Shown here piece after piece: positions 1 to 64,000 of a stretch of 64,000 nt of DNA. Both the position numbers and the translations under genes were made by a program. Each line of letters opens with the position of its first letter. The first letter of the stretch is position 1. The stretch spans positions 62,001 through 126,000 of the forward strand of contig LJCV01000044.1 in NCBI GenBank assembly GCA_001298575.1. The letters run 5' to 3'. Under the pieces are notes generated by a model. That model had not been told where the DNA came from, did not search any database, and saw only the letters and a list, made by a program, of their open reading frames with translations. The DNA comes from Actinobacteria bacterium OK074. GTDB taxonomy: Bacteria > Actinomycetota > Actinomycetes > Streptomycetales > Streptomycetaceae.

Positions 1-117
1 GGGGACCAGGCTCTGGCCGCCGGCGATGACCTTCGCCTCGTCGCCCAGTTCGGCGAGCAGGGCGACCGTCTCGTCGGCACCGGCGGGCGCGTGGTATTCG
101 AACGGTGCCGGTTTCAT
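1..117 (-). CDS. Molybdenum hydroxylase FAD-binding subunit, N-terminal part (partial)
   Basis: Only the first 39 codons lie in the window; the gene runs off the left edge. The translation begins MKPAPFEYHAPAGADE and continues to VIAGGQSLVP, the N-terminus and first flavin-binding loop of CoxM/XdhB-type FAD subunits. These subunits pass electrons from the molybdenum and iron-sulfur centres to FAD. The start ATG overlaps the TGA stop of the large-subunit gene by four bases, so the two are probably translationally coupled. A small [2Fe-2S] subunit is expected further left but cannot be seen. Confidence 0.85.
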   Translation of the reverse strand, partial: MKPAPFEYHAPAGADETVALLAELGDEAKVIAGGQSLVP

Positions 118-2459
118 GCGCGCCCCCGGGCCTCTTCGACGAGGCCGACGATGGTCGCCGGTGTCAGCGGCAGCCGGCTGATCTCCACCCCGAGCGGTGC
201 GAGGGCGTCGGCGACCGCGTTCACGACGGCCGGTGCGGAGCCGATCGCGCCGCCCTCCCCCACGCCCTTGTGCCCGCCGGGCCCCGGGCCGGGCGTCTCG
301 ATGTGCCCGAGTTCGATGACGGGCACCTCGGTGGCGGTGGGCAGGAGGTAGTCCATGAAGGTGGTGGCCAGCGGGTTGCCGTCCTCGTCGTAGGCGAGGT
401 GTTCGTAGAGCGCGCCGCCGATGCCCTGGACGGTACCGCCGTAGATCTGGCCCTCCACCACGCTGGGGTTGATCATCGGCCCGCAGTCCTCGCTGACGAT
501 GTACCGCAGGAGGTGCACCGCGCCGGTCACCAGGTCCACCTCGCAGGTGCACAGATGGGTCGCGTTGGCCCAGATCATCAGGTGCGGGGTGCGGTAGCGG
601 CCGCTCGCCTCCAGCCCGGCCGGGACGTCCGGCGGCAGGGCGTGCACCTGGAAATAGGCGATGTCCGCGATCTCGGCGAGGGTGAGTCCCCGTTCCGGTT
701 CCCCTTTCACCCAGGCCCGGCCGCGGACCAACTCCAGGTCGTCGACGGCGACTTCGAGCCGGTGCGCGGCAATCGCCAGCATGCGGGCGCGCAGTCCAGC
801 GGCGGTCTCGGCGATGGCGCCCGCCGTCATCGGCCCCGAACGGCTGCCGCCGGTGCCGCTGCCGAACGGGGTCACCGCGGTGTCGCCCTGGACGGTGCTG
901 ACGTCCTCGATGGCCACACCGAGCGCGTCGGCGGTGAGCTGGACGACGGTCGTCTCCAGGCTGTTGCCGCACGACCCGCCCGCCACGTAGACGTTGACCT
1001 TGCCGGAGGGCTCGATGCGGATGGTCGCGCCCTCGGTGCCGTGGAAGGGCGTGCCGCCCGCGGTCGGTTCGACGTAGGTGCAGGTCCCGACGCCCAAGTA
1101 CCGCCCCTGCGCCCGGGCCCCGGCCTGCTCCCGCCGGAAGGCCGGGTAGTCGAGCATCCCCAGGGCCTGCTCGAAGGTCTCGTACGGGGTGATGTCGTCG
1201 TAGGGCATGCCATTGAAGTTCGCCGCCGGCAGGTCCTCGCGGCGCAGCAGGTTGCGGCGGCGCAGCTCGGCGGGGTCCATGCCGAGGCGGCGGGCGGCGG
1301 TGTCGAGGAGGACCTCGCGGGCCATCGACTCGAACTGCCAGGGGCCCCGGTAGGCCACCCGGCCACTGGTGTTGGAGAACACGAAGCGGGACCGGAAGGT
1401 GCCTTCGGGGATGCGGTAGGGGCCGGGGAAGAGCAGGCCGACGGCGATGCCGCTCTGCACCGGGGACGGCGTCGGATAGGCGCCCGCGTCCTGGACGTGG
1501 TCGAGGATGGCGGCCAGGATGCGGCCGTCGCCGTCCAGGGCCATGCGTGCCTCGCCGTGCTCGTGGCGCGCCTGGCCGGCCGCGAGGAGGTGCTCCTGCC
1601 GGTCCTCGATCCACTTGAGCGCGGCGGGCAGCCGGCGGGCCGCGAGCAGCACGCACATGTCCTCGCGCTGCGGCAGCACCTTCTGCCCGAACCCGCCGCC
1701 GGTGTCCCGCATCACCACCCGCACCCGGTGCTCGTCGACGCCGAGCAGCCGGGCGCAGAAGGAGCGGACCTCGTGCGGGGACTGGGTGGCCGCCCAGATG
1801 GTCATCTCGCCCGCGGGCGCGGACCATTCGGCGACGATGCCGCGGGTCTCCATCGGCACCGGGCCGTAGGACTGCTGGTGGAGGGTCACGCCCACGGTGT
1901 GCGGTGCGCCGTCGAAGACGGGCGCGAGGTCCGCCATCGGGCGTCCGGCGAGTTCTCCCACCAGGTTGCCGGGGTAGGCCGCGTGGACCGACTCGGCGGA
2001 CTCCGGCGCGGTGGCGTAGTCGACGACCGGCGGCAGTTCGTCGTAGTCGACCACGATCAGCTCGGCCGCGTCCTCCGCCGTGTAGCGGTCCACGGCGACG
2101 ACCATCGCCACCGGGTCCCCGACGAACCGCACCTCGCCCTCGGCGAGCGGCGGACGGGGTGTGTCCGGGTCGTCCCGCCCGTTCAGCGTGTACCACTGCT
2201 CGCGCACGCCGGGGTTGAGGTCCCGCGCGACGAACACGGCGTGCACGCCGTCCAGTTGGAGCGCCTCCGACACGTCGACTCCGGCGATGCGGGCCCGCGC
2301 GACGGGGCTGCGCACGAAGCAGGCGTGCAGCATGCCGGGCCGCACGACGTCGTCGACGAAGGTGCCGGTGCCGGTCAGCAGCCGCGGGTCCTCCACGCGC
2401 AGGGCGCGGGTGCCCGTGTAGCGCTGGTCGGGCGCCGCTTCGTCCGTGCTCCGTGCCAT
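114..2459 (-). CDS. Molybdenum hydroxylase large subunit (CO/xanthine dehydrogenase family)
   Basis: This 781-residue protein is the molybdopterin-cytosine-dinucleotide subunit of a three-subunit hydroxylase that oxidises a small carbonyl or N-heterocyclic substrate. Visible family motifs are the N-terminal 'a/b hammerhead' region (RVEDPRLLTGTGTFVDD), the cofactor loop TQSPHEVR, the GGGFGQK loop, and GVGEGGAIGSAPAV with the active-site Glu near the C-terminus. The active-site loop reads AYRGPWQ. From memory this is neither the form I CODH (AYRCSFR) nor the form II (AYRGAGR) signature, so the substrate is probably not CO. I chose the ATG at 2459 because GAGGTG lies 9 bases upstream; the frame stays open to 2564 but that would cover the operators. 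A TetR gene is divergent. Confidence 0.88.
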   Translation of the reverse strand: MARSTDEAAPDQRYTGTRALRVEDPRLLTGTGTFVDDVVRPGMLHACFVRSPVARARIAGVDVSEALQLDGVHAVFVARDLNPGVREQWYTLNGRDDPDTPRPPLAEGEVRFVGDPVAMVVAVDRYTAEDAAELIVVDYDELPPVVDYATAPESAESVHAAYPGNLVGELAGRPMADLAPVFDGAPHTVGVTLHQQSYGPVPMETRGIVAEWSAPAGEMTIWAATQSPHEVRSFCARLLGVDEHRVRVVMRDTGGGFGQKVLPQREDMCVLLAARRLPAALKWIEDRQEHLLAAGQARHEHGEARMALDGDGRILAAILDHVQDAGAYPTPSPVQSGIAVGLLFPGPYRIPEGTFRSRFVFSNTSGRVAYRGPWQFESMAREVLLDTAARRLGMDPAELRRRNLLRREDLPAANFNGMPYDDITPYETFEQALGMLDYPAFRREQAGARAQGRYLGVGTCTYVEPTAGGTPFHGTEGATIRIEPSGKVNVYVAGGSCGNSLETTVVQLTADALGVAIEDVSTVQGDTAVTPFGSGTGGSRSGPMTAGAIAETAAGLRARMLAIAAHRLEVAVDDLELVRGRAWVKGEPERGLTLAEIADIAYFQVHALPPDVPAGLEASGRYRTPHLMIWANATHLCTCEVDLVTGAVHLLRYIVSEDCGPMINPSVVEGQIYGGTVQGIGGALYEHLAYDEDGNPLATTFMDYLLPTATEVPVIELGHIETPGPGPGGHKGVGEGGAIGSAPAVVNAVADALAPLGVEISRLPLTPATIVGLVEEARGRA

Positions 2460-2520
2460 CCGTTGGTTCACCTCGATGTGACCGTCGGGGACGGGTCGGT
2501 CGGCCTCCGGGGATCCGGAC

Positions 2521-2562
2521 GCTGAACGAGTGTTCAACACAGATGCTGAACAACTGTTTAAC
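2521..2562. promoter_or_regulatory. Tandem operator pair between TetR gene and molybdenum hydroxylase
   Basis: Two near-identical 18-bp imperfect palindromes lie at 2521-2538 (GCTGAACGAGTGTTCAAC) and 2545-2562 (GCTGAACAACTGTTTAAC). Both fit GYTGAAC-N4-GTTYARC, with centres 24 bp apart. They sit in the divergent gap between the hydroxylase start (2459) and the TetR start (2598), where a TetR dimer pair would block both promoters. Binding by the neighbouring TetR protein is inferred from position. Confidence 0.6.
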
Positions 2563-2597
2563 ATCGGCTCCCGGGGCCGTCAAGGACAATGAGGGGC

Positions 2598-3236
2598 ATG
2601 ACCGCACCTCGCCGTATGGGCACCGAGAACTCCAAGACCCGCCAGGTCCTGCTCGACGTCACCGAGCGGCTGATGCTCAAGGAGGGGTACGCCTCGGTGG
2701 GTGTGCGCCGCGTGGCGCGCGAGGCCGAGGTCGCCCCGGCGCTGGTGCTGTACTACTTCCGCACCCTCGACGACCTCTTCCTCGCCGTACTGCGCCGCCG
2801 TGCCGACCAGGAGCTGGAGACCTCCGCCCGCCTGCTCGACTCCGCCCGTCCGCTACGGGCCCTGTGGGACCTGAGCAGCCAGCCGGGCGCCGCCCTCATC
2901 TCGGAGTTCATGGCCCTGTCCCATCACCGCACGGCCATCCGGGCCGAGCTGTGCGACCACGCGGAGCGGTATCGCCGCCTCCAGGTGGAGATCCTCACCA
3001 GGAAGGCCGCCGAGGAGGGCCTTCCGCTTCCCGAGGGCGTCCCTCCCGTCGCCCTCCTGGTCCTCACCACGGCGCTCGCCCGGGTCCTCGTGATCGAGCG
3101 GGGCATGGGCATGACCGACGGGCACGCGGAGACCGAGGCCCTCGTGGAGCGGTTGCTCCGGCAGTTCGAGGGCGCCCCGTTGCCCGGCGTCGCCGACTCC
3201 CGGGTGGCGGTCTCCGGCGACGGGGGCACGGCCTGA
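2598..3236 (+). CDS. TetR-family transcriptional regulator
   Basis: A 212-residue protein with an N-terminal TetR helix-turn-helix: TRQVLLDVTERLMLKEGYAS, then VRRVAREAEVAPALVLYYF, the typical recognition helix ending in YYF. The C-terminal two thirds is helical ligand-binding domain. Three in-frame ATGs exist (2589, 2598, 2616); 2598 is preferred because AAGGA at 2582-2586 is well spaced for it. The gene is divergent from the molybdenum hydroxylase operon and shares the two palindromes at 2521-2562, so it is probably the repressor of that operon and of itself. The effector is unknown. Confidence 0.85.
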   Translation: MTAPRRMGTENSKTRQVLLDVTERLMLKEGYASVGVRRVAREAEVAPALVLYYFRTLDDLFLAVLRRRADQELETSARLLDSARPLRALWDLSSQPGAALISEFMALSHHRTAIRAELCDHAERYRRLQVEILTRKAAEEGLPLPEGVPPVALLVLTTALARVLVIERGMGMTDGHAETEALVERLLRQFEGAPLPGVADSRVAVSGDGGTA

Positions 3237-3310
3237 CGACCCTCGCCCCGTCCGTCGGCGTCCGCGCACGTGACCACCGCCCGCTCAGCGTCGATACTTT
3301 CGGGAGCAGG

Positions 3311-3332
3311 CTTCCAGAACGCACCACCTGGA
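3311..3332. promoter_or_regulatory. Inverted repeat upstream of dhaK
   Basis: TTCCAG (3311-3316) and CTGGAA (3327-3332) form a perfect inverted repeat with a 10-bp spacer, 48 bp before the dhaK start. It could be an operator of the dihydroxyacetone kinase operon or a small hairpin in its leader. No regulator gene is next to it. Confidence 0.35.
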
Positions 3333-3379
3333 AAAACAAAGGTCTGGGGCCCAGCGGCCCGTCGCACCGGGAGGTACCC

Positions 3380-4372
3380 ATGAAGATGCTGATCAACGTC
3401 GCGGAATCGGTCGTCACGGATGCGCTGAGGGGGATGGCGGCGGCTCACCCGGAGCTGACGGTGGACGTGGAGAACCGGGTGATCGTACGGCGGGACGCCC
3501 CCGTGGCCGGGAAGGTCGCGCTCGTCTCCGGCGGCGGATCGGGGCACGAGCCGCTGCACGGCGGTTTCGTCGGCCCGGGCATGCTGTCGGCCGCCTGCCC
3601 CGGCGAGGTGTTCACCTCCCCGGTGCCGGACCAGATGGTGCGGGCCGCGGCGGCGGTGGACAGCGGCGCGGGCGTGCTGTTCATCGTGAAGAACTACACC
3701 GGCGACGTCCTCAACTTCGACATGGCCCAGGAACTGGCCGAGGACGAGGGCATCCGGGTCGCGAAGGTCCTCGTCGACGACGACGTGGCCGTCACCGACA
3801 GCCTGTACACGGCCGGGCGGCGCGGCACGGGCGCGACGCTGTTCGTGGAGAAGATCGCGGGCGCGGCGGCGGACGAGGGGCAACCGCTGGAGCGCGTCCA
3901 GTCGGTGGCCCGGCAGGTCAACGAGAACTCCCGCAGTTTCGGCGTGGCGCTGGCCGCGTGCACCACCCCCGCCAAGGGCAGCCCGACCTTCGATCTGCCG
4001 CCGGGGGAACTGGAGTTGGGCGTCGGCATCCACGGTGAACCCGGGCGCGAGCGGCGCGGCATGATGACGGCCCGGGAGATCGCCGACTTCTCGGTGCAGG
4101 CGATCCTGGACGACTTCCACCCGCGCAACCCGGTCCTCGTCCTCGTCAACGGCATGGGCGCGACACCGCTGCTGGAGCTGTACGGCTACAACGCGGAGGT
4201 CCAGCGGGTCCTCGCCGAACGCGGCGTCGCGGTGGCCCGCACCCTGGTCGGCAACTACGTCACCTCGCTCGACATGTCCGGCGCGTCGGTCACCCTCTGC
4301 CAGATCGACGAGGAGCTGCTCCGGCTGTGGGACGCGCCGGTGAGCACGCCGGGGTTGCGCTGGGGGCGGTGA
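3380..4372 (+). CDS. dhaK: Dihydroxyacetone kinase subunit DhaK
   Basis: The 330-residue substrate-binding subunit of PTS-dependent dihydroxyacetone kinase. DhaK binds dihydroxyacetone and receives phosphate from ADP-bound DhaL. The sequence shows the N-terminal GGGSGHEPLHGGFVG signature, NYTGD, and GIHGEPG, whose His is residue 218 here. In E. coli DhaK the equivalent His forms a covalent hemiaminal with the substrate. Length matches the family. The start ATG at 3380 follows GGGAGG. It is the first gene of dhaK-dhaL-dhaM, which feeds dihydroxyacetone into glycolysis as dihydroxyacetone phosphate. Confidence 0.96.
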   Translation: MKMLINVAESVVTDALRGMAAAHPELTVDVENRVIVRRDAPVAGKVALVSGGGSGHEPLHGGFVGPGMLSAACPGEVFTSPVPDQMVRAAAAVDSGAGVLFIVKNYTGDVLNFDMAQELAEDEGIRVAKVLVDDDVAVTDSLYTAGRRGTGATLFVEKIAGAAADEGQPLERVQSVARQVNENSRSFGVALAACTTPAKGSPTFDLPPGELELGVGIHGEPGRERRGMMTAREIADFSVQAILDDFHPRNPVLVLVNGMGATPLLELYGYNAEVQRVLAERGVAVARTLVGNYVTSLDMSGASVTLCQIDEELLRLWDAPVSTPGLRWGR

Positions 4373-4447
4373 GCGGCGGCTGTTGACCCGGCCCCCGGCC
4401 CACCCACAACCTTTGACCAGCACCGCAACCCACAACCCGCACGCACC

Positions 4448-4482
4448 GCACCCCGCACCCCGCACCCCGCACCCCGCACCCC
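4448..4482 (+). repeat. Five tandem copies of a 7-bp unit before dhaL
   Basis: GCACCCC is repeated five times without error, ending two bases before the AAGGAG ribosome binding site of dhaL. It lies in the 123-bp spacer between dhaK and dhaL. Such a G-poor, unstructured tract may keep the binding site open, and copy number could vary between strains by slippage; both ideas are inference. Confidence 0.8.
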
Positions 4483-4495
4483 GCAAGGAGTTCCC

Positions 4496-5122
4496 GTGCT
4501 CGACGCCGACTTCTTCCGCCGTTGGATGGCGGCCACCGCCGCCTCCGTGGACCGTGAGGCCGAGCGGCTCACCGAACTCGACTCACCCATCGGCGACGCC
4601 GACCACGGCAGCAACCTCCAGCGCGGCTTCCGCGCCGTGGCGGCCACGCTGGACAAAGAGGCACCCGACACCCCCGGCGCCGTCCTCACGGTGGCCGGCC
4701 GGCAGCTGATATCGACCGTGGGCGGCGCGTCCGGACCGCTCTACGGCACCCTCCTGCGCCGTACCGGCAAGGCGCTCGGGGACGCGGCGGAGGTGTCCGT
4801 GGCGCAGCTGGCGGAGGCGCTGCGCATCGGTGTCGTCGCGGTACGGGCGCTGGGCGGGGCCTCGCCCGGCGACAAGACCATGATCGACGCGCTGGTACCG
4901 GCGGCCGACGCGCTGGCCGAGTCCTTCGACGCGGCGCGCACGGCCGCCGAGGAGGGGGCGCTGGCGACGACACCGCTGCTGGCCCGCAAGGGCCGGGCGA
5001 GCTACCTGGGCGAACGCAGCGTCGGACACCAGGATCCCGGCGCCACCTCCGCGGCCCTGCTGATCGCCGCGCTCGCCGAGACCGCGGAAGCCACGAAGAC
5101 CACGGAGGTCACCGATGAGTGA
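4496..5122 (+). CDS. dhaL: Dihydroxyacetone kinase subunit DhaL
   Basis: The 208-residue nucleotide-binding subunit. DhaL carries tightly bound ADP, which is rephosphorylated by DhaM and then used to phosphorylate dihydroxyacetone on DhaK. LDSPIGDADHGSNL near residue 30 is the Asp-rich Mg-ADP motif, and GGASGPLYGTLLRR follows as the second nucleotide loop; both are diagnostic. The GTG start at 4496 has AAGGAG five bases upstream. The stop at 5122 overlaps the dhaM start at 5115, so the last two genes are translationally coupled. Confidence 0.96.
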   Translation: MLDADFFRRWMAATAASVDREAERLTELDSPIGDADHGSNLQRGFRAVAATLDKEAPDTPGAVLTVAGRQLISTVGGASGPLYGTLLRRTGKALGDAAEVSVAQLAEALRIGVVAVRALGGASPGDKTMIDALVPAADALAESFDAARTAAEEGALATTPLLARKGRASYLGERSVGHQDPGATSAALLIAALAETAEATKTTEVTDE

Positions 5123-5531
5123 GGACACCGGCAAGATCGTCGGCATCGTGCTCGTCTCGCACAGCGCCGCCGTCGCCGCCTCGGTCGCCGAGCTGGTCCA
5201 GGGGCTCGTGGGCGCCGGCGGCGGCGTCCCGGTGGCCCCGGCGGGCGGGACCGAGGACGGCGGCCTCGGCACGAGCGCCGAGCTGATCGCGGCCGCGGCC
5301 GCCTCGGTGGACCGGGGCGCGGGCGTCGCCGTCCTGGTGGACCTGGGCAGTTCGGTCCTCACGGTGAAGGCCCTGCTCGCCGAGGGCGACGAACTCCCGG
5401 ACCGCACCCGCCTGATCGACGCCCCCTTCGTGGAGGGCGCGGTCGCCGCGCAGGTGACGGCCTCGACGGGCGCGGACCTGACCGCGGTGGAGATGGCGGC
5501 CCGGGAGGCGTACACCTACCGCAAGGAGTAG
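5115..5531 (+). CDS. dhaM: PTS phosphotransferase subunit DhaM (EIIA-type)
   Basis: A 138-residue EIIA-mannose-like domain that accepts phosphate from HPr and rephosphorylates the ADP on DhaL. The phosphorylatable His sits in IVLVSHSAAVA near residue 16, and VLVDLGSSVLTV is typical of the fold. It consists of the EIIA domain only, without the HPr and EI-like domains of E. coli DhaM, so general PTS proteins encoded elsewhere must supply phosphate. The start ATG lies inside the end of dhaL and uses GGAGG at 5104-5108. Confidence 0.93.
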   Translation: MSEDTGKIVGIVLVSHSAAVAASVAELVQGLVGAGGGVPVAPAGGTEDGGLGTSAELIAAAAASVDRGAGVAVLVDLGSSVLTVKALLAEGDELPDRTRLIDAPFVEGAVAAQVTASTGADLTAVEMAAREAYTYRKE

Positions 5532-5560
5532 GACACCCGACCGGACGGCCTCTAGTTCTC

Positions 5561-6253
5561 CTAGTTCTCCCGGAGGAACTTCCGCGCCAGTTTCTCCCCT
5601 TGCCGCACCGCCGCCGTGTGGTCCTCGATGGGGGACACGGACGAATTCTTGAAGACGATGTAGGTCACCCCCGAGCCCGTGCCGCCGCGGCGCGGGTCGG
5701 GGCTGATGCCGAGCGCCTTGGCGGTGGCGTAGGAAGCCTCGCCGATGATGTCGTGCGGGCCGGTGTCGCCGACGACGGCGTACTGGACCCGGCCCCGGTA
5801 GATCACGGCGGCGACGGCACCGCCGTGGACGCCGTGGTCGCGGTGGTTCCAGATGCCGCTGGCCGTGGGGACGACGATGTACGGGAGCGTCTCGGCGTCC
5901 AGGTGCCGTCCGTCGGACTGCTGGTAGGCGGTGGCCGGGGCGAAGAGCGGGTCGGTGCGCCGGTTGCACAGGCGGCCGGGGCGGCCGTCGCAGTCGATGT
6001 CCATGTCGGCCTTCCAGAAGACCGCGCCCTTGGTGCCGCACACGGGGATGTCGGCGCGGGCCCCGTCGTCGCTGCGGTAGCGGCCGTTGGACACGGGGAC
6101 GCAGTCACGCGCCTTGGCGAGCAGCTCGGCGGCCAGGACCCCGCCCTCGCGCGCCACCGCCCGGGACGGGTGGGAACGGGCTGCGGCGGGCAGCGTCGTG
6201 GGGGCCAGCAGGGCGACACCGGCCGCGGCCAGCGTCAGCGACTGTAGACGCAC
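5561..6253 (-). CDS. Secreted chitosanase, glycoside hydrolase family 75
   Basis: A 230-residue secreted enzyme that hydrolyses chitosan. A Sec signal peptide of about 25 residues (basic MRLQS, hydrophobic core, cleavage near AAA-RS) precedes the GH75 domain. Diagnostic stretches are KADMDIDCDG and VVGDTGPHDIIGEASY, which hold the acidic catalytic residues of the family, and the domain ends with FKNSSV near the C-terminus. The start is GTG at 6253, with an AGAGG stretch upstream. It converges with dhaM only 29 bp away. Regulation cannot be read from the sequence. Confidence 0.9.
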   Translation of the reverse strand: MRLQSLTLAAAGVALLAPTTLPAAARSHPSRAVAREGGVLAAELLAKARDCVPVSNGRYRSDDGARADIPVCGTKGAVFWKADMDIDCDGRPGRLCNRRTDPLFAPATAYQQSDGRHLDAETLPYIVVPTASGIWNHRDHGVHGGAVAAVIYRGRVQYAVVGDTGPHDIIGEASYATAKALGISPDPRRGGTGSGVTYIVFKNSSVSPIEDHTAAVRQGEKLARKFLREN

Positions 6254-6839
6254 GGTAAGAGAGCCTCTCCGGGGGACGGCTGACGGTCACTCACCCAACC
6301 TGGTGCCGCTCCCGGCGCCCGGCCACCGGTGGGGGGCCGGACGGTGCACGGGCGCCCTCGGGCGGACTCTCGCGCGGGCTGCCACGCGCACCGTCACGCG
6401 GACTCTCGGGCGGCCGAACGGCCCGGCGGTACGCCCGCGACCGCCCGGCCACCCGGACCGGCACGGCACGAGCGACGACAGCGGTGCGCGCCGGAGGCAT
6501 GAACTGCCGTCCAGGGAAGGCCAGTTCACGCCGCGTCAGGCATCAGCATACGTAGCCGTCGACTCGTCCCGCGAGCCGGTGACCGGCGGACGCGTACACG
6601 TGGATGCCCGTTCGCCCCAGTGGGCAGGACGCGGGCCGCCCGCCCCTCCCGTACCGCCACCCGTGTGATGACGAACCATCAACCGTCCCCCGGACGCAGG
6701 AACCCGTCACCTGCCCGGGCCCCGCCCGCATGCGGACCGGGCCGGAGGCACGTTGGCTCTGACTCAGGCGGCACGGGCGTTCCCGATCATCGGCGGCGCA
6801 AGGGATGTACCGCCAACCGTGTCCCTGGAGGGCAGTCCT
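6254..6839. other. Intergenic region of 586 bp without a supported gene
   Basis: This divergent gap separates the chitosanase (leftward) from the secreted protein gene (rightward). Open frames in it are short, Arg/Pro/Gly-rich and look like GC-rich noise. The only structure I noted is a 7-bp inverted repeat TGAACTG/CAGTTCA (6500-6506 and 6522-6528, 15-bp spacer) that could be an operator for either gene. Both promoters should lie here but no convincing -35/-10 pair stands out. Confidence 0.6.
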
Positions 6840-7382
6840 ATGCGTACCAACCGGCTCCTCGTCCGCTCCGGCCTGACCGTGGTCGCCGTCGCCACGCTTC
6901 CGCTCGTCCTGGCCGCCCCGGGAGCCTCGGCCGCGGCCTCGGGCATCTCGGTGAGCACGAGCGGTTCCACCGTCTCGGTCACCACCACCTCGTGTGCCCA
7001 GGTCAACGGCAGTTTCGGCAACGCCTCGCTGCTGTCCAGCGGGCAGTCGAGCTTCGCCCAGGGGCGCCAGGCGGCGCTGGCGGGGGCGAACGGCACCCAG
7101 TCGGCGGCCTGGTCGAACGTCGGCTCCGGCACCTTCACCGTCGTCGTGGTCTGTTCGAACGGCACGTCGGCGGGTCAGCAGGCCGTCGCCGTCTCCGCCT
7201 CCTCGACCAGGACCCCGGCGTCCACCTCGGCCTCACCGACACGTGGCGTCCTGGGCGGCATGGGCGGTTCGGTCAAGGACTACGGCCCGCTCACCCTCGC
7301 GGCGGGCGGCGCCCTGGTCGCCACCGGAACGGTGGCCGCGGCCTGGTTCCTGCGCCGCCGCACCCGGCCGCGCCACTACTGA
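6840..7382 (+). CDS. Secreted, C-terminally membrane-anchored protein of unknown function
   Basis: A 180-residue protein. An N-terminal signal peptide (MRTNRLLVRSGLTVVAVATL, cleavage near ASAAAS) leads to a Ser/Thr/Gly/Val-rich domain with two cysteines (TTSCAQVNG and VVVCSNG) that probably form a disulfide. A Ser/Thr/Pro linker, one transmembrane segment (residues ~150-170) and a basic tail RRRTRPRHY follow. The layout is that of a surface protein anchored by a membrane segment; there is no LPXTG/LAXTG sortase motif. GGAGGG upstream supports the ATG at 6840. I cannot assign a function. Confidence 0.8.
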   Translation: MRTNRLLVRSGLTVVAVATLPLVLAAPGASAAASGISVSTSGSTVSVTTTSCAQVNGSFGNASLLSSGQSSFAQGRQAALAGANGTQSAAWSNVGSGTFTVVVVCSNGTSAGQQAVAVSASSTRTPASTSASPTRGVLGGMGGSVKDYGPLTLAAGGALVATGTVAAAWFLRRRTRPRHY

Positions 7383-7398
7383 CGGCCCGTACGGCGTT

Positions 7399-7444
7399 CG
7401 ACGGCCGTTCCCCGGGAGCTACGACTCCTGGGTAACGGCCGTCG
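7399..7444. terminator. Bidirectional hairpin terminator
   Basis: A 20-bp stem with 18 matches (7399-7418 against 7425-7444) and a 6-base loop lies between the convergent secreted-protein gene and the PadR gene. It contains the last codons of the PadR gene. There is no U-tract, as is usual in Streptomyces, so it may act in both directions. Confidence 0.7.
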
Positions 7445-8024
7445 CGTCGCAGTCCCCGGAAGGCGCGTCGTGGTTCCCGGAAACCGTGGGCGGCAGTTCG
7501 CCGAACTCCGCCAGCGCCCGCGTCAGCCACTGCGTCCAGAAGGTCTCCAGGTCGATGCCGGCCCGCAGCACCAGGTGCCGGACGCGGTCCTGGGCGCTGT
7601 CCCGGCCGGGCCCGAAGTCCCGTGCCTCGATCTCCTCGTACTCGGCCAACTGCCGTGCGTGCAGGTCGAGATGACGGCGCAGGTCGGCTTCGATGCCCTC
7701 CGTGCCGACGACGGCGGAGGCGCGCAGCCGCAGCAGCAGGGGGTCGCGCGGCGGCTTGGGGTCCTGGGCGGCGGCGGTCCAGCGGGCGAGTTCGGCCCGG
7801 CCGGCGGGGAGCACCTCGTACGCCTTCTTCTGCCCGCGCGTGGGTCCCTCGGACGGCAGGGCCCGGATGTGGCCCTCGGCCTCCAGCCGTCCCAGTTCAC
7901 GGTAGATCTGCTGGTGCGTGGCGGACCAGAAGTACCCGATCGACCGGTCGAACCGCCGGGTCAACTCCAGCCCCGAGGACGGCTTTTCGAGCAGGGCGGT
8001 GAGGATCGCGTGCGGGAGTGACAT
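7419..8024 (-). CDS. PadR-family transcriptional regulator
   Basis: A 201-residue protein with an N-terminal PadR winged helix (AILTALLEKPSSGLELTRRFDRSIGYFW, then HQQIYRELGRLEAEGHI and the wing GQKKAYEVLPAGRAEL) and a C-terminal helical Vir_act_alpha_C-type dimerisation domain (residues ~95-175). The pattern fits PadR subfamily 1, repressors that usually control transporters or detoxifying enzymes. No such target is adjacent: the upstream neighbour is an IclR gene on the same strand and the downstream gene is convergent. The last codons lie inside a terminator hairpin. Confidence 0.88.
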   Translation of the reverse strand: MSLPHAILTALLEKPSSGLELTRRFDRSIGYFWSATHQQIYRELGRLEAEGHIRALPSEGPTRGQKKAYEVLPAGRAELARWTAAAQDPKPPRDPLLLRLRASAVVGTEGIEADLRRHLDLHARQLAEYEEIEARDFGPGRDSAQDRVRHLVLRAGIDLETFWTQWLTRALAEFGELPPTVSGNHDAPSGDCDATAVTQES

Positions 8025-8087
8025 GGGGGCATCCTACGGAGCCGGCCGCCCGGTCCCGGGGGTCGCCGCGGGGTGCCGGTGCCGTGC

Positions 8088-8837
8088 TCAGCCGGCTGTC
8101 CGCAGGGCGCGCGACAGCCCCAGCGCCGCCGTACGGACGGCGGGCGCGAGCTGGGCCGGGCTGAAGCGGGCCCGCGGTACGGCCACCGAGAGGGCGGCGA
8201 CCGTGGTGCCCCCGGCGAACACGGGAGCCGCGATGCAGCTCGCCCCCGGCGTGGCCTCCTGGTCCTCGTAGGCGAGACCCGAGACGCGGATCTTCTCCAG
8301 GGTCGTACGCAGGCGGGTCGGGTCGGTGATCGAGTACGGGGTGAGGCTCGGCAGCGGGCCGGAGAGCACCTCCTCGGTCAGTTCGGCGTCGGAGAAGGCG
8401 AGCAGGGCCTTGCCCACCGCGGTGCAGCTCAGCGGGAGGCTGCCGCCGATGCGGGAGGGCAGCCGCAGGGCCTCGTGGCCGTGGATGCGTTCGAGGTAGA
8501 CCACCTCCAGGCCCTCGCGGACCCCCAGGTGGACGGTCTCTCGGGTGGCCTCGAACAGGTCCTGGAGGAAGGGCAAGGCGGTCTCGCGCAGGTCGCGGCG
8601 GCGCGGCACCAGCGTGCCCAGTTCGAACAGCTTCGCGCCGAGCCGGTAGTGGGCGCCCGACCGCTCCAGCCAGCCGAGCCGGACCAGGTCCGCGGCCAGC
8701 CGGTGCACCGTCGGCTTGGGCAGACCGGCCCGCTCGGAAAGTTCCGACAGGCGGTACGGGCCGCCGCTCGGATCGAAGCATTCGAGGATGAGCGCGGCCT
8801 TCTCCAGCATGCTGCCGCCCGCCGCGTTCCGTGTCAC
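8088..8837 (-). CDS. IclR-family transcriptional regulator
   Basis: A 249-residue protein with an N-terminal winged helix (MLEKAALILECF, LSELSERAGLPKPTVHRLAADL) and the C-terminal IclR effector domain (from about residue 85; TVHLGVREGLEVVYLERI, SCTAVGKALLAF, ASCIAAPVFAGG). IclR proteins often control catabolism of aromatic or C2/C3 compounds. The GTG start at 8837 lies inside a perfect 17-bp palindrome, which suggests autoregulation. No catabolic operon is adjacent, so the target is open. Confidence 0.9.
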   Translation of the reverse strand: MTRNAAGGSMLEKAALILECFDPSGGPYRLSELSERAGLPKPTVHRLAADLVRLGWLERSGAHYRLGAKLFELGTLVPRRRDLRETALPFLQDLFEATRETVHLGVREGLEVVYLERIHGHEALRLPSRIGGSLPLSCTAVGKALLAFSDAELTEEVLSGPLPSLTPYSITDPTRLRTTLEKIRVSGLAYEDQEATPGASCIAAPVFAGGTTVAALSVAVPRARFSPAQLAPAVRTAALGLSRALRTAG

Positions 8838-8842
8838 GGAAC
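8826..8842. promoter_or_regulatory. Perfect 17-bp palindrome over the IclR start codon
   Basis: GTTCCGTG-T-CACGGAAC is perfectly symmetric around 8834 and contains the GTG start of the IclR gene. Symmetry, length and the TTCCG...CGGAA pattern resemble known IclR-family operators. It probably mediates autorepression; it could also act on a leaderless or near-leaderless transcript. Confidence 0.55.
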
Positions 8843-9032
8843 AAATTCTCCGCCCTCGCCAGGGGGACTGTCCAGATCGCCGTCCGTGCCCCCTACCCCC
8901 TCCATGTCTGGGGCACGACCCGGCCCCCGCTCCGGTGGCAGGCCGGCAGCAGGGCGCTTAGAAAGGTTCAACGTTCACCTGCGTGGGCTCGGACGGGCCC
9001 CGCACCCAGTGCCCTGAAGTGGAGAGACGAAC

Positions 9033-10136
9033 ATGGCCCCCGAGCCTTTCTCTACCGGTCCGGAGCGTCCCCGATCGGGAGAACTCCTGGATCCGACCTC
9101 GATCCACTGGGGAACCGCCCAGCTCGGCGCCCGGCCACCCACGCGAACGGCGACCCCGGGAGCGACGGGCGAGGACGGGGTACCGCGGCAGGACGCTTCC
9201 GGCAGCGGCGGCGCCGCGATAGAGGAGCTGGTGCACACGGCCGTCGTGTCCAGGCCGCTGGACGACGTCGTGCACCTGGTCACCCTGTTGGAGCAGTCGC
9301 CCGACGGGATATCCGTCGCGGAGTCGGCGTTGCGGGTGGCCGCGGTCGCCCGTTCCGTGGACGACGTGACCCGGCTGGTGGAGCTGCTGGGGCACCCGGC
9401 CCACCATGCCGACCTCCGCGACGAGGCGATCCGCATCGCCGCCGAGCAGCGCCCGCTCTCCGACGTCAGCCGTCTGGTGCTGCTGCTGCGCCGCCCGCCG
9501 CACGCCCCGGACGCCGGTTCGCGGGCGGTGCGGGCCGCCGCCGGGCGCCCCGTCGAGGACCTGGTGCAGCTGATCGAGCACCTGGGAGAGGACCGGGACG
9601 CCGCCGACGCCGGTGACCCGAAGAAGGCCGCGAAGGCGGCTTCCGTACGGCGGCCGAGTACTGACGGGCCGAGGCCCGCGCCCCCCGCCGTCGCCCCGCT
9701 CGGCCTGAACGTGAACGGCGTGACGCTGCTCGTGTGGCTGCGCCGGGTCGCGGGTGTGCTGGTGCTGCTCTGCGGGGTGGCGCACTTCCCGTTCGACCGG
9801 AGCGACGCGCCCGCCCACGGCCTCGCGGCCGGGATCGCCGTCGTCGCCGTCTGCGCGCTCGCTGGTCTCGCGCTGTGCTTCAGCGGTTCCCCGGTCGTGG
9901 CCGCCCTGTGCGTCCTGCCGCCCGCCGCGCTGGCCGTGGGGCATCTGCTGGCGACCGGGGTCGGTTCGACGACGCTGTCGTACGTCCTCCAGGCCGACGG
10001 CGTGGCAGCCCCGCTCCCGCAGGTGGCGGCCGTGACCGCCGCGGTCGCCTGTCTGGCGGTCCTGGCCCTGGCCGTGGCCCGACGCCAGGTCGCGGTCGGC
10101 CGGCCGGTCGACTCCGCATCCGTCGGGGGGAGTTGA
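9033..10136 (+). CDS. Repeat-containing membrane protein of unknown function
   Basis: A 367-residue protein in two parts. After a disordered N-terminus, residues ~60-190 contain four degenerate helical repeats of about 33-40 residues, each built on a pattern like RPLDDVVHLVTLLEQSP: SRPLDDVVHLV, ARSVDDVTRLV, QRPLSDVSRLV and GRPVEDLVQLI. A Pro/Ala linker precedes four predicted transmembrane helices (residues ~235-355). The layout suggests a cytoplasmic helical-repeat scaffold tethered to the membrane. I do not recognise a named family. A GGAGAG element upstream supports the ATG at 9033. Confidence 0.75.
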   Translation: MAPEPFSTGPERPRSGELLDPTSIHWGTAQLGARPPTRTATPGATGEDGVPRQDASGSGGAAIEELVHTAVVSRPLDDVVHLVTLLEQSPDGISVAESALRVAAVARSVDDVTRLVELLGHPAHHADLRDEAIRIAAEQRPLSDVSRLVLLLRRPPHAPDAGSRAVRAAAGRPVEDLVQLIEHLGEDRDAADAGDPKKAAKAASVRRPSTDGPRPAPPAVAPLGLNVNGVTLLVWLRRVAGVLVLLCGVAHFPFDRSDAPAHGLAAGIAVVAVCALAGLALCFSGSPVVAALCVLPPAALAVGHLLATGVGSTTLSYVLQADGVAAPLPQVAAVTAAVACLAVLALAVARRQVAVGRPVDSASVGGS

Positions 10137-10334
10137 GGGCACCGGGGCCGGGTCGCCGATCGTGTCGAGGGCGGCCCGGAGCCGGAAGAGGGTCTCGATC
10201 TCCGCGTGTTGGGCGAAGCGGCGCAGGAGGACGCCGATGAGTTCGTCGTCCCCCGCCCGCACCGCGCGCAGGATGCACGGTATGCCTCCGCAGTCGTCGG
10301 CGTCGCTCAAGGATGCTGGGTTCCGTCTCTGCAT
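10137..10334 (-). other. Possible small or decayed coding sequence
   Basis: Reading leftwards from the ATG at 10334, about 60 codons look protein-like and helical (ILRAVRAGDDELIGVLLRRF, then EIETLFRLRAALD). The frame then continues without a stop into the antisense of the preceding gene, where composition becomes noise. No good ribosome binding site is visible. This could be a real small gene with an unusual end, or the remnant of one. Confidence is low. Confidence 0.3.
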
Positions 10335-10479
10335 CCCTTCGTCGTAGCACCTGCCGAAACGGCGGCAGACCTACCGGCGCCCGTTCGGGTGAACGGCGGA
10401 CGTTCCGCGAATGGGCGGCGTACGGCAGGGGCAACGCGCGCGAGCGGCAAGGGAGTTGACGACGGGCGGCCGTCGGCGC

Positions 10480-11055
10480 TCAGCGGGCGAACAGGTACCG
10501 GGTCACCCGGGAGCGGGCCTTGGCGGGGGTGAGGCCGAGGGCCTTGCCGATGGTCTCCCAGGTGAGTTCGTCGGCCTGGGCCGCGTCGGCGGCCTCCCTG
10601 CCGACACGGACGGTGAGGCGTTCGAGCGTGGCCACCGTCTTCAGCGCGGCCACCGGGGCCTGTTCGGCGAGGGCGGTCAGCTGGTCCTCCAACCGTTCGA
10701 GCAGGTCGGTGAGTTCGGCGGGCAGCGGCACCGTCTGGCGTTCGACGGTCTCGATGTGCTCCCACCAGTCGTCGTACGCGGCGGAGGTGTCCAGACCGTC
10801 CAGACGGTCGCCCTCCAGCTCGGCCCAGTCGATCCGGTAGCTCTCCCCGCGCCAGCCGCAGGTGCAGGAGGCCCGCCAGGAGTCCGCCTTGGGGCGGCTC
10901 AACCGGCCGTTGTACGCCCAGAGTTCGCGGGTCTCGTGGATGTTGGCGCCGCTGCCGACGTCGATGTACACGGACTTGGGCTCACTGCCGTCGGCGAGAA
11001 CCGCGCCCACGATGCCCTCGTGGGACTCCCCGTACTCCTCGGTCAGCCACCCCAT
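10480..11055 (-). CDS. Conserved-looking protein of unknown function with C-terminal HTH-like segment
   Basis: A 191-residue protein starting MGWLTEEYGESHEG. Residues ~60-75 read SCTCGWRGESYRIDW, where the CxC pair could bind metal or reflect a beta-strand core. The middle is a helical segment (LTDLLERLEDQLTALAEQ). The end, LTWETIGKALGLTPAKARSR, looks like a sigma-70 region 4-type helix-turn-helix. GGAGGG ten bases before the ATG at 11055 decides the start. The family is not recognised; a DNA-binding role is inferred only from the C-terminal helices. Confidence 0.7.
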   Translation of the reverse strand: MGWLTEEYGESHEGIVGAVLADGSEPKSVYIDVGSGANIHETRELWAYNGRLSRPKADSWRASCTCGWRGESYRIDWAELEGDRLDGLDTSAAYDDWWEHIETVERQTVPLPAELTDLLERLEDQLTALAEQAPVAALKTVATLERLTVRVGREAADAAQADELTWETIGKALGLTPAKARSRVTRYLFAR

Positions 11056-11249
11056 GACGCCGTCTCCCTCCCCGCACCGCCGCGCGCGTCCGCGCCCGCG
11101 TGCCTCCTGGGTCCGAGGATGCCTCAGCCCGGGCCGCCGCGCCGGGTGATTCACCCCAACCGACCGGATTGTTGACCCCCGTACGGCTTCCCGCGGCGGG
11201 TTCCGCGGCGAGTTCCGCGGCGAGTTCCGCGGCGAAGGAGGCTCAACTC

Positions 11250-14215
<2,966 letters not shown>

Positions 14216-14263
14216 GGCGGCCAGAAGCCTTTCGGGTGAGCCGAAGGGCACTCCCGCGTCCGC

Positions 14264-14356
14264 CTACCGGAGGCGGTGGTCCGCGTCCCCGTGCGGCACA
14301 CGAGGAGAGAGCACCCGACCTGACACAGCGTTGATGGGACTCACCTCCTCGGTCAT
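14264..14356 (-). CDS. Candidate 30-codon upstream ORF (leader peptide?)
   Basis: ATG at 14356 to TAG at 14264 encodes 30 residues: MTEEVSPINAVSGR, then VLSPRVPHGDADHRLR. It lies on the same strand as the methyltransferase, ending 48 bp before the ATG at 14215. A hairpin (GCCCTTCGG / CCGAAAGGC) lies between the ORF and the methyltransferase start. The arrangement is like translational attenuation leaders before inducible methyltransferases. Its own ribosome binding site is weak, so this is a candidate only. Confidence 0.4.
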   Translation of the reverse strand: MTEEVSPINAVSGRVLSPRVPHGDADHRLR

Positions 14357-14453
14357 GTCCCGGCAGGGGCGGTCCACGGCCGGGAGCGTCACCCTAGCAA
14401 GGTCCCGGCCGTGCCCTCAAAGCGTTTTCCGCGCCCCCGTGCGCGCGGGCGGT

Positions 14454-15206
14454 TCAGACCTCCGCGGTCGCGTGTTCGGGCACCCGTGCCACCAGGAACC
14501 GGGACCGCCGCCGCAGCCGGAAGCCGAGCGCCTCGTAGAGGCGGATCGCGCCCGTGTTGCCCGCGCCCGTGTGCAGGAACGGGGTCTCGCCGCGTTCCCG
14601 GATGCCGTGCGCGACGGCGCGGACCAGCCGGGTGGCCAGGCCCCGGCCCTGGAACTCCGCGTCGGTGCAGACCGCGCTGATCTCGGTCCAGCCCGGCGGG
14701 TGCAGCCGCTCCCCCGCCATCGCCACCAGGGCGCCCTCGTGTCGGATGCCGAGGTAGGTGCCCATCTCGACGGTGCGCGGCAGGAACGGGCCCGGCTTGG
14801 TGCGGGCGACCAGGTCGAGCATCTCGGGGACGTCCGCCGGGCCGAGCCGTACGGCTTCGGGGTCGGGGGCGGTGACCAGTCCATCGTCGACGAGCTGGAC
14901 GCCCGGGAGGTCGAAGGTCACCTCCCAGCCCGCGGGCGGCTCCCCGGCGAATCCGGCGAACGGGGCGTCCGTGCCGGGGCCGAGGAGCGCGGCGAGGTCC
15001 GCCCAGTCCCCGGCCTCCAGCCGGTCGGGCACGCCGAGCCACGGCGAGACGTCCGCGGGGTAGCGCAGGACGCGCCCGCGGCGTTCGGCGAAGTGGGCGT
15101 GCGGGCCGGTCAGCGCGGCCAGCGCGGGGTTGTCGAGCACGTGCTCGCCCACGCTCCGGAGGTTCCCGGCCACCGTGTCGACGTCTCCGTCCGCGCTCGT
15201 GCTCAC
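14454..15206 (-). CDS. GNAT-family N-acetyltransferase
   Basis: A 250-residue protein whose C-terminal half is a GNAT domain: GALVAMAGERLHPPGWTEI, then ISAVCTDAEFQGRGLATRLV with the acetyl-CoA loop (Q/R-x-x-G-x-G/A), and NTGAIRLYEALGF. The N-terminal ~110 residues are a second, degenerate GNAT-like or accessory domain. The GTG start (15206) overlaps the stop of the upstream oxidoreductase as GTGA, so the two are coupled. The acceptor substrate is unknown. Confidence 0.87.
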   Translation of the reverse strand: MSTSADGDVDTVAGNLRSVGEHVLDNPALAALTGPHAHFAERRGRVLRYPADVSPWLGVPDRLEAGDWADLAALLGPGTDAPFAGFAGEPPAGWEVTFDLPGVQLVDDGLVTAPDPEAVRLGPADVPEMLDLVARTKPGPFLPRTVEMGTYLGIRHEGALVAMAGERLHPPGWTEISAVCTDAEFQGRGLATRLVRAVAHGIRERGETPFLHTGAGNTGAIRLYEALGFRLRRRSRFLVARVPEHATAEV

Positions 15207-16129
15207 TCCCCCACCTCGATCACGATCTTGCCGCGCGCGTGGCCGTCCTCGACCGTGCGCAGCGCCTCTTCCGCCCGCTCCAGCGGGAAGGTCCCGGTGA
15301 CGTGCGGCTTCAGGGCGCCGTCGACGACGAGCCCGGCGACGGTCTCCAGGACGGCGTTGGAGTTGGCGCGGGCCACGCGCGTGCCGCCGAGTTTCCCGAC
15401 GTCCGCCGGGGAGGCGCCCGCGGTGATCAGCTTCGTCCGGTCGGCGACCAACTCGGCCGCCTCGGTGAGCGTCTCGCCGCCGACGAGGTCGTAGACGCCG
15501 TCGACGCCGTCCGGGGCGAGCGCGCGCACCCGGGCGGCCAGTGCGGGCCCCGAGGGCACATGCACGGCGCCGAGCGACTCCAGGAGGTCCTTCTTGCCCT
15601 CGCTCGCGACCGCGAGGACGCGCACCCCGAGGCCCCGGGCGATCTGTACGGCCGCGACGCCGACCCCGCCGCCCGCGCCCGTGACCAGCAGGGTCGCGCC
15701 GGCGGGCAGGGCGAGCTGGTGGACGCCGTCGTAGGCGGTGGCCGCCGCGACCGGCAGGGTGGCCGCGTCCGTGAAGGAGAGCGCGGCGGGCTTGCGGGCG
15801 ATCAGATGGACCGAGAGGAGGGCGTACTCGGAGTAGCCGCCGACGACCGGCCGTCCGAACACCTCGTCCCCGGCGGCGAAGCCGTCCACGCCTTCGCCGG
15901 TCTCCTGGACGATCCCGGCGACCTCGTTGCCGAACACGGCCGGGAAGACGTGCGAGTCGGCGCCGTCGGGGCGCCGCAGGCCGACGCGCTGCTTCCAGTC
16001 GACGGGGTTCACGCCCGCCGCGCGGACCGCGACGAGGACCTGTCCGGGGCCGGGCACGGGCCGCTCCACCTCGGCGAACTCCTCCGTCTCCGGACCGCCG
16101 TACCGGGTGAACACATACGCCTTCGGCAT
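15203..16129 (-). CDS. NADP-dependent quinone oxidoreductase-like enzyme (MDR superfamily)
   Basis: A 308-residue zinc-independent medium-chain dehydrogenase/reductase. An N-terminal GroES-like domain (AVRAAGVNPVDWKQR, VFGNEVAGIVQETGEGV) precedes a nucleotide-binding domain (LLVTGAGGGVGVAAVQIARG). The zinc ligands of alcohol dehydrogenases are absent, pointing to a quinone or enone reductase. ATG 16129 is preceded by GAGGGAG. It is followed by a coupled GNAT gene. The physiological substrate is unknown. Confidence 0.88.
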   Translation of the reverse strand: MPKAYVFTRYGGPETEEFAEVERPVPGPGQVLVAVRAAGVNPVDWKQRVGLRRPDGADSHVFPAVFGNEVAGIVQETGEGVDGFAAGDEVFGRPVVGGYSEYALLSVHLIARKPAALSFTDAATLPVAAATAYDGVHQLALPAGATLLVTGAGGGVGVAAVQIARGLGVRVLAVASEGKKDLLESLGAVHVPSGPALAARVRALAPDGVDGVYDLVGGETLTEAAELVADRTKLITAGASPADVGKLGGTRVARANSNAVLETVAGLVVDGALKPHVTGTFPLERAEEALRTVEDGHARGKIVIEVGE

Positions 16130-16374
16130 CTGCTCCCTCACTCTCCCTCTCCGGGCCGCTGACCGGGCGCCGGGACCGCCGGTGCCACCACCAAGGGCCA
16201 AGGGTGATCACGGTCCGGCTATTCCCGCACCTTGCGGTGGCCGTGCGAGTGTTCATACGGCCGCAACGATCCCGGGACGCGGGCACCGGGCGCGGGCACG
16301 TACCGTGGAGGGCGTACACACACGTCACGCCCGCCCCGGGAGCACCGCCCGGCGGGCCTGGAGGCACCACCCGC

Positions 16375-16972
<598 letters not shown>

Positions 16973-16980
<8 letters not shown>

Positions 16981-17728
16981 GACCTTCACTCCGCCGACGC
17001 GGTTCGCCGTGCCCGGACGCATCGCGGTGAGCAACCGGGCGGCGGCCGTGTGGCAGACCGCGACCCTGACCGAGATCCGCCGGGAGACCCCGCACGCGTC
17101 CAGCTTCCGCTTCGCGGTGCCCGGCTGGACGGGGCATCTGCCCGGCCAGCACCTGATGCTGCGGCTGACCGCGCCGGACGGGTACGTGGCCCAGCGCCAC
17201 TACTCGATCGCCTCGCCGCCGGAGGACTCCGGGCACGTCGAGCTGACCCTGGACCACGTCGAGGGCGGCGAGGTCTCCGGCTGGTTCCACACGGTGGCCC
17301 GGCCCGGGGACGAGGTGGAGGTGCGCGGCCCGCTCAGCGGCTTCTTCGCCTGGCCCGGCGACCGGCCCGCGCTGCTGCTGGGGGCGGGCTCCGGCGTCGT
17401 ACCGCTGATGTCGATGGTGCGCCACCGCCGCCTGCGTGGCTCGGACGTGCCGCTGCGGCTGCTGGTGTCGGCGCGCGGGCCACGGGAGTTGATCTACGCG
17501 GACGAGTACGGCGACGAGACCACGCCGGTGTTCACCCGCACCGCCCCGGCGGGGGTGCCCGTGGGGCGGCTTTCGGCCACCCAGGTGGCACCGGTCGTGG
17601 CCGCGGCGCCGGCGGGCGGCTGGGAGGCGTACGTGTGCGGCTCCAACGCGTTCGCCGAGCACGCCTCCCGGCTGCTGGTGGCGGCCGGGCAGCCGGTGGA
17701 CCGGATCCGGATCGAGCGGTTCGGCTGA
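16973..17728 (+). CDS. Ferredoxin reductase-type FAD/NAD-binding oxidoreductase
   Basis: A 251-residue flavoprotein reductase. The FAD-binding beta barrel carries RHYSIASPPEDSGHVELT (the RxYS motif) and the NAD(P) domain carries LLLGAGSGVVPLMSMVRH. The C-terminal YVCGSNAFAEHA completes the family pattern. There is no 2Fe-2S domain, so electrons go straight to the partner, most likely the molybdopterin protein whose gene it overlaps by 8 bases. The start is GTG 16973 with GGAGGAG upstream. Confidence 0.9.
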
Positions 17729-17762
17729 CCGCCGTGCCCGATGTGATCGCCATGCTTTGTCT

Positions 17763-17782
17763 CGAAAGTATCGAAAGTTTCG
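17763..17782. promoter_or_regulatory. Xylan-type CGAAA-N-TTTCG boxes, distal cluster
   Basis: CGAAAGTTTCG at 17772-17782 is a perfect arm pair around a central G, and CGAAAGTATCG at 17763-17773 is a near copy. From memory, CGAAA-N-TTTCG elements occur upstream of actinobacterial xylanase genes and resemble the BxlR-type operator. They lie about 250 bp upstream of the GH115 gene, just after the ferredoxin reductase stop. Confidence 0.55.
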
Positions 17783-17979
17783 ACCGTCGATCGGCGCGCG
17801 TGCGCCGACCTTGGCGCATCTCCCACTCTTGCACGCGCCGCGCGCTTCTCCCCCGTCAATCGCGCTTTGCACGCATCTTGACCCGGGCGAACCGGCGGTC
17901 CTACATTCCCGAAGCGGTTCGCACCCGTGACGCGCGTTCAGGTACCCAATCATCTGGCGCGCAGGAACTCTCCCGATCG

Positions 17980-17994
17980 TTCGAAACTTTCGAA
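17980..17994. promoter_or_regulatory. Xylan-type box proximal to the GH115 gene
   Basis: TTCGAAACTTTCGAA is a perfect 15-bp palindrome around C17987, containing CGAAACTTTCG, the complement of the distal box at 17772-17782. It lies 36 bp before the GH115 start codon, a position where a repressor would block transcription. The 302-bp gap 17729-18030 holds these boxes and no gene. Confidence 0.6.
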
Positions 17995-18030
17995 TGCCGC
18001 GCAACCCGCAGCCACCGCAAGGGAGTTCGC

Positions 18031-21000
18031 ATGGACGACGACGTCAGACGCCCGGTGAGCAGACGGTCCGTGCTGGGCTGGGCAGCGGCCACGACCGCGC
18101 TCGCAGGACCGCTCGGTTCCTTACCGGGCCTGCCCGGCGACGCCTACGCGGCCGAGCGGTCGGTGCGCCCCACCGACCCGGGCGCATACATCTCCTTCGC
18201 GCCCGTCGCGGGCGGCTTCCCGCTGGTGCGCTCCGGGCGTGCCGTGCCGCTGGTGGTCAGCGGCGACGACTGGCCGGGGGTCGTCCGGGTGGTCGGCGAT
18301 CTGCGGGCCGACATCGAGCGGGTGACCGGCGTACGGCCGGACGTCGTGCGCGACCGGGTTCCCGACGCGGCCGAGATCGCGATCATCGGCACGATCGGCC
18401 GGAGTCCGCTCCTCGACGGTCTCGTCGCCGCCGGGAAACTCGACGTGAGCGCGGTCGACGGCAGCTGGGAGACGTCCTTGCAGACCGTGGTGGAGCGGCC
18501 GTTGCCGGGGGTCGAGCGGGCCTTCGTGATCGCGGGCGGCGACCAGCGCGGGACGATCTTCGGGGCCTACGACGTCTCGCGCGGCATCGGGGTGTCCCCC
18601 TGGCACTACTGGGCCGACGCCGTGCCCGTCCACCGGGACGCCCTGTACGTCCGGCCCGGCCGGCACACGCAGGGCACTCCGGCGGTGAAATACCGCGGTT
18701 TCTTCATCAACGACGAGAACCCGGCCCTGGGCACCTGGGCCCCGGCGACCTTCGGCCCGGGCAGGGCGACGGGCTATGCGGGAGGGTTCAACTCCGCGTT
18801 CTACGCCAAGGTCTTCGAGTTGCTGCTCCGCCTGAAGGCCAACTACCTGTGGCCCGCGGTGTGGGGCCGTGCCTTCGCCGAGGACGACCCGGACAACCAC
18901 GCCACCGCCAAGGCGTACGGCATCGTGATGGGCACCTCGCACGAGGCGCCGATGATGCGCGGCATCGAGGAGTGGAACCGCCACGCGGTCGCCGCCGTCC
19001 GCGACGGCCAGGGCAACATCGTGACGGCGGGCCACGACCCCTACGGCGGCACCGGCGAGTGGTCGTTCCGCTACAACGCCGAGGCCCTCAAGGCGTATTG
19101 GCGCGACGGCATCCAGCGCATGGTCGACCAGGACTTCGAGGGCGTGGTCACCCTCGGCATGCGCGGCAACGGCGACACCGCGCTCGGTGATGGCAACGGC
19201 ATCGAGCTGATGCGGCAGATCATCACCGCCCAACGGCAGATCGTCGCCGACGTAACCGGCAAGGACGTCACGGCGGTTCCGCAGGTCTGGACGATGTACA
19301 AGGAGGTCCAGCACTACTGGGACAGCGGGCTGCGCGTCCCCGACGACGTCACCGTGGTCTTCACCGACGACAACTGGGGCAACGTCCGCAAGCTGCCGGA
19401 CCCCGACTCCGCTCCCCGTACGGGCGGTTACGGCCTCTACTACCACTTCGACTACGTCGGCGGCAGCCGCAGCTACAAGTGGCTCGACACCAACTCCCTG
19501 CCCAACGTCCGCGATCAGCTCCACCAGACGTACGCCTACGGCAGCCACGGGCTGTGGGTCGCCAACTCCGGTGATGTGAAGGGCAACGAGCGGCCCACCC
19601 AGTTCTTCCTCGACTACGCCTGGGCGCCCGGCCGTTGGGGTCCGGAGGCGTTGCCGGAGTGGGATCTCCAGTACGCGCGGCAGAACTTCGACGGCCGGCT
19701 CGCCGCGGACATCGCCCAAGTGCTGCGCGGCTACGAGCAGTTGCAGACCCGCCGGAAACCGGAGCTGCTCAACCGCCGCCAGACCCTGGATCCGGCGCAG
19801 GACCCCGCGAGCGCGTCCGCGGTCGTCACCGACGACAAGGCCACCCCCTTCAGCCAGACCGACTACCGCGAGATCGAGCGGGTCACGCGGGAGTGGCAGG
19901 ACCTGGCGGCCCGGGCCGACGAGGTCGCCTCCGCGCTGCCCGCGAGCGACCAGGACGCGTGGTTCGAGCTGGTCGGCTACGCGGTGTCGGCCACCGCGAA
20001 CCTGTACCTGCTGCGCCAGGCGGAGTTCACCAACCTCCGGTACGCCGCCCAGGGCAGGGCCGCCACCAACGACCGGGCCGACGCCGCCGAGGCCCGCCTG
20101 GCCGACGACCTCGCACTCGCCGACCGCTTCAACTCCCGCACGGCGGGCGGCACATGGCAGGGCTTCCAGACCCAGACCCACATCGGCTACGGCGACACGG
20201 CCCGCTACGGCTCCAGCGCCTCCTGGGCCGACCCGCCGCAGCCCGACCAGCTCTACCCCGCCGTCCGGCGGATCGCCGTCCCCACCACGGCGGAGATGGG
20301 CGTGGCCGTCGACGGCTCCGACGCGTGGTGGCCGCATGCGCGGGGCGGGGCGGTCCTGCCCGCCTTCAGCCCCTACCAGACCCAACCGGCCCAGTACATC
20401 GACGTGTTCAACCGCGGGGCCACCCCCTTCGCGTACACCATCGGCACGGGCGCGCCCTGGCTCACCGTCGACCGGCCCCGCGGCACGGTCGCCCGGGAAC
20501 AACGCGTCACCCTCGCGGTCGACTGGCGCCGCGCCCCGGAGGGCAGCAGCCGCGTCCCGGTCACCGTCACCGGTTCGGAGGGAACGACCGTCGTCGTACA
20601 GGCCGTTGTCGACAACCCGGGCATCCCTCGCGCCCAACTGGCCGGGTTCGTCGAGGCCAACGGCCATGTCGCCATCGAGGCCGAGCACTTCTCCCGCAAC
20701 ATCCCCGCAGGCGGTGTCTCCTGGCGCCGGGTACCGGGCCTCGGCCGCACCGGGGACGGCATGGAGCCGTTCCCCGTCACCGCCGCCGCGCGAACTCCCG
20801 GTTCCGGCCCCCGCCTTGAGTACGACGTCAGCCTGTTCACCACCGGCACGGTCACCGTCTGGGCCCATCTCGCCCCGCGCAACGCGGCGTTGACCACCCC
20901 GGGCCTGCGTTATGCCGTCTCCCTCGACGACGGGGCGCCCCAGTCCGTGGACGTCATCGCCGCGACCGGTTCCGACGACGGCACCATGAACAACCAGTGG

Positions 21001-21183
21001 GGCCGCAACACGGCGGACAACGTCAACCGCACCGGCACCACCCACCGCGTCGAGACCGCGGGACGGCACGTGCTGACGTTCTGGATGGTCGACCCCACCG
21101 TGGTGCTCGACCGGCTCGTCATCGACACCGGCGGCCTGAAGTACAGCTACCTCGGCCCGCCGGAGAGCCTGCGGCCGAGCTGA
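18031..21183 (+). CDS. Tat-secreted xylan alpha-glucuronidase, glycoside hydrolase family 115
   Basis: A 1050-residue secreted GH115 enzyme, expected to remove (4-O-methyl)glucuronic acid from xylan. A Tat signal (SRRSVLGWAAATTALAG) precedes the conserved N-terminal domain (SGDDWPGVVRVVGDLRADIE) and the catalytic barrel (KYRGFFINDENPAL, NYLWPAVWGRAF, GTSHEAPMMR, MVDQDFEGVVTLGMRG, VFTDDNWGNVR). Beta-sandwich C-terminal domains begin around residue 750. Leu31, inside the signal peptide, is encoded by TTA (18121-18123), the only in-frame TTA I found in the window, implying bldA control. GGGAG precedes the ATG at 18031. Palindromic boxes at 17763-17782 and 17980-17994 suggest xylan-responsive repression. 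An esterase gene follows. Confidence 0.92.
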   Translation: MDDDVRRPVSRRSVLGWAAATTALAGPLGSLPGLPGDAYAAERSVRPTDPGAYISFAPVAGGFPLVRSGRAVPLVVSGDDWPGVVRVVGDLRADIERVTGVRPDVVRDRVPDAAEIAIIGTIGRSPLLDGLVAAGKLDVSAVDGSWETSLQTVVERPLPGVERAFVIAGGDQRGTIFGAYDVSRGIGVSPWHYWADAVPVHRDALYVRPGRHTQGTPAVKYRGFFINDENPALGTWAPATFGPGRATGYAGGFNSAFYAKVFELLLRLKANYLWPAVWGRAFAEDDPDNHATAKAYGIVMGTSHEAPMMRGIEEWNRHAVAAVRDGQGNIVTAGHDPYGGTGEWSFRYNAEALKAYWRDGIQRMVDQDFEGVVTLGMRGNGDTALGDGNGIELMRQIITAQRQIVADVTGKDVTAVPQVWTMYKEVQHYWDSGLRVPDDVTVVFTDDNWGNVRKLPDPDSAPRTGGYGLYYHFDYVGGSRSYKWLDTNSLPNVRDQLHQTYAYGSHGLWVANSGDVKGNERPTQFFLDYAWAPGRWGPEALPEWDLQYARQNFDGRLAADIAQVLRGYEQLQTRRKPELLNRRQTLDPAQDPASASAVVTDDKATPFSQTDYREIERVTREWQDLAARADEVASALPASDQDAWFELVGYAVSATANLYLLRQAEFTNLRYAAQGRAATNDRADAAEARLADDLALADRFNSRTAGGTWQGFQTQTHIGYGDTARYGSSASWADPPQPDQLYPAVRRIAVPTTAEMGVAVDGSDAWWPHARGGAVLPAFSPYQTQPAQYIDVFNRGATPFAYTIGTGAPWLTVDRPRGTVAREQRVTLAVDWRRAPEGSSRVPVTVTGSEGTTVVVQAVVDNPGIPRAQLAGFVEANGHVAIEAEHFSRNIPAGGVSWRRVPGLGRTGDGMEPFPVTAAARTPGSGPRLEYDVSLFTTGTVTVWAHLAPRNAALTTPGLRYAVSLDDGAPQSVDVIAATGSDDGTMNNQWGRNTADNVNRTGTTHRVETAGRHVLTFWMVDPTVVLDRLVIDTGGLKYSYLGPPESLRPS

Positions 21184-21272
21184 GCCGCGGCACGGACACA
21201 CCCCACGCACGGCCATGCCGGGTGCCGCCCCGGCCGGAAACATCTGCCCGCACAGATGGAGGTATGCCGTCC

Positions 21273-22604
21273 ATGAAACGAGCATCAGCGCTGGTGGGCG
21301 TGGTCGTCACGCTCCTCGTCGCGACCACCGGGCTCCTCGTCCCCACCGCGGTGAGGGCCGACACGTCCCCCGGGTACGCCACCCCGACGACGAAGGGCGC
21401 GCACTGGGTGAACACCTGGGCGGCGATGCCTCAGTTGACGGAGCCGGCCAACATGCCGCCCGCGCCGTTCACCGGCAGCGACCGGGTGTTCGAGAACGCC
21501 ACCCTGCGCCAGACCGTGCACGTGACGGTCGGCGGCCGGTACACGCGGATACGCCTGTCCAACGCGTTCGGGGGCACGGACCTGCCCGTCACCTCGGCCT
21601 CCGTGGCCCTCCCGGTGGACGGCGGGGCGGGCGTCGGAGCGATCGTGCCCGGCAGCGCGCGGCCGGTGACGTTCGACGGGCAGCCGGGCATCGACATCCC
21701 GAAGGCCGCGCAGGCGGTCAGCGACCCGCTGGACCTCGACGTCGGGCCGGGCACCAACCTGACCGTCACCCTCTACCTCGCCACCGGCCAGGCGTCCACC
21801 GCGATCACCTCGCACCCCGGCTCGCGCACCACCTCGTACCTGCTGGCCGGCGACCACCTCGACGACACCGACCTGACCGGCGCCACCACGGCCGACCACT
21901 GGTACTTCCTCAGCGGCGTCGAGACCTGGTCCGGGCCCGCCACCACCGCGGCCGTGCTGCTGGGCGACTCGCTCACCGACGGCCGCGGCTCCACCACCAA
22001 CCGCAACGACCGCTGGCCCGACCAGCTCCTCGCCCGCCTCCAGTCCCGCCCCGCCACCGCCGACGTCGCGATCCTCAACCAGGCGGCCGGCGGCAACTGC
22101 GTCCTGCGCGACTGCCTGGGCCCCAACGCGCTGTCCCGGGTGGACCGCGACGTCCTCGCCCAGAGCGGCGTCCGGTGGCTCCTCGTCTTCGAGGGCGTCA
22201 ACGACATCGGCGCAGCCGCGACCACCGACTCCGCCACGCGACGGATCACGGCGGACCTCGGCACCGCCTACCGGCAGATCGTCACCCGCGCCCACGCCCA
22301 GGGCATCCGCGTCTACGGCGCCACCCTCACGCCGTTCGGCGGCAACAGCTACAACGACCCGGCCGGGGCGCACGAGGCCGCCCGCCAGGCCGTCAACCGG
22401 TGGATCCGCACCAGCGGCCGGTTCGACGCGGTCGTCGACTTCGACAAGGCGGTCCGCGACCCCGAAAACCCCCGCCGACTGCTGCCCGCCTACGACGTCG
22501 GCGACCACCTCCACCTCAACCCCACCGGCTACCGGGCCCTCGCCGACGCCGTACCGGCGCATCTCTTCACCGGTGCCGCGGTCCCGCCCGGTTTCGCCGG
22601 CTGA
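21273..22604 (+). CDS. Secreted SGNH/GDSL-type esterase
   Basis: A 443-residue secreted hydrolase with a Sec signal peptide (MKRASALVGVVVTLLVATTG, cleavage near VRA-DT). The N-terminal beta-rich domain carries the conserved WAAMPQ stretch. All four SGNH blocks follow: GDSLTDGRGS (nucleophile Ser), the Gly block near NQAAGGNC, FEGVNDIG (GxND) and DHLHLNPTGY (Asp-His). The start is ATG 21273 because GGAGG is nine bases upstream; an ATG at 21264 directly abuts that site. Position 90 bp after the GH115 gene suggests deacylation of xylan side groups, which is inference. Confidence 0.88.
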   Translation: MKRASALVGVVVTLLVATTGLLVPTAVRADTSPGYATPTTKGAHWVNTWAAMPQLTEPANMPPAPFTGSDRVFENATLRQTVHVTVGGRYTRIRLSNAFGGTDLPVTSASVALPVDGGAGVGAIVPGSARPVTFDGQPGIDIPKAAQAVSDPLDLDVGPGTNLTVTLYLATGQASTAITSHPGSRTTSYLLAGDHLDDTDLTGATTADHWYFLSGVETWSGPATTAAVLLGDSLTDGRGSTTNRNDRWPDQLLARLQSRPATADVAILNQAAGGNCVLRDCLGPNALSRVDRDVLAQSGVRWLLVFEGVNDIGAAATTDSATRRITADLGTAYRQIVTRAHAQGIRVYGATLTPFGGNSYNDPAGAHEAARQAVNRWIRTSGRFDAVVDFDKAVRDPENPRRLLPAYDVGDHLHLNPTGYRALADAVPAHLFTGAAVPPGFAG

Positions 22605-22928
22605 CCGCGGACGCGACCGCCTCGGAGAGCGGCGGCCGTTGCCGGGAACCCCGTCGCACGGCTCGCTCGTTGGGGCAGGTGCGGCCGGGCACGAGTGGCG
22701 GAATCAGCCGAGCGGCTCCGCGGGGCGAGCCGAGCGTCCCGTGGGGAGATCGGGATCTCGCCATCACCGGCACATCGGGTGCGTGCATACGTCGTATGGG
22801 CGGACAATCGATGTGGGGGTCCTCGTGGACGCCGCCGTGGCCGGTGGCACCCACCGGGAGCGGCGGACCGGCCCGGACAGAGGTTCTTTCGACCCCTCCG
22901 ACGGGCCGGAGGCGGCGAGGAGGCTGAG
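22605..22928. other. Intergenic region of 324 bp with two small palindromes
   Basis: No gene is supported here. Two perfect inverted repeats precede the Rv1733c-like gene: GAGATC-GG-GATCTC at 22746-22759 and CATACG-T-CGTATG at 22786-22798. Either may be an operator. I do not see the GGGAC-type DevR/DosR box that controls Rv1733c in mycobacteria. Confidence 0.5.
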
Positions 22929-23513
22929 ATGCGAACCCGGGTGCGCGGCTGGCGCTGGCGGCGCAATCCCCTGCGGCGCCATTCGGACGTCGTCGAGGCG
23001 TGGACGGCGCTGGTGGTCATGGTCCTGCTGCTGGTCGGGGCGCCCCTGGCCGGGATGCTGGCGGGCTGGTGGGCGTACGACGACGGGCGGGCGCAGGCCG
23101 CGCAGCAGCGGGCCGACCGGCACCGGGTCCCCGCGGTGCTGCTGGAGGACGCGCCCAAGGAGGAGGCGTCCGTCCAGGGCGGCAAGCAGCCCCTGTACGA
23201 GGCGAAGGTGCGTTGGACGGTCTCCGGTCAGGGCACCCGGACGGGGCCCGGCCTGGTCCCCGCGGGCGCCAAGCGCGGCGAGCACACCGAGGTGTGGCTC
23301 AACGCGGCGGGGCAGAGCGTGACGCCGCCGATCACCGACGCGGCGGTCTGGCAGGCGACCCTCACCACCGGGGTGTGGGCGGCCGGTTCGGCCGCGGGCC
23401 TCGTCCTCGGCGCGCACTTCGTGGTCCGGCGGGTGGCCCAGCGCCACCGGATGGCGGAGTGGGAACGGGAGTGGGAGCGGATGGGGCCGGAGTGGGGGCG
23501 GCGGACGGCTTAG
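22929..23513 (+). CDS. Rv1733c-family membrane protein
   Basis: A 194-residue protein with the typical start MRTRVRGWRWRRNPLRRHSD. Two transmembrane helices (residues ~25-50 and ~145-170) flank an extracytoplasmic domain of about 95 residues (WTVSGQGTRTGPG, EVWLNAAGQSVTPP). The tail is acidic and aromatic (EWEREWERMGPEWGRR). This matches a family common in Streptomyces and related to the dormancy-regulon protein Rv1733c of M. tuberculosis; its function is unknown. GAGGAGG precedes the ATG. Confidence 0.82.
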   Translation: MRTRVRGWRWRRNPLRRHSDVVEAWTALVVMVLLLVGAPLAGMLAGWWAYDDGRAQAAQQRADRHRVPAVLLEDAPKEEASVQGGKQPLYEAKVRWTVSGQGTRTGPGLVPAGAKRGEHTEVWLNAAGQSVTPPITDAAVWQATLTTGVWAAGSAAGLVLGAHFVVRRVAQRHRMAEWEREWERMGPEWGRRTA

Positions 23514-23550
23514 CCGGCCAGGGGCGGGGAGCGGGCGGACGGGCGCCGCT

Positions 23551-23817
23551 TTAGCCGTCGTTGACGAGGCCGTCGTTGGCGAGGCCGTCGTTGGCGAGGC
23601 CGTCGTTGGCGAGGCCGTCGTTGGCGAGGCCGTCGGCAGTGAGGCCGTCGTCCCCATGGCGGTCGTCGGCGAGGCGGTCGAGCCACTCCCCCAGTAGGTG
23701 CCGTTCCGCGCCGGTGAGCGTCGTCTGGTCGGACAGTCTGGCGCGCAGGGCGCGGGCCGCGCCGGACGGGCCCGGGTCCCGGACGGCGGGCTCCTGGTTG
23801 ATCACGGCGGCGACCAT
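23551..23817 (-). CDS. Small protein ending in LANDG pentapeptide repeats
   Basis: An 88-residue frame. The first ~50 residues look like a helical domain (ALRARLSDQTTLTGAERH, LLGEWLDRLADDR). The C-terminus is a run of pentapeptides (DGLTA, DGLAN four times, DGLVN) produced by a 15-bp tandem repeat. It starts 27 bp from the divergent NmrA-like gene and converges with the Rv1733c-like gene. No family is recognised. It could be a real small protein or a degenerating gene; the repeat makes strain-to-strain length change likely. Confidence 0.5.
   Translation of the reverse strand: MVAAVINQEPAVRDPGPSGAARALRARLSDQTTLTGAERHLLGEWLDRLADDRHGDDGLTADGLANDGLANDGLANDGLANDGLVNDG
23554..23643. repeat. 15-bp tandem repeat array
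   Basis: Six units of 15 bp based on GCCGTCGTTGGCGAG. Four are identical, the first has one change (TTGACGAG) and the last is diverged (GGCAGTGAG). On the minus strand the array encodes the LANDG repeats of the small protein at 23551-23817. Confidence 0.9.
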
Positions 23818-23843
23818 GGAGGCGCGCAGCGTCGTCGATCATC

Positions 23844-24707
23844 GTGACCGGAGCGACCGGGCAGCTCGGACGCCGGATCGTCGAGCGGCTGCTGACCCGC
23901 GTACCGGCGGACCGGGTCGGCGTCAGTGTCCGCGACCCGCACCGGGCCAAGGACTTCGCCGACCGGGGGGTGCGGGTACGGCCCGGGAGCTTCGCCGACG
24001 CCGGCAGCCTCGCCCACGCCTTCGAGGGCGCCACCCAGGTGCTGATCGTCTCCGTCGACTCGATGGGCGCCGAGACCGTACGGCTGCACCGGGCCGCGAT
24101 CGACGCGGCCGTGGCGGCGGGCGCCCGGCGCATCCTGTACACCAGCCAGACGGGGGCCTCGGCCACGTCCCGCTTCCAGGCGTGCCGCGACCACGCCGCC
24201 ACCGAGGACGCGTCGCGCGCCTGCGGTGTGCCGTTCACCTCGCTGCGCAACGGCTTCCACGCGGCCAGCGCCCTGCACTTCCTCGGCCCCGCCCTGGAGT
24301 CCGGCGAGATCGTGCTCCCCGCGGACGGGCCGGTCCGCTGGACCTCCCACGCCGACCTCGCCGAGGCCGCCGCCGTCCTGCTGGCCGACGAGGGCCGCAT
24401 CGACGGCCCCACACCCCCACTCACCGCGGGCCAGGCCCTGACCTTCGACGACATCGCCCGCATCGCCACCGACATCCCCGGCCGCGCCTTCAAGAGGACG
24501 ACCGCGCCGGACGACGCCTTCCGGGACCGACTGGTGGGCCAGGGTGTGCCCGCCGAAACCGCGAGCCACCTGCTCGGCATCTTCCGCGCCGCCCGCGCGG
24601 GCGAGTTCGCCACCGCCGACCCGGTCCTGGCCACCCTGCTCGGCCGCGAGCCCGCCACATTCGGCACGGTCCTGGGCGAGCGGCTCGCCGCCGATGCCGG
24701 ACGCTGA
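23844..24707 (+). CDS. NmrA-like NAD(P)-binding protein with an irregular start
   Basis: A 287-residue atypical short-chain dehydrogenase like quinone oxidoreductase 2 / NmrA proteins: TGATGQLGRRIVERLL (NADP loop), DPHRAKDFADRGVRVRPGSF, ARRILYTSQTGA, SLRNGFHAASAL. The only in-frame start is GTG 23844, which would truncate the first beta strand and has no ribosome binding site. Upstream codons read ATC ATC GTG ACC, where the relative at 31368 has ATG ATC GTA. An ATG-to-ATC change at 23838 could have destroyed the start, so expression may be impaired or leaderless from the GTG. Confidence 0.8.
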   Translation: MTGATGQLGRRIVERLLTRVPADRVGVSVRDPHRAKDFADRGVRVRPGSFADAGSLAHAFEGATQVLIVSVDSMGAETVRLHRAAIDAAVAAGARRILYTSQTGASATSRFQACRDHAATEDASRACGVPFTSLRNGFHAASALHFLGPALESGEIVLPADGPVRWTSHADLAEAAAVLLADEGRIDGPTPPLTAGQALTFDDIARIATDIPGRAFKRTTAPDDAFRDRLVGQGVPAETASHLLGIFRAARAGEFATADPVLATLLGREPATFGTVLGERLAADAGR

Positions 24708-24749
24708 CCGCGCAGAGGGCTACAGGGTTACGCCGTGTCGTCCAACGGG

Positions 24750-26096
24750 CTACGCCAGGCCCTGCATCCGCCGGGCGATCCGCCCGTGGTCCCGCAGCAC
24801 GTCGGCGAGTGCCGGGAGCAGCGGCTCGCCGCGCTCCACCAGTACCCGTCCGCCCACGACCGTCGTCCACGCGCGGGCCGGTCCGCAGCGCAGCCAGGCT
24901 TCGACCGGGTCGCTCACCGCGCCCGCGAGCGCCACCTCGTGCAGGTCCCAGACCACCAGGTCCGCGCAGGCGCCCGGCCGCAGATGGCCGAGTTCGTCGG
25001 CCCGGCCGAGGCAGCGGGCGGAACCGCGGGTGGCGATGTCGAGGGCGTCGCGCGCCGTCATCGCGCCGGGGCCGCCCCGGTAGCGGCCCAGCAGCAGCGC
25101 GTTGCGGGTCTCCATCCACAGCGAGGCGTGGTCCGTGGACGCCGAGCCGTCGCAGCCGATCCCGACCGGCAGCCCCAGTTCCCGCATCTCGCGCACCCGT
25201 GCCGTACCGCCGCCGATCAGCATGTTGGAGCTGGGGCAGTGCGCCACGCCGACGCCCGCGGCGGCCAGGCGGCGCAGTTCGCCGTCGTTCGGGTAGATGC
25301 AGTGCGCGACCCAGCTGCGGTCGCTGAGCCAGCCGGTGTCCTCGAAGTACTCGACGGGACGGCAGCCGTAGGTCGCCAGGCAGTACGTGTCCTCGTCGTG
25401 GTCCTCGGCGAGGTGGGTGTGCAGCCGTACGTCGTACCGCTCGGCGAGTTCCGCCGTCGCCGTCATCAGTTCCCTGGTCACCGAGAACGGCGAGCAGGGC
25501 GCGAGTGCCACCCGGATCAGGGCGCCGGGTCCGGGGTCGTGGTGGGCCTTGATCAGCCGTTCGCTGTCGGCGAGGACCTCGTCCTCGGTCTGGGTGACGC
25601 TGCGCGGCGGCAGTCCGCCGTCCTCGACCGAGCGGGTCATCGAGCCGCGGGTGGCGTGGAAGCGGAAGCCGATGTCGCGGGCGGCGCGGATCTCGGCGTC
25701 CACGAGGTGGGGCCGGGGGTGCACGTACAAATGGTCGGAGGACGTGGTGCAGCCGCCCATCAGGAGTTCGGCCATGCCGACGTACGCCGACACGTACGCG
25801 CCCTCCTCGTCGAGGGCGGCCCACAGCGGGTACAGCGTGGTCAGCCAGTCGAAGAGGGTGCCGTTCACGGCGGGGGCGTAGGAGCGGGTGAGGTTCTGGT
25901 AGATGTGGTGGTGCGTGTTGACCAGGCCGGGCGTGACCAGGCGCCCGCTCGCCGAGATCGTCCGCGCGGCCTCGGGTTCGCTGCCCGGTCCTCCGACGTC
26001 CGCGACGCGTCCGGCGTCGATCGCGATCCAGCCACCGGGGATCTCGCGGTCCCCGTCGACGACGAGCAGTCGGGCGTCTTTCACCAGGAGATCCAC
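24750..26096 (-). CDS. Amidohydrolase, 8-oxoguanine deaminase-like
   Basis: A 448-residue TRZ/ATZ-type metal hydrolase. It has the N-terminal composite domain and the metal motif NTHHHIYQNLTRSYAP, where the HHH and YQ are typical of 8-oxoguanine deaminases. The remaining metal ligands lie in LHTHLAEDHDED, WVAHCIYPNDGEL and IGCDGSASTDHASL. Deamination of 8-oxoguanine or a related purine to a xanthine derivative is the likely reaction. The start is GTG 26096, chosen by family length; no strong binding site is visible. It is divergent from the CE7 esterase. Confidence 0.85.
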   Translation of the reverse strand: MDLLVKDARLLVVDGDREIPGGWIAIDAGRVADVGGPGSEPEAARTISASGRLVTPGLVNTHHHIYQNLTRSYAPAVNGTLFDWLTTLYPLWAALDEEGAYVSAYVGMAELLMGGCTTSSDHLYVHPRPHLVDAEIRAARDIGFRFHATRGSMTRSVEDGGLPPRSVTQTEDEVLADSERLIKAHHDPGPGALIRVALAPCSPFSVTRELMTATAELAERYDVRLHTHLAEDHDEDTYCLATYGCRPVEYFEDTGWLSDRSWVAHCIYPNDGELRRLAAAGVGVAHCPSSNMLIGGGTARVREMRELGLPVGIGCDGSASTDHASLWMETRNALLLGRYRGGPGAMTARDALDIATRGSARCLGRADELGHLRPGACADLVVWDLHEVALAGAVSDPVEAWLRCGPARAWTTVVGGRVLVERGEPLLPALADVLRDHGRIARRMQGLA

Positions 26097-26214
26097 GCCG
26101 TCATGGTAGCCGCGGAGATCGCCCGCCGCCCGTCCCGATCGGACCCTGGCGTGGGCACGGCACCCGCCGTACGGTGTGATCATCCGCACCCGCTTGGACA
26201 AAGGTAGGACCTTC

Positions 26215-27183
26215 ATGGCCCAGTTCGACCTGCCACTCGACCAACTCCGCACTTACACCAGTGCGTCCGTGGAGCCCGAGGACTTCGACGCCTTCTGGGC
26301 GAAGACCCTGGCGGAGAGCCGCGAGCACGACCTGGACGCGCGGTTCGAGCCGGTCGAGACGCACCTGACGACGGTGACCGTGTACGACGTGACGTTCGCC
26401 GGGTTCGGCGGTCACCCGGTCAAGGGCTGGCTGACCCTCCCGAGCAGGGCGAGTTCGCCGCTGCCGACGGTCGTGGAGTTCATCGGGTACGGCGGCGGAC
26501 GCGGCCTGCCGCACACACATCTGCTGTGGGCGTCGGCCGGTTACGCGCACTTCGTGATGGACACGCGCGGCCAGGGCAGTGCGTGGGGCGGCGGCGGGGA
26601 CACCCCGGACCCGGTGGGCTTCGGTCCGGCGTACCCCGGGTTCATGACCCGCGGTATCGAGGACCCCGAAAGCTACTACTACCGGCGGCTGTTCACGGAC
26701 GCGGTCCGCGCGGTGGAGGCGGCCCGCTCCCACCCGCTGACGGACCCGGCGCGCACCGCCGTCGTCGGCGGCAGTCAGGGCGGCGGCATCGCGATCGTCG
26801 CGGGCGGCCTGGTGCCGGACCTCGCGGCCGTCGCGCCGGACGTGCCGTTCCTGTGCGACTTCCCGCGCGCGACGACGCTGACCGACCGCGACCCGTACCG
26901 CGAGATCGGCAACTACCTCAAGACCCACCGCGGCCGAACCGCCCAGGTCCGGCGCACCCTGGCGTACTTCGACGGCGTCCACTTCGCCGGCCGCGGCCGG
27001 GCCCCGGCGCTGTTCTCGGCGGCCCTGGAGGACCTCACCTGCCCGCCGTCGACGGTCTTCGCCGCGTTCAACGTGTGGGGGCAGGAGGACAAGGCGATCG
27101 AGGTGTACGACTTCAACGACCACGAGGGCGGCGGCCCGTACCAGGAGGCGACGAAGCTGCGCTGGCTGGCGGCGCGTTTCTGA
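26215..27183 (+). CDS. Acetylxylan esterase / cephalosporin C deacetylase, carbohydrate esterase family 7
   Basis: A 322-residue intracellular alpha/beta hydrolase of family CE7, which deacetylates xylo-oligosaccharides and cephalosporins. Recognisable stretches are MAQFDLPLDQLRTY, VEPEDFDAFW, YDVTFAGFGGHPVKGWL and MDTRGQGS. The nucleophile elbow is GGSQGGG (Ser about residue 187), and the catalytic His lies in HEGGGPYQ (about residue 303). The length is that of the family hexamers. There is no signal peptide, so it would act on imported oligosaccharides and complement the secreted GH115 and GDSL enzymes. AAAGGTAGG precedes the ATG. Confidence 0.93.
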   Translation: MAQFDLPLDQLRTYTSASVEPEDFDAFWAKTLAESREHDLDARFEPVETHLTTVTVYDVTFAGFGGHPVKGWLTLPSRASSPLPTVVEFIGYGGGRGLPHTHLLWASAGYAHFVMDTRGQGSAWGGGGDTPDPVGFGPAYPGFMTRGIEDPESYYYRRLFTDAVRAVEAARSHPLTDPARTAVVGGSQGGGIAIVAGGLVPDLAAVAPDVPFLCDFPRATTLTDRDPYREIGNYLKTHRGRTAQVRRTLAYFDGVHFAGRGRAPALFSAALEDLTCPPSTVFAAFNVWGQEDKAIEVYDFNDHEGGGPYQEATKLRWLAARF

Positions 27184-27211
27184 CCCGGTCTCCGACGCGC
27201 ACCCGGCGCAC

Positions 27212-27273
27212 GCGTACGGCTGTCGCGGCACCGGCCGCGCGCGTACGGCTGTCGCGGCTTCGGCGTACGGCTG
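27212..27273 (+). repeat. Short direct repeats downstream of the CE7 gene
   Basis: GCGTACGGCTGTCGCGGC occurs at 27212-27229 and 27241-27258, and its first 11 bases again at 27263-27273. They fill the 222-bp gap between the CE7 esterase and the next alpha/beta hydrolase. Function is not evident. Confidence 0.7.
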
Positions 27274-27405
27274 CCCGGGCGTCCGCATAAGGCCGTCCGG
27301 CATACGTCACGAGCCGTACGCGTGCGTCGTACCCCTTGGCCCGCTCCGGCCGAGTGCGGGCTCCGGACGGTTGCGCGGGCGCCGTGACCGCATAGCTTTC
27401 ACGGC

Positions 27406-28239
27406 ATGACCTCCAATGACGCACAACTGATCGAGAGTGCCAACGCCTCCGGGCGGGTCCCGGTCGTCTTCGTGCACGGTCTGTGGCTGCTGCCGAGCAG
27501 TTGGGACCGCTGGGTCGCCCACTTCGAGCAGGCCGGGTACGCGGCGGTCTCGCTGTCCTGGCCCGACGATCCCGACACGGTCGCGGACGCCAACGCGCAT
27601 CCGGAGGTGTTCGCGGGCAAGACGGTCGGCCAGGTGGCCGACCACCTGGACGCGCTGATCAGCGGTCTGGACCGCAAACCCGCGGTGATCGGGCACTCGT
27701 TCGGCGGCCTGCTCACCCAGATCCTCGCGGGGCGTGGTCGCTGCGCCGCCTCGGTCGCCATCGACCCCGCCCCCTTCCGGGGCGTCCTGCCGCTGCCCGT
27801 CTCGGCGCTGCGCTCCGCCGCGCCCGTCCTGAGCAACCCGGCCAACCGGAGCCGGGCCGTCCCGCTCACCTTCGACCAGTTCCGGTACGGCTTCGCCAAC
27901 GCGGTGAGCGAGGAGGAGGCCAAGGAGTTGTACGAGACGTTCGCCGTGCCCGCGCCGGGCGCCCCGCTGTTCCAGGCGGCCGTGGCGAACTTCAACCCGT
28001 GGACCGAGGCGAAGGTCGACACGGAGAATCCGGAGCGCGGCCCGCTGCTGGTCGTCTCCGGCGAGAAGGACCACACCGTGCCGTGGGCCATCGCGAACGC
28101 CTCGTTCAAGCGGCAGCAGCGCAATCCGGGCGTCACCGAGATCGTCGAGATGAAGGACCGCGGTCACGCGCTGACCATCGACCACGGCTGGCAGGAGGTC
28201 GCGGACACGGCGCTGTCGTTCGTCCGCCGCTTCGTCTGA
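27406..28239 (+). CDS. Alpha/beta-fold hydrolase
   Basis: A 277-residue hydrolase. It has the oxyanion region VVFVHGLWLLPSSWDRW, the nucleophile elbow IGHSFGGLLTQ (Ser about residue 105), the acid in VVSGEKDHTVPW and the catalytic His in MKDRGHALTIDHGW. There is no signal peptide, so it is cytoplasmic. Relatives include non-haem haloperoxidase-like and lactone hydrolases; the substrate cannot be predicted. It stands alone and converges with a methyltransferase gene. Confidence 0.85.
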   Translation: MTSNDAQLIESANASGRVPVVFVHGLWLLPSSWDRWVAHFEQAGYAAVSLSWPDDPDTVADANAHPEVFAGKTVGQVADHLDALISGLDRKPAVIGHSFGGLLTQILAGRGRCAASVAIDPAPFRGVLPLPVSALRSAAPVLSNPANRSRAVPLTFDQFRYGFANAVSEEEAKELYETFAVPAPGAPLFQAAVANFNPWTEAKVDTENPERGPLLVVSGEKDHTVPWAIANASFKRQQRNPGVTEIVEMKDRGHALTIDHGWQEVADTALSFVRRFV

Positions 28240-28291
28240 GCCGGAGCGCCGCGGCGTCGGCCGCCCCTTGCGCGGAGCGGCCCACGGCGGT

Positions 28292-29071
28292 TCAGGGGGT
28301 GCCGGTGCCGTCGTCCCGCGTGGCCACGATCAGCCGGGCGCGCGGGCTGCCGTCCGGGCGGCGGCCGAAGTCGTCCAGGGCGTACAGCCGTACGGTGAAC
28401 CCGGCGCGCGCCAGCTCCCGTTGGAGGTCGCCGAAGCGGAACGCCCGGTAGTACATGACGAACGGTGGCCGCCACACCGCGTTGCGGATCCGCATCGCGG
28501 TGTCGAAGCCCTGGAGCGCCCAGGACCACGGCGAGGCCGGCCCGGGCGGTGCCCCGACCGGCAGCGCGAACCGGCCGCCGGGCTTGAGCACGGCGTGGAC
28601 CTGGGCGAAGAGGCCGGGGAGTTCGTCCGGCAGGAAGTGCCCGATGGCGCCGAAGCTGGCGACGAGGTCGAACACCGGCCCGAAGGGCAGCGCACGGGCG
28701 TCGCCCCGCACCCACGAGAGCACGGACGCGCCGCCGTCCGACGCCTGCTCCTGCTCCCGCTCCCGCTCCCGCTCCCGCTCCCGCTCCCGGCCGATCTTCA
28801 GCATCCCCGCGCTGAAGTCGACCCCGGTGACGCCCTCCCGGCACACCCCGCGCAGCACCTCCATCCCGGCGCCGGTGCCGCAGCACAGGTCGAGGCCGCG
28901 CTCGAACGGGCCCAGCTCACGGAGGGTGTGCCCGACCGCGTCCAGGACCGTGTCCGGCGTACGGAAGGGCGTGTGGTCGAACTTGGGCGCGAGGAGGTCG
29001 TAGCCGTGCTCGACGGACGACATCGCCTGTACGGCCAGTTCGCGGAGGGTGGGACCGTGCGGGGAGAACAT
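28292..29071 (-). CDS. Class I SAM-dependent methyltransferase with an Arg-Glu repeat insert
   Basis: A 259-residue methyltransferase. The SAM motif is LDLCCGTGAGMEVL, followed by VTGVDFSAGMLKIG. Later motifs are DLVASFGAIGHFLP and VLKPGGRFALPVG. Directly after motif II a run of alternating Arg-Glu residues (about 14 residues, then EQEQ) interrupts the fold; it comes from a 6-bp DNA repeat. The acceptor is unknown. The ATG at 29071 gives a natural N-terminus (MFSPHGPTLREL). The neighbouring GH13 gene is divergent. Confidence 0.82.
   Translation of the reverse strand: MFSPHGPTLRELAVQAMSSVEHGYDLLAPKFDHTPFRTPDTVLDAVGHTLRELGPFERGLDLCCGTGAGMEVLRGVCREGVTGVDFSAGMLKIGREREREREREREQEQASDGGASVLSWVRGDARALPFGPVFDLVASFGAIGHFLPDELPGLFAQVHAVLKPGGRFALPVGAPPGPASPWSWALQGFDTAMRIRNAVWRPPFVMYYRAFRFGDLQRELARAGFTVRLYALDDFGRRPDGSPRARLIVATRDDGTGTP
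28747..28788. repeat. Hexanucleotide microsatellite inside the methyltransferase gene
   Basis: Six perfect GCTCCC units (28753-28788) preceded by one variant GCTCCT. In the minus-strand reading frame they encode alternating Arg-Glu. As six is a multiple of three, unit gain or loss lengthens or shortens the insert without frameshift. Confidence 0.9.
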
Positions 29072-29197
29072 TCCGCCGAGCTTAGGGGTCGGGCGGGCGG
29101 TACGGGGGCGCACGGCGCGAGTCGACGGCGCGCCCGTGGGGGTCGTCTTCCGGGCAACGGCGGCGTACGGCGGTGCGGCTCGCCTAGGGTCGGCGGC

Positions 29198-30781
29198 ATG
29201 ACCTCGTTCCGCCCCGCCCCCGCATGGCTGGCCGACGCCGTCTTCTACCAGATCTACCCGCAGTCGTTCGCCGACTCCGACGGCGACGGCATCGGTGATG
29301 TCAACGGGATCGCCGAGCGCCTGGACCATCTCGCGTGGCTCGGCGTGAACACCGTGTGGCTCAACCCCTGTTTCGTCTCGCCGTTCGGGGACGCCGGGTA
29401 CGACGTCGCCGACTACCTTGCCGTGGCGCCGCGTTACGGCACCGCGGACGACCTGGCGCGGCTGGTGGACGCGGCGGGCCGGCGCGGTATCCGGGTCCTG
29501 CTCGACCTGGTCGCCGGGCACACCTCCGACGCGCACCCCTGGTTCCGGGCAGCGGCCGACGACCCCGACGACCACCGCTACATCTGGACCGCCGAGGGCC
29601 GCCCGGAGGGCTTCGTGGCCTCTCCGGGCGCCCGCCCCGGCTCGTACCTGCCGAACTTCTTCGCCTTCCAGCCCGCGCTCAACTTCGGCTACGCGCGCGG
29701 GAATCCGGCCGAGCCGTGGCGGCAGCCGGTGGACGCGGAGGGCCCGCGCGCCAACCGCGAGGCGCTGCGCACGGTCATGGACCACCGGCTGCGGCTCGGC
29801 CTCGCCGGTTTCCGCGTCGACATGGCGGCCTCCCTGGTCAAGGACGACCCCGGCAAGGCCGAAACGGCGGGAATCTGGACGGAGTTGCGCCACTGGCTGG
29901 ACGCGGCGCACCCGGACGCGGTGCTGCTGTCGGAGTGGGGCGACCCGGAGGTGTCCGTGCCCGCGGGCTTCCACGCGGACTTCTTCCTGCACTTCGGCGG
30001 CGCGGCCAACGGCCTTGCCCTGCGCTCCCTTTGGAGCAACGGCACGGGCACGGTCGACGCGGCCTGGCCCCCGCAGGACTGCTACTTCGACGCGGCCGGC
30101 CGAGGCTCGGCACAGACCTTCGTGGACGCCTACGCCAAGGCGTCAACAACCCTGGCCGGCAACGGCTTCGTCTCCCTCCCGACCGCCAACCACGACTTCT
30201 CCAGGCTGCGTTGCGGCCCCCGCACGGCCGAACAGCTCCCGCCCGCCTTCGCGTTCCAGCTGACCTGGCCGACGTTGCCCGCGATCTACTACGGCGACGA
30301 GATCGGCATGCGTTACGTCCCGGACCTGCCCGACAAGGAGGGCAGCGTCCTGGGCCCCCGCTTCAACCGGGCGGGCTCGCGCACCCCGATGCAGTGGGAC
30401 GACGGCCCGAACGCGGGCTTCTCCACGGCCCCCGAGGACCGCATCTACCTCCCCCTGGACCCGTCCCCCGACCGCCCGACGGTGGCGGCCCAACGCGCCG
30501 ACGGCACCTCCCTGTTGCACCTCGTCCACCGCCTGATCGCGCTGCGCGGGGCGACCCCGGAACTCGGCTCGCACGGCTCGCTGGAGGTGCTGCACACCGG
30601 CTACCCGTTCGTGTACGTGCGGGGCGGCCGGTACCTCGTCGTCGTCAACCCGCGCCGGGAGCGGGCGAGTTACCCGTACGGCGGCACGGGCCGGGCCCTG
30701 GAGACGGCGGGCGCCGAACTGACCGGCGCCCGGGTCGAGGTGCGGGGATTCGGCTACGGAGTCTTCGAACTCGACGGCTGA
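29198..30781 (+). CDS. Glycoside hydrolase family 13 (alpha-glucosidase/trehalose synthase-like)
   Basis: A 527-residue GH13 enzyme without a signal peptide. It begins WLADAVFYQIYPQSFADSD. Catalytic regions are GFRVDMAASL (nucleophile Asp), LLSEWGDP (acid/base Glu) and TANHDF (transition-state Asp). Region I reads DLVAGHTSDAHPWF, with Gly where most GH13 enzymes have Asn before the conserved His. GDGIGDVNGIAERLDHL and a C-terminal beta domain (VVVNPRRERASYPY) complete the fold. It probably acts on short intracellular alpha-glucosides; the exact specificity is open. The start is ATG 29198. Confidence 0.9.
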   Translation: MTSFRPAPAWLADAVFYQIYPQSFADSDGDGIGDVNGIAERLDHLAWLGVNTVWLNPCFVSPFGDAGYDVADYLAVAPRYGTADDLARLVDAAGRRGIRVLLDLVAGHTSDAHPWFRAAADDPDDHRYIWTAEGRPEGFVASPGARPGSYLPNFFAFQPALNFGYARGNPAEPWRQPVDAEGPRANREALRTVMDHRLRLGLAGFRVDMAASLVKDDPGKAETAGIWTELRHWLDAAHPDAVLLSEWGDPEVSVPAGFHADFFLHFGGAANGLALRSLWSNGTGTVDAAWPPQDCYFDAAGRGSAQTFVDAYAKASTTLAGNGFVSLPTANHDFSRLRCGPRTAEQLPPAFAFQLTWPTLPAIYYGDEIGMRYVPDLPDKEGSVLGPRFNRAGSRTPMQWDDGPNAGFSTAPEDRIYLPLDPSPDRPTVAAQRADGTSLLHLVHRLIALRGATPELGSHGSLEVLHTGYPFVYVRGGRYLVVVNPRRERASYPYGGTGRALETAGAELTGARVEVRGFGYGVFELDG

Positions 30782-30812
30782 GCACCGCGCAGGCGCGACG
30801 AAGGAGAACCTC

Positions 30813-31205
30813 TCAGGGCCTGGAGTCGTAGTCGTGCCGGGCCAGTTCGACCTTGCCGAGGTTGCCGGACGCCCATTCGGCGAGGTGGGCGAAGATCGGG
30901 GCGAGGCTTCGGCCGAGGTCGGTGATCTCGTACTCGACCCGAGGCGGGACCTCCGGGTGGTAGGTGCGCACGACCAGTCCGTCGCGTTCCAACTGCCGCA
31001 GCCGTTGGGTCAGCACCTTCGGCGTGATCGCGGTGATCCGGCGTTCCAGCTCGACGAACCGCTGCTTGCCGTGCGTGTTCAGGCTCCACAGGATCGGCGT
31101 GGTCCACCGGCTGAACACGATGTCCACAACTGGGCCGATCGGACAGGCCAGTTCGGGGTCCGACGAGGCCGACGCGGATGCCGCCCAGGCCGTTTCACCG
31201 ACCAT
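30813..31205 (-). CDS. HxlR-family transcriptional regulator
   Basis: A 130-residue winged-helix protein with the family pattern CPIGPVVDIVFSRWTTPILW, RFVELERRITAITPKVLTQ, LRQLERDGLVVRTYHPEVPP and VEYEITDLGRSL. Unusually for HxlR, only one N-terminal Cys is present (ELACPIG); such cysteines sense electrophiles in some members. It is divergent from an NmrA-like NAD(P)-binding gene, a common pairing in which the regulator responds to redox or electrophilic stress. Confidence 0.9.
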   Translation of the reverse strand: MVGETAWAASASASSDPELACPIGPVVDIVFSRWTTPILWSLNTHGKQRFVELERRITAITPKVLTQRLRQLERDGLVVRTYHPEVPPRVEYEITDLGRSLAPIFAHLAEWASGNLGKVELARHDYDSRP

Positions 31206-31237
31206 GTCCGCCCCCTTTGTGGATAGCCACTTTCCTC

Positions 31238-31254
31238 TAGGTACCTACTATACC
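31238..31254. promoter_or_regulatory. Candidate operator in the HxlR/NmrA divergent gap
   Basis: TAGGTACCTA (31238-31247) is a perfect 10-bp palindrome, and GGTA-N7-TACC (31240-31254) is a wider inverted repeat sharing it. The stretch is AT-rich for this genome and lies 33 bp before the HxlR start and 114 bp before the NmrA-like start. It probably binds the HxlR dimer; this is inference. Confidence 0.45.
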
Positions 31255-31367
31255 GGCGGTGTTAGCTTCGGCCTGTTCACCGGATCACGGCGGAAACCGG
31301 TCCGGACCGAGGCGCTCTCGCCCGCTCGGGCGAGCGCCAACAGGCTGAAACAGCAAGGGAGTTGCTC

Positions 31368-32213
31368 ATGATCGTAGTGACGGGGGCGACCGGCAACGTG
31401 GGCCGTCCGCTCGTAGCGGCACTCGCGGCGACCGGCGCGCGGGTCACCGCGGTGTCCCGGGGAACCTCGCCCGTGGCCGTGCCGGACGGTGTGCGCCACC
31501 GGCAGGCCGACCTGGCCGACCCGGAGAGCCTCCGGCCCCATCTCGACGGCGCCGACGCGCTGTTCCTGCACGACGGCGGGGCCGGTGCCCACCTGCTGAG
31601 CCCCCGGGGCATCGTCGGCGTCGCGAAGGCCGGCGGGGTCGACCGTATCGTCCTGCTGTCCTCCATCGGCGTCGCCACCCGGCCGCGGTCCGCGTCCCAC
31701 GGAGGCACGATGCGGGCCTTCGAGGACGCCGTCCGGCAGTCGGGGCTGGACTGGACGGTGCTGCGGCCCGGTGGCTTCCACTCCAACGCGTACGCCTGGG
31801 CGGAGACGGTCCGTGCGCACCGGACGGTCGCCGCGCCGTTCGGTGACGTCGGCCTGCCGACCGTGGACCCGGGCGACATCGCCGAGGTAGCCGCCGCGGC
31901 CCTGCACGAGGACGGCCACGCCGGACAGGTCTACACGCTGACCGGGCCCGCCCTCATCACACCCCGCCAGGGGGCCGAGGCGCTCGCCGACGCGCTCGGC
32001 GAGCCGGTCCGGTTCGTCGAGCAGACCCGCGAGGAGGCCCGCGCGCGGATGCTGCGGTTCATGCCCGAACCCGTGGTCGACACCACCCTCGACGCCATCG
32101 GCGAGCCCACCCCCGCCGAGCAGCGGATCAGCCCCGACGTCGAGCGGGTCCTGGGCCGGGGGCCGCGCACCTTCGCCGACTGGGTCCGACGCAACGTCGG
32201 CGCCTTCCGGTAG
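31368..32213 (+). CDS. NmrA-like NAD(P)H-binding protein
   Basis: A 281-residue atypical SDR with MIVVTGATGNVGRPLVAALA, a dinucleotide loop followed by HRQADLADPESLRP, and RIVLLSSIGVATRP. The SDR catalytic Tyr-x-x-x-Lys is not evident, so it may act as a redox sensor or quinone reductase-like protein. AAGGGAG six bases upstream selects the ATG at 31368. It is divergent from the HxlR regulator that probably controls it. Confidence 0.87.
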   Translation: MIVVTGATGNVGRPLVAALAATGARVTAVSRGTSPVAVPDGVRHRQADLADPESLRPHLDGADALFLHDGGAGAHLLSPRGIVGVAKAGGVDRIVLLSSIGVATRPRSASHGGTMRAFEDAVRQSGLDWTVLRPGGFHSNAYAWAETVRAHRTVAAPFGDVGLPTVDPGDIAEVAAAALHEDGHAGQVYTLTGPALITPRQGAEALADALGEPVRFVEQTREEARARMLRFMPEPVVDTTLDAIGEPTPAEQRISPDVERVLGRGPRTFADWVRRNVGAFR

Positions 32214-32237
32214 GACGGCGAACCGCCTCACCTGCCC

Positions 32238-33341
32238 TCAGCCCGCCGGAGTGCGCCGCACCACCTTGCCCTGCCCGTCCGCCTCCAGCAGGGCGGTGCC
32301 CCCGGTACCGGTCACGGCGACCCTGATGGTGAGGGCGCCGGTGAGGTCGTCGGCGGTGAGCTGCCAGGTCCGCGGGGAGTCGACGCCGAGCGTGGTCCTG
32401 GCCTCCTCGACCAGCGCGGGGAACCGTTCGTAGGGCAGGGACCGCGCGTCGAACCGCGCGGCCTGCGTGCCGGTGGGGGCGAACACGACCGACAGCAGGC
32501 GTTCCTGTACGACGACGGTGAGCGCCGGGCGCGCGTCCTTCCCCTTGGTGAGCGAGTCGACGGCCCGGCGCAGCTCGCCCTTGTCGAGGAAGGACTGGTC
32601 CGGGCCGAGGGCGACCGTGCCGGACGCCGACGACACGACGGTGGTGGACGACGTGGTGGAGGACGTGGCGGAGACGGAGGGCCGGTCCGAGGCGGACTGC
32701 CGTGCGGTGGCGTCCCCGTCGAACAGGTCGGCGTGGAACGGCAGGATCACACCGGCCGCGCCGAGCAGCAGGCCGAGGAGCACGACGGAGCCGAAGGCAC
32801 AGCCCGCCGAGGGCTCGCGCAGCGTGGCCGGACCGGGCGCCGAGTCCAGGCGGGCCCCGGCCGCCCGCTCCGCCCATTCCGGTGCCGGCCGTTTCACGAT
32901 CCGCACCCGCCACGGCCGGTCCGGCGGGTACTGGACCACCAGGACGCGGCGCGGCCGGTAGTCGGGCAGCTCGACGAGGTTGATGTCCTGCGTGATCGCG
33001 ACGCGGTACGCCGGCGCGTCGTCCGGCGCGACGGTCAGGTCGAACCGCACCGGTACGTCGCTCGATTCACCCCCGACGGCGTGCAGGGTCTCGATCATCG
33101 CGAGTGCTGTGCGGGGTACCACCGCCGCCTCCCGGGCCCGCCGCGGCACACCGGCGAGGAAGAAGAGCAGCCCGTAGACCACGGGCAGGACCCACCCCAT
33201 GACGAACAGCGGCGTGTTCTCGGTGCTGCCGCCGACGGCAAGAGCGGCCGGCGACGCCCCGACCACGCCGCCCGTCAGGAATCCCCGGGCGAGAACGACA
33301 GGGGTGTCGTGCGGGGGCGGCTCGGCCACGGTGATCGTCAT
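32238..33341 (-). CDS. Membrane protein of unknown function
   Basis: A 367-residue protein. Two hydrophobic segments lie near residues 15-40 and 45-65, then a cytoplasmic-looking domain (VPVRFDLTVAPDDAPAYRV, RRVLVVQYPPDRPWRV). A third transmembrane helix (residues ~180-205) leads through a Ser/Thr-rich linker to a C-terminal extracytoplasmic domain (VVVQERLLSVVFAPTG, WQLTADDLTGALTIRV). No enzymatic motif is visible and I do not recognise the family. It converges with the NmrA-like gene. A 14-bp inverted repeat GCAGGT-AG-ACCTGC at 33371-33384, 30 bp before its start, may be an operator. Confidence 0.75.
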   Translation of the reverse strand: MTITVAEPPPHDTPVVLARGFLTGGVVGASPAALAVGGSTENTPLFVMGWVLPVVYGLLFFLAGVPRRAREAAVVPRTALAMIETLHAVGGESSDVPVRFDLTVAPDDAPAYRVAITQDINLVELPDYRPRRVLVVQYPPDRPWRVRIVKRPAPEWAERAAGARLDSAPGPATLREPSAGCAFGSVVLLGLLLGAAGVILPFHADLFDGDATARQSASDRPSVSATSSTTSSTTVVSSASGTVALGPDQSFLDKGELRRAVDSLTKGKDARPALTVVVQERLLSVVFAPTGTQAARFDARSLPYERFPALVEEARTTLGVDSPRTWQLTADDLTGALTIRVAVTGTGGTALLEADGQGKVVRRTPAG

Positions 33342-33453
33342 ACGGGCGATTGTGCCGGGCCCGGGTGACGGCAGGTAGACCTGCGAATGGCCTTCTGAGA
33401 GACCGTATCCGCGCTGGTCAATCGCGGTGCCTCGCCTTCGGTGGCACGGCTGG

Positions 33454-33714
33454 TCACAGCGGCCGTACCACGGCCGGACGCCGAACGACCACGGCGGATC
33501 CGGACCGCCCGGTGAACCCGGCGTCCAGCTCGGCCGGATCGAAGCCGGTGAGCCTGTTCCGGAGCGCGGGATACGGTGAGGCCGGGTGCCGCGTCTGAAG
33601 GGCCACCACGTGCCGCACTCCGTCCAGGACGGTCAACGGCTCCCGCGCCAGCGGCAGCGCGGAGGCGGTGCCCAGGGCCGCACTCCCGGGCACCGCCGTA
33701 AGGGCCCGGGTCAC
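33454..33714 (-). pseudogene. Truncated winged-helix DNA-binding (HTH_42/YcaQ-like) remnant
   Basis: This 86-codon frame starts at a GTG that overlaps the stop of the upstream beta-helix gene as GTGA. The segment LDGVRHVVALQTRHPASPYP, followed by ALRNRLTGFDPAELDA, resembles the N-terminal region of PF06224 proteins (winged-helix/AlkX-YcaQ glycosylase type), which are normally 350-400 residues. Here it stops after GRSGSAVVVRRPAVVRPL. I read it as a 5' fragment of a lost gene that may still be translated through coupling. The family match is by eye. Confidence 0.5.
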
Positions 33715-35612
33715 TCCACGGTGAGCACGATCGCCCCCGTGTAGCTGCCGCCGGGCTCGATCGCCGTGGTCGTGCCGTCGACCGTCGCCGTGAGTGTCCT
33801 GCCGCGCGGTGCGCGCACCTCGGCGTCGGCGGCCAGGACCAGCTTCGTCAGGTACGACGTTCCCGTGGCCGTCCAGGTGGAACCGGCGCCGAGTTCGACG
33901 ATGACGCCGTTGTTCACGGCGGGCTGGACGGTGTTGGTGACGATGCCCAGGTCGTAGAAGTTGGACGAGTCGATCGTCGATGTGCGGTGGCGGGTCGCCG
34001 AGGACGAAATGACGCCCTCCACCGTCGAGTTGGCGAAACCGAGGACCAGGTTCCGGCCCGTGCGCATGCCGTTGTAGAAGTCGCCCTTCAGCGCGATGGA
34101 GGTGAAGGTGGCGGCCGAGTCGGTGGTGTGCGCGGTGGTGACGTCGAAGGTCGTGTCCTTGGCCGGGTCGCCGGTGGGTTCGGTGTACACGCCGGTGTTC
34201 ATCATCTTGCCGTCGACGCTCACCGGGCCCGGGTCGTCCAGTTCGATGACCTGGAGGACGGTGCCGTCGCCCGGGTTGAGGCGGGCGCCCTGGGAGCCGT
34301 CGACGGTGATGGTGGTCTGCTGTCCCTTGTTGAGGAAGGTCGCGCGCCGGGAGTTGACGACCGTCCCGCCGTCGATCTTCAACGTGCCGGTGCCGAAGAA
34401 CATGTAGCCGAAGCGGCCCGAGTTCACGACCGTGCCGCGCTCGGGCACGGCCGCCAACTCGGCCTGGCTGAGCCCCAGTTCCAGCTCGGTGTTGAGCGCG
34501 GCCACCGCCTCGCGGGTGGAGTCGCCGTAGTGGACGGAGGCGGCCGGGCCCGCGCAGATGGTCGCGTAGCTGCCGACGTCGAAGCGCGAGCCGAGGACGC
34601 GGACGGTGGCATCGCCGATGGCGTAGGTGCCGTAGCCGTACTCGCCCGTGTTGCCGACGTGGCTGTTGATCGCCGTGAGCTTCAGCCCGTCGCCCGCCTC
34701 CACCGACAGGGCGCCCCAAGTCTCGGAGAACACGGTGGAGTTGAGGTAGGTGGCCGCGCTGCCCGCGCCGATCAGGTTGGTGGCGCGGACGTTGCCGTCG
34801 AGGCCGAGCATCCAGGGCACCGACTCCATGTACGGGGTCTCCACGGTGGCCTGGTAGCCGGCGGGCAGGGTCCCGTTGCGGGTGCGGACGAAGGAGTCCT
34901 TGACCAGGACGTTGGCCCCGCCGCTGGCGACGATCCCGGTGCGGACGACGCCCTTGTTGCCGATACGGGCGCCGTCCACGACGAGTTGGGTGTCCATGCC
35001 GTCCGCGACGACGGCGGCGCCGTAACCGACGAAGTCGCAACGGCCGTTGCCCGTCAGGGAGATGACGGGGCGTTCGAGCGTGTACGTGCCGCCCGCGACG
35101 AAGACGCCGTCGAAGCACTCGCCCGTCGAGGTGATGGCCACGTTCCGGGCGGCCGTGTCGGTGAGTCTGCCGCCGCGTACGGCGGCCGGCACCGACTTCG
35201 TGCGGTCGACGCCGGCCGCGGTCACGTACAGGGCCTGCCGGAAGGGGAAGGTGAGGGTCTCGTAGGTGACCGGGTTGGTCACGGCCACGGTGAGGACGAC
35301 ATCGCCGCGGTAGGTGCCGGGGGCGATCAGGGTCGCGGTGGCACCCGTGGCGGTCAGCGCCTGGCCGGTCTCCACGCCGTCCACGGTCAGGGTGAGGCTG
35401 TGGCCGTCCGGGGCGACGATCTTCCCGCCGGAGGCGATGGAGAGCGTGCGCAGCCGGGTGGTCGCGGCGAGTTCGTACGTCTGCCCCGTGCCGACCGTGA
35501 GAGACGTGCCGGTCGTCGCGCTCGCGGGGACGGCGGTGACCGCGGGCACGAGCAGCGCCCCGGCCGTCGTGGTTCCGGCGATCAGGACCGAGCGCCGGGT
35601 GATCAACGTCAT
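33711..35612 (-). CDS. Tat-secreted right-handed beta-helix protein (pectate lyase-like)
   Basis: A 633-residue secreted protein. A Tat-type signal (MTLITRRSVLIAGTTTAGAL) is followed by beta-rich repeats (LTLTVDGVETGQALTATGAT) and a long region of short Gly/Asn/Val-rich strands typical of a parallel beta helix (GGTYTLERPVISLTGNG, LVVDGARIGNKGVV, VLVKDSFVRTRNGTL). The C-terminus repeats the N-terminal motif (APRGRTLTATVDG). Catalytic residues cannot be pinpointed. A polysaccharide lyase, hydrolase or adhesin role fits. GAAAGG precedes the ATG at 35612. Confidence 0.82.
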   Translation of the reverse strand: MTLITRRSVLIAGTTTAGALLVPAVTAVPASATTGTSLTVGTGQTYELAATTRLRTLSIASGGKIVAPDGHSLTLTVDGVETGQALTATGATATLIAPGTYRGDVVLTVAVTNPVTYETLTFPFRQALYVTAAGVDRTKSVPAAVRGGRLTDTAARNVAITSTGECFDGVFVAGGTYTLERPVISLTGNGRCDFVGYGAAVVADGMDTQLVVDGARIGNKGVVRTGIVASGGANVLVKDSFVRTRNGTLPAGYQATVETPYMESVPWMLGLDGNVRATNLIGAGSAATYLNSTVFSETWGALSVEAGDGLKLTAINSHVGNTGEYGYGTYAIGDATVRVLGSRFDVGSYATICAGPAASVHYGDSTREAVAALNTELELGLSQAELAAVPERGTVVNSGRFGYMFFGTGTLKIDGGTVVNSRRATFLNKGQQTTITVDGSQGARLNPGDGTVLQVIELDDPGPVSVDGKMMNTGVYTEPTGDPAKDTTFDVTTAHTTDSAATFTSIALKGDFYNGMRTGRNLVLGFANSTVEGVISSSATRHRTSTIDSSNFYDLGIVTNTVQPAVNNGVIVELGAGSTWTATGTSYLTKLVLAADAEVRAPRGRTLTATVDGTTTAIEPGGSYTGAIVLTVE

Positions 35613-35754
35613 GGCGGGCCTTTCGAGTTGGGGATCGTCGTCGCCCACGGGGGACGGCATGCGACGACGGCGGCTCTGGTGCGGTGCGGCGGTGAAGAGC
35701 GTGCGCGGGGCCTGCGGGCGGCCCGAGGGGGGAGGTGCGGACACGTGTGCCCTG

Positions 35755-36546
35755 CTACGCGGGGGCGATCATCCCCGCCGAGAGGTCGATGTCCGCTCCG
35801 CACAGGCCGGGCATGGCGAGCATGGCCAGCAGGGCGCGGGCGACCTCGTCCTCCTCGACGAGCCGGCCGAGCGCGGCGCGGGAGGCGAAGTCCCGTTCGG
35901 CCTCCGCCGCGGTGCAGCCGGTGAGTTCGGCGGTCATCCGGAAGTTGCGGTCCATGCGCGGGCCCCGGACCGGGCCCGGCGAAAGGGAGTTGACGGAGAC
36001 CCCGAGCGGGCCGACCTCCCCGGCCAGGGTCCGGGTCAGCCCGAGCAGCGCCATCTTGGCGGCGGTGTACGGCGTCCGGTTCAGCAGCGGCCGTTTCCCG
36101 CTCACGGAGGCGATGTTGACGATGTCGCCCCGCCCGGCCGCGGTCATCGGCGGCAGGAAGGCCCGGCACATCAGATAGGTGCCGCGGACGTTGACCGCGA
36201 ACACCTCGTCCCATTCCTCGGGCTCGACGTCGGTCAACGGCCTTACCGGGCCCGCGATTCCGGCGTTGTTGACAAGCAACGAGACGTCCTCGTCGGCGAG
36301 TTCGGCGGCCAGGGTGCGCACTGCCGCCGGGTCGGAGACGTCGCAGACCGCGGTGCGCGCGTGGCCGCCCTCCTTGGCCACCCGCAACGCCGCCTCGGTG
36401 AGCGCCCGTTCGGTGCGGCCGACGAGGACGACCCGGGCGCCGGCCGCGGCCAGGGCGAGCGCGAACGCCCGGCCGAGGGGGCCGCCGCCGCCCGTGATCA
36501 GCGCCGTCCGCGCGGCCAGGGCGCCCGTGCCGGGGGCGCCGCTCAC
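35755..36546 (-). CDS. SDR-family oxidoreductase, catabolic cluster left arm
   Basis: A 263-residue classical short-chain dehydrogenase: LITGGGGPLGRAFALALAAAG (cofactor loop), LLVNNAGIAGP, IVNIASVSG with the catalytic Ser, and YTAAKMALLGLTRTLAGEVG with the Tyr-Lys pair. The C-terminal Leu-Cys-Gly-Ala-Asp-Ile-Asp segment resembles 3-oxoacyl-ACP reductase-like dehydrogenases. The GTG start at 36546 overlaps the stop of the HisD-like gene as GTGA. It probably oxidises an alcohol intermediate of the pathway. Confidence 0.88.
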   Translation of the reverse strand: MSGAPGTGALAARTALITGGGGPLGRAFALALAAAGARVVLVGRTERALTEAALRVAKEGGHARTAVCDVSDPAAVRTLAAELADEDVSLLVNNAGIAGPVRPLTDVEPEEWDEVFAVNVRGTYLMCRAFLPPMTAAGRGDIVNIASVSGKRPLLNRTPYTAAKMALLGLTRTLAGEVGPLGVSVNSLSPGPVRGPRMDRNFRMTAELTGCTAAEAERDFASRAALGRLVEEDEVARALLAMLAMPGLCGADIDLSAGMIAPA

Positions 36547-37844
36547 GCCTCGTTCCACGGGAGTTCGTCGCCCGCGGCCCGGGCGGCCCGTACGTCGCCG
36601 GAGCGTGCGTGGCCCTCGAACAGCTCGACCCTGCTGGCCCGTCCGCACAGGCGGCCCAGCAGGGTCTGCGACTCGAAGTCGGTGACCTCCTGGTAGGTGA
36701 CCGTCTTGAGGTACTTGCCCACCCACAGGCCGCCGGTGTAGCGGGCGGCGCCCCGGGTCGGCAGGACGTGGTTGGTGCCGATGACCTTGTCGCCGAAGGA
36801 GACGCAGGTGCCCTCACCGAGGAACAGGGCGCCGTACTGGGTCATGCGCTTCAGCGCGAGGCGCGGCTCGGCGGTCAGCACCTCGACGTGCTCGAAGGCG
36901 AACTCGTCGGCCAGCGCGTACAGTTCGTCGATCGTGTCGACCACGTGCACCTGGCCGTGGTCGCGCCAGGCGGGCCCGGCGAAGTCGCGGGTCGGCAGGC
37001 CGGGCAGCAGCCGTTCCACCTCCGCGATCGTGCGTTCGGCGAGTTCGCGGGAGGTGGTGATGAGCACGGCCGGGGAGTCGGGGCCGTGTTCGGCCTGGGA
37101 GAGCAGGTCGACGGCGCACACGAACGGGTCGGCCGTTTCGTCGGCGAGGACCAGGATCTCGGTGGGTCCGGCGAACAGGTCGATGCCGATCTCGCCGAAC
37201 AACTGCCGTTTGGCTTCGGCCACATAGGCGTTGCCGGGCCCGGCGATCAGGTTGACCGGCCGCATGGCGTCCGTGCCGACGGCCATCGCGGCGACCGCCT
37301 GGACGCCGCCGAGCAGCCAGATCTCGTCGGCGCCCGCGAGGTGCATGGCGGCGACGGTCGCGGCGGGGATCTCGCCGTGGATCGGCGGGGTGCAGGCGAC
37401 CACCCGGGGCACGCCCGCGACCTTGGCCGTGACGACGGTCATGTGCGCGGAGGCGGTGAGCGGGTAGCGACCGCCGGGGATGTACGCGCCCGCCGCCCGC
37501 ACCGGGATGTGCTTCTGCCCGAGCCGGACGCCCGGCAGGGTCTCCACCTCGAACTCCCGCAGCGAGTCGAGCTGATGGCGGGCGAAGGAGCGCACCTGGT
37601 CCTGGACGAAGCGGATGTCGTCGATGACCTGCTGGGGCACCGAGGCGACGATCCGCTCGATCTCCCCGGCGCTCAGCCGGAAGGCGTCCGGGCTCCACTT
37701 GTCGAACTTCTCGGAGTACGCGCGCACCGCGTCGTCGCCGCGTTCGCGGATGTCGGCGATGACGCCGGCGACGGTCTCGCGCACCTGGTCGAGAGAAGCC
37801 GCGACTTCGGCCCCGGGTACGGCGTGCTTCAGGATCGTTGCCAC
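36543..37844 (-). CDS. Histidinol dehydrogenase-like NAD-dependent dehydrogenase
   Basis: A 433-residue HisD paralogue. It keeps the zinc-ligand motif SQAEHG, the catalytic Glu-His pair in FAFEHVEV, GTNHVLPTRGAARYTGG, and the C-terminal His in FEGHARSGDVR. GPGNAYVAEAKRQLFGEIG is strongly HisD-like. The context is catabolic, not histidine biosynthesis, so it probably performs the same four-electron alcohol-to-acid oxidation on another substrate, as HpsN does with a sulfonate. The start is GTG 37844 with GAAAGG upstream. It lies 30 bp after the dioxygenase gene. Confidence 0.88.
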   Translation of the reverse strand: MATILKHAVPGAEVAASLDQVRETVAGVIADIRERGDDAVRAYSEKFDKWSPDAFRLSAGEIERIVASVPQQVIDDIRFVQDQVRSFARHQLDSLREFEVETLPGVRLGQKHIPVRAAGAYIPGGRYPLTASAHMTVVTAKVAGVPRVVACTPPIHGEIPAATVAAMHLAGADEIWLLGGVQAVAAMAVGTDAMRPVNLIAGPGNAYVAEAKRQLFGEIGIDLFAGPTEILVLADETADPFVCAVDLLSQAEHGPDSPAVLITTSRELAERTIAEVERLLPGLPTRDFAGPAWRDHGQVHVVDTIDELYALADEFAFEHVEVLTAEPRLALKRMTQYGALFLGEGTCVSFGDKVIGTNHVLPTRGAARYTGGLWVGKYLKTVTYQEVTDFESQTLLGRLCGRASRVELFEGHARSGDVRAARAAGDELPWNEA

Positions 37845-37874
37845 AACGGCGGCCTTTCTCAAGGGGGTTGGGAG

Positions 37875-38816
37875 TCAGACCGGCGGTGCTTCGAAGAGCA
37901 CGTCGGGGTCGTTGAACTGCTCCTTGGCGACCGACTCGCTCATCGGGTCGGCGGTGCCCCACTGGTCCTGGGTGACCGGGTCGTCCACGTCGTGCCGGCC
38001 CGGGTGCCACAGGTCCTCTTCGAGGACGGCGAGTTCGGTGGTGTACTCGACGGTGTTGCCGTGCGGGTCGTGGAAGTACGAGAAGGTGTTGTCGCCCGCG
38101 AGATGGCGCCCGGGGCCCCAGGTCAGCCGGGTCCCGGCCCGCAGCGCCCGCCCGGTGCCGCGCATGTACTCCTCGACGCCGCGCATCTCGAACGAGGCGT
38201 GGTGCAGGGAGACATGGGGTCCGCGGGCAATCGCGAAGGAGTGGTGCAGGGGGCTGCACCGCAGGAAGTACATGAGGTCGCCCATGTGTGCGGAGTACAG
38301 CGTGTCGGTGAGCCGGAAGCCGAGGTGGCGGACGTAGAAGTCCCGCAGGTGTTCGGGCTGTTGGGAGTTGACCACGACGTGCGAGAGCCGGACGGGGATC
38401 GCCTCGCGCTCCTCGATGTGGCGGTGCGTGCGGGTGGCGACCTCGGCGGAGACCTCCACGACCCGCCCGTCGGGGTCGAAGAAGCGGACCCCGTAACCGC
38501 CGCCCGGGGTGCCCAACAGCCGTGGTTCGCCAAGGAGTTGGACTCCGTCCCGGGCCAGCCGCAGCGCCAGTTCGTCCACGTCGCCGCGGCTTGCCGCACC
38601 GAAGGCGACCAGGTCCAGCCGCTTCCGCTCGTCCCTGCGGACGCGGACGACGTACTGTTCGGGGCTGCCCTCGGCCGCGAAGAACGCGATGCCGTCGTCG
38701 GCGGCGACCTCGGTCAGGCCCCAGGTGGAGCCGTAGAAGGCGCGCTGGGTGGTGAAGTCCGGTACGGCCAGGTCGACATGGCGCAGATGGGTGATGGGCT
38801 GGAAGGTGCTGCTCAC
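37875..38816 (-). CDS. VOC-family extradiol (2,3-dihydroxybiphenyl-type) ring-cleavage dioxygenase
   Basis: A 313-residue two-domain vicinal oxygen chelate protein. The first module (LRHVDLAVPDFTTQRAFYG) is structural; the second carries the iron ligands: His in VRLSHVVVNSQ, His in SPLHHSFAI, and Glu in GNTVEYTTEL. PHVSLHHASFEMRG and FSYFHDPHGN are typical of type I extradiol dioxygenases. It is likely to cleave a catechol-like ring next to the hydroxyls. The GTG start overlaps the stop of the upstream FAH gene (GTGA). Confidence 0.88.
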   Translation of the reverse strand: MSSTFQPITHLRHVDLAVPDFTTQRAFYGSTWGLTEVAADDGIAFFAAEGSPEQYVVRVRRDERKRLDLVAFGAASRGDVDELALRLARDGVQLLGEPRLLGTPGGGYGVRFFDPDGRVVEVSAEVATRTHRHIEEREAIPVRLSHVVVNSQQPEHLRDFYVRHLGFRLTDTLYSAHMGDLMYFLRCSPLHHSFAIARGPHVSLHHASFEMRGVEEYMRGTGRALRAGTRLTWGPGRHLAGDNTFSYFHDPHGNTVEYTTELAVLEEDLWHPGRHDVDDPVTQDQWGTADPMSESVAKEQFNDPDVLFEAPPV

Positions 38817-39778
38817 GTGGCGCTCCTGACGGTGTTGCGCTGGTGGCCCAGGCCGGTGATCTCCGCCTCGATGACGTCGCCGGGCTTCAGGAAGACGCCC
38901 CAGTGCGCGCCGTTGCCCGCCGGGGAGCCGGTGAGCAGCAGGTCGCCGGGGCGCAGTGTGGTGGTCGCGGAGGCGTAGGCGATGAGCCGGGGGATGTCGA
39001 AGATCATGTCCTTGGTGGACTCGTCCTGCCGGACGACGCCGTTGTGCCGCAGGGTGATGCGCAGGTCGCCCGGGTCCCCGGCGAAGGCGGCCGGGACCAG
39101 GAAGGGGCCGGTCGGCAGGAAGGTGTCGGCGTTCTTGGCGGTGAACCAGTCGGTGCCGATGGCCTTGAGGTCGGGGCGGTAGAGCCGGTCGCGGGTGGTG
39201 AGGTCGTTGCAGATCGTGTACGCGGCGACGTACTCCATGGCCTCGGCCTCGGGGATGTCGCGACCCGATCTGCCGATGACGAGGGCGAGTTCGAGTTCCC
39301 AGTCGTGCTGTTCGCCGAGCGCGGGCAGCACGACGTCGTCGTAGGGTCCGCAGACGGCGCGCGGCGAGCCGAGGAAGAGGTAGGGGACGCCGTGCCGGGC
39401 GCGGGCGTCCATCATCCGCTCGGCGTCGGCGCGGGCTTCCTCGGGGGTTGCCCCGTGCACGCTCTCCTTCTCTGCGGCGACCAGATCCACCACGTGCTTG
39501 CGGTAGTTGGCGCCGCTCTGCAGGATCTGGCCCGGTTCGACGGGCGCGTGGACGCGCAGGGCGGCGAGGTCGTGCCAGGTGCCGTCGGGGTCCTGGGCGA
39601 GGGTGTGCAGCCGGGGCAGCCAGCTGTCCCAGTCCGCCAACAGGGCGCGCAGGGACGGCACTTGGTCGGACAGGTCGCGCACCCGGGCTCCGGTGACCAG
39701 ACCGGGGAAGGCCGCGGCCCGCCCCGTGAAGGCACCGAGCGCGAACGGTCCTGCGTGCGAAGGGGGTTGGTCGGGCAC
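38813..39778 (-). CDS. Fumarylacetoacetate hydrolase-family enzyme (left arm)
   Basis: A 321-residue FAH-fold hydrolase or isomerase. It has QSGANYRKHVVDLV, the metal-binding acids in DWELELALVIGRSGRD, DLTTRDRLYRPDLKAIGTDW and LLTGSPAGNGA. Relatives hydrolyse acylpyruvates or isomerise/decarboxylate meta-cleavage products. First gene of the leftward operon FAH-dioxygenase-HisD-SDR. The GTG start at 39778 follows GAGGAG. A second FAH-family gene is in the right arm, so the two probably act on different ring-opened intermediates. Confidence 0.88.
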   Translation of the reverse strand: MPDQPPSHAGPFALGAFTGRAAAFPGLVTGARVRDLSDQVPSLRALLADWDSWLPRLHTLAQDPDGTWHDLAALRVHAPVEPGQILQSGANYRKHVVDLVAAEKESVHGATPEEARADAERMMDARARHGVPYLFLGSPRAVCGPYDDVVLPALGEQHDWELELALVIGRSGRDIPEAEAMEYVAAYTICNDLTTRDRLYRPDLKAIGTDWFTAKNADTFLPTGPFLVPAAFAGDPGDLRITLRHNGVVRQDESTKDMIFDIPRLIAYASATTTLRPGDLLLTGSPAGNGAHWGVFLKPGDVIEAEITGLGHQRNTVRSAT

Positions 39779-40248
39779 GGGCGGCTCTCCTCGGTGGACG
39801 ACGGCTAGGTCCTGTCGTCACATTCCCGTCGTTCGCCCGGAGGGCGGGCCCTGCGGCGGCGTGGGGGTCCCCCCGCTCGAGCGAAGCCGAGAGTGGGGGA
39901 GCGTGCTCTCGGCGTGCCGGGCCCGCGCCCTCGTACTGGACGTACTTGGGTGTGGGCCCGGTGCGGCGAGAGTGCGTGCATGGCGTCGCGGGGCAGACGG
40001 GAATGTGACGACAGGGCCTACCCCTGACGCTAGGCAGCCGCGCCCCGGGGCGGAAATGGTCGTTCGCGATGCCAGCCATCGGCCGCCTCGCCCTGCCCGC
40101 CGCCGACCCCGGCGATGTGCGGTTGCGCCGCGCGGCGCCTGCATCGTCGTACGGGATGGATGACGTGCCCCTTGGCGATGCCTGGATCCGTTGACCGGGT
40201 GTGGGCCGCAACCCCAGGCTCGGAGCACCCAACCCTTGAGGAGTGCAC
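39779..40248. other. Divergent 470-bp gap between the two catabolic arms
   Basis: The gap separates the leftward FAH gene (start 39778) from the rightward ABM gene (start 40249). It contains the MITE-like element at 39806-40020 and about 228 bp to its right, where the right-arm promoter should lie. No further gene is supported. Confidence 0.7.
39806..40020. mobile_element. MITE-like element with 25-bp terminal inverted repeats
   Basis: The ends at 39806-39830 and 39996-40020 are inverted copies with one mismatch in 25 (outer bases TAGGTCCTGTCGTCACATTC and complement). The 215-bp interior has no coding capacity and is itself an imperfect long palindrome (39901-39936 against 39942-39979). A Streptomyces-type intergenic hairpin (TCCCCCCGCTCGAGC to GAGAGTGGGGGA) lies near 39871-39901. 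Both ends finish in TA, which may be the duplicated target. This fits a non-autonomous transposable element moved by a full-length IS elsewhere. Confidence 0.78.
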
Positions 40249-40572
40249 GTGGTCGTCGAGCATGCCCGGCTGACCGTGACGGCCGGCCGGGAGGAGGAGT
40301 TCCGGGAGGTCTTCGGCAAGGCCCGTGAAGTCCTGGCCGCGGCCGACGGGTTCCGGTGGGCGCAGCTGTTGCGCTGCGAGGAGCAGCCGCGGGTCTTTCT
40401 GCTGCTGGTCGGCTGGGAGTCGGTCGCCGCGCACATGACCGGCTTCCGGGAGTCCGAACGGTTCGGCCGCTGGCGGGAGTTGGTCGGGCCGTTCTTCGCC
40501 GGGCCGCCGGACGTCGAGCACTTCCACGAACTCGACCCGCGCTGGCCGTCGGACCCGCCGCCGGTGGCGTGA
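40249..40572 (+). CDS. Antibiotic biosynthesis monooxygenase (ABM)-domain protein
   Basis: A 107-residue ferredoxin-like alpha/beta-barrel protein: VVEHARLTVTAGREEEFREV, VLAAADGFRWAQLLRCEEQP, FLLLVGWESVAAHMTGFRES. ABM proteins include cofactor-free quinone-forming monooxygenases and subunits that assist cyclisation. It is the first gene of the right arm. GAGGAG at 40238-40243 is well placed for GTG 40249; the GTG at 40243 overlaps that site. It may oxidise a phenolic intermediate or quench a reactive product. Confidence 0.82.
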   Translation: MVVEHARLTVTAGREEEFREVFGKAREVLAAADGFRWAQLLRCEEQPRVFLLLVGWESVAAHMTGFRESERFGRWRELVGPFFAGPPDVEHFHELDPRWPSDPPPVA

Positions 40573-40619
40573 ACCCGGCGCGGCTGCCCCCTCGTTCCCC
40601 ACGTTCGCAAGGATCGCCC

Positions 40620-41744
40620 ATGCCCGTACAGAAGGTGCTCGTCGTCGGCGGCGGCATCACCGGTAGCGTGCTGTGTCTCGCGCTCGCCCAGCGCGGCGCC
40701 GAGGTGGAGCTGGTGGAGATCTCGCCCCAGTGGTTCGGGGTGGGCCACGGCATCACCATCCAGGGCAACGCGCTCAAGGCGCTGCGTTCGGTGGGCGTCC
40801 TGGACCAAGTCCTCGCCCGCGCGGTGCCGTTCGACATCATGCGGCTGCGCCGCGCCGACGGCGGCCTGCTCACCGAACTGTCGACCCCGCACACCGGCGG
40901 CCCGGAACTGCCGTCCACGGCCAGTGCGTTGCGCTCGGACCTGCAGAACGCGCTGTGCGACGCGGTGTACGCGCACGGCGTCACCGTCCGCCTCGGCCTG
41001 AGCGTCGAGCGCCTGGACCCGGCCGCGGACCAAGTGGACGTCGCCTTCACGGACGGTTCCACCGGCCGCTACGACCTCGTCGTGGGCGCCGACGGCATCA
41101 ACTCCCGGCTGCGCGGCCTGATCGGCATCGACACCGCCCCCCGCCCGGTCGGCATGTCGATCTTCCGGGTGGTGGCCGAGCGGCCCGCCGGGATGGACTG
41201 CGCGGAGGTCTACTACGGCGGCCCCCGGTTCAAGGCCGGTTACAGCCCGATCTCCGCCGACCGGTGCTACGCCTACCTGCTCGACGAGAACCTCGACACC
41301 TCCCTGGTCGGGCCGCGCGCGCCGCTGTCCCTGCTGCGCGAACGCGGCGCCGGGTACGGCGGCATGTGGGGCGGGATCCTGGCCGCGCTGCCCGCGGACA
41401 CCGCGGTCGACTACCGGTGGATCGAGGCCGTCCTGGTCGACGGCCCCTGGCACCGCGGGCGGGTGATGGTCGTCGGCGACGCGGCGCACGCCTGCCCGCC
41501 GTTGATCGCTCAGGGCGCCGCGATGTGCATGGAGGACGCGGTGCTCCTGGCCGAACTGGTCTGCGGGGACGCCCCGTTGGACAAGGCCCTGGACGTGTTC
41601 ATGGACCGGCGGCTGCCCCGGGTGCGGATGGTGCTGGAGAACTCGCTCCAGCTGGCCGCGTGGGAGATCCGCCCGGACACCCCGGGCGCGGACCCGGCGC
41701 GGATCATGTCGGAGACCCTCAACTCCCTGACGGTGGCGGCATGA
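40620..41744 (+). CDS. FAD-dependent monooxygenase (PHBH-type aromatic hydroxylase)
   Basis: A 374-residue group A flavin monooxygenase. Motifs are LVVGGGITGSVLCLALAQRG (FAD), VVGADGINSRLRGLIG (DG motif, FAD/NADPH contact) and VMVVGDAAHACPPLIAQGAA (GD motif). These enzymes hydroxylate phenolic rings using NAD(P)H and O2. AAGGA precedes the ATG at 40620. The stop overlaps the next start (ATGA). In this cluster it would supply the ring hydroxyl needed before extradiol cleavage. Confidence 0.9.
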   Translation: MPVQKVLVVGGGITGSVLCLALAQRGAEVELVEISPQWFGVGHGITIQGNALKALRSVGVLDQVLARAVPFDIMRLRRADGGLLTELSTPHTGGPELPSTASALRSDLQNALCDAVYAHGVTVRLGLSVERLDPAADQVDVAFTDGSTGRYDLVVGADGINSRLRGLIGIDTAPRPVGMSIFRVVAERPAGMDCAEVYYGGPRFKAGYSPISADRCYAYLLDENLDTSLVGPRAPLSLLRERGAGYGGMWGGILAALPADTAVDYRWIEAVLVDGPWHRGRVMVVGDAAHACPPLIAQGAAMCMEDAVLLAELVCGDAPLDKALDVFMDRRLPRVRMVLENSLQLAAWEIRPDTPGADPARIMSETLNSLTVAA

Positions 41745-42760
41745 CCACCCCGGATGTCACCACCCCGGTCGTCGACTTCCACGGCCACCTCGCCGTCCCC
41801 GCCGCCGACGCCCTCGTCGCCGACACGCCCGGTCTCGCGGCCGAGCTGGCGGCCGAGCAACGCGCCCACTCCCCCGAGTCGTTGGCGGTCAACCGCGCGC
41901 AACTGAAGCGGCTGGCCCCGGCGTTGACCGACGTCCGGGTGCGGCTGGCCGACCTCGACGCGATGGGTGTGGACGTCCAGGTGGTCGGCCCCATGCCGAT
42001 GCACCACTACTGGGCGGACGCGGACCTCGCCGCCCGCCTGGCCCGGACCGTCAACGAGGCGGTGGCCGCGCACTGTTCGGCCGCGCCGTCCCGTCTGTAC
42101 GGCCTGGGCACGGTCCCGCTCCAGCACCCGGCGCTCGCCGCGGCCCTGCTGGAGCGGGCGGTCACCGAGGACGGCCTGTACGGCGTCAGCGTCTCCACCA
42201 CCGTCGACGGCCGCGAGCTGGCCGACCCCGCGCACGACGAAGTGTGGGCCCTGGCCGAGGAGTTGGGCACGGTGGTGTTCGTGCACCCGTGGGGCTGCTC
42301 GCTCGGCGAGCGGCTCGCCACCCGCTATCTCGGCAACACGGTGGGACAGCCGGTGGAGACGACGGTCGCGCTCTCGCAGCTGATCTTCACGGGGGTCCTG
42401 GACCGTTTCCCCGGGCTGAAGCTGGTGGCCGCGCACGGCGGGGGCTATCTGCCGACGTACATCGGCCGCTCCGACCACGCCTGGCGGGTGCGCGAGGACG
42501 CGCGCGGCTGTGCCCGGCCGCCGAGCGCGTATCTGCGGCGCATGTGGTTCGACGCGCTCGTGTACACCCCGGAAGCCCTGCGCCACCTGGTGGCGGCGGT
42601 GGGTGCGGACCGGGTCGTCCTCGGTACGGACCACCCCTTCGACATGGGCGTCGACGACCCGGTGGCCCGGCTGGACGCCGCCGGACTCGCCCCGGCCGAC
42701 CGGGCCGCCGTCGCCGGGGGCAACGCCCTCGACCTGCTGCTGAAAGGACGCACCCGATGA
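41741..42760 (+). CDS. Amidohydrolase-2 family protein (ACMSD/resorcylate decarboxylase-like)
   Basis: A 339-residue TIM-barrel metal protein. Metal ligands are DFHGHLAVP (HxH), VFVHPWG, AAHGGGYLPTY and LGTDHPFDMG. The pattern is that of aminocarboxymuconate-semialdehyde, 5-carboxyvanillate and gamma-resorcylate decarboxylases, which lose CO2 non-oxidatively. A hydrolase function is also possible. It overlaps both neighbours by four bases (ATGA at each end), so it is part of a tightly coupled operon. Confidence 0.88.
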   Translation: MTTPDVTTPVVDFHGHLAVPAADALVADTPGLAAELAAEQRAHSPESLAVNRAQLKRLAPALTDVRVRLADLDAMGVDVQVVGPMPMHHYWADADLAARLARTVNEAVAAHCSAAPSRLYGLGTVPLQHPALAAALLERAVTEDGLYGVSVSTTVDGRELADPAHDEVWALAEELGTVVFVHPWGCSLGERLATRYLGNTVGQPVETTVALSQLIFTGVLDRFPGLKLVAAHGGGYLPTYIGRSDHAWRVREDARGCARPPSAYLRRMWFDALVYTPEALRHLVAAVGADRVVLGTDHPFDMGVDDPVARLDAAGLAPADRAAVAGGNALDLLLKGRTR

Positions 42761-43737
42761 CTTCCGGTCCCGCTCTCGGTCCGATCGAGGAAGAGCTGGC
42801 CAAGGCCCGTGCCGCGTACCGCAATTGGGGCCGCTGGGGTGAGCACGACGTGCTCGGCACACTGAACTTCGCCGACGACGCGATCCGCGCCCACGCGGCC
42901 GGGCTGGTGCGCCGCGGCCGGTCCTTCTCCCTGGCACAGGAGTTCAACGAGGCCGGTCCGCAACGGGGGTTCCGCGGCCGGATCAACCCGGTGCACTACA
43001 TGAAGGACACCGGTTCGGACGCGGCCGCCGGCACTCAGGGTTTCCCGCACGGCTTCGGCGGCGCGGACGACCATGTCGTGATGCCGTTGCAGGCATCCAC
43101 GCAGTGGGACGGCCTGGGCCACATCTTCGACAACAAGCAGGCGTGGAACGGCCGTTCGTGCACGATCGTCAATGGCGACGGCGACTCGGTCACCGGCATC
43201 GAACACATGCGGGACGCGTTCACCGGACGCGGAGTCCTGCTCGACGTGGGCCGCGCGGTCGGCGACGGACACGGCGAACTGCCCGACGGCTTCCCGATCC
43301 TGGAGGAGCACCTGCGCGCCACGGTCGAGGCGCAGGGCGCGACCTCCTCGGTCCGCCGCGGCGACCTCGTCCTGGTCCGCACCGGCCAACTCGGCCGCGT
43401 ACGGCGGCTGGGCGACTGGGGCGGCTACGCGGCCGGGGACGCCCCCGGGCTGTCCTTCACCACGCTGGGCTGGCTGCACCGTACCGAGATCGCGGCAATC
43501 GCCTCCGACACCTGGGGACTTGAGGTGCGGCCGTACGAGTTCGCGGAGCCCGCGATGTCGCCGCTGCACCAGATCGCGATCCCCAACATGGGGCTGCCGC
43601 TGGGCGAGATGTGGGACCTGGAGGAGCTGGCCGAGGACTGCGCGGCGGACGGTGTGTACGAGTTCCTGCTGGTCGCCGCGCCGCTGCCGGTGACCGGGGC
43701 GGTGGGCGCGCCGGTCAACCCGATCGCGGTCAAGTGA
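42757..43737 (+). CDS. Cyclase-family (PF04199) metal-dependent hydrolase
   Basis: A 326-residue protein of the kynurenine formamidase/isatin hydrolase superfamily. Characteristic features are RNWGRWGEHDVLGTLNF, the metal site in ASTQWDGLGHIFDN, RRGDLVLVRTGQLGRV, and PMSPLHQIAIPNMGLPLGEMWDLEEL. Members open amide or lactone rings. It starts with an ATGA overlap and ends in a GTGA overlap with the next gene. Its place suggests hydrolysis of a lactone or cyclic intermediate in the aromatic pathway. Confidence 0.88.
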   Translation: MTSGPALGPIEEELAKARAAYRNWGRWGEHDVLGTLNFADDAIRAHAAGLVRRGRSFSLAQEFNEAGPQRGFRGRINPVHYMKDTGSDAAAGTQGFPHGFGGADDHVVMPLQASTQWDGLGHIFDNKQAWNGRSCTIVNGDGDSVTGIEHMRDAFTGRGVLLDVGRAVGDGHGELPDGFPILEEHLRATVEAQGATSSVRRGDLVLVRTGQLGRVRRLGDWGGYAAGDAPGLSFTTLGWLHRTEIAAIASDTWGLEVRPYEFAEPAMSPLHQIAIPNMGLPLGEMWDLEELAEDCAADGVYEFLLVAAPLPVTGAVGAPVNPIAVK

Positions 43738-45110
43738 GCGCGGGCATGGGCCGGTTCGAGGGTGTGCTGCGGCTGCGCGGCGAGGAGGGTTTCACCGAGG
43801 CGTGTCTGGGCCGGGTCTTCAACGCCCGCCGCCCGTCGGGGCGGTTGCCCGCCGCCGTCCTGGAAGCCTCCTGCGAGCGGGACGTCGTCGAGGGCGTACG
43901 GCTCGCCCTGGAGCGCGGCTGGCAGGTGGCGGTCCGCTCCGGCGGGCACAGCTGGGCCGCCTGGTCGGTGCGCGCGGACGCGCTGCTGATCGACCTGGGC
44001 GGCTTCCGCGAGCTGGCGTACGACGAGACGACCGGGATCGTCACCGCGACCCCCAGCGTCAAGGGCGGGGACGAACTCAACCCGTACCTGGGGGAGTTCG
44101 GGCGGTTCTTCAACGGCGGGCACTGTCCCTCCGTCGGCATCGGCGGGTTCCTGCTCCAGGGCGGGCAGGGCTGGAACGCGCGCGGCTGGGGGTGGGCGGC
44201 TGAGAACCTCGTGGCGATCGACGTCGTGACCGCCGAGGGCGAGCTGGTGCGCGCGGACGCGACGCACCACAGCGACCTGTTCTGGGCGGCGCGCGGCGCG
44301 GGACCCGGTTTCTTCGGTGTGGTCACGCGTTTCCATCTGCGCACCCGCCCGCTGCCCCGGCACCTGGCGCACACCGTGCACGCCTACCCGCTCGGCCTGT
44401 TCGACGAGGTCATGACCTGGCTGCACGGCATGCACCACACCGTGTCGGAGCTGGTGGAGATCGTCGCCCTGACGCAGACGCCGCCCGGCGCCACCGAAGC
44501 GGTGCTGCTGGTCACGGGCGTGTCGATGACCGACACCCCGGCGGAGGCCGCCGAGGCACTCGCTCCGCTGCACGCCAACCCGTACGCCGAGCACGCCCTG
44601 TTCCGCATCGAGGCCGAACCGACCACGCTCGCCGAGCAGTTGCAGGGGCAGCGGCGGGCCAACCCCGAGGGCCACCGCTATCTCGTGGACAACGCGTGGC
44701 TGACCGGAAGTGCCGAGGACGTCGTCCCGGCGATCCGTACCGCGTTCACCGAGCAGCCGACCCCGGGGACCTTCACCATCTGGTTCTCCATGGCGCCGCT
44801 GCGCCAACTGCCCGACATGGCCTTCTCGTTGCAGTCGGAGATCTACTGCGCCACCTACGTCATCCACGAAACACCGGAGCGGGACGCGGAGTTGCGGGAC
44901 TGGCTGGACGGGGCGATGGCGGCGATGCGGCCGGTGACCGCGGGGCAGTACCTCGGGGACTCCGACTTCACCGTGCGGCAGTTGCGGTTCATGGGCGACG
45001 CGCAGTGGCGCAGGCTCCAGGAGATCCGCGCGGCCCGCGATCCGAAGGGCCTGTTCGCCGGCCATCTGAGCGCCGGACCGGTCACCAACACCAACCACTG
45101 GGAGAGTTGA
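43734..45110 (+). CDS. FAD-linked oxidase, berberine bridge enzyme-like
   Basis: A 458-residue PCMH/VAO-type oxidase. The FAD is probably bicovalent: the His of VAVRSGGHSWAAWSV and the Cys of NGGHCPSVGIGGFLLQGGQG are at the two attachment positions. NLVAIDVVTAEGELVRADAT and FWAARGAGPGFFGVVTRFHL complete the domain. It would oxidise a hydroxyl or C-H bond using O2 and release H2O2. The GTG start at 43734 overlaps the previous stop; ATG 43746 is an alternative. Confidence 0.87.
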   Translation: MSAGMGRFEGVLRLRGEEGFTEACLGRVFNARRPSGRLPAAVLEASCERDVVEGVRLALERGWQVAVRSGGHSWAAWSVRADALLIDLGGFRELAYDETTGIVTATPSVKGGDELNPYLGEFGRFFNGGHCPSVGIGGFLLQGGQGWNARGWGWAAENLVAIDVVTAEGELVRADATHHSDLFWAARGAGPGFFGVVTRFHLRTRPLPRHLAHTVHAYPLGLFDEVMTWLHGMHHTVSELVEIVALTQTPPGATEAVLLVTGVSMTDTPAEAAEALAPLHANPYAEHALFRIEAEPTTLAEQLQGQRRANPEGHRYLVDNAWLTGSAEDVVPAIRTAFTEQPTPGTFTIWFSMAPLRQLPDMAFSLQSEIYCATYVIHETPERDAELRDWLDGAMAAMRPVTAGQYLGDSDFTVRQLRFMGDAQWRRLQEIRAARDPKGLFAGHLSAGPVTNTNHWES

Positions 45111-45115
45111 GGCAC

Positions 45116-46072
45116 GTGCGGTTCGCGACCTACGAGCACGAGGGCGTCCAGCGCGCCGGAGCCGTCCGGGACGGGGTGGTGCACCCGCTGCCCGAGGGCA
45201 TCACCGTCCTGACCCTGATCGAGCAGGAGGTGCTGCACGTGGCGGGGGCCCAAGCACTCACCGAGCCGAGTGACTTGACGGTGGATCAGGTACGGCTGCT
45301 GCCGCCGCTGCAACCGCCGTCCATCCGTGACTTCGTCGGCTTCGAGGCGCACATCGAGGGCGTCGCCAAGTCGCTGGACGGCCTGGAGCAGGTGCCCGAG
45401 GAGTGGTACCGGGCGCCCAACTTCTACTTCACCAACCCGCACGCCGCCTACGGCGCCCACGACGACGTACCCGTGCCGTCGGGCTGTTCGGTGCTGGACC
45501 TCGAACTGGAGGTCGGGGCCGTCATCGGCCTGTCGGGGCGCGATCTCACCCCCGGGCGGGCGCGCGAGCACATCGTCGGCTACCTCGTCTTCAACGACTG
45601 GTCGGCGCGCGACCTCCAGAAGCCCGAGAAGGATCTCGGCCTCGGCTTCTCCAAGGGCAAGGACTTCGCCAACACCCTCGGCCCGTACCTGGTCACCGCC
45701 GACGAGGTCGACGACCGGCGGGACGCGGACGGCTTCCTCGACCTGGAGATGACCGTCACCCTCAACGGCGAACTGATCGGCCGCGACACCCTCGCCAACA
45801 TGTCCTGGACCTTCGAGGAGATGGTCGCCTACGCGGCCCGCGACACCTGGGTGCGCCCCGGCGACGTGCTGGGCTCCGGCACCTGCGGCTGGGGCGCGCT
45901 CGCCGAGCACTGGGGCCGCCTCGGGGAGCGTACGCCGCCGCCGCTGCGCCCCGGCGACGAGGTGACGCTGACCGTGGAGCGCCTGGGCACCGTGTCGAAC
46001 CGGATCGTGCCCGGCCGCGGGGACGTGTATCTGCCGCGGGCGCGGAAGCGGGGACGTACGCCGCGACCGTGA
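45116..46072 (+). CDS. Fumarylacetoacetate hydrolase-family enzyme (right arm)
   Basis: A 318-residue FAH-fold protein, diverged from the left-arm one. RFATYEHEGVQRAGAVRDG and the N-terminal domain lead to the catalytic domain with VLDLELEVGAVIGLSGRDL (metal acids), FNDWSARDLQKPEKDLGLG and LGSGTCGWGAL. Such enzymes cleave C-C bonds of acylpyruvates such as fumarylpyruvate or maleylpyruvate, or isomerise dienoates. It is the last gene of the right-arm operon before a strong terminator. The start is GTG 45116. Confidence 0.88.
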   Translation: MRFATYEHEGVQRAGAVRDGVVHPLPEGITVLTLIEQEVLHVAGAQALTEPSDLTVDQVRLLPPLQPPSIRDFVGFEAHIEGVAKSLDGLEQVPEEWYRAPNFYFTNPHAAYGAHDDVPVPSGCSVLDLELEVGAVIGLSGRDLTPGRAREHIVGYLVFNDWSARDLQKPEKDLGLGFSKGKDFANTLGPYLVTADEVDDRRDADGFLDLEMTVTLNGELIGRDTLANMSWTFEEMVAYAARDTWVRPGDVLGSGTCGWGALAEHWGRLGERTPPPLRPGDEVTLTVERLGTVSNRIVPGRGDVYLPRARKRGRTPRP

Positions 46073-46088
46073 CGTCCGGGCCGCCGCG

Positions 46089-46132
46089 GGGCCTCCAGGC
46101 CGCACGGCGGCGCGACGGCGGCCTGGAGGCCC
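46089..46132 (+). terminator. Strong hairpin terminator after the catabolic operon
   Basis: A perfect 15-bp stem (46089-46103 with 46118-46132, arm GGGCCTCCAGGCCGC) and a 14-base loop follow the FAH gene by 16 bp. There is no U-run. It separates the enzyme operon from the LysR gene. Confidence 0.8.
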
Positions 46133-46290
46133 TGCGGCGGCGCACATTCCTGTGACCTGGCTGTATCAGGCTCCCCGATGGCTGTCATCGGGTCTTCCAG
46201 GTCCTCTCGTCACGCCTCTGTCTCGGCGGCTCCCCCGTCGTTACGCTCCCGTTCACCGAGCTTCAACGACGCGGCCGGAAGGGGACACCC

Positions 46291-47295
46291 GTGGGTCTCG
46301 GAGCGATCGATCTCAATCTTCTGGTGGCGCTGGAAGCATTGCTGGAGGAGAAGAACGTCACGCACGCCGGTGTCCGGCTGTCCACCAGCCAGTCGGCGAT
46401 GAGCGGCTCCCTGGCCCGGCTGCGCCGGCACTTCAACGACGAACTGCTGGTGCGGGTGGGCCGGGAGTACGAGCTGACCCCGCTCGCCGAACGGCTGCTG
46501 CCCGTCGTGCAGGCGTCGCTGCACAAGGCGGAGGAGGCGCTGTCGCTGACCCGGCACTTCGACCCGGCGCGCAGCCGGCAGCGGTTCTCGATGGTCATGT
46601 CGGACTACGTGATGACGGTGGTCGTGGAACCGCTGCTGCGGCTCATCGCGGCGCAGGCGCCGGGCGTGCGGATCGACTTCCACCCCATCGTGGACGGGCA
46701 GTTGGAGACCGAGACGCACCTGCGCTGCCACGACCTGATGATCGTGCCGCTGGGCTACCAGCTGCCGGGGGTCAGCGAGGCGGTGATGCACGACCGGTTC
46801 GTGTGCCTCGTCGACCCGGACAACCCGCGGCTCACGGACGGGCGGCTCACCCTGCGGGACCTGGCGGAGATGCCGCACGCGGCCTGCGGTATCGGCAAAC
46901 TCACGCCCGCCGACCGCCAGTTGGAGACCCTCGGCATCGTCCCCCGGGTGCAGGTCAGCACGCCCGGCTTCAACGTGCTGCCGTTCCTGGTCAGCGGCAC
47001 CGACCTGGTCGCCCTGGTGCCCGAACGGCTGGCCCGGCGCTACGAGGGGTTCGCGCGCTGTGTCGTCGTACCGACGCCGTTCCCGGACGTGCCGCTGGTG
47101 GAGGCCATGTACTGGCACCACAACCGGCACGCGGACCCGGCGCACCGCTGGCTGCGGGAGACCGTGCGCAAGGTCGGGATCTCGCTGGACGAGGCGCCGG
47201 CCGCGCACCCGGACCGGGCCGCGCACGGGGAGATCGACACCGCGGATGACAGTCATGCCGAAGGCGCGTTTCCGGAGCTGACCGCGGCTTCCTAG
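46291..47295 (+). CDS. LysR-family transcriptional regulator
   Basis: A 334-residue LTTR. The N-terminal winged helix reads IDLNLLVALEALLEEKNVTHAG, then LSTSQSAMSGSLARLRRHFN, a NodD/NahR-like form. The effector domain (RQRFSMVMSDYVMTVVVEPL) follows, with an extended acidic C-terminal tail. NahR-type members respond to aromatic acids. It is encoded downstream of the catabolic operon on the same strand, after a terminator, so it is expressed separately and probably activates both arms. The start is GTG 46291. Confidence 0.9.
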   Translation: MGLGAIDLNLLVALEALLEEKNVTHAGVRLSTSQSAMSGSLARLRRHFNDELLVRVGREYELTPLAERLLPVVQASLHKAEEALSLTRHFDPARSRQRFSMVMSDYVMTVVVEPLLRLIAAQAPGVRIDFHPIVDGQLETETHLRCHDLMIVPLGYQLPGVSEAVMHDRFVCLVDPDNPRLTDGRLTLRDLAEMPHAACGIGKLTPADRQLETLGIVPRVQVSTPGFNVLPFLVSGTDLVALVPERLARRYEGFARCVVVPTPFPDVPLVEAMYWHHNRHADPAHRWLRETVRKVGISLDEAPAAHPDRAAHGEIDTADDSHAEGAFPELTAAS

Positions 47296-47337
47296 CGTGG
47301 AGGTGCCAAGCCCCCTGCGCCCCCTTTGGAGGAAGCC

Positions 47338-48108
47338 ATGAGCCGTACGCGTCTGACGGGCCGTACCGTCGTCGTCACCGGAGCAGCACAGGGGCAGGGA
47401 GCCGCGGAGGTGGCGGCGGCTGCCCGGGAGGGCGCGGCGGTGCTCGCGACGGACGTCCTGGACGAGCCGGGCGAGAAGCTGGCCGCGGTCCTGCGCGGCG
47501 ACGGCCTCGACGTGCGGTACGCGCACCTCGACGTGTCGTCACCGGAGGACTGGACGGCGCTGGCGGCCTCGCTGGACGCCGTGCACGGCCTGGTCAACAA
47601 CGCGGGCATCGCCGTACGGACCCGCCTCGGCGCGGTCGAACTCGCCGACTGGGAGCGGGCGTTCGCGGTGAACACGACGGGCGCACTGCTCGGCATCCAG
47701 GCGCTCACTCCCCTGATGCCGGCGGGCTCCTCGATCGTCAACGTCGGTTCGGTGGCCGCCCTCACGGCCCACCACGCGGTCGCGTACACAGCCAGCAAGT
47801 GGGCGCTGCGCGGCCTGTCGAAGGTGGCCGCCCTGGAGCTGGCCCCGCGCGGCATCCGCACGAACGTGATCCACCCCGGCTACATCGAGACGCCGCTGAT
47901 GGCCACCGCCAACCCGGTCTTCGTCCAGGCCCACCTCGCGATGACCCCGCAGGGCCGCCCGGGCACGGTCGACGAGGTGGCCCCGCTGGTCGTCTACCTC
48001 CTGTCGGACGAGTCCTCGTACGTCAACGGCTCCGAGATCACCGTCGACGGGGGTTACGCGTCCCATGGCGGCGTGAAGGCCATCACGAACGCGCTGGACG
48101 CGTCGTAG
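47338..48108 (+). CDS. SDR-family oxidoreductase, catabolic cluster right end
   Basis: A 256-residue classical SDR: VVVTGAAQGQGAAEVAAAAR (an unusual Gln in the Gly loop), LVNNAGIAVRTRLG, IVNVGSVAALTAHHAVAYTA with the catalytic Ser and Tyr, and SKWALRGLSKVAALEL with Lys. GYIETPLM and VNGSEITVDGGY are typical C-terminal marks. GGAGGAA selects ATG 47338. It lies just after the LysR gene and may oxidise or reduce a pathway intermediate, or be independent. Confidence 0.88.
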   Translation: MSRTRLTGRTVVVTGAAQGQGAAEVAAAAREGAAVLATDVLDEPGEKLAAVLRGDGLDVRYAHLDVSSPEDWTALAASLDAVHGLVNNAGIAVRTRLGAVELADWERAFAVNTTGALLGIQALTPLMPAGSSIVNVGSVAALTAHHAVAYTASKWALRGLSKVAALELAPRGIRTNVIHPGYIETPLMATANPVFVQAHLAMTPQGRPGTVDEVAPLVVYLLSDESSYVNGSEITVDGGYASHGGVKAITNALDAS

Positions 48109-48137
48109 GGGCGCGGTGTCGTTTCCGAAGCCCGATC

Positions 48138-48163
48138 GCCGGTTGCCGGTTGCCGGTTGCCGG
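48138..48163. repeat. 7-bp tandem repeat downstream of the SDR gene
   Basis: Three perfect GCCGGTT units and a partial fourth lie in the 59-bp convergent gap between the SDR gene and the DinB gene. Function is not evident. Confidence 0.75.
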
Positions 48164-48167
48164 AACG

Positions 48168-48761
48168 TCATGTCCGGCGCGGTACGGCTCCGTCCTGCCG
48201 GCGGTAGAGGTCGCACAGCAGGGAGATCTCGGCGCCGTGATGGATCAGCTCCCTGTTGACGTGCAGGATCCTGTTCTCCATGGGAAACCGCTCGGGCCCC
48301 ACCGCGGGCGGATTCTCCAGGTCGGCGTCCGAGAGTTCGCGGACCCCCGCGTTCCATCTCCCGTACATCTCATCGAGCTGTTTCAGCGCCTCGTCAGCGG
48401 TCCCCGCGTAGGCGAATGTCCGGGAGTCGAATGCCCGGGAGCCGAATGCCCGTGAGTCGACGTCCTGGCCGCCGAAGTACCACCCGACCCGATAGCCCAG
48501 GCAGGAGACGATGACGTGCGCCAGCCGCCAGGCAATCGTGGTCACCGGCGCCGGCACCGGGTCGGGGGACGCGGAGTCCATCGCCCACTCTCCCGAACCC
48601 ACCGACATCGGTGCGGCCGACGTGCCACGCGGGCGGATGCTCCAGCAGCCGCGCACCGGCTCCCAGAAGTACTCGTCATCGGTAAGACCGTCCAGCCGCG
48701 GCCGCAGGTTTTTCTGCCAGTACCAGTCCAACTGCTCCGCGAGCCGCTCGCTTCTTGTCAT
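48168..48761 (-). CDS. DinB-superfamily protein
   Basis: A 197-residue four-helix-bundle protein of the DinB/YfiT type: AEQLDWYWQKNLRPRLDGLT, TTIAWRLAHVIVSCLGYRVG (first metal His), and ILHVNRELIHHGAEISLLCD (further His ligands). Members include thiol transferases and metal-dependent hydrolases; a role in mycothiol- or bacillithiol-type conjugation is possible but not shown. An internal degenerate repeat (DSRAFGSRAFDSRTF) reflects a short DNA duplication. Confidence 0.85.
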   Translation of the reverse strand: MTRSERLAEQLDWYWQKNLRPRLDGLTDDEYFWEPVRGCWSIRPRGTSAAPMSVGSGEWAMDSASPDPVPAPVTTIAWRLAHVIVSCLGYRVGWYFGGQDVDSRAFGSRAFDSRTFAYAGTADEALKQLDEMYGRWNAGVRELSDADLENPPAVGPERFPMENRILHVNRELIHHGAEISLLCDLYRRQDGAVPRRT

Positions 48762-48965
48762 TTCCGCACACTACAAACAACGGAGACCTGGCTGCGGCTC
48801 TCGCGGATACCGTCGCCGGCCGCCGGCCGCGAGACCGTACCGCACCGGGAGATGACGCTGGGGGCGGAAGGCGCGGCTGGGCCGGCCTCCGATCCGCCGA
48901 GCCCGTCGTCGAGCCTCGCAGCGGGCTCGCGCGGGAGACGAGGCTCGCGCTGCCGCCCACGCGCG

Positions 48966-48997
48966 AACGCCGAGGACCGCGGTCGGTCCCCGGCGTT
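48966..48997 (-). terminator. Hairpin terminator downstream of the MFS gene
   Basis: A 13-bp stem with one mismatch (48966-48978 with 48985-48997, arm AACGCCGAGGACC) and a 6-base loop lies 29 bp beyond the MFS stop at 49027. A smaller hairpin GAGCCTCG/CGAGGCTC lies at 48911-48946. The 265-bp gap 48762-49026 holds no gene. Confidence 0.65.
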
Positions 48998-49026
48998 GGC
49001 GTGGCGGCTTGCCCGTGGGCGGACGG

Positions 49027-50553
49027 TCAGGCCGTCGCCACAGCCGTGGCGCTCTCCCCCACCGTCTCCCGCGCCGTGTTCTTGCGGACCAGGACCAGCG
49101 TGATCAGCGCGCCCAGCAGGGAGGCGCAGCCGCAGATCACCACGCCGATGGCCATGCCGTGGCCGAGGGCGGTCCGGGCCGCGGCCCTCGCGCTGTCGCT
49201 GCCCGCGTTGACGACGGCGAGCGGGCCGGCGGCGGCCTCCATGCCCGCGTCCGCGCCGGTGAGCTTGCCCGCGAGGGCCGCGGAGGCGGCGCTCATCGCG
49301 ACCGTGCTGATCACGGCCGGGCCCAGGCCCTGCCCGAACTCGCGCACCAGGCTGGTCGCGCCGCTGGCCATGCCGGTCATCTCGATCGGTACGGCGTTGA
49401 CGGCGGCGGAGGTCAGCGAGGACACCACGCAGATGAAGCCGACGCCGAGCAGCAGCACCGGGCCGATGAAGGCCGCGAGCGAGGTCGTGGTGATGGGCAG
49501 CGCGGCGATCCAGAACTGGCCCGCGGCCATCGGCAGCAGTCCGCCCATCAGCAGCCAGCGGGCGTCGACGCGGGTGAGCATCCGGCTCAGCACCGGGGCC
49601 AGCAGCAGCGGGATCAGCTGGAGGATCACGAACGGCATGCCCGCCCGCAGCGCGCTGAGGTGCATCACCGCGCCGAGCCGGATCGACACGCAGTACGCGG
49701 TGCCGATGAACCCGAACATCCCGGCGAGCGCGACGACGGCGGCTGCCGCGAACGAGGGGATCTTCAGCAGCTCCAGGTTGAACATCGGTGCGACGGCCCG
49801 CCGTTCGGCGACGACGAACCCGATGAGCGCCGCCGCGGCCAGGGACAGCGCGCCGACGATCGCCGGGCTGCTCCAGCCCCGGTCGCCGCCCTCGATGACA
49901 CCCCACAGCAGGGCGGTCAGCCCGATGGCGATGCTGATCTGGCCCGGCCAGTCCAGCGCCCGGCCCTCGGGGGCGCGGGAGTCGGTGACCATCGTCCAGG
50001 ACGTGACGCCGACGGCGATGCCCAGCACGACCGGTGGCACGAACGCCCAGCGGAAGTCGGCGACCGTCGCCAGCACCCCGGAGGACAGCGGTCCGACGGC
50101 CGACGCCAGGGAGATGCTCAGCGCCCAGGTGGACACGGCCTTGGCGCGGTCCCGCTCCCCGGGGGTCGCGGCGGCGATCACCGCGAGGGAGCTGGGGAAG
50201 AGCGCGGCGGCACCGATACCGGCGACGGCCTGGCCGATCCACAGCGTCGTCACGTTCTGGGCGGTGGCGTTGAGGAGTTCACCGAGCGCGAGCACGAATC
50301 CGCCGAGCACGAGAAGCCGCTTTCGGCCGAACAGGTCCCCGACCACACCGAAATTCAGTTCCAGAATCGCGGTGGGCAGAATGAACGCGGACGTCACCCA
50401 CGCCACCTGGGAGCCCGAGGCCCCGAATGCGGCCTGAATGTTGCCGTTGATCGGCGAGGGCACGGTAATGCACAACTGCGCCGCCGCGACCGCGAGACAG
50501 CAGGCTATGAGCGTGCCCCGGTCCAGCCTTTTCAAAGAGATCGAATCCGTCAT
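49027..50553 (-). CDS. MFS transporter, DHA2 (14-helix) drug exporter type
   Basis: A 508-residue membrane protein with about 14 transmembrane segments. Family motifs include FGVVGDLFGRKRLLVLGG (motif A) after helix 2, AALFPSSLAVIAAATPGERD and the motif C-like SLASAVGPLSSGVL. These proteins export drugs or metabolites by proton antiport. ATG 50553 (MTDSISL) has GAGGG eight bases upstream; GTG 50568, which overlaps the VOC stop and has AAGGA six bases upstream, is an alternative. It is co-transcribed with the VOC gene. Confidence 0.9.
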   Translation of the reverse strand: MTDSISLKRLDRGTLIACCLAVAAAQLCITVPSPINGNIQAAFGASGSQVAWVTSAFILPTAILELNFGVVGDLFGRKRLLVLGGFVLALGELLNATAQNVTTLWIGQAVAGIGAAALFPSSLAVIAAATPGERDRAKAVSTWALSISLASAVGPLSSGVLATVADFRWAFVPPVVLGIAVGVTSWTMVTDSRAPEGRALDWPGQISIAIGLTALLWGVIEGGDRGWSSPAIVGALSLAAAALIGFVVAERRAVAPMFNLELLKIPSFAAAAVVALAGMFGFIGTAYCVSIRLGAVMHLSALRAGMPFVILQLIPLLLAPVLSRMLTRVDARWLLMGGLLPMAAGQFWIAALPITTTSLAAFIGPVLLLGVGFICVVSSLTSAAVNAVPIEMTGMASGATSLVREFGQGLGPAVISTVAMSAASAALAGKLTGADAGMEAAAGPLAVVNAGSDSARAAARTALGHGMAIGVVICGCASLLGALITLVLVRKNTARETVGESATAVATA

Positions 50554-50564
50554 GGTGCCTGCCC

Positions 50565-50999
50565 TCACTCTGTTTCCTTCGCCACGGGAAGGGGGTTCTT
50601 CTCCATGAGTTCGATGAGATTTCCCTCGGGGTCACTGACCCAGGCCATGCGCACGCCGGGCTCGGGAGAGGGCCCGGGCGCCAGCACCACGCCCGCGCCG
50701 TGCCGGAGCAACTCCTCGTACACGGGGTCGAGTTCGGGGGTGGTGACGGCGAAATGGCCGTATCCCTCGGCGAGGGCCGCCGTCAGCGGGTCCGGCGCCC
50801 TGAGACCGGGCGACGAACCGGGCCGGGCGAGCAGTTCGATGCGCCAGCCGAGCGGGTGTTCGAGGACGACACCGCCGAGGCCAGGCCCGTCGAGACGGAA
50901 CTCGAAGACGGACCTCAGCCCGAACGCGCGCCGGTACCAGGCGGTCTGGGCCGCCAAGTCCCGTACGTTGACGCCCACATGGTCGAGTCGCACGTCCAC
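50565..50999 (-). CDS. VOC-family protein (glyoxalase/fosfomycin-resistance fold)
   Basis: A 144-residue single VOC unit: LDHVGVNVRDLAAQTAWYRR with a metal His, EGYGHFAVTTPELDPVYEEL with a second His, and VSDPEGNLIELME with the metal Glu. Members detoxify or bind electrophiles and antibiotics. It is paired with an MFS exporter gene downstream, a common resistance arrangement. The GTG start at 50999 lies 6 bp after the deleted SDR frame. Confidence 0.87.
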   Translation of the reverse strand: MDVRLDHVGVNVRDLAAQTAWYRRAFGLRSVFEFRLDGPGLGGVVLEHPLGWRIELLARPGSSPGLRAPDPLTAALAEGYGHFAVTTPELDPVYEELLRHGAGVVLAPGPSPEPGVRMAWVSDPEGNLIELMEKNPLPVAKETE

Positions 51000-51005
51000 G
51001 GCCGC

Positions 51006-51320
51006 TCAGCCCGCCGTCGCGCTGCCGGCCACGGGGTTCACGCCGTTGACGAACGCGGCCTCGCCGGAGCGGAGGAAAGCCGCCACGTGCGCGATGTCCT
51101 CGGGTCCGCCGACACGGCCGGACGGAATCCGCAGGACGCCGTCCGCGTTCTCGACCGGTTCGACGGTTTCCGCGTCACGGCCCTCGTCGATGTCACGGTC
51201 GAAGGCGATGTCACAGTCGAATACGAGGGCGCTCTCCGCCGCGAATACCTGGGCCGCGGCCCGCCCTATTCCAGCCCCCGTACCGCTGATGAAAGCGATT
51301 TTTCCGGCCAGTCGGCCCAT
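51006..51320 (-). pseudogene. Internally deleted short-chain dehydrogenase
   Basis: The frame of 104 codons begins MGRLAGKIAFISGTGAGIGR, a good SDR cofactor loop, and ends with an SDR C-terminus (SGRVGGPEDIAHVAAFLRSG, then AAFVNGVNPVAG). The central ~130 residues, including the catalytic Ser-Tyr-Lys, are missing and replaced by a short acidic linker containing a direct repeat (CGATGTCACGGTCGAA near 51190-51203 and CGATGTCACAGTCGAA near 51208-51223). This is an in-frame deletion derivative, probably non-functional, but still ahead of the VOC and MFS genes. Confidence 0.72.
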
Positions 51321-51892
51321 GGTTGCGAAGTCCCTTGTTCCGGTGCCGCCTTGGTGCGGTGCTGGCAGCGTAGGGACGGCCAATGGCCGGAACAAGAAAA
51401 GGGTCGCGAAGGGTCCATCGGGCGTTCGTATGGCTGGTATGGAGAGGGCCCCACGGAGCTCGAATCAGGGTGTCGTTCGGGCAGCCGTCGCGCGTTGTCG
51501 GCGCGCGGGCAGCCGCCGGAGGGATCCAGGCGGTGGGGGTGCGAGGCCAGGCCCCCCTGAGACCCGCGCCCGAGACCCATGCCTGAGACCCACGCCTGAG
51601 ACCCACGTCACGTTTTCCCACCGGCACCCCGTGGTACATTCCTGGCAGCACTTGTGTACGCCCCTTCCGAGGCGCCGGTGCCAGAACCACTTCTTCCCAT
51701 CGTTTCGCTGACGCGCCCGTCCCACTGACGCAGTGGCTGCCGCTCAGCTTTCGATCATCACCCTTCGTACGGCGCGTTTCCGCCGTACCCCGAGGTGATG
51801 TCCCCGCCGTACGAGGCGTGACCACGCCCGCCCGCCGGCCAATCCCCTCCCTCGCACCACATCGTCTTCCGTCCGCGAAAGGACCACCCCTC
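51321..51892. other. Long leader and promoter region of the second rho gene (572 bp)
   Basis: No gene is supported here. It contains four 13-bp direct repeats (51559-51610) and two perfect hairpins close to the rho start: CCACTG-ACG-CAGTGG at 51722-51736 and GTACGGCG-CGTTTC-CGCCGTAC at 51767-51788. The left part should hold the leftward promoter of the deleted SDR-VOC-MFS set. Rho genes in other bacteria are autoregulated by termination in the leader, so a structured leader is plausible for that role. Confidence 0.55.
51559..51610 (+). repeat. Four 13-bp direct repeats upstream of the rho paralogue
   Basis: Units GAGACCCGCGCCC, GAGACCCATGCCT, GAGACCCACGCCT and GAGACCCACGTCA follow each other exactly. 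They lie about 285 bp before the rho start and could be tandem binding sites or a slippage product. Confidence 0.85.
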
Positions 51893-53035
51893 ATGACCAC
51901 CACACTCGAACACCCCCCAGTACAGCAGCAGTCCCCCGCCCAACTCGCCACCGGCGTCCTGGACATCGACCACAACGGGAAGGGGTACCTGCGCGCCGAG
52001 CACTGCCTCGCCTCGCCCCAGGACCTTCCGGTCTCCCCCGCACTGATCCGCCGTCACGGCCTGCGCAAGGGCGACCTCGTCGAAGGCGTCCGCGACGGCC
52101 GCCGCGCCCTCACCGAGGTCGGGCTCGTCAACGGCCGTACGCCCCAGGCGTCGCAGGGCCGCCCGCACTTCCGCGACCTCACCCCGCTGCACCCGCGCGA
52201 GCGGCTGAGCCTGGAACACCCGGCCAGCGGGCTCGCCGGGCGGGTCGTCGACCTGCTCGCCCCCGTCGGCAAGGGGCAGCGCGGGCTGATCGTGGCCCCG
52301 CCCAAGACCGGCAAGACCGTACTGCTCCAGCAGATCGCCGCGGCCATCGCCGGGAACCACCCCGAGGTCCACCTCATGGTGCTGCTCCTCGACGAGCGCC
52401 CCGAGGAGGTCACCGACATGCGCCGCTCGGTGCACGGCGAGGTGTACGCCTCGACCTTCGACCGCCCGGCCAAGCAGCACATCGCGCTCGCCGAACTGGT
52501 CGTCGAGCGCGCCAAACGGCTCGTCGAGGCGGGCCAGGACGTCGTGATCCTCATGGACTCCCTCACCCGGCTGTGCCGGGCGCACAACAACGCCGCCGCC
52601 TCCGGTGGCCGTACCCTCAGCGGCGGCGTGGACGCCGCCGCGGTGCTCGGCCCGAAGCGGTTCTTCGGTGCCGCCCGGCTGGCCGAGGAGGGCGGCTCGC
52701 TCACCATCCTCGCCACCGCCCTGGTGGAGACCGGCTCCCGCGCCGACGACTACTTCTTCGAGGAACTCAAGAGCACCGGCAACATGGAGCTCCGCCTGGA
52801 CCGCACCCTCGCGGGCCAGCGCGTGTACCCGGCCGTCGACATCCACCCGTCCGGCACCCGCCGCGAGGAACTCCTCATCCCCGAGCCCGAGTTGAGCACC
52901 GTACGCGGACTGCGCCGGGCCTTCAGGACCCGCGACGGCCAGGTCAACCTGGAGACCCTCCTGGAGCGGCTGCGGGCCACGCCCAGCAACGCGGCCTTCC
53001 TGCGCCAGATCCAGCCGACCCTGCCGGCCGCCTAA
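51893..53035 (+). CDS. rho: Short transcription termination factor Rho paralogue
   Basis: A 380-residue Rho protein, an RNA-dependent ATPase/translocase that ends transcription. The RNA-binding N-terminal domain is reduced (ATGVLDIDHNGKGYLRAEHC) and the long Asp/Arg-rich insert of housekeeping actinobacterial Rho is absent. The motor core is complete: P-loop APPKTGKT (Lys138, Lys141), LLDERPEEVTDM (Arg169), MDSLTRLCRAHN (Asp222, Ser223), SGGVDAAAVLGPKRFFGAAR and STGNMELRLDR. Ser294 replaces the Gly equivalent to E. coli Gly337. GAAAGGA precedes the ATG. It is followed by a MarR-MFS operon. I infer a specialised or antibiotic-tolerant second Rho. Confidence 0.93.
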   Translation: MTTTLEHPPVQQQSPAQLATGVLDIDHNGKGYLRAEHCLASPQDLPVSPALIRRHGLRKGDLVEGVRDGRRALTEVGLVNGRTPQASQGRPHFRDLTPLHPRERLSLEHPASGLAGRVVDLLAPVGKGQRGLIVAPPKTGKTVLLQQIAAAIAGNHPEVHLMVLLLDERPEEVTDMRRSVHGEVYASTFDRPAKQHIALAELVVERAKRLVEAGQDVVILMDSLTRLCRAHNNAAASGGRTLSGGVDAAAVLGPKRFFGAARLAEEGGSLTILATALVETGSRADDYFFEELKSTGNMELRLDRTLAGQRVYPAVDIHPSGTRREELLIPEPELSTVRGLRRAFRTRDGQVNLETLLERLRATPSNAAFLRQIQPTLPAA

Positions 53036-53193
53036 GACCGCGAGCAGCGGCCCCGCAGCCGTAACGACGGCTTTCCCAACCACGGCTTCCCAACCACGGC
53101 CTCCACAGCGGCAGTTGGGCAGACCGGGCGCGCGGCCCCGGCGCACCTCACCCGATCGACCGGGCTCCGGCCGTCGACGCCCAGGAGGATTTA

Positions 53194-53221
53194 CTAAGGC
53201 AGGTTGATAACGTAGCCTTAG
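53194..53221 (+). promoter_or_regulatory. MarR operator overlapping the MarR promoter
   Basis: Perfect 7-bp arms CTAAGGC (53194-53200) and GCCTTAG (53215-53221) flank a 14-bp AT-rich spacer that itself contains GTT-GAT-AAC. The repeat ends three bases before the MarR ATG at 53225, so a bound protein would block transcription start. Autorepression by the adjacent MarR protein is very likely. Confidence 0.7.
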
Positions 53222-53224
53222 CAC

Positions 53225-53662
53225 ATGAACGACGATCAGGACCCCGCCGCGGTCGCCTCGGCCCTGCTGGCGAGCATCAGCGTGCTGGTGCGGCGCGTGC
53301 GCCAAGTACCGACCGGGGGGCTCGCGATGCCCGAGCGGACCGCGCTGTCGCGCCTGGACCGCTCGGGGCCCACCACCTCCTCGGCGCTGGCCCGGGAAGT
53401 TCAGATCACCGCGCAGGCCATGGGGGCGACGCTCAACGCGCTGCGCGCCCGGGGCCTGGTCGAACGCCGCCCGGATCCGGACGACGGCAGGCGTGTGGTG
53501 CTGACGGTGACCGACGCCGGCCGGCAGGCGCTGAAGGACAAGCGCAACGCGCGCACCGAACTCCTCACCCGGGCCCTGACCGGCGGCACCTTCACCCCGG
53601 CCGAACTGGAGCAACTCGCGGTGGCCGCACCGCTGTTGGAGCGGCTGGCACAGAACATCTGA
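53225..53662 (+). CDS. MarR-family transcriptional regulator
   Basis: A 145-residue winged-helix protein: ASALLASISVLVRRVRQV (dimerisation helix), LSRLDRSGPTTSSALAREVQ, ITAQAMGATLNALRARGLVE (recognition helix), RRPDPDDGRRVVLTVTDAGR (wing). MarR repressors are released by phenolic or antibiotic ligands. First gene of a likely four-gene operon with an MFS exporter, a hydrolase-fold protein and a PEBP protein. The operator at 53194-53221 sits directly upstream. Confidence 0.92.
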   Translation: MNDDQDPAAVASALLASISVLVRRVRQVPTGGLAMPERTALSRLDRSGPTTSSALAREVQITAQAMGATLNALRARGLVERRPDPDDGRRVVLTVTDAGRQALKDKRNARTELLTRALTGGTFTPAELEQLAVAAPLLERLAQNI

Positions 53663-53691
53663 CGCCGAGGCAACCGTGAGGAAGCGAGCCG

Positions 53692-55467
53692 ATGACGGAC
53701 CCTCCCGAAACGCGCACCCCGCACAGCCCGCACAGCCCGGCCGCCGCCGACCGGTACAAGTGGACGGCGCTGACGAACACGACCGCCGCGGTCTTCATGT
53801 CCGCGCTGGACGGCTCCATCGTGCTGATCGCCCTGCCCGCGGTCTTCCGCGGCATCCACCTGGATCCGCTGGCGCCGGGCAACATCGCCTACCTGCTGTG
53901 GATGATCATGGGGTACCGGCTGGTCCAGGCCGTCCTGGTGGTCACGGTGGGCCGCCTCGGCGACATGTACGGCCGGGTCCGGATCTACAACTCCGGGTTC
54001 GCGGTCTTCACCTTCGCCTCGATCCTGCTCTCCTTCGACCCCTTCGACGGCGGCCACGCGGCGATGTGGCTGATCGCCTGGCGGGTGGTGCAGGCCGTCG
54101 GCGGCTCGATGCTGACCGCGAACTCGGCCGCGATCCTCACCGACGCCTTCCCCGAGGAGCAGCGCGGCTTCGCCCTGGGGATCAATCAAGTCGCGGGCCT
54201 GGCCGGGATGTTCATCGGTCTGGTCGCCGGCGGTCTGCTGTCGGCCTGGGACTGGCGGGCGGTGTTCTGGGTGAACGTGCCCGTCGGCGTGTTCTTCACG
54301 CTGTGGGCCTACCGCACCCTGCGCGACACCGGTCACCGCGGCGGCGGGCGGATCGACTGGTGGGGCAACATCACCTTCGCCGTGGGGCTCAGCGCGGTCC
54401 TGATCGCGGTCACCTTCGGCCTCCAGCCCTACGACGGGCACACCATGGGCTGGACCAACCCGCTGGTCGACGTCCTGATAGCCGGCGGACTGCTCCTGCT
54501 GGCCGCGTTCGTCGCCATCGAGAACCGCGTCTCCGCGCCGATGATCCAACTGCGTCTCTTCCGCTCACGGGCCTTCACCTTCGGCAACCTGGCGGGCCTC
54601 GCCATCTCCGTCGGCCGCGGCGGGATGCAGTTCGTGCTGATCATCTGGCTCCAGGGCATCTGGCTTCCGCTGCACGGCTACGACTACGCCGACACCCCGC
54701 TGTGGGCCGGCATCTTCATGCTGCCGCTGACCGCCGGATTCCTCGCCGCGGGCCCGGTCTCCGGCCACCTGTCCGACCGGCTCGGCTCCCGGGGCCTGGC
54801 CACCGGCGGCGCGGTGCTGTTCGGCGCCAGCTTCCTGGGCCTGATGCTCCTGCCGATCGACTTCGGCTACTGGATCTTCGCCGTGCTGATCGCGCTCAAC
54901 GGGATCGCCAGCGGCATGTTCGCCTCCCCCAACTCCTCCTCGATCATGGGCAGCGTGCCCGCGCACCTGCGCGGCGTCGCCTCCGGCATGCGCGCCACCT
55001 TCCAGAACTCCGGCAACGCCGTCTCCATCGGCGTGTTCTTCTCCCTCATGATCGCCGGACTGGCGGGCAGCCTCCCGCACACCCTCACCACGGGGCTCCA
55101 GCACCAGGGGGTGTCGGCCCATGTCGCCGCCCAGGTCGGGAGCCTGCCCCCGGTCTCGTCCCTGTTCGCCGCCCAACTCGGCGTCAATCCGATCCAGCAC
55201 CTGCTCCGGCCCAGCGGCGCCCTGGCCCACCTGACCACGGCACAGCAACAGGCCCTGACCGGACGGGAGTTCTTCCCCCACCTGATCTCCGGGCCCTTCC
55301 ACTCCGGCCTGGTCATCGTGTTCGCCTTCGGCGCCACCCTCGCCTTCCTCGCCGCAATCGCCTCCCTGCTGCGCGGCACCGGCACCACCGTCAAGCCCCC
55401 GGGACCGCGCACGGCCGCCGCCACCGGTGACGCCCTCGCCCGACCGGACCGGCACACCGGCGGCTGA
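53692..55467 (+). CDS. MFS transporter, DHA2 (14-helix) multidrug exporter type
   Basis: A 591-residue membrane protein, about 14 helices, with motif A VGRLGDMYGRVRIYNSGF, the motif C-like region NQVAGLAGMFIGLVAGGLLS, and FASPNSSSIMGSVPAHLRG. A longer periplasmic loop lies before the last helix, with sequence HTLTTGLQHQGVSAHVAAQV. Located 29 bp after the MarR gene, it is probably the drug or metabolite pump controlled by that repressor. GAGGAA precedes the ATG at 53692. Confidence 0.92.
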   Translation: MTDPPETRTPHSPHSPAAADRYKWTALTNTTAAVFMSALDGSIVLIALPAVFRGIHLDPLAPGNIAYLLWMIMGYRLVQAVLVVTVGRLGDMYGRVRIYNSGFAVFTFASILLSFDPFDGGHAAMWLIAWRVVQAVGGSMLTANSAAILTDAFPEEQRGFALGINQVAGLAGMFIGLVAGGLLSAWDWRAVFWVNVPVGVFFTLWAYRTLRDTGHRGGGRIDWWGNITFAVGLSAVLIAVTFGLQPYDGHTMGWTNPLVDVLIAGGLLLLAAFVAIENRVSAPMIQLRLFRSRAFTFGNLAGLAISVGRGGMQFVLIIWLQGIWLPLHGYDYADTPLWAGIFMLPLTAGFLAAGPVSGHLSDRLGSRGLATGGAVLFGASFLGLMLLPIDFGYWIFAVLIALNGIASGMFASPNSSSIMGSVPAHLRGVASGMRATFQNSGNAVSIGVFFSLMIAGLAGSLPHTLTTGLQHQGVSAHVAAQVGSLPPVSSLFAAQLGVNPIQHLLRPSGALAHLTTAQQQALTGREFFPHLISGPFHSGLVIVFAFGATLAFLAAIASLLRGTGTTVKPPGPRTAAATGDALARPDRHTGG

Positions 55468-55528
55468 GCCACCCTCGCAGCCCGACTTCACCGCCCGCCC
55501 CCGACAACCCACAGGAGAACCAACCGCC

Positions 55529-56095
55529 ATGGCACTGACAGCGATCGAGCCGACGCCCGCGCTCGTCGTGATCGACCTCCAGAAGGGCATCGTCTCGGAC
55601 CGCACCGGCCCTCCGGTCGCCGCCGCCGTCGAGCAGGCGATCCACCTGACCGCCGAGTTCCGCCGCCACCGCCTGCCCGTGGTCCTGGTCAACGTCACCG
55701 GCCGCGCGCCGGGCCGTACCGAGACCGGACGGTCCCCGGGCGGCACCACGCCGCCGCCCGGCTGGGCCGACCTCATCGACGAACTCGACGTCCAGCCGTC
55801 CGACCACCTGGTCACCAAGCGGCGGCGCAGCGCGTTCCACGACACCGGCCTCGACACCCTCCTGCGGGACCTGGGCGTCACCCAGGTCGTGCTCGCGGGC
55901 ATCTCGACCAGCGCGGGCGTCGAGTCGACCGCCCGTTCGGCCTCCGACCACGGCTACCACGTCGTCCTGGCCACCGACGCCATGACCGACCCCGACGCGG
56001 CGGCCCACCGCCACAGCGTCGAACGCGTCTTCCCCCGGCTCGGCGAGACCGCCACCGCCGCCGAGGTCGTCGGCATGGTGGAGGCGACCCGATGA
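55529..56095 (+). CDS. Isochorismatase-fold protein lacking the catalytic Cys
   Basis: A 188-residue protein of the isochorismatase-like hydrolase superfamily. The Asp of ALVVIDLQKGIV and the Lys of LVTKRRRSAF are present. The nucleophile position, normally Cys in a T-x-x-C-V context, reads GISTSAGVESTARS, so Ser or Ala replaces it. Either a different chemistry (isochorismatase itself also lacks Cys) or a binding role is implied. It lies 61 bp after the MFS gene and overlaps the PEBP gene by four bases. AGGAGAA precedes the ATG. Confidence 0.87.
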   Translation: MALTAIEPTPALVVIDLQKGIVSDRTGPPVAAAVEQAIHLTAEFRRHRLPVVLVNVTGRAPGRTETGRSPGGTTPPPGWADLIDELDVQPSDHLVTKRRRSAFHDTGLDTLLRDLGVTQVVLAGISTSAGVESTARSASDHGYHVVLATDAMTDPDAAAHRHSVERVFPRLGETATAAEVVGMVEATR

Positions 56096-56655
56096 GCCCG
56101 CTCGGCCGCCTCCTGAAGAACCGCCGCGCGGGGGACACCCACACGGCGTGGAACCTGCCCAACCTGCAAGGCCCCGGCCTGCTGACGCTCACCAGCCAGG
56201 ACTTCGACGACGGCGCCGCCATGCCGCTGAAGACATGCGCGAAGACCATCCGCGGCGAGGACCTCTCCCCCCACCTGGCCTGGACCCCGCTCCCGCCGGG
56301 CACCGCACAGCTCCTCCTGGTCGTCGAGGACGTCGACGTCCCGATCAGCAGGCCCGCCGTGCACTGCCTGGCCCTGATCGACCCGGCGGCGACCGGGCAC
56401 CTGGAGCCGGGCGCACTGGCCGCCCGGCGGCCCGGCCCCGGGGTGCGGGTGCTGCGGTCCAGCGTCGGACGCGGCTACCACGGTCCGGCGCCGATCAAGG
56501 GCCACGGCCCCCACCACTACGTCTTCCAGCTGTTCGCCCTCTCCGCCCCCGAGATCGACGCGGCGGCGGACCGGGCCCGGCCCCGCGCCCTCCTGCCCGC
56601 CGTCACCGCGCCGGTCCTGGCCCGCGGGCGCCTGACCGGCGTCTACGAACGCTGA
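56092..56655 (+). CDS. YbhB/YbcL-type phosphatidylethanolamine-binding-like protein (PEBP)
   Basis: A 187-residue cytoplasmic PEBP-fold protein: LTLTSQDFDDGAAMPLKTCA, RGEDLSPHLAWTPLPPGTAQ, LLLVVEDVDVPISRPAVHCL, and HGPHHYVFQLFALS. The usual ligand pocket D-x-D-x-P is present as DVDVP. Bacterial members have no settled function. It is translationally coupled to the isochorismatase-fold gene and ends the MarR-controlled operon; a hairpin at about 56704-56741 follows. Confidence 0.88.
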   Translation: MSPLGRLLKNRRAGDTHTAWNLPNLQGPGLLTLTSQDFDDGAAMPLKTCAKTIRGEDLSPHLAWTPLPPGTAQLLLVVEDVDVPISRPAVHCLALIDPAATGHLEPGALAARRPGPGVRVLRSSVGRGYHGPAPIKGHGPHHYVFQLFALSAPEIDAAADRARPRALLPAVTAPVLARGRLTGVYER

Positions 56656-56703
56656 CCCCAGACCTCCGTACAGAGGGACCCCGAAGCGGTCCGCGTGTGG
56701 CAT

Positions 56704-56741
56704 CCGGGTGCTCCCGTCTCCCCTTCGGAGCGGGCACCCGG
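56704..56741 (+). terminator. Hairpin after the MarR-MFS operon
   Basis: Outer stem CCGGGTG/CACCCGG (56704-56710 with 56735-56741) and inner stem CCCG/CGGG (56713-56716 with 56731-56734) are separated by a 2-base bulge. It lies between the PEBP gene and the carboxypeptidase gene. Confidence 0.6.
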
Positions 56742-56774
56742 GTGTACGGCCACCACGTTCCTACGGTGTCCGGT

Positions 56775-57968
56775 ATGACCATCGGATTCTCATCCCGACC
56801 GGGTGGCGCACCCCGCGGCCGACGCCGCCGTGTCGCCGTCTCCTGCTGTGTCCTCTGCGCGGTCGGCACCCTGACCCTCGTGTCCACCCCGGCGCTCGCC
56901 GTCACCGGCCCCGGCAGCGACCCGGGCACCTCCGGCAGTGCGATGGCGCGGTCGGCGTCGCTGTACCTGCCGGGGATCCAGGCGCGCCCGCGGCCGGGGG
57001 CGCCCGCCGTGCCGGAGTTGTCGGCCCTGTCGTGGGTGGTGGCCGACGCGGACTCCGGCGAGGTGCTCGCCGCGCACGACGCGCACCGGCCGCTGCCGCC
57101 CGCCAGCACGCTCAAGACGCTGTTCGCGCTCACCGTGCTGCCGGTGCTGCCCGGCGGCATCCGGCACACCGTCACCGAGCAGGAGCTGGCGGACATCGGC
57201 CCCGGCAGCAGCCTGGTCGGCGTCGCCGAGGGCCGCACGTACACCGTGGCCGACCTGTGGCGCGGGGTGTTCCTGAACTCCGGCAACGACGCCGTGCACG
57301 TGCTCGCCGAGCTGAACGGCGGCTGGAACACCACCGCCCGGCTGATGCAGGCCAAGGCGCGGGCCCTGGGCGCGAACGACACCCGGGTGGTCTCGCCCGA
57401 CGGCTACGACACCCCGGGCCAGGTGTCGTCGGCGTACGACCTCGCGGTGTTCGGCAGGGCCGGGCTGCGCAACGCGGACTTCGCGAAGTACTGCGGCACG
57501 GCGGAGGCCGCCTTCCCCGGCGGTGGCGGCTGGTCGTACCCGATCCAGAACACCAACCGGCTGCTGACCGGCGCCGACGGGGTCGCGCCGTACCCGGGTC
57601 TGATCGGCGTCAAGAACGGCTACACCAGCGGCGCGGGCAACACCCTGGTCGCCGCCGCCCGGCACGGGGGCCGCACGCTGGTCGTCACGGTGATGAACCC
57701 TCAGTTCGGCGGCGGTTTCGCGGTGTACGAGGAGGCGCGGGAGCTGCTCGACTGGGGGTTCGCCGCGGCCGGGCGGGTCGACCCGGTGGGTTCGCTGCTG
57801 CCGCCGCGTCCGGTGGCGCAGCCGGGCCCCGCGGCGCTGCCGGTGGCCAGGCCCAAGGAGGCCGGCGACGACTCCGGCTGGTCCGGCACGGCGGTCGGGG
57901 CCGCGGTCGGGGCGGGCGCCGCGGCACTGGCCGTACGCTTCAAACTCCGCCGCTCCGTGCGGAGTTGA
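56775..57968 (+). CDS. D-alanyl-D-alanine carboxypeptidase (S11, low-molecular-mass PBP)
   Basis: A 397-residue cell-wall enzyme that trims the terminal D-Ala of peptidoglycan stem peptides. An N-terminal basic stretch and hydrophobic segment (residues ~15-42) act as signal peptide. Active-site motifs are PASTLKTLFA (SxxK), NSGNDAVHVL (SxN) and GVKNGYTSGAGNT (KTG-box variant KNG). A Pro-rich linker and a C-terminal membrane helix (SGTAVGAAVGAGAAALAV) with the basic tail FKLRRSVRS anchor it. Its last 268 bp overlap the convergent mannosyltransferase frame. Confidence 0.93.
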   Translation: MTIGFSSRPGGAPRGRRRRVAVSCCVLCAVGTLTLVSTPALAVTGPGSDPGTSGSAMARSASLYLPGIQARPRPGAPAVPELSALSWVVADADSGEVLAAHDAHRPLPPASTLKTLFALTVLPVLPGGIRHTVTEQELADIGPGSSLVGVAEGRTYTVADLWRGVFLNSGNDAVHVLAELNGGWNTTARLMQAKARALGANDTRVVSPDGYDTPGQVSSAYDLAVFGRAGLRNADFAKYCGTAEAAFPGGGGWSYPIQNTNRLLTGADGVAPYPGLIGVKNGYTSGAGNTLVAAARHGGRTLVVTVMNPQFGGGFAVYEEARELLDWGFAAAGRVDPVGSLLPPRPVAQPGPAALPVARPKEAGDDSGWSGTAVGAAVGAGAAALAVRFKLRRSVRS

Positions 57969-59131
57969 CCCAAAGGCAGACTCCCCGACAGGCCCACTGG
58001 CAACCCCACCGGCAGGCCGATGAGCAGACCGAGCGTGATCCATGTGTACGCGTTGCCGCCGAGGAACCCGTCGAGCCCGGACGCGTCGTCGATCCACAGC
58101 CAGACGACGCTGCTGCACAGCACCACGTACAGCGCGGCGGCGCTCCGCACCCGGCGGTGGTGCAGCAGCACGGCGAACGACGGCAGCAGCCACACCAGGT
58201 GGTGCACCCAGGTGACCGGGCTGACCAGGCAGGCGGCGGCCCCGGTGAGCGCGACGGCGGCCCGCCAGTCGCCGGCGCGCACCGCCCCACGGGTGCGCAC
58301 CGCCCACACCGCGAGGACGGCCAGGACCGCCAACGCCCAGACGGGGCGGGCGGGTTGGCCGTCGGCGGCGAGCCGGGCCAGGACGCCCTGCACGGACTGG
58401 TTGGAGACGTAGTCGAGGCGTCCGACGCGGGTGGTGTCCCAGACCGCGCGGGTCCAGTAGAAGCGGGAGGCGCCCGGTGCCGCCCACGCGGCCAGCGCGG
58501 GCGCGGCCCCGGCGACCGCCGTCGCGACGGCCGCGGCCCGCCACCGCCGGGCAAGCAGCAGCATCCCGATGAACAGGGCGGGCGTGAGCTTCACGGCCGC
58601 CGCGAGCCCGATACCGGCACCGGCCCAGCGGCCACGCCCGGAGTTCAGCAGCCGGATGTCGACGAGGACGAGCGCGAGCAGCACCAGGTTGACCTGGCCG
58701 AAGCTGAAGGTGTCCCGCACCGGTTCGAACAGCGCGAGCGCGCACCCGGCCAGGGCCCACCCGAACCAGCCGTGGCGCGCCAACTCCCGTCCGTACAGCA
58801 GGCGTACGGCGACGGCGAGCGTCCCGAGGTTGAGCAGCAGCGCGCAGCCGACGGCCGTGTGCCACCCCACGAGCGCCATCGGCAGCATGGCCAGGGCGGC
58901 GAACGGCGGGTAGGTGAAGCCGTAGTCCGTGCCGGGCACCCGGTAGTCGTAGATGTGGCCGCCGTGCCACATCCAGGTGTCGACGGTGCCGTAGTAGACG
59001 CGCAGGTCGAACCAGTCGCGCAGCAGCGGGACCGTGGCGGTGAAGACGGCGACGGCGGTGGCGAGCGCGAGGACCAGGGCAAGACGGCCCCGGTCGGTGC
59101 GCGGGCCGCCGGGCCCCCAGGGTCGGCTCAT
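57701..59131 (-). CDS. GT87-type membrane mannosyltransferase
   Basis: A 476-residue integral membrane GT-C enzyme. Motifs typical of GT87 are WFDLRVYYGTVDTW (catalytic Asp loop), GTDYGFTYPPFAALAMLPMA, DTFSFGQVNLVLLALVL, KLTPALFIGMLLLARR and SPVTWVHHLVWLLPS. Members transfer mannose from polyprenol-phosphomannose. The last ~90 residues are a Ser/Pro/Ala-rich tail that reads antisense through the carboxypeptidase gene because no stop occurs earlier. The start ATG overlaps the stop of the upstream mannosyltransferase gene (ATGA). Confidence 0.87.
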   Translation of the reverse strand: MSRPWGPGGPRTDRGRLALVLALATAVAVFTATVPLLRDWFDLRVYYGTVDTWMWHGGHIYDYRVPGTDYGFTYPPFAALAMLPMALVGWHTAVGCALLLNLGTLAVAVRLLYGRELARHGWFGWALAGCALALFEPVRDTFSFGQVNLVLLALVLVDIRLLNSGRGRWAGAGIGLAAAVKLTPALFIGMLLLARRWRAAAVATAVAGAAPALAAWAAPGASRFYWTRAVWDTTRVGRLDYVSNQSVQGVLARLAADGQPARPVWALAVLAVLAVWAVRTRGAVRAGDWRAAVALTGAAACLVSPVTWVHHLVWLLPSFAVLLHHRRVRSAAALYVVLCSSVVWLWIDDASGLDGFLGGNAYTWITLGLLIGLPVGLPVGLSGSLPLGQLRTERRSLKRTASAAAPAPTAAPTAVPDQPESSPASLGLATGSAAGPGCATGRGGSSEPTGSTRPAAANPQSSSSRASSYTAKPPPN

Positions 59132-60525
59132 GACGTGGGCCCCGACAGCCGTACCAGGGACGCCTGGTGGGCCTGCCACAGGACGATCAGGGCGAGGGTG
59201 CCGCCGCAGACGGCCAGCAGCACCTGGGCCGGGTCGGCCGGGCCGCCGCCGGGCAGCACGGCCAGCGCGAGCACCGCGCTGACGGCGGCCGTCCGGTTGC
59301 GCACGGGGCCTGCGGGGGCCGCCGCCGCGATCAGGAACAGGCCCCACAGCGCGTACCAGGGCCGTATCGCCGGGCCGAACGCGGCCACCACGGCAAGGCT
59401 CAGGCCGAGCGCGTAGACGGGACGGGGCCGCAGCCTGCGCCAGATGAACAGCAGGGCGACGGCAGTGGCGAGCAGCCCGGCCGCGTGCCAGGCGGGGATC
59501 GCGTACGGGGCGAGGCCGCTGCCCGCCCGGGTGAGCAGGTTCGCGGTGGCTCGGCCCAGCAGGCTGGTGGGCGACCAGTTGTGCGGGGAGACGGGGGTCT
59601 TCAGGGCGGCGATCCAGCCGTAGCCGGTGCCGGTGACGGCGGTGACGGCGGCCGTGGTGGCGAGGGCGACGGCCGCGGTCGTCGCCGTCGTACGCACCAG
59701 GCCGCGCTGTCGGCGCAGCACCACCACCGCGACCAGGCCGAGCGCGGCCGGGGCCTTGACCAGCGCGGCGAGCGTGACCAGGACGACGCCGAGGAGGTGC
59801 CACCGGCCGCGGGCCGCGATCAGGCCGACGCCGAGCAGGCCGAGCATCACGGCGTCGTTGTGGGCGCCCGCGACCAGGTGCAGCAGCACGAGCGGGTTGA
59901 GCGCGCCCAGCCAGAGCGCGGCGACCGGGTCGGCACCGCACTGCCGGGCCAGCCGGGGCAGCGCCGCCGCCATCAGGGCGACGCCCAGGAGCGCGACCAG
60001 CCGCATGCCGAGCAGTCCGGCGGGGAGTTCGCCGCGGGTCAGGCCGGACAGCACGGAGGCGACGGCGAGGAACACCGGACCGTACGGGGTCGCCGTCCGC
60101 TGCCAGACCGGGGAGACCTCGTGCGCGAGCGGGCCGCCCAACCGAGCAGGCCCGTACGCGTACACGTCGATGTGCGAGTCGACCATGGCGCCCTGCGCGA
60201 GGTAGCTGTAGACGTCCCGGCTGAACAGCGGCGGCGCGAGCAGCAGCGGGGCCGCCCACACCAGCAGGACGAGCAACAGGTCGCGGGGCGTGGGTGGTTG
60301 GGGGCCGCGGACGACCCGGCCGAGCAGGACCCAGGCGGCGATCAGCAGGACGACGCCGAAGTACACGCCGACCACGCCGAGGGCCGCGCCCGCCGCCTCG
60401 GGGGACAGCGACTCCCGTACGGGCAGGGCGCCGGCCGTCTCGCCGCCCAGCGCGAGGCAGGCGGTTCCGGCCAGGCCGAGCACCCGGCAGCGGTGCGGAT
60501 CGATGGGGACAGACAGGGCCGACAC
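59128..60525 (-). CDS. MptB-like polyprenol-phosphomannose-dependent alpha-1,6-mannosyltransferase
   Basis: A 465-residue GT-C membrane enzyme with about 12 helices. PPLFSRDVYSYLAQGAMVDS carries the conserved extracytoplasmic acidic motif, and YGPARLGGPLAHEVSPVWQR, TPYGPVFLAVASV, NPLVLLHLVAGAHNDAVMLG and SPHNWSPTSLLGRA follow the MptA/MptB pattern. In mycobacteria these enzymes build lipomannan; in Streptomyces a glycan or glycoprotein acceptor is more likely. The start GTG 60525 is provisional, as no clear binding site is visible. It is coupled to the GT87 gene. Confidence 0.87.
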   Translation of the reverse strand: MSALSVPIDPHRCRVLGLAGTACLALGGETAGALPVRESLSPEAAGAALGVVGVYFGVVLLIAAWVLLGRVVRGPQPPTPRDLLLVLLVWAAPLLLAPPLFSRDVYSYLAQGAMVDSHIDVYAYGPARLGGPLAHEVSPVWQRTATPYGPVFLAVASVLSGLTRGELPAGLLGMRLVALLGVALMAAALPRLARQCGADPVAALWLGALNPLVLLHLVAGAHNDAVMLGLLGVGLIAARGRWHLLGVVLVTLAALVKAPAALGLVAVVVLRRQRGLVRTTATTAAVALATTAAVTAVTGTGYGWIAALKTPVSPHNWSPTSLLGRATANLLTRAGSGLAPYAIPAWHAAGLLATAVALLFIWRRLRPRPVYALGLSLAVVAAFGPAIRPWYALWGLFLIAAAAPAGPVRNRTAAVSAVLALAVLPGGGPADPAQVLLAVCGGTLALIVLWQAHQASLVRLSGPTS

Positions 60526-60596
60526 ACGGAGAGCGTGGCAACGTCCGGTGGCCGGAAGGCGACGCTCCCGCCGCCACCAGGGGGCGTGCACATGAC

Positions 60597-60629
60597 CGTC
60601 GTACGGTCGTAGTACACGACCGTACGACG
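60597..60629. promoter_or_regulatory. Perfect interrupted palindrome between glutaminase and mannosyltransferase genes
   Basis: Arms of 14 bp (CGTCGTACGGTCGT at 60597-60610 and its exact complement at 60616-60629) flank AGTAC. It lies 46 bp beyond the glutaminase stop and 72 bp before the mannosyltransferase start. It could be a TetR-type operator for the mannosyltransferase genes or the glutaminase terminator. Confidence 0.6.
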
Positions 60630-60674
60630 AGCGCACTACCTCCCCCGTGGGCCGCTCAGAACTCCGTGGGCCGC

Positions 60675-61613
60675 TCAGAACACGGACAGCCCCGTCAGCG
60701 TGGTGAAACGGTCCAGCGCCGCCACGCCCGCCACCGAGTTGCCGCGTTCGTCGAGGCCGGGGCTCCACACGCACAGCGTGCAGTGGCCCGGGACGACCGC
60801 GATGATGCCGCCGCCCACCCCGCTCTTGCCGGGCAGGCCGACCCGGTAGGCGAACTCGCCCGCCGCGTCGTACGTGCCGCAGGTCAGCATCACCGCGTTG
60901 ACCTGCTTGGCCTCGCTGCGGGTCAGCAGCCGGGAGCCGTCGGCGCGCACCCCGTGCCGGGCCAGGAAACCGGTCGCGCGGGCCAGGTCGGCGCAGGACG
61001 CCTCGACGGAGCACTGCCGGAAGTACTGCTCCAGCAGCACCGGCACCTGGTTGCCGATGTTGCCGTACGACGCCATGAAGTGGGCCAGCGCCGCGTTCCG
61101 GTCGCCGTGCGCGGCCTCGGAGGCGGCCACCTCCCGGTCGAAGCCGAGGCCGGGGTTGCCGCTCTCGGCGCGCAGGAAGTCGAGCAGGGTGCCCGCCGCG
61201 TCCCCCGTACGGCTGTGCAGGCGGTCGGTGACGACGAGGGCGCCCGCGTTGATGAAGGGGTTGCGCGGGATGCCGCTCTCGTACTCCAGCTGGATCAGGG
61301 AGTTGAAGGGGTTGCCGGAGGGTTCCCGGCCCACGTGTTCCCACAGGTCGTCGCCCTCGCGGGCCAGGGTGAGGGCGAGGGTGAAGACCTTGGTGATGGA
61401 CTGCGTGGAGAACGGCTCCCGCCAGTCCCCCACGCCGTACACCGTGCCGTCCGGTTCGGCGACGGCCATGCCGAAGCGGCGCGGGTCGCGGGCGGCCAGC
61501 GCCGGGATGTAGTCGGCGGGACGGCCCCGGCCCGGGCTCTTGTCGATCTCTTCGGCGATACGGTCCAGGACCGGGGCGAAGGCCCCGGGCGCGGAGGAGG
61601 GCGGCGGGTACAC
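60675..61613 (-). CDS. glsA: Glutaminase A
   Basis: A 312-residue serine-dependent glutaminase converting glutamine to glutamate and ammonia. Motifs are FSTQSITKVFTLALTL (catalytic Ser-x-x-Lys), EPSGNPFNSLIQLEYESGIP, RNPFINAGALVVTDRL, ASYGNIGNQVPVLLEQY and PGKSGVGGGIIAVVPGHC. Length fits the family. GTG 61613 is the best start by homology to family N-termini (VLDRIAEEI). It begins 8 bp after the aspartase stop, so the two are co-transcribed. Confidence 0.94.
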   Translation of the reverse strand: MYPPPSSAPGAFAPVLDRIAEEIDKSPGRGRPADYIPALAARDPRRFGMAVAEPDGTVYGVGDWREPFSTQSITKVFTLALTLAREGDDLWEHVGREPSGNPFNSLIQLEYESGIPRNPFINAGALVVTDRLHSRTGDAAGTLLDFLRAESGNPGLGFDREVAASEAAHGDRNAALAHFMASYGNIGNQVPVLLEQYFRQCSVEASCADLARATGFLARHGVRADGSRLLTRSEAKQVNAVMLTCGTYDAAGEFAYRVGLPGKSGVGGGIIAVVPGHCTLCVWSPGLDERGNSVAGVAALDRFTTLTGLSVF

Positions 61614-61620
61614 GGTCCGG

Positions 61621-63030
61621 TCAGACCCCCGGTGCGCCGCTGCCCGCGAGGACCTCGGGGCGCAGCAGCTGGGCAAGCCGGTCCTCGGGCAACAGGCCCT
61701 TCTCCAGGACGAGTTCGGCGACCCCGCGGCCGGTGCTGAGGGCCTCCTTGGCGATGTCGGTGGCCGCCGTGTACCCGATGTGCGGGTTGAGCGCGGTGAC
61801 CAGGCCGATGGAGTTCTCCACCGCCTTGCGCAGCGCCTCGGTGTTCGCGGTGATCCCGGCGACGCACCGGTGGGCGAGGGTGAGGCAGGCGCGTTCGAGG
61901 TGGGTGATGCTCTCCGAGAGGGAGTGCAGGATGACCGGTTCGAAGGCGTTGAGCTGGAGCTGGCCGGCCTCCGCGGCCATGGTGATGGCGATGTCGTTGC
62001 CGATGACCTCGAAGGCGACCTGGTTGACGACCTCGGGGATCACCGGGTTGACCTTGCCGGGCATGATGCTCGAACCGGCCTGCACCGGCGGCAGGTTGAT
62101 CTCGTTCAGCCCGGCGCGCGGCCCCGAGGACAGCAGCCGCAGGTCGTTGCAGCTCTTGGAGAGCTTGACCGCGATCCGCTTGAGCACGCCGGACATCTGC
62201 ACGAACGCGCCGCAGTCCTGGGTGGCTTCGACCAGGTTCGCGGCGGTCACCAGCGGCAGCCCGGTGATGTCGGCGAGGTGGCGGCGGGCCGACTCGGCGT
62301 ATCCGGCGGGGGCGTTGAGGCCGGTGCCGATGGCGGTGGCGCCCAGGTTGATCTCGTGGATCAGCTCGACCGCCTCGGCGAGCCGGCTGCGGTCCTCCTC
62401 GATCATCACGGCGTACGCGGAGAACTCCTGCCCCAGCGTCATCGGTACGGCGTCCTGGAGCTGGGTGCGGCCCATCTTCAGCACGTCACGGAACTCGACC
62501 GCCTTGGCGGCGAAGGCGTCCTGGAGGACGGCCATGGCCTTGAGCAGACCGCGCACCGCGAAGACGGTGGCGACCTTCACGGCCGTCGGGTAGACGTCGT
62601 TGGTGGACTGGCCGAGGTTGACGTCCTCGTTCGGGTGCAGGAACTCGTACTGCCCCTTGGCGTGTCCGAGCAGTTCCAGCGCCCGGTTGGCGACGACCTC
62701 GTTGGCGTTCATGTTGGTGGAGGTGCCGGCGCCGCCCTGGATGACGTCCACGACGAACTGGTCGTGGAACTGACCGGCCCGGATCTCGTGGCACGCCTCG
62801 ACGATCGCGGCGGCCTTCTTCGGGTCGAGGAGCCCGAGTTCCTCGTTGGCGAGGGCGGCGGCCTCCTTGACGGCGGCGAGGGCGTCGATCAGGTGCGGGT
62901 AGGCGGAGATGGTCATCCCGGTGATGGGGAAGTTCTCCTGGGCGCGCAGGGTGTGCACGCCCCAGTAGGCGTCGGCGGGGACGTCCCGGTCGCCGAGCAG
63001 GTCGTGTTCACTTCGGGTGGCTGTCGTCAT
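61621..63030 (-). CDS. aspA: Aspartate ammonia-lyase
   Basis: A 469-residue aspartase converting aspartate to fumarate and ammonia. Superfamily signature GSSIMPGKVNPVIPEVVNQV contains the catalytic Ser loop. Other family blocks are AGTSTNMNANEVVANRALEL, HPNEDVNLGQSTNDVYPTAV and KMGRTQLQDAVPMTLGQEF. The GMTISAYPHLIDALAAVKEA N-terminal part favours aspartase over fumarase. It lies between asparaginase and glutaminase genes, so asparagine can be taken to fumarate. A palindrome at 63101-63114 is 71 bp upstream. Confidence 0.93.
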   Translation of the reverse strand: MTTATRSEHDLLGDRDVPADAYWGVHTLRAQENFPITGMTISAYPHLIDALAAVKEAAALANEELGLLDPKKAAAIVEACHEIRAGQFHDQFVVDVIQGGAGTSTNMNANEVVANRALELLGHAKGQYEFLHPNEDVNLGQSTNDVYPTAVKVATVFAVRGLLKAMAVLQDAFAAKAVEFRDVLKMGRTQLQDAVPMTLGQEFSAYAVMIEEDRSRLAEAVELIHEINLGATAIGTGLNAPAGYAESARRHLADITGLPLVTAANLVEATQDCGAFVQMSGVLKRIAVKLSKSCNDLRLLSSGPRAGLNEINLPPVQAGSSIMPGKVNPVIPEVVNQVAFEVIGNDIAITMAAEAGQLQLNAFEPVILHSLSESITHLERACLTLAHRCVAGITANTEALRKAVENSIGLVTALNPHIGYTAATDIAKEALSTGRGVAELVLEKGLLPEDRLAQLLRPEVLAGSGAPGV

Positions 63031-63100
63031 GGCGGGGCGGTTCCTCTTTCGGCGGCGTTGGCGGAAGCGGGGGCGCGGGGGGGTGGGGCGAGAGTGACTG

Positions 63101-63114
63101 AAGAAACGTTTCTT
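63101..63114. promoter_or_regulatory. 14-bp palindrome upstream of aspA
   Basis: AAGAAACGTTTCTT is perfectly symmetric, strikingly AT-rich for this genome, and lies 71 bp before the aspA start and 59 bp beyond the asparaginase stop. The GAAACGTTTC core resembles LacI-type operators. It probably controls aspA-glsA separately from asparaginase. Confidence 0.55.
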
Positions 63115-63172
63115 TCGTGCGTCTCGACGGCGTCGAAGGCGGCCGTACGGCGGTTGCCGCGACCCCGGCCGC

Positions 63173-64000
63173 TTACGAGAGCGGGTCCAGGGCCCGCACC
63201 GGCCGTACGCTGCCCACCGGTTCGCCGCCGCCCAGCAGCGGCTCCCCCGCGAAGTCGGTCAGCGTCCTCGGGTCGACCCCGGCGAGGGCGAGCGCGGCTG
63301 CCGCCACCGGGACGCGCGCCCGGTTGGCGCCGTCGGAGATCTTCACGGCGACGGCGCGGCCGTCCGGCAGCGCCGCCACCTCCACGCCCTCGAAGCCGTC
63401 CTTGGCGAGCAGTCCGGGCACGGCCCGCATCAGGGCGGCCACGTCCCGGCCGGAGCCGGAGGCCATCTCGGCGTGCGCGCGCATCGCGCCGGCCACCCGC
63501 GCCTCCGGCGTGCCGGCGGGCGCGGTGGTGATGCGGGCGACGGCGCGCGCGAGGCCGTGCAGCGAGACGGAGAACAGGGGCGCGCCGCAGCCGTCGACGG
63601 TCACCCGGGCGATGCCCTGCCCGGTGAGGTCCTCGACGATCTCGGCGATGGCCTGCTGGAGCGGGTGCGCCGGGTCGAGGTAGTCCTTCAGGGACCAGCC
63701 GTTGAGGCGGCAGGTGTAGAGCATCGCCGCGTGCTTGCCGGAGCAGTTCTGGGCGAGCCGGGAGGGCGCCCGGCCCTCCCGGATCCAGGTGTCGCGCTCG
63801 GCCGCGCCGAACGGCAGGTCGGGCACGTTGCGCAGGTCGTCCTCGGTGAGTCCGGCCAGTTCCAGGATCCGGCGGGCGCCGGCGAGGTGGCGTTCCTCGC
63901 CGGAGTGGCTGGCCGCCGCGAGCGAGAGCAGTTCGCCCTCCAGCGGCAGCCCGGCCCGCACCATGGCCACGGCCTGGACGGGCTTGAGGGCCGAGCGCGG
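63173..64000 (-). CDS. L-asparaginase II (PF06089), C-terminal part (partial)
   Basis: The last 275 residues of an asparaginase; the start lies beyond the right edge. The frame is open to the window end (RSALKPVQAVAMVRAG). Family blocks are SLAAASHSGEERHLAGARRI, SRLAQNCSGKHAAMLYTCRL, VTVDGCGAPLFSVSLHGLAR, MRAHAEMASGSGRDVAALMR and ISDGANRARVPVAAAALALA. It hydrolyses asparagine to aspartate and ammonia, providing substrate for the aspartase encoded next. Confidence 0.92.
   Translation of the reverse strand, partial: PRSALKPVQAVAMVRAGLPLEGELLSLAAASHSGEERHLAGARRILELAGLTEDDLRNVPDLPFGAAERDTWIREGRAPSRLAQNCSGKHAAMLYTCRLNGWSLKDYLDPAHPLQQAIAEIVEDLTGQGIARVTVDGCGAPLFSVSLHGLARAVARITTAPAGTPEARVAGAMRAHAEMASGSGRDVAALMRAVPGLLAKDGFEGVEVAALPDGRAVAVKISDGANRARVPVAAAALALAGVDPRTLTDFAGEPLLGGGEPVGSVRPVRALDPLS

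Follow-up and report, generated by a model that had tools for sequence, protein, structure and literature searches.

The window, that is, the whole 64,000-nucleotide stretch of DNA that was analysed, contains a FAA_hydrolase (FAH) gene and a divergent gene with an ABM domain, and the gap between them holds a MITE copy that lies in the FAH leader. The features of this region are listed below, each with its basis in brackets.

38813-39778, minus strand: FAH gene, whose leader carries the MITE (ORF list, Pfam)
39787-39792, minus strand: GAGGAG, putative ribosome-binding site of the FAH gene (sequence; found in most orthologues)
39805-40021, no strand: MITE copy with CTAG on its left flank and CTAC on its right (sequence, repeat search and comparison with other copies; orthologues empty)
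39806-39830, plus strand: left terminal inverted repeat (repeat search; resembles IS5-family ends)
39861-39901, plus strand: nested second repeat, which replaces about 6 bp of the MITE and whose end overlaps the first core bases (copy comparison; stand-alone copies elsewhere in the genome)
39899-39978, plus strand: 80-nt strand-specific hairpin core, model R1 (alignment, covariation and profile searches)
39996-40020, minus strand: right terminal inverted repeat (repeat search)
40027-40032, minus strand: conserved box TAGCGT of -10 type in front of the FAH gene, 5 nt beyond the MITE (orthologue comparison; putative promoter role)
40051-40056, minus strand: conserved TTTCCG, possible -35 with an 18-nt spacer (orthologue comparison; putative role)
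40243-40572, plus strand: divergent ABM-domain gene (ORF list, Pfam)

The repeat search of the window recovered inverted repeats at 39803-39830 and 39996-40023 (28 nt, 93% complementary). Within them, the 25-mers 39806-39830 and 39996-40020 differ by one base, a T opposite a G that makes a G-U pair on the plus strand, and both carry TA at their outer ends, in agreement with the original prediction of 25-bp terminal inverted repeats with a single mismatch. The predicted non-coding length of 215 bp also held, as the TA-to-TA span (39806-40020) and as the lack of any Pfam match at E≤0.1 for the three ORFs that cross, enter or adjoin the copy, and so did the 28 bp to the start codon of the left-hand gene (GTG of the FAH gene at 39776-39778). 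The copy is thus short and non-coding with terminal inverted repeats, as a MITE is. Folded as RNA, its plus strand reached -175.2 kcal/mol (z -13.4) and its minus strand -132.3 kcal/mol (z -8.8), with 0 of 200 shuffles folding as well in either case. Rfam returned a single match, which at E 0.64 and 20.1 bits fell short of the gathering score (83).

An internal Streptomyces-type hairpin had also been predicted. A GC-rich hairpin is indeed present at 39861-39901, but as a second, nested repeat that is missing from the six other MITE copies of about 180 bp in the genome. With ≤3 mismatches allowed, no other sequence of this kind was matched in the window. A similar insert is present in a partial MITE copy (C306, L005), one of seven relatives (L053, L135, L164, L017, L070, L146 and L005) in which similar repeats occur at the matching right-arm place. 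The sequences suggest that nested repeats may enter preferentially next to GCGTGC.

Copies of the element and its folded core

The full MITE query found 63 matching pieces in the source genome, which comprises 10.67 Mb in 318 contigs, and the 20-mer MITE end matched there 22 times at ≤3 mismatches against twice for the reversed pattern. Both ends were present at eight places, comprising the window copy, six copies of about 180 bp and one 63-bp miniature, so that the search for further copies in the genome yielded seven more with two ends, at unrelated loci. The miniature (G000:C13:92945-93007) has both ends without the core; very short end pairs like it were also seen in other genomes. Given these other copies, a chance origin of the palindrome in the window is excluded.

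Across the genus, the full query matched 88 of the 150 sampled genomes at E≤1e-10 (best E ≤3e-20 in 57 of them), a count that is too high for the MITE, since the nested repeat forms part of the query, reaches E 2e-18 on its own and may be all that some of these genomes match. Searched alone at E≤1e-6, the core (model R1) was present in 75 of the 150 genomes and gave 10 matches in the source genome. At the level of the class, 14 of 296 genomes had the core at E≤1e-4, 13 of them from the same genus and one, a weak match, from outside it. Phage records gave no match to the MITE query, and 21 of 72,556 plasmid records did, 20 of these from Streptomyces; the three matching plasmid stretches that were inspected bear no annotation. 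Three genomes were rich in the element: G219 with 47 forward and 44 reverse MITE ends, G499 with 15 scored cores of identical score, and G124 with 31 scored core matches, which are signs of a probably recent amplification. All copies were collected by similarity to the window copy, and neither the copies of one genome nor those of related genomes count as independent.

The core search gave 177 raw rows, including chance, nested and reversed matches, of which those were kept that measured exactly 80 nt and satisfied the limits set for the lower stem and the apical loop. The 84 distinct cores formed a gap-free alignment in which 97.7% of the cells of a 32-pair hairpin were paired. Sequence was conserved in the lower stem and in the apical GTAC-TGGAC-GTAC; the middle stem was variable in sequence, with its pairing kept. 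Doubly changed cells numbered 110; shuffling gave 22.1, with none of 500 shuffles reaching the observed count, and slid versions gave 22 to 38, while the number of pairs changed on both sides (10) was not in excess over the slid versions (7 to 11). Mispairs were G-T in 507 cases and A-C in 14, read on one strand, and every one of the 84 cores folded better on that same strand (mean -64.5 vs -45.6 kcal/mol). The core hairpin is therefore kept by compensatory change and is foldable on one strand only. The constraint acts on one strand, as it does for RNA or for a single DNA strand; RNA is the simplest reading, and a putative role of the core hairpin at the RNA level is the one favoured here.

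The alternative that the hairpin acts as single-stranded DNA, exposed during replication or transposition, is possible but rather unlikely. REP and IS200/IS605 hairpins act in this form (in the REP/RAYT system the hairpin has a conserved foot and is paired with a Y1 transposase), and a tolerance of G-T on one strand only would be explained by any single-strand constraint. This reading also agrees with the absence of a sense bias relative to genes. Among the 68 elements with both neighbours called, by gene calls of our own that were based on GC3 and not on annotation, 22 had the (-,-) and 10 the (+,+) arrangement relative to the hairpin strand (p = 0.05; 21 and 9 in an earlier count of 62 elements). 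The hairpin strand thus had no sense preference relative to neighbouring genes; the trend, if any, is the reverse, and a sense 3'-UTR role, at the 3' ends of mRNAs from adjacent genes, was set aside since gene orientation gives it no support. The ends and flanks of the element, however, fit a double-strand DDE transposase.

That the G-T excess reflects strand-biased mutation or founder pairs instead of selection for folding is improbable. Five pair columns are G-T in 64 to 82 of the 84 copies, and the copies of one genome are not independent; yet the nine middle-stem pairs (columns 23-32 with 50-59), which played no part in the filtering of rows, have 98 G-T against 4 A-C mispairs and many changes on both sides.

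Ends, flanks and candidate helper elements

CTAGG-like ends were found independently on each side in 96 of 125 hairpin copies, and the 29 copies without such ends on both sides were dropped (an earlier best-pair method had found ends in 98 of the 125). The length was 179-181 bp in 86 of the 96. The two ends of one element differed on average at 1.46 of 16 positions, compared to 5.48 of 16 between elements, and 90 of the 96 left ends had a sampled IS5 end that differed from them at no more than 4 of 18 bases; when positions 6-18 were shuffled, this was true of 1 of 96. The best-matching IS5 ends were of at least four types, namely GTCGTCAAA (45 elements), GTCTGACAA (29), GTCTTCAAA (5) and GTCCGTAAA or GTCCGGAAA (5), of which the GTCGTCA type (GTCGTCAAA class) is partly circular because its IS ends were in part retrieved by that end pattern; the other IS types were located by their transposase. 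Several end types occurred within one genome, as in G102 (L283 and L297 vs L296 vs L305). The ends also had an excess of G-T (59 vs 15 in 90 of the 96 copies), which rests largely on two columns.

CTAG was present on both sides in 50 of the 96 copies, and the window copy is flanked by CTAG and CTAC; a target duplication would span either 2 or 4 bp. TA/CTAG duplication is characteristic of the IS427-type grouping of the IS5 family. Six copies (L067, L074, L269, L293, L313 and L314) ended in CCAG...CTGG, inverted and not direct, and these fit neither a TA nor a CTAG duplication. Based on the same gene calls, 36 of 99 testable CTAG ends supplied the in-frame TAG stop of an adjacent gene (7 of 198 in the other frames), compared to 66 of 518 other CTAG sites of the same loci (odds ratio 3.9); the left and right sides of an element do not count as independent in these figures. 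The enrichment may owe as much to survival as to the choice of target, since a CTAG stop can be restored by the insertion. Seven of 70 elements possibly lay within one ORF.

The 18-mer CTAGGNYCTGTCGTCAMA occurred in 81 of 246 genus genomes, often paired at MITE distance. In G201, two inverted copies of it bound an 898-bp IS with DUF4096 and DDE_Tnp_1 domains (Pfam) and a match to NCBIfam IS5_3. Three full-length relatives of it (84-86% identical) had an end of this kind on a single side, which makes four full-length 898-bp IS with CTGTCGTCAAA on one or both ends; a decayed relative ended in GTCGTCACAT, the same as the MITE in the window. The search for an IS with the ends of the MITE, which had been proposed along with the original prediction, was thus successful in other genomes of the genus with this 898-bp IS5 type and fruitless in the source genome, where all nine exact matches to the 18-mer end were MITE copies and none was an IS. 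The 898-bp IS as query gave nothing there at E≤1e-5, the MITE copies included, an empty answer that is weak as it came without a positive control.

Among the IS5-type genes of the source genome, one had other ends (GTAACACGATC), and the rest had no such ends in a scan for TA at positions 2-3 with ≤2 mismatches in 14; its own IS5-type elements were consequently rejected as parent of the MITE. An IS701-type (DDE_5) parent was likewise rejected, as none of the loci of its four genome matches had such ends. The MITE shares its ends with an autonomous IS5 element of other genomes; because no IS with MITE ends was detected in the source genome, the helper may have been lost, lie elsewhere or be a different one.

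These shared ends would also be expected if the MITE were the internal-deletion remnant of an IS5 element, an origin for which we see very little likelihood. The MITE interior had no homology to the 898-bp IS, the one IS type tested, although the empty answer from the genome is weak here too. In addition, one core sits within several end types, and no IS interior with the core was seen.

Insertion into the FAH leader

The closest FAH orthologues were from Streptomyces, as were nearly all matching plasmid records, and the source genome is on this basis assigned to that genus. An ABM gene lay upstream in 34 of the 39 FAH-orthologue loci examined (80 fetched), and in all 34 the FAH/ABM gap was empty and measured 222-330 bp, against 464 bp here; six further inspected loci of relatives, including the best-matching G601, were also without the insert. 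This comparison of the orthologous gap had been suggested as a check for an empty site. The pattern named beforehand as contrary to a MITE (no other copies, the sequence conserved at this site) was not encountered, copies being present and the orthologous sites empty. A regulatory RNA or operator specific to the FAH/ABM control region, to which the position and strong structure could have pointed, is ruled out for practical purposes by the 34 of 34 gaps without the MITE and by the copies at unrelated loci. The identity of the element as a MITE was upheld by the seven further two-ended copies in the genome, the genus-wide core, the IS with matching ends and the empty orthologous gaps.

The motif C[CT]TAGCGT[CT] preceded the FAH start codon on the minus strand in 35 of 37 orthologue loci, with a close variant in the other two. 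From its conservation and its form, judged against the Streptomyces promoter consensus, TAGCGT is a putative -10 box of the FAH gene. TAGCGT, TTTCCG and GAGGAG are all intact at the MITE-bearing locus. The original prediction that the MITE may have brought in or displaced a promoter was not supported: the conserved promoter-like block lies outside the MITE, with TAGCGT intact 5 nt beyond it, so that the putative promoter was not displaced, and no sigma-70-type consensus was found in 39700-40300, a scan that is weak evidence for Streptomyces. A promoter inside the MITE was discarded, as no consensus match was found there. The change at the locus is an addition of about 215 nt between the promoter-like block and the ribosome-binding site; the boxes and GAGGAG being intact, the insertion therefore lies near the predicted transcription start and lengthens the FAH leader. 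Two exact copies of GGCATCGCNAA on the minus strand (40063-40073 and 40172-40182), the only exact ones in the window, fall within two well-conserved blocks of the orthologous FAH/ABM gap and are possible operator sites.

Overall, the element is very probably a copy of a genus-wide, non-autonomous MITE that is mobilised in trans by IS5-family transposases and landed in the FAH leader. These transposases would recognise the MITE ends and insert the element at a TA within CTAG-like sites, duplicating 2 or 4 bp. Here the MITE would have landed approximately at the predicted FAH transcription start, only in this lineage among those compared, sparing the conserved -10-like box and the ribosome-binding site and adding a leader of about 215 nt. 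The FAH transcript would contain the opposite, weaker-folding strand of the MITE, and the expected effect would hence be a longer structured leader with altered translation or stability, and no new promoter. The core strand itself most likely acts as RNA, as a long hairpin comparable to that of Correia/NEMIS, and might for example be a substrate of the Streptomyces RNase III or a barrier in transcripts. More tentatively, and with somewhat better odds against it than for it, the core may be a functional RNA or single-stranded DNA signal, a modular Streptomyces passenger that carries the ends of several IS5 lineages and is spread by whichever IS5 is active, the survivors being enriched where insertion at a CTAG stop restores the stop.

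Relation to known elements and significance

Correia/NEMIS of Neisseria are described as 100-200 bp long with 24-bp inverted ends, TA termini and long-hairpin transcripts, for which RNase III processing is reported (PMC2229807, PMC10969869). By these descriptions the Streptomyces MITE is similar in its short length, inverted ends, TA termini and long hairpin, but it belongs to another genus, its core covaries on one strand and its ends resemble several IS5 types. ERIC/IRU of enterobacteria, described in PMC2229807 as a MITE-like palindrome of about 127 bp with an orientation-dependent effect on mRNA, is likewise a palindromic MITE-type repeat; its end repeats, however, are 7 bp long. As in IS5-mobilised MITEs, the ends and CTAG-like flanks resemble IS5_3-type elements, whereas the interior was not seen in an IS and is common to elements with different ends.

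Six sequence strings from the MITE or its relatives were absent from the full texts searched, among which were few subscription papers. The titles and abstract openings of the literature on mobile repeats in Streptomyces contained nothing on this family, which at that level is no proof of absence. The main texts of PMC10969869 and PMC2229807 did not mention Streptomyces, PMC4681348 discussed REP elements for E. coli, and the sole occurrence of the relevant term in PMC6798073 was a reference on a fungal element.

Bacterial MITEs are often seen as IS ends around a filler, and here the filler is the best-kept part. What goes beyond an ordinary MITE is a covarying core that is foldable on one strand, and the same core within several IS5-like end types. 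Its copies occur in leaders and 3' ends of genes. A covarying folded strand found with several transposon-like end sets makes it possible to test whether a structured passenger moves from one mobilisation system to another, in a genus that is a major producer of antibiotics.
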